9,078 nucleotides of DNA, taken from a bacterium (GTDB taxonomy: Bacteria; CAIJMQ01; JAADFP01). Of this stretch, positions 1 through 9,078 are shown in pieces. The notes under the pieces were generated by a model. That model worked only from the letters and a program-made list of their open reading frames with translations. It was not told the DNA's origin and ran no database searches. Location: the NCBI GenBank assembly GCA_027021085.1, contig JALUVB010000149.1, forward strand, positions 1 to 9,078, given 5' to 3'. Every line of letters begins with the position of its first letter. Position 1 is the first letter of the stretch. The position numbers and the translations under genes were made by a program.

Positions 1-102
1 CTTTATGGTGGTTTTTTCAAAACTGCCGTTAAAGACTTCACCGTTAATACTACCCGCTAAAAAGAATATGCCTAAAAGTAATATACCCATCCTCATGTTC
101 AT
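1..102 (-). CDS. Secreted NGSFE-domain protein, N-terminus only (cut by window edge)
   Basis: Only the first 34 codons are in the window. Reading leftward from ATG at 102-100 gives MNMRMGILLLGIFFLAG, a short hydrophobic Sec-type signal peptide, then a segment containing FNGSFEKT. The NGSFE motif just after the signal peptide is the same entry motif as in the genes at 3304-4200 and 6335-9078, where it opens a galactose-binding-like, CBM4/9-like beta-sandwich. By analogy this is a third member of that family, but whether it is a stand-alone binder or carries a catalytic domain cannot be seen. In-frame ATGs also lie at 96 and 90; 102 is preferred because AAGAAGGG sits 7 nt upstream of it. The start lies 13 nt beyond the stop of the preceding gene, so co-transcription is likely. 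Confidence 0.75.
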   Translation of the reverse strand, partial: MNMRMGILLLGIFFLAGSINGEVFNGSFEKTTIK

Positions 103-109
103 GTATTTT

Positions 110-117
110 CCCTTCTT
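110..117 (-). promoter_or_regulatory. Shine-Dalgarno site of the edge gene
   Basis: On the minus strand AAGAAGGG lies 7 nt before the ATG at 102 and overlaps the TAA stop (116-118) of the upstream gene. This supports 102 rather than the in-frame ATGs at 96 or 90 as the start, and suggests translational coupling. Confidence 0.6.
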
Positions 118-2428
118 ACTCAATAACCAGGAGCCTGAAATCATTCGCCGGCACGACAACTTTAACCGAATTGCCTTCCAACACATCCAGGGTGAAATTA
201 TTCTCGATATCCGTGCATTTATTGATCTGTTTCATCCCCAGCTTCTTTAAATCAAAGGTTACCTTGGTTCTTAAGTTTTCCTTGGAAAGATTTGCTACAA
301 CCGCCATCACTTTCCCGCTTGGTTTTCGGTACAGGCTTACATATACATCTTTTCCCCTGACCTTTGCCGGAGTGCTTTTCTTGAAATAGGGGTAAAATTC
401 AGCATCCTCGTAGTCGAAGCCGCTATCTATACTATTCCAGATTCTTTTCACTGTATCTACATCTATATAAACCCCCAGGGGATCTACTCCTACATCATGT
501 AGTAGTAACAACGCCATCAATCCCCGGGTATTCTTGGGATTTACATATTTCCTGTATTCTCTGCGTTTGCCAAACTGGGGTATCAATTGCACCGCATATC
601 CCCACTGTTTGCCCATCCATTCTGCCCGAATTTCATCAAGCGAAACCACTTCCAGGTAATTATCTTTAACAGCATTATAGCCTTCACCTACCATAACCAT
701 ATCCGCATATGCATATATGGAAGGTGGTGCGCCAGCTTCACCGTGCAGCCACTGGAACCCACCTCTTTCACCTATGCCATATAGTTTTTTACCCATCGCA
801 TATATATACCTGAAAAAGCGCACCGAATCCTCATAACTGAAATCAAGCGCCCCTTTATCTCCATGACCATGATAGGGATTACGGCACCCGCTGGAAAATA
901 CACCATCCCAGAAATATCCGTGAATATTGTACTCTTTCATTTGCTTCACAAGTAACCAGGCATAATATTTATTAAAATCTGAGCCCATACAGGGTCGCAT
1001 CATGGGAACATCATAGGGCCATCCTTTTCTTTTTGTTACCCACCAGTAGAAATCTTCTCCTCCGTCCCAATGCCACCTCTTGCCGTAAACTTTCCATTCC
1101 GGGATGCGTGAAGGAATCATAAGTTTGGCATATACAGAAGGAGCTGTGTCTGAATCTTTGCTATTTGCCTGCTGAATCAATTTACGCATAAGTGCTTCAT
1201 TTGACCATTCAGGATACCCCGGATATTTATAAACCCCCGGATTCGGGTCCACTACTGTATTTCTCAGCCTTCTGATTTTGCGCACAAAAGGTGGGAGCTT
1301 CTTCACCGGGGTAGCCTGCAGGCCAAAACGGAAATGGAACTGTTTCCCTTTTATGGTCTGCCCCTTTTTCAGGATTTTAAGACGCAAAATAACTTCCTTT
1401 CCGCTGTTTTCCACCTCAATTGAATCTCTGGAGCCGGATAAACTGTTGGGCCACTCCCGGTTGGAATTGATAAACCAGCAGAGACCAATATCGTCATTTC
1501 CCACCAGGAGGAAAGGGGTGAAATATCTCTTTAAAATAAAACCCGGCTTTTCAGGCTTAACAATGGTTTTTGAATCCACCCATAAGCTCCCGCTTCTACT
1601 CACTGTTCTGAGGTAGCGTACAGCTTCGCCACGTATGGGGATTTCAATGGTGATATCATCAATACTGCTCAAATCCCTGCCCTGCAGGGTGATATCCATT
1701 ATCATGATGCCGTCGAATTCCAACGAGGTTACGGTCTTTATGGTCAGGTCATTCTTCTCAATCCCTTTCCCCTTAGTTGACATAACTATCTTTGTTGGTT
1801 TTTTAAGGTCGGTTTTCGCCGCACTGAAGCGGAAGGAAAGCGGCATGCCATCCTGCCTGATTTTAAATACTACCGGGCCAGATAGAACTTCTTTACCCTG
1901 GGTGATTATGGATTGCGGCAAAAGGCCTTTGCCCAGAGTGTATTCTCTTCCCCAGCATACCAGAGTTCTCTCCCCTTTCTGCCTCACAGGTGTCCAGGGA
2001 TAAGGGACCTCTTTTAACTCCATATCAAGACTCCTCCAGGGCGCCTCCAGGTAATATATCTTTTCTTCTCTGCCTGCAACCTCATTATTTCCTACATATG
2101 CCTTAGCCGACAAACGATAAGTGCCTTTTCCGTAAGGGGTTAAATCTATTGTGCCGCTTATTCCTGCCCCGGAAGGATATTTTCTACTGAGAATAGTGGC
2201 TAATTTCCGGTCTTCTCTGCTGTAAAGCTCCATTATTATCCTGGGGTTCTCTTTTGCCTGGGAACGATATGTGATACGATACTTCCAGATTTCTCCGTCT
2301 CCCTGCGCATCCAGGAAAATCCGCAGTGAACGCTGCGGAGGCTGTGAAGCGATTAAAACATTGGCAAAGAGAAGCGCAATCATCCCTGCCACAAGAGAAA
2401 TTATCCTTAATACTTTTATGTTTTTCAT
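116..2428 (-). CDS. Secreted putative glycoside hydrolase, DUF6067/GH123-like
   Basis: A 770-residue protein. Residues 1-28 are a Sec signal peptide (positive MKNIK start, hydrophobic core to about 27). Residues 30-130 look like a beta-sandwich. Residues 130-370 form a second all-beta region with DDIGLCWFINSNREWP near 312-327, a pattern I associate with the N-terminal domain of DUF6067/GH123-type proteins. Residues 430-690 look like a TIM barrel rich in W and Y; GYFWDGVF puts Asp508 (codon 905-907) where a barrel nucleophile or substrate-binding carboxylate is expected, and Glu564 (HGEAG) and Glu582 (VGEGY) are candidate partners. Residues 690-770 form a C-terminal beta-domain (VMAVVANLSKENL) of the kind that closes many GH barrels. 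The start is supported by AAAGGGGG 6 nt upstream, and the ATG overlaps the TGA of the LamG gene by 4 nt. Export to cleave a glycan is inferred; substrate and family are unproven, and it could be a related family without a GH number. Confidence 0.65.
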   Translation of the reverse strand: MKNIKVLRIISLVAGMIALLFANVLIASQPPQRSLRIFLDAQGDGEIWKYRITYRSQAKENPRIIMELYSREDRKLATILSRKYPSGAGISGTIDLTPYGKGTYRLSAKAYVGNNEVAGREEKIYYLEAPWRSLDMELKEVPYPWTPVRQKGERTLVCWGREYTLGKGLLPQSIITQGKEVLSGPVVFKIRQDGMPLSFRFSAAKTDLKKPTKIVMSTKGKGIEKNDLTIKTVTSLEFDGIMIMDITLQGRDLSSIDDITIEIPIRGEAVRYLRTVSRSGSLWVDSKTIVKPEKPGFILKRYFTPFLLVGNDDIGLCWFINSNREWPNSLSGSRDSIEVENSGKEVILRLKILKKGQTIKGKQFHFRFGLQATPVKKLPPFVRKIRRLRNTVVDPNPGVYKYPGYPEWSNEALMRKLIQQANSKDSDTAPSVYAKLMIPSRIPEWKVYGKRWHWDGGEDFYWWVTKRKGWPYDVPMMRPCMGSDFNKYYAWLLVKQMKEYNIHGYFWDGVFSSGCRNPYHGHGDKGALDFSYEDSVRFFRYIYAMGKKLYGIGERGGFQWLHGEAGAPPSIYAYADMVMVGEGYNAVKDNYLEVVSLDEIRAEWMGKQWGYAVQLIPQFGKRREYRKYVNPKNTRGLMALLLLHDVGVDPLGVYIDVDTVKRIWNSIDSGFDYEDAEFYPYFKKSTPAKVRGKDVYVSLYRKPSGKVMAVVANLSKENLRTKVTFDLKKLGMKQINKCTDIENNFTLDVLEGNSVKVVVPANDFRLLVIE
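2425..2428 (-). other. ATGA stop/start overlap coupling two genes
   Basis: The TGA stop of the LamG gene (2427-2425) shares two bases with the ATG (2428-2426) of the putative hydrolase gene. With AAAGGGGG at 2442-2435 inside the LamG coding end, this is a standard translational-coupling arrangement and suggests the two proteins are made in linked amounts. Confidence 0.85.
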
Positions 2429-3231
2429 AAGCTGCCCCCTTTAAGAAATTGTTCTTTACCGCTTTTGAAGTGTTCCTTTATTTCATTACTTCCAAGAGCC
2501 TTTCTGTACAAGGCAATATCCCGCATCTTTCCTGTGAATCTTTTACCCAGCCTGAAGCCTCCAAAATGTAAATTGCCATATCCCCCAGTGTCTATATCAA
2601 AGCCTTTTGCCCTTTCTCCCTTCAGAATGCCATTAACATATATTCTCAGAGTATCTTTTTCCCTCACCCCCACAACATGGTACCACTCTCCCGGTCTTAT
2701 GCTCCCTGCAGGAGTAACAGCCGTGTTGTAATTAGAACGATTTTCCCATATAGTCATGCTCACACTCATGTTTTTGGTTAAATATAACCCGTAGCTTTTA
2801 CCAAAGGGGGAGCTTTTACCCACAATCGGGACAGTGGTGACAGGAATACGGGATACTTTAATCCAGGCCTCCAGGGAAAAATCTCCCGTGCGCATATCAA
2901 AATCATCCCCGTGCCTCCATATTCTGATGTAGTGATTCCCGTAAAAATTATCTGCACTATTGTAAGGCTCCGGGTAGGTGGTATCTTTATAAACCTTTAT
3001 CCCGCTTGTTTTATCTTTGAGGCTCATTTCCATAACTCTTTTGCCTTCATCTGTCCCGGTATAATTATCGCGGAGAGAATTGACAAAAGTACCGTCTTTT
3101 TCATCAAGTTTCCAGTAGCCTACAAGCCCTTTTGTCTGCAGAATCAACTTATCGTACGCTTCTCCCCCAAATAAATGGGAATATGTACCCAATAAAAAAA
3201 TCACCCCCAATAACACTACACTTTTTCTCAT
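2425..3231 (-). CDS. Secreted LamG / concanavalin A-like lectin-fold protein
   Basis: A 268-residue protein from the ATG at 3231. A longer reading from 3252 adds seven residues, but AAGGAGG lies inside that extension, about 10 nt before 3231, so 3231 is the better start. The signal peptide is MRKSVVLLGVIFLLG followed by a short region to about residue 23. The rest is one LamG_3-type jellyroll: GLVGYWKLDE near residue 36, GDFSLEAWIKV near 116, EWYHVVGV near 182, TLRIYVNGILKGE near 194 and GKMRDIALYRKAL near 234. Those are the standard strand signatures of the fold, including the W-Y/H-V-V strand and the YVNG turn. No catalytic acid pair like GH16 EXDXXE is present, so binding of a polysaccharide or glycoprotein is more likely than cleavage. 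It is coupled by a 4-nt overlap to the downstream putative hydrolase and may help target that enzyme; this role is inferred. Confidence 0.85.
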   Translation of the reverse strand: MRKSVVLLGVIFLLGTYSHLFGGEAYDKLILQTKGLVGYWKLDEKDGTFVNSLRDNYTGTDEGKRVMEMSLKDKTSGIKVYKDTTYPEPYNSADNFYGNHYIRIWRHGDDFDMRTGDFSLEAWIKVSRIPVTTVPIVGKSSPFGKSYGLYLTKNMSVSMTIWENRSNYNTAVTPAGSIRPGEWYHVVGVREKDTLRIYVNGILKGERAKGFDIDTGGYGNLHFGGFRLGKRFTGKMRDIALYRKALGSNEIKEHFKSGKEQFLKGGSL

Positions 3232-3240
3232 TCTCGCTTT

Positions 3241-3247
3241 GCCTCCT
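3241..3247 (-). promoter_or_regulatory. Shine-Dalgarno site that decides the LamG gene start
   Basis: GAAGGAGGC on the minus strand lies about 10 nt before the ATG at 3231 and downstream of the alternative ATG at 3252. A ribosome binding here would initiate at 3231, which also places the basic MRK at the front of the signal peptide. Confidence 0.7.
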
Positions 3248-3303
3248 TCCATTAACTGCTGACCTGTAAATTCAATCCATTCATCTCTGCCATAGCATAG
3301 CGC

Positions 3304-4200
3304 CTACTCCGATACATCCTTAAAGGAGAATTCCTTACGCAACCTTTCAGATATACCCTGTAACGCTGTAGCCGTGTTGTAATCATTTCGGTTAATATTC
3401 TCCTTATCCAATAAATAGTTTATCTTCTCTTCCATTAGTCTCACCAACTCTGCCTTATTTTTCAGAGAACTGTCCCTGAGAACTGGTTTTATCTCTGCCA
3501 GATTTTTCTTTGCTTTATCCAGTCTTCTCTCAAACCTCATCATATTAACCTGAGAATCCATCAGAAGATACCTACCCGTCTTTTTCATATTCTGCATCTC
3601 ATCAAAGATTGCAACATCCAGTATGCTCGCTTTTTCTACCTTAACATCGTCAATATAGCCTTCGCCCTGAATTGAAAGAACCAGATTGACTCTCTGAACT
3701 ATGGCTGCAGGCTTATAAAACCCCACATACTCTGTCCAGTTACCCTTCAGCGGGACATTCTTGATAGGAATATTACCCCGGGCACTGGAAGGGGGGAGAA
3801 ATTTCATTGGTTCCCCCGGCTTTCCCCCATACTGGTAAAACAACAGACTCAGAGTCCCTTTACCCTTAGCCCATACACTGCATTTATAGGCACTGTTCTT
3901 CTCCACCGGGCCAAAGGTGGTAATGAGATGTCCACCACCTCCCAATTTAATACTGTACTTCCCCGTATGGGCTATACCTTTTACTACATCCAGTTTACCC
4001 GGATATGCAGGATTAATTCTCCAGAATTTCGGGAAGATAGGAGGAGTGGAAAACTCCCACCCTCTTTCTATAGCTCGTTTGATGGAAGGGGAATCCTGCT
4101 TCGCGGTAATAACTATCTCAAAACTGCCGTTTCTTATTCCTGCCTCAACCGAGGCAAACCCCAGAAATCCCAGTAAAGCCAAAACGATTACAAATCTCAT
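3304..4200 (-). CDS. Secreted NGSFE carbohydrate-binding-like protein with helical tail
   Basis: A 298-residue protein. Residues 1-20 are a clean signal peptide (MRFVIVLALLGFLGF, probable cut after VEA). The mature protein opens with NGSFE (24-28), continues with a GWEF...PPIFPKFWRINP block (47-64), a GGGGH turn (87-91), the strand SVWAKGKGTLSL (108-119), and closes with YIDDVKVE (182-189). This is the pattern of a galactose-binding-like, CBM4/9-like jellyroll, where the terminal IDD often belongs to the metal or core site. Residues 195-298 are charged and alpha-helical, with heptad-like K/E/L spacing. No catalytic domain is present. The whole mature chain matches the N-terminal part of the protein at 6335-9078 (visible residues 10-277), including helical-tail ends YNTATALQGISERL and YNEMIAMTRVLSRL. 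It is probably a non-catalytic binder or scaffold, or a derivative of the large paralogue. GAGGAGGG at 4215-4208 sits 7 nt before the ATG; the gap to the upstream gene is 27 nt. Confidence 0.75.
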   Translation of the reverse strand: MRFVIVLALLGFLGFASVEAGIRNGSFEIVITAKQDSPSIKRAIERGWEFSTPPIFPKFWRINPAYPGKLDVVKGIAHTGKYSIKLGGGGHLITTFGPVEKNSAYKCSVWAKGKGTLSLLFYQYGGKPGEPMKFLPPSSARGNIPIKNVPLKGNWTEYVGFYKPAAIVQRVNLVLSIQGEGYIDDVKVEKASILDVAIFDEMQNMKKTGRYLLMDSQVNMMRFERRLDKAKKNLAEIKPVLRDSSLKNKAELVRLMEEKINYLLDKENINRNDYNTATALQGISERLRKEFSFKDVSE

Positions 4201-4207
4201 ATCTATA

Positions 4208-4215
4208 CCCTCCTC
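4208..4215 (-). promoter_or_regulatory. Strong Shine-Dalgarno site of the stand-alone NGSFE gene
   Basis: GAGGAGGG lies 7 nt before the ATG at 4200, within the 27-nt gap after the upstream stop. It is among the best-matched ribosome sites in the window. An earlier ATG overlapping it ends at a TAG after four codons and is not a usable start. Confidence 0.75.
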
Positions 4216-4227
4216 ATTTTTATACCT

Positions 4228-6249
4228 TTACTCATTCAACCAGGTAAATATATTTTTCATAAGCGGAGACCACCCGTCCCAGTCCCACCAGGCAACCTCG
4301 CCCGGCTTTGCTTCCCCCGTGGGGCTCAGGGTCAGCACCGCCACTCTCCCCTTGCCATACCGTCCCAGGATAAGCACCGGGTGGCCGCCTGCCTGCAATA
4401 CCACCTCTGCCCCCTTCTTGGGTTCTACAAAATGCATCCAGAAAACCCGGGGGGACTGCCTGAAGGAGACTCCTTTCAATACCGGGTGGGAGGAGTTTAC
4501 CGGCTCCAGTCTCCAGGACTTACCCTTGCCAGCCCATTTTAGGTCAAAGGGGCCCGAGAGTTTTACCGGCAGTACTTCAAGAAAACGCGTGTCTTCAAAC
4601 TCACCATTGCCAAATGCATAGGGACCACCGGTTACCAGAAGATTCCCTCCCTGCTCCACATAATCGCAAATCATCTCAAAACCAATATCTCCTATGGCCT
4701 TGTAGTTTACATCGCTCAATACCACGGTGTTGTAGGAGAAAAGCTCGTCATAAGTCCCCGGAAAGGTTTCTACGGCATTCGGAGGACAGTTCGCCCAGGT
4801 GAATTGAGGTGTGTTTCCTTTATGTCTCCAGCCGGCAAGGGCATCGTCTATGTTCAATATCTGGGTGTAAAGGCCAAAAACTACCAGCACCTTGAATCTG
4901 TCCGGAGCCGGCCGGGCAATTCTGGAAAAATCGGGCTTCTCAAATATTTTGTGCTTGCGCGGCTGTTTGCGGAAATAAGCACCGCCTTTTGACCCGGCAA
5001 GCGCCATTCCCTTTGTGGCAAAGGGATTGTATCTCCTATCATACTCTTCCCTGTCACCGGCATAGTAATATTCAAACCGGTCTTCAAAACCATTTCCCCG
5101 CACAACTGCCTTTATCACCACGCCGTCAGCAAGATTCTTCGGCCGCCGGAAGCTGAATTCTTTGCGTACCTTGTCAAACCCGAGCCGGCCTATTTTTATT
5201 GACTTTCTATCTATCTCTTTCTTGCTCCTCCAGCCCACTATCCGAAAATCTGCAGTAACCCCGGAAAGCCTTTTGCTCACCGCTGCAATATCAAAAGCTA
5301 CCTGGATTTTGTTCCCCTTTTCATCCGGACGAATATCTGCCACGATGTTCCTGGAACCGTGCACAATATCTTCAAAGCCCTTGATAGGTTTGACAATATA
5401 ACTGAATTTGAACGACTTGCCCGGCCCTACCGGCACACTTTCCATAAACCATTCCGCGGTCACACCTGAGGTATAAATTTTTTCCAGGTAGTTGTAGTCA
5501 AAGACAAAGAGCATTCCTCTTTTGCTCTGCCGGTCGTTTACTGCTATCCAGCCAGCTACCGGGTCAAGCACCCAGTTGGGGCCGATTGGCTTACCGCCAG
5601 CTTTACTCGGTTCAACTCTTACCACAATTCCCCTGGTGGAAGGCATATACCAGTTGTCATAGTAACGGCTGCCACCCATGTTCAGATTATGCTGAATATA
5701 CGGTGCCACTGAGCGCGATTCCTGGGTGGGATTCTTGATTTCTTCATCAACCACAATTACATCATTATCTGCATTTAGCCAGATGGTTTTCTGTACAATA
5801 AGACCTACTAAATCAGGTGAAGTGGGTATCTTTAAAGATGCTGCTGCTGTCCTGGCTCCTTTACCCCCACCTTTTTCCGGCACTCTTATCCATAGCTGTA
5901 TACCCACCTTCGTTTTACCGTCCCCCACAAGCTTATATTTATAGGGAAGCCACATCAAACCACTCGGCCAGCTGTATTTTGCCCAGTGGTCTATGAACAT
6001 ACCGGAGTAAGGAGTTTTACCGATGATTTCTTCTCCATTGTCAAGAAACCGGAAACTTACACACCTTCCTCCCCGACTTGGCTCAAAAGTAAGTGCTATA
6101 AAAGGATTGGCAATGGTTACGTATGCCTTGCCGGCTCTCATCTCTACCCGGGAGGTAACCTTGCCTGCCGTAGCTGTACCTCCCAGAGCTACGGCCCACA
6201 CAGCTACAGCCATGATAAGAGTAAAATATATCCACGGCTTACTTCTCAT
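4228..6249 (-). CDS. Secreted mutarotase-like beta-sandwich plus glutamine-amidotransferase-like protein
   Basis: A 673-residue protein from the ATG at 6249. A longer reading from 6300 is possible but lacks a ribosome site, whereas AAGGAG lies 6 nt before 6249 and gives the proper signal peptide MRSKPWIYFTLIMAVAVWAV. Residues 30-300 are all-beta and begin with AYVTIANPFIALTFEPSRGG, resembling the galactose-mutarotase-like or hydrolase-associated sandwich fold; YIQHNLNMGG (near 184) may line a pocket. Residues 300-400 look Ig-like. Residues 450-673 resemble the ThuA / PF07090-type class I glutamine amidotransferase-like fold: RFKVLVVFGLY, then LFSYNTVVLSDVNY, YVEQGGNLLVTGG, and YGKGRVAVLTLSP before a C-terminal helix. 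The usual nucleophile-elbow Cys is absent, so amidotransferase chemistry is unlikely; such domains occur as trimerisation or accessory domains in some beta-galactosidases. Function is unknown; a sugar-binding or accessory role in a glycan-degrading operon is inferred. Confidence 0.6.
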   Translation of the reverse strand: MRSKPWIYFTLIMAVAVWAVALGGTATAGKVTSRVEMRAGKAYVTIANPFIALTFEPSRGGRCVSFRFLDNGEEIIGKTPYSGMFIDHWAKYSWPSGLMWLPYKYKLVGDGKTKVGIQLWIRVPEKGGGKGARTAAASLKIPTSPDLVGLIVQKTIWLNADNDVIVVDEEIKNPTQESRSVAPYIQHNLNMGGSRYYDNWYMPSTRGIVVRVEPSKAGGKPIGPNWVLDPVAGWIAVNDRQSKRGMLFVFDYNYLEKIYTSGVTAEWFMESVPVGPGKSFKFSYIVKPIKGFEDIVHGSRNIVADIRPDEKGNKIQVAFDIAAVSKRLSGVTADFRIVGWRSKKEIDRKSIKIGRLGFDKVRKEFSFRRPKNLADGVVIKAVVRGNGFEDRFEYYYAGDREEYDRRYNPFATKGMALAGSKGGAYFRKQPRKHKIFEKPDFSRIARPAPDRFKVLVVFGLYTQILNIDDALAGWRHKGNTPQFTWANCPPNAVETFPGTYDELFSYNTVVLSDVNYKAIGDIGFEMICDYVEQGGNLLVTGGPYAFGNGEFEDTRFLEVLPVKLSGPFDLKWAGKGKSWRLEPVNSSHPVLKGVSFRQSPRVFWMHFVEPKKGAEVVLQAGGHPVLILGRYGKGRVAVLTLSPTGEAKPGEVAWWDWDGWSPLMKNIFTWLNE

Positions 6250-6255
6250 AACCAT

Positions 6256-6261
6256 CTCCTT
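6256..6261 (-). promoter_or_regulatory. Shine-Dalgarno site deciding the start at 6249
   Basis: AAGGAG on the minus strand is 6 nt before the ATG at 6249. The in-frame ATG at 6300 has no comparable site upstream, and starting there would put a charged 17-residue stretch before the signal peptide. The in-frame ATG at 6255 lies directly against the AAGGAG, too close for initiation. The gap between genes is therefore 85 nt, the longest in the window. Confidence 0.75.
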
Positions 6262-6334
6262 ATCTCTAATTTCTCTAATAAGTTTTATCTCTGTATCCAT
6301 GAATTCATCGTATAAGACTTTAAAAATTTCAATA

Positions 6335-9078
6335 CTACCTGGTTTTAACCCGGAAGACTACCATGGTGTAATAACGGAATGAAGGCACCTCCACTGTGGC
6401 TTTACCACCACCTACTTTCGCTTTGAGCACCTTCTGCACCGGCTGTTGCTTCTCCTCGTAGTAGTAGGGACGCAGGGCTTGCACCGTTTGCAGCTTCGCC
6501 GAACCGATATCCGCAGTGATTTTTACCCCTTTAAGCGGCGCCGGCTCGTCCACCCAGTTTATGTCCCATTTCTGCGTGGGAGGAATCCGAACGAGATGGA
6601 TTATCAGGTCGTAGCCGTCATCTCTCTTGCGTTTGTACACCAAACGCTTCCACCAGATCTTCTCCGGCGTTTGCAACTGGATTACTTTAGCTACTTTTTC
6701 TGCTGGTACCACCTTGATATCCCGGGCCCAGAGCAAACGCGAGTAACGCGTCTGGAATTGAAAACCGGGGTCAAAACTCGGCATATCCCAGGTAACCACA
6801 TGGTACTGGGTGGCGATAATCTGCGCCATAAAGTAGTTTATTGTCGGCCAGCCCCATTTTGAAGGACCCGGGTTTTTGCGGTCTATTGGTATCCCGATCC
6901 AGCCTACGACAACATTTGCTCCATATTTTTGCACCAGATAATCCCGGTTTTCAACAAAAGCTCTGAGGGATTTGGCCGGGTATTGGCCCTGGTTTTCTCC
7001 GCCGCGGAATGTATTCTGCCATTCCATAAGGCAGGCTACGTTCTTCCAGTCGGTCAGCGCCCTTATGGCTTCATCGCTTACGTCATTTCCCAGACCACTG
7101 CCAATAAGTGATATATTGCCCCGGCGTCTCTGGTACTCCACTGACTCGTAGGAGAAATTAAACCAGGTGCCGAAATCGGGGTCGTCTCGCTTGAGAATTC
7201 CCTGGTAAATATTTCGGACACGAGCATTAAAGTGCGCAATCTTTCTCTTGTCATCGAAAGGCACAACCGGTTTGCCGTCGTAACCGTATCCTCTGCTCAC
7301 TCCAAATATTCCATCAAAGAATACGCCGTCAAAACCCTGCTCCTTAGCATATTTCTTTATGCATTCTGCCCCGTATGCAACTACATCTTCACGGGCCAGG
7401 TTTGCCGGTACATGCTGCCAGGAGGTGTATGCCCGGTTAAGGTAGGGTTTTTCAGGTTTACGCTTGGGCCCAACTTCAATAGGTGAAGCCAGCTCCATGG
7501 GGTTGGGATACACCCTGTAAACAGGGTCAATGGCAAACTGCCCGTTTTCATCATACAAGACATATTCGGGGTGCTTCCGCACCTCTTCATAACCCATTAT
7601 CCCGCTAAAAGAACGGTTTTGATAAAAGGCCTGTTTTATCCCCTTCTTTTTGAGAAACTCTATTCGCCGTTTGCGTGCCGCCTGGTTTATACGGTAACGC
7701 GCCTGCCCGGAGAGGTAAACTTCGGCATCTGCCACGTGAACGCCAAAATCGGTCGGCTCGCCGGAATGGTAGTGCTGATAATTCTGATACCTGCTACCAC
7801 TTGTAGGCATCAACACCCGCATCCATTCCGCCGCCACCTGGTAGAATTCCTGCCAGCTGTCTATTATTTTTCCCTTTTCATCCACGAAGCGAACCTCAAT
7901 TCCCCGGCCGTAGGTCTCCGGACCCACATTGTAACTGAATCTCCATATCTTCTTTTCACCTGGAGCAATAGCAACGGGTTCCCGTTTAAGCTCGCGCACC
8001 GTGTCCAGGTCAAGGTGCATGAGCGCAACAAGTGTTCCCTTCTCTACCTTATCCGATTTATTCACTATAGTGGCCTTTATGCTTGCTTCATCATTTTCTT
8101 TATAAAGAATACGGTCGGGTTTAATCTCGCTTATGGTAACTGTTCCTGCCCGCGCCGGACGAAAGCCTGGCCTGTGATAGGCCACCGCCTTTTTAATCTC
8201 TACTGCTTTTGCTCTTACCGGCGTCGCCTGCGCAACCTTCTCCCCGCTAAGACGGCTTAATACCCGGGTCATGGCTATCATCTCGTTGTAGTAGGAAACC
8301 TGTATTGCAGTGATACCCTTGGTTAAAACATAAGGGTCAAGCGCTTTTATCTCCTTTCCCAGGGATTCTACCAGTTCCTCATCCAAGCCGGCGGATTTAG
8401 CCCGGAATTTCTTTAAAGCAGTCTTGTATTCTGCCTGCTTTCGGGCAAAGTTCTCATCCGCCTGCACCACATTCATATTCTCGATAAGCGCGCCGGTACT
8501 GTAGAGTTTGGATAGTTCTTCTACCACCATCGCCTCTCCCGGACTTGCGGGGAAAAAGTCTACATCGTCTATGTCTACCGGCTTGGGACCGGTGGCGGAT
8601 AAGACAAGATTGGCAGCGTATACTTTGGGGTCATTGTTCCGGAATAGTGCCCGGTATTGCACCCATTCATTGCTATCTATATTAACCGAGAGTATGGTCT
8701 TGGTACTGATGAACTTTGCCGGAGGACCAGCATAACAGTAAACTCCCGCCCATACCTTACCTTTACCCCGCACCCAGAGAGTTACTTCATACGGCTTGCT
8801 CTTCTCTACTTTTCCGTAACTGGCTACAACATGACCGCCACCCCCAATGCGAAGGAATCGCTGCCCCATGTGTGCACCATTAGTCACCACCTCCAGGGTA
8901 GAGCCTTTCCCCGCCGTACCGGGGTTCACTCCCCATTTCTTGGGGAAGATAATCGGCCGGGGGAATTTCCAGCCCTTTTTCTCATATAGCGCTATTCTCT
9001 TATCTGTCGGGGATAACTTAACAATTCTCTCAAATGAGCCATTGTAGAGGTGGTCACCTGCCCGGGCAGCATAGGTGG
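6335..9078 (-). CDS. Multidomain putative glycoside hydrolase with N-terminal NGSFE domain (5' end outside window)
   Basis: At least 913 codons are visible, from 9076 to a TAG at 6337-6335. The frame is open to the window edge. An internal GTG at 8929 could be mistaken for the start, but the 49 codons before it read on with NGSFE at visible residues 12-16 and GWKFPRPIIFPKKWGVNP, matching the same segment of the protein at 3304-4200; the true start and signal peptide lie beyond 9078. Domains: CBM4/9-like sandwich 10-180 (GGGGH at 78-82, VDIDDVDFFP near 167); helical linker 180-285; Ig-like domain about 310-412, seen before barrels in GH66-type and related enzymes; putative TIM barrel about 413-790; C-terminal beta-domain to 913. 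Barrel motif GFDGVFFDGIFG places Asp588 (codon 7313-7315) as a likely catalytic or substrate-binding acid; Glu685 in LMEWQN is one candidate partner. Best guess is a retaining glycosidase of a GH66/GH36-like clan or an unclassified family. Substrate unknown. Confidence 0.65.
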   Translation of the reverse strand, partial: TYAARAGDHLYNGSFERIVKLSPTDKRIALYEKKGWKFPRPIIFPKKWGVNPGTAGKGSTLEVVTNGAHMGQRFLRIGGGGHVVASYGKVEKSKPYEVTLWVRGKGKVWAGVYCYAGPPAKFISTKTILSVNIDSNEWVQYRALFRNNDPKVYAANLVLSATGPKPVDIDDVDFFPASPGEAMVVEELSKLYSTGALIENMNVVQADENFARKQAEYKTALKKFRAKSAGLDEELVESLGKEIKALDPYVLTKGITAIQVSYYNEMIAMTRVLSRLSGEKVAQATPVRAKAVEIKKAVAYHRPGFRPARAGTVTISEIKPDRILYKENDEASIKATIVNKSDKVEKGTLVALMHLDLDTVRELKREPVAIAPGEKKIWRFSYNVGPETYGRGIEVRFVDEKGKIIDSWQEFYQVAAEWMRVLMPTSGSRYQNYQHYHSGEPTDFGVHVADAEVYLSGQARYRINQAARKRRIEFLKKKGIKQAFYQNRSFSGIMGYEEVRKHPEYVLYDENGQFAIDPVYRVYPNPMELASPIEVGPKRKPEKPYLNRAYTSWQHVPANLAREDVVAYGAECIKKYAKEQGFDGVFFDGIFGVSRGYGYDGKPVVPFDDKRKIAHFNARVRNIYQGILKRDDPDFGTWFNFSYESVEYQRRRGNISLIGSGLGNDVSDEAIRALTDWKNVACLMEWQNTFRGGENQGQYPAKSLRAFVENRDYLVQKYGANVVVGWIGIPIDRKNPGPSKWGWPTINYFMAQIIATQYHVVTWDMPSFDPGFQFQTRYSRLLWARDIKVVPAEKVAKVIQLQTPEKIWWKRLVYKRKRDDGYDLIIHLVRIPPTQKWDINWVDEPAPLKGVKITADIGSAKLQTVQALRPYYYEEKQQPVQKVLKAKVGGGKATVEVPSFRYYTMVVFRVKTR

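Follow-up and report, generated by a model that had tools for sequence, protein, structure and literature searches.

A putative glycan-binding unit, free and fused to a GH66-like enzyme, in a candidate bacterial polysaccharide-degradation locus

A binding unit that occurs both free and built into a neighbouring enzyme is an ordinary arrangement in polysaccharide-digesting bacteria. The locus described here raises the question of what such a free unit does when its jellyroll is followed by a tail of helices. The window, that is, the whole 9,078-nucleotide stretch analysed, corresponds to contig C149 in a draft genome of 1.93 Mb, and it encodes a 298-residue protein corresponding to the front of a large enzyme in the same gene string. 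We read the following features, all on the minus strand.

8240 to 9076, minus: CBM and helical-tail unit at the front of the large enzyme, from sequence match and model; 5' end cut by the contig
6335 to 8161, minus: Ig-like domain, GH66-like barrel and C-terminal beta domain of the large enzyme, from profile and fold searches
4228 to 6300, minus: 690-residue protein with a C-terminal GATase1_like domain (2.6e-18), between enzyme and binder
4201 to 4227, minus: 27-bp gap to the upstream 690-residue gene, containing the ribosome site GAGGAGGG
3304 to 4200, minus: stand-alone CBM and helical-tail protein, 298 residues, ATG start, from ORF reading and codon usage
4141 to 4200, minus: putative signal peptide, residues 1-20 (MRFVIVLALLGFLGFASVEA), read from sequence
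3625 to 4140, minus: CBM-type jellyroll, residues 21-192, from CBM_4_9 (9e-5) and fold search
3304 to 3624, minus: helical tail, residues 193-298, four predicted helices in the AlphaFold model
3304 to 3327, minus: C-terminal SFKDVSE-stop, common to the second stand-alone copy only
2425 to 3252, minus: secreted protein with a single LamG/ConA-like domain (Laminin_G_3, 6.3e-25)
116 to 2428, minus: 770-residue secreted protein with a GH123_N-type match (5e-22)
1 to 102, minus: beginning of the second stand-alone copy (301 residues), of which the rest is on contig C298 (L002:26-931)

The 298-residue frame has the marks of a coding gene. Its codon-usage log-odds are 0.18 per codon in frame versus -0.28 and -0.31 in the other frames, and codon use in frame agrees with that of the neighbouring genes. 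As the sequence-only reading had stated, a strong ribosome site precedes it. This site lies 7 nt from the ATG. The N-terminus is hydrophobic and ends in ASVEA; the signal peptide read by eye from this stretch up to VEA is putative. Neither this protein nor the second stand-alone copy matched a catalytic domain.

We assigned the first domain by fold. With the Pfam model CBM_4_9 (PF02018), the protein scored 23.3 bits (E 9e-5) against a gathering cut-off of 25.9, and the second copy, at 19.0 bits, was likewise under it. In the fold search, the jellyroll was matched to the CBM22 structures 2w5f (Z 12.7, 2.5 Å, 132 residues aligned) and 4xup (Z 12.6, 2.4 Å, 130 aligned), and to the CBM16 structures 2zew and 2zey (Z 12.4), so that matches of the CBM4/16/22 type lay at Z 12.4-12.7 and 2.4-3.7 Å over about 130 residues. 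It thus has its jellyroll in common with CBM4, CBM16 and CBM22 modules (Pfam CBM_4_9; PDB 4xup, 2zew, 2w5f; Z 12-13), whereas its identity to them is 12-18% and its Pfam score lies under the cut-off. From this fold, the domain would be expected to bind the target polysaccharide. The AlphaFold model (mean pLDDT 64.5), made from a three-row alignment, is unreliable over residues 1-70 and has strands up to residue 190.

After the jellyroll, the model predicts four helices (193-208, 220-242, 244-265 and 271-297), with pLDDT of about 73-92 by block over residues 201-290, and as modelled the tail looks more like a small compact bundle than a long coiled coil. No family in Pfam or NCBIfam was found for it; weak matches to I_LWEQ, Phage_capsid_2 and DUF4972 were taken as chance matches to helical sequence. 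In the PDB sequence search, the best match to the whole CBM and tail unit was spectrin (0.026), which we did not accept, and the single match to the tail alone (0.16) was judged meaningless.

The correspondence with the large enzyme, claimed domain for domain in the sequence-only reading, was borne out. A blastp comparison pairs residues 24-290 with 12-279 of the large ORF (6335..9076, minus) at 83/280 identities (30%, 1e-28), and both AlphaFold models have the same order of elements, a jellyroll and then four helices, the CBM being better modelled in the large protein. There the helices span residues 179-193, 203-227, 233-251 and 260-278, after which come a linker modelled with low confidence (279-312) and, from residue 313, an Ig-like domain; the 298-residue protein indeed stops at the very point where the large one enters these parts. 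The contig ends inside the large ORF, so that just a part of the signal peptide of the large protein can be seen. Most of the match between the two comes from the CBM part, and their tails compared alone match weakly (shuffle z=2.7; 5/300 shuffles as good). The tail of the second copy, however, matches that of the 298-residue protein with z=17 and that of the large protein with z=6.8, and common descent of the three tails is therefore reasonably secure. We infer that jellyroll and C-terminal helices are one inherited unit.

Both the sequence profile and the fold search mark the large enzyme as GH66-like, of the dextranase or cycloisomaltooligosaccharide transferase kind. It matched the GH66 structures 3wnk (2.6e-10) and 5axh (2.7e-19), and the fold search aligned 400 residues with 5x7g (Z 19.7, 6.0 Å), covering Ig-like domain, barrel and C-terminal beta domain, with the barrel itself poorly modelled at low pLDDT. 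The Pfam GH66 model is not reached by its sequence, while two of its relatives match. These three domains align with those of GH66 dextranases and cycloisomaltooligosaccharide glucanotransferases, whereas the N-terminal CBM and helix unit was not seen in the GH66 relatives compared. We take the Asp in GFDGVFFDGIFG to lie where the nucleophile could be, in a barrel that is poorly modelled.

The surroundings are those of glycan-active genes. The order on the minus strand is the 690-residue gene, 27 bp, the 298-residue gene, the LamG-domain gene and the 770-residue gene. The low end of C149 overlaps contig C298 by exactly 127 identical bp, from which we read the two as adjacent, the sole assembly inference made here. 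C298 opens with the intact 301-residue protein, laid out as the 298-residue one, and continues with two rhamnosidase-type genes, a DUF3604 gene, an alpha-L-fucosidase and a GH35-type gene. The stand-alone binder, having no catalytic domain, thus lies among neighbours of GH66-like, GH123_N, GH78, GH29 and GH35 types, and the locus holds the CBM and helix unit three times, twice free and once fused to the GH66-like enzyme. The GH66 relative suggests an alpha-glucan substrate, the rhamnosidase and fucosidase genes something else.

Further observations concern the neighbours. The LamG/ConA-like protein (2425-3252) of the same gene string is a possible further non-catalytic binder. The 770-residue GH123_N-type protein has a second homologue in the genome, of 1311 residues (L045 3830-7765; G000:C216). 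A GATase1-like gene, which directly follows the enzyme here, directly precedes a GH66-like enzyme in G404, G396 and G395 (L039, L040 and L041), so the pairing recurs across phyla; homology to the 690-residue protein was read by eye.

SFKD(V/I)SE-stop is the ending of both stand-alone copies but not of the large protein. When the whole genome was searched at DNA level with a degenerate pattern for FKD(V/I)SE-stop, only these two came up, on which ground a general sorting signal was rejected. Selection across homologues, suggested earlier as a check, could be followed in part: since synonymous sites are saturated, we give pS (0.73-0.80) versus pN (0.47-0.60) in place of dN/dS, which indicates constraint on both CBM and tail, and third codon positions are less alike than first and second in both. 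In a nine-row CBM tree, the three copies of this genome group together (84/85), and the 298-residue protein pairs with the enzyme copy (84/86), both with moderate support. GH66-like enzymes in another phylum (G395, G396 and G404) have no CBM-helix unit, which suggests that the enzyme here gained it. With the tree and the ending common to the free copies, the simplest account is that a free binder may have been duplicated and then fused to the enzyme.

We then considered relatives in other genomes. Genomes of the same genus, family and class held no relatives of these genes except a generic CBM match in G006, and the other sampled genomes gave generic CBM matches only. Relatives occur in one other phylum (35 genomes). 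Profile scans of genome contigs returned no matches with the three-row alignment and two loci, both in one MAG, with the CBM alignment; the plasmids searched, and the viral contigs searched with the large protein, gave no match. G405 has three CBM-only stand-alone genes, two of them flanking one 448-residue gene, as well as CBM and TPR proteins, and its CBMs have a conserved stretch, GWxFxxPxxFPxxW, in common with the 298-residue jellyroll. The flanked gene (L042 10220-12884 = L037 7894-10558) is a putative neutral ceramidase gene. Long TPR-type repeats follow a domain of the CBM type at L043 1923-4133, L043 3-1862 and L060 1286-3607 (confirmed with Pfam at the first locus, read by eye at the other two); a test for kinship of our tail with those behind the G405 CBMs was negative (z 0.6-1.2). 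G396 and G399 encode tail-less, CBM-only proteins of 208 and 200 residues, each adjoining a pair of genes of similar size (301/1178 and 321/1193 residues; pairs compared by eye). At these two loci of different genera (L057 and L058), the 301/321-residue, 1178/1193-residue and CBM-only genes are common and their order differs. The stand-alone copy expected in related loci is thus present as CBM-only genes in G396, G399 and G405, but there without the tail, and it is absent from genomes of the same genus and class. Stand-alone CBMs thus recur, while the tail, for which no relatives were found elsewhere, is known from this genome only.

A helical tail behind a jellyroll had been called unusual, which the literature does not support: a CBM with a bundle of three helices behind it has been described in Sas20 domain 1 (Sas20d1) of Ruminococcus bromii (PDB 7RAW, 7RFT)(PMC9112005), and three-helix modules in EndoE and EndoS and FIVAR in NagH belong to glycosidases (PMC8894350). 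In Sas20d1, the ligand sits between beta-sandwich and bundle, and the bundle moves by up to about 8 Å on binding but itself makes no contact with the ligand (PMC9112005). Sas20d1, the nearest described analogue that we found, belongs to a non-catalytic secreted protein, as is proposed for the 298-residue one, with sandwich and helices in similar proportions at residues 34-190 and 191-268 as compared with about 21-192 and 193-298 here. It is CBM26-like whereas our jellyroll is CBM4/16/22-like, its bundle is shorter (three helices against four predicted), and Sas20 carries a second domain and a dockerin, which the 298-residue protein lacks. The agreement is in the order of elements, found in both of our models, with no sequence match to Sas20 at E<=1 in the PDB search; Sas20 was not among the 50 matches listed in the fold search, to which we give no weight either way. 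The EndoE, EndoS and NagH modules are similarly small helical bundles in secreted multi-domain glycosidases, without sequence match to ours, whereas the helices form the C-terminus in the stand-alone copies here.

On balance, the 298-residue protein probably leaves the cell and binds glycan, without catalytic activity of its own, as part of a locus for polysaccharide degradation. The fold, the common architecture, the GH66-like partner, the tight gene spacing and the downstream glycosidase-type genes argue for it, as do the two intact free copies, the constraint, the CBM tree, the stand-alone CBMs in G396/G399 and the Sas20d1 precedent. Counted against it are the CBM match under the Pfam cut-off, the poor model before residue 71 and the absence of these genes from same-genus and same-class genomes. 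The jellyroll of the free binder would hold the target polysaccharide, and the compact bundle may steady or complete the binding unit, as in Sas20d1, or act as a spacer where it lies inside the enzyme. Given two free units and one enzyme-fused unit in the locus, free binder and enzyme would most likely meet on the same polymer without a dedicated protein-protein dock.

A stricter form of this explanation, which we regard as a tentative possibility, makes the tail one wall of the sugar cleft, so that CBM and bundle form the binding unit and loss of the tail abolishes binding. The position of the Sas20d1 ligand between sandwich and mobile bundle, and the constant company of CBM and tail in the three proteins of this genome, agree with it; yet the tail-less relatives in G405, G396 and G399 indicate that the jellyroll can do without a tail, the Sas20d1 bundle does not touch its ligand, and a sequence match to Sas20 is absent.

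It is unlikely that binder and enzyme form a surface complex by tail-to-tail pairing, a model that follows the oligomerisation or docking segment suggested in the sequence-only reading. All three proteins keep the tail, its helices are amphipathic (hydrophobic a/d fractions 0.57-1.0), and the free copies have the C-terminal motif found nowhere else in the genome. The short helices and tight turns of both models, however, look like a small bundle, divergence between binder and enzyme is greater in the tail (dN 1.21) than in the CBM (0.77), and the bundles cited as precedents either serve other purposes or have no role reported for them (PMC8894350, PMC9112005). On the grounds of Sas20d1 and the EndoE, EndoS and NagH helix modules, we favour a compact structural tail over a docking one. 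That the tail is an assembly module of a novel kind, gathering binders and GH66-like enzyme in a surface complex without dockerin or scaffoldin, seems more doubtful again. A truncated duplicate of the enzyme front, decaying or without a role, is very improbable: the gene does match the first third of the enzyme, and close relatives lack it, but its intact frame, own ribosome site, hydrophobic N-terminal stretch and normal codon use, the second intact copy with the same ending, the constraint on CBM and tail, and the distant stand-alone CBMs uphold the earlier view of a functional gene, and the bare GH66-like enzymes of another phylum favour gain by the enzyme.

In this bacterium, a single locus thus has one CBM and helix unit in two forms, free in two putative binders and fused once to the start of a GH66-like enzyme, which adds modestly to what is known of polysaccharide loci. 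Tail association, if it occurs, would provide a simple route to enzyme-binder complexes.
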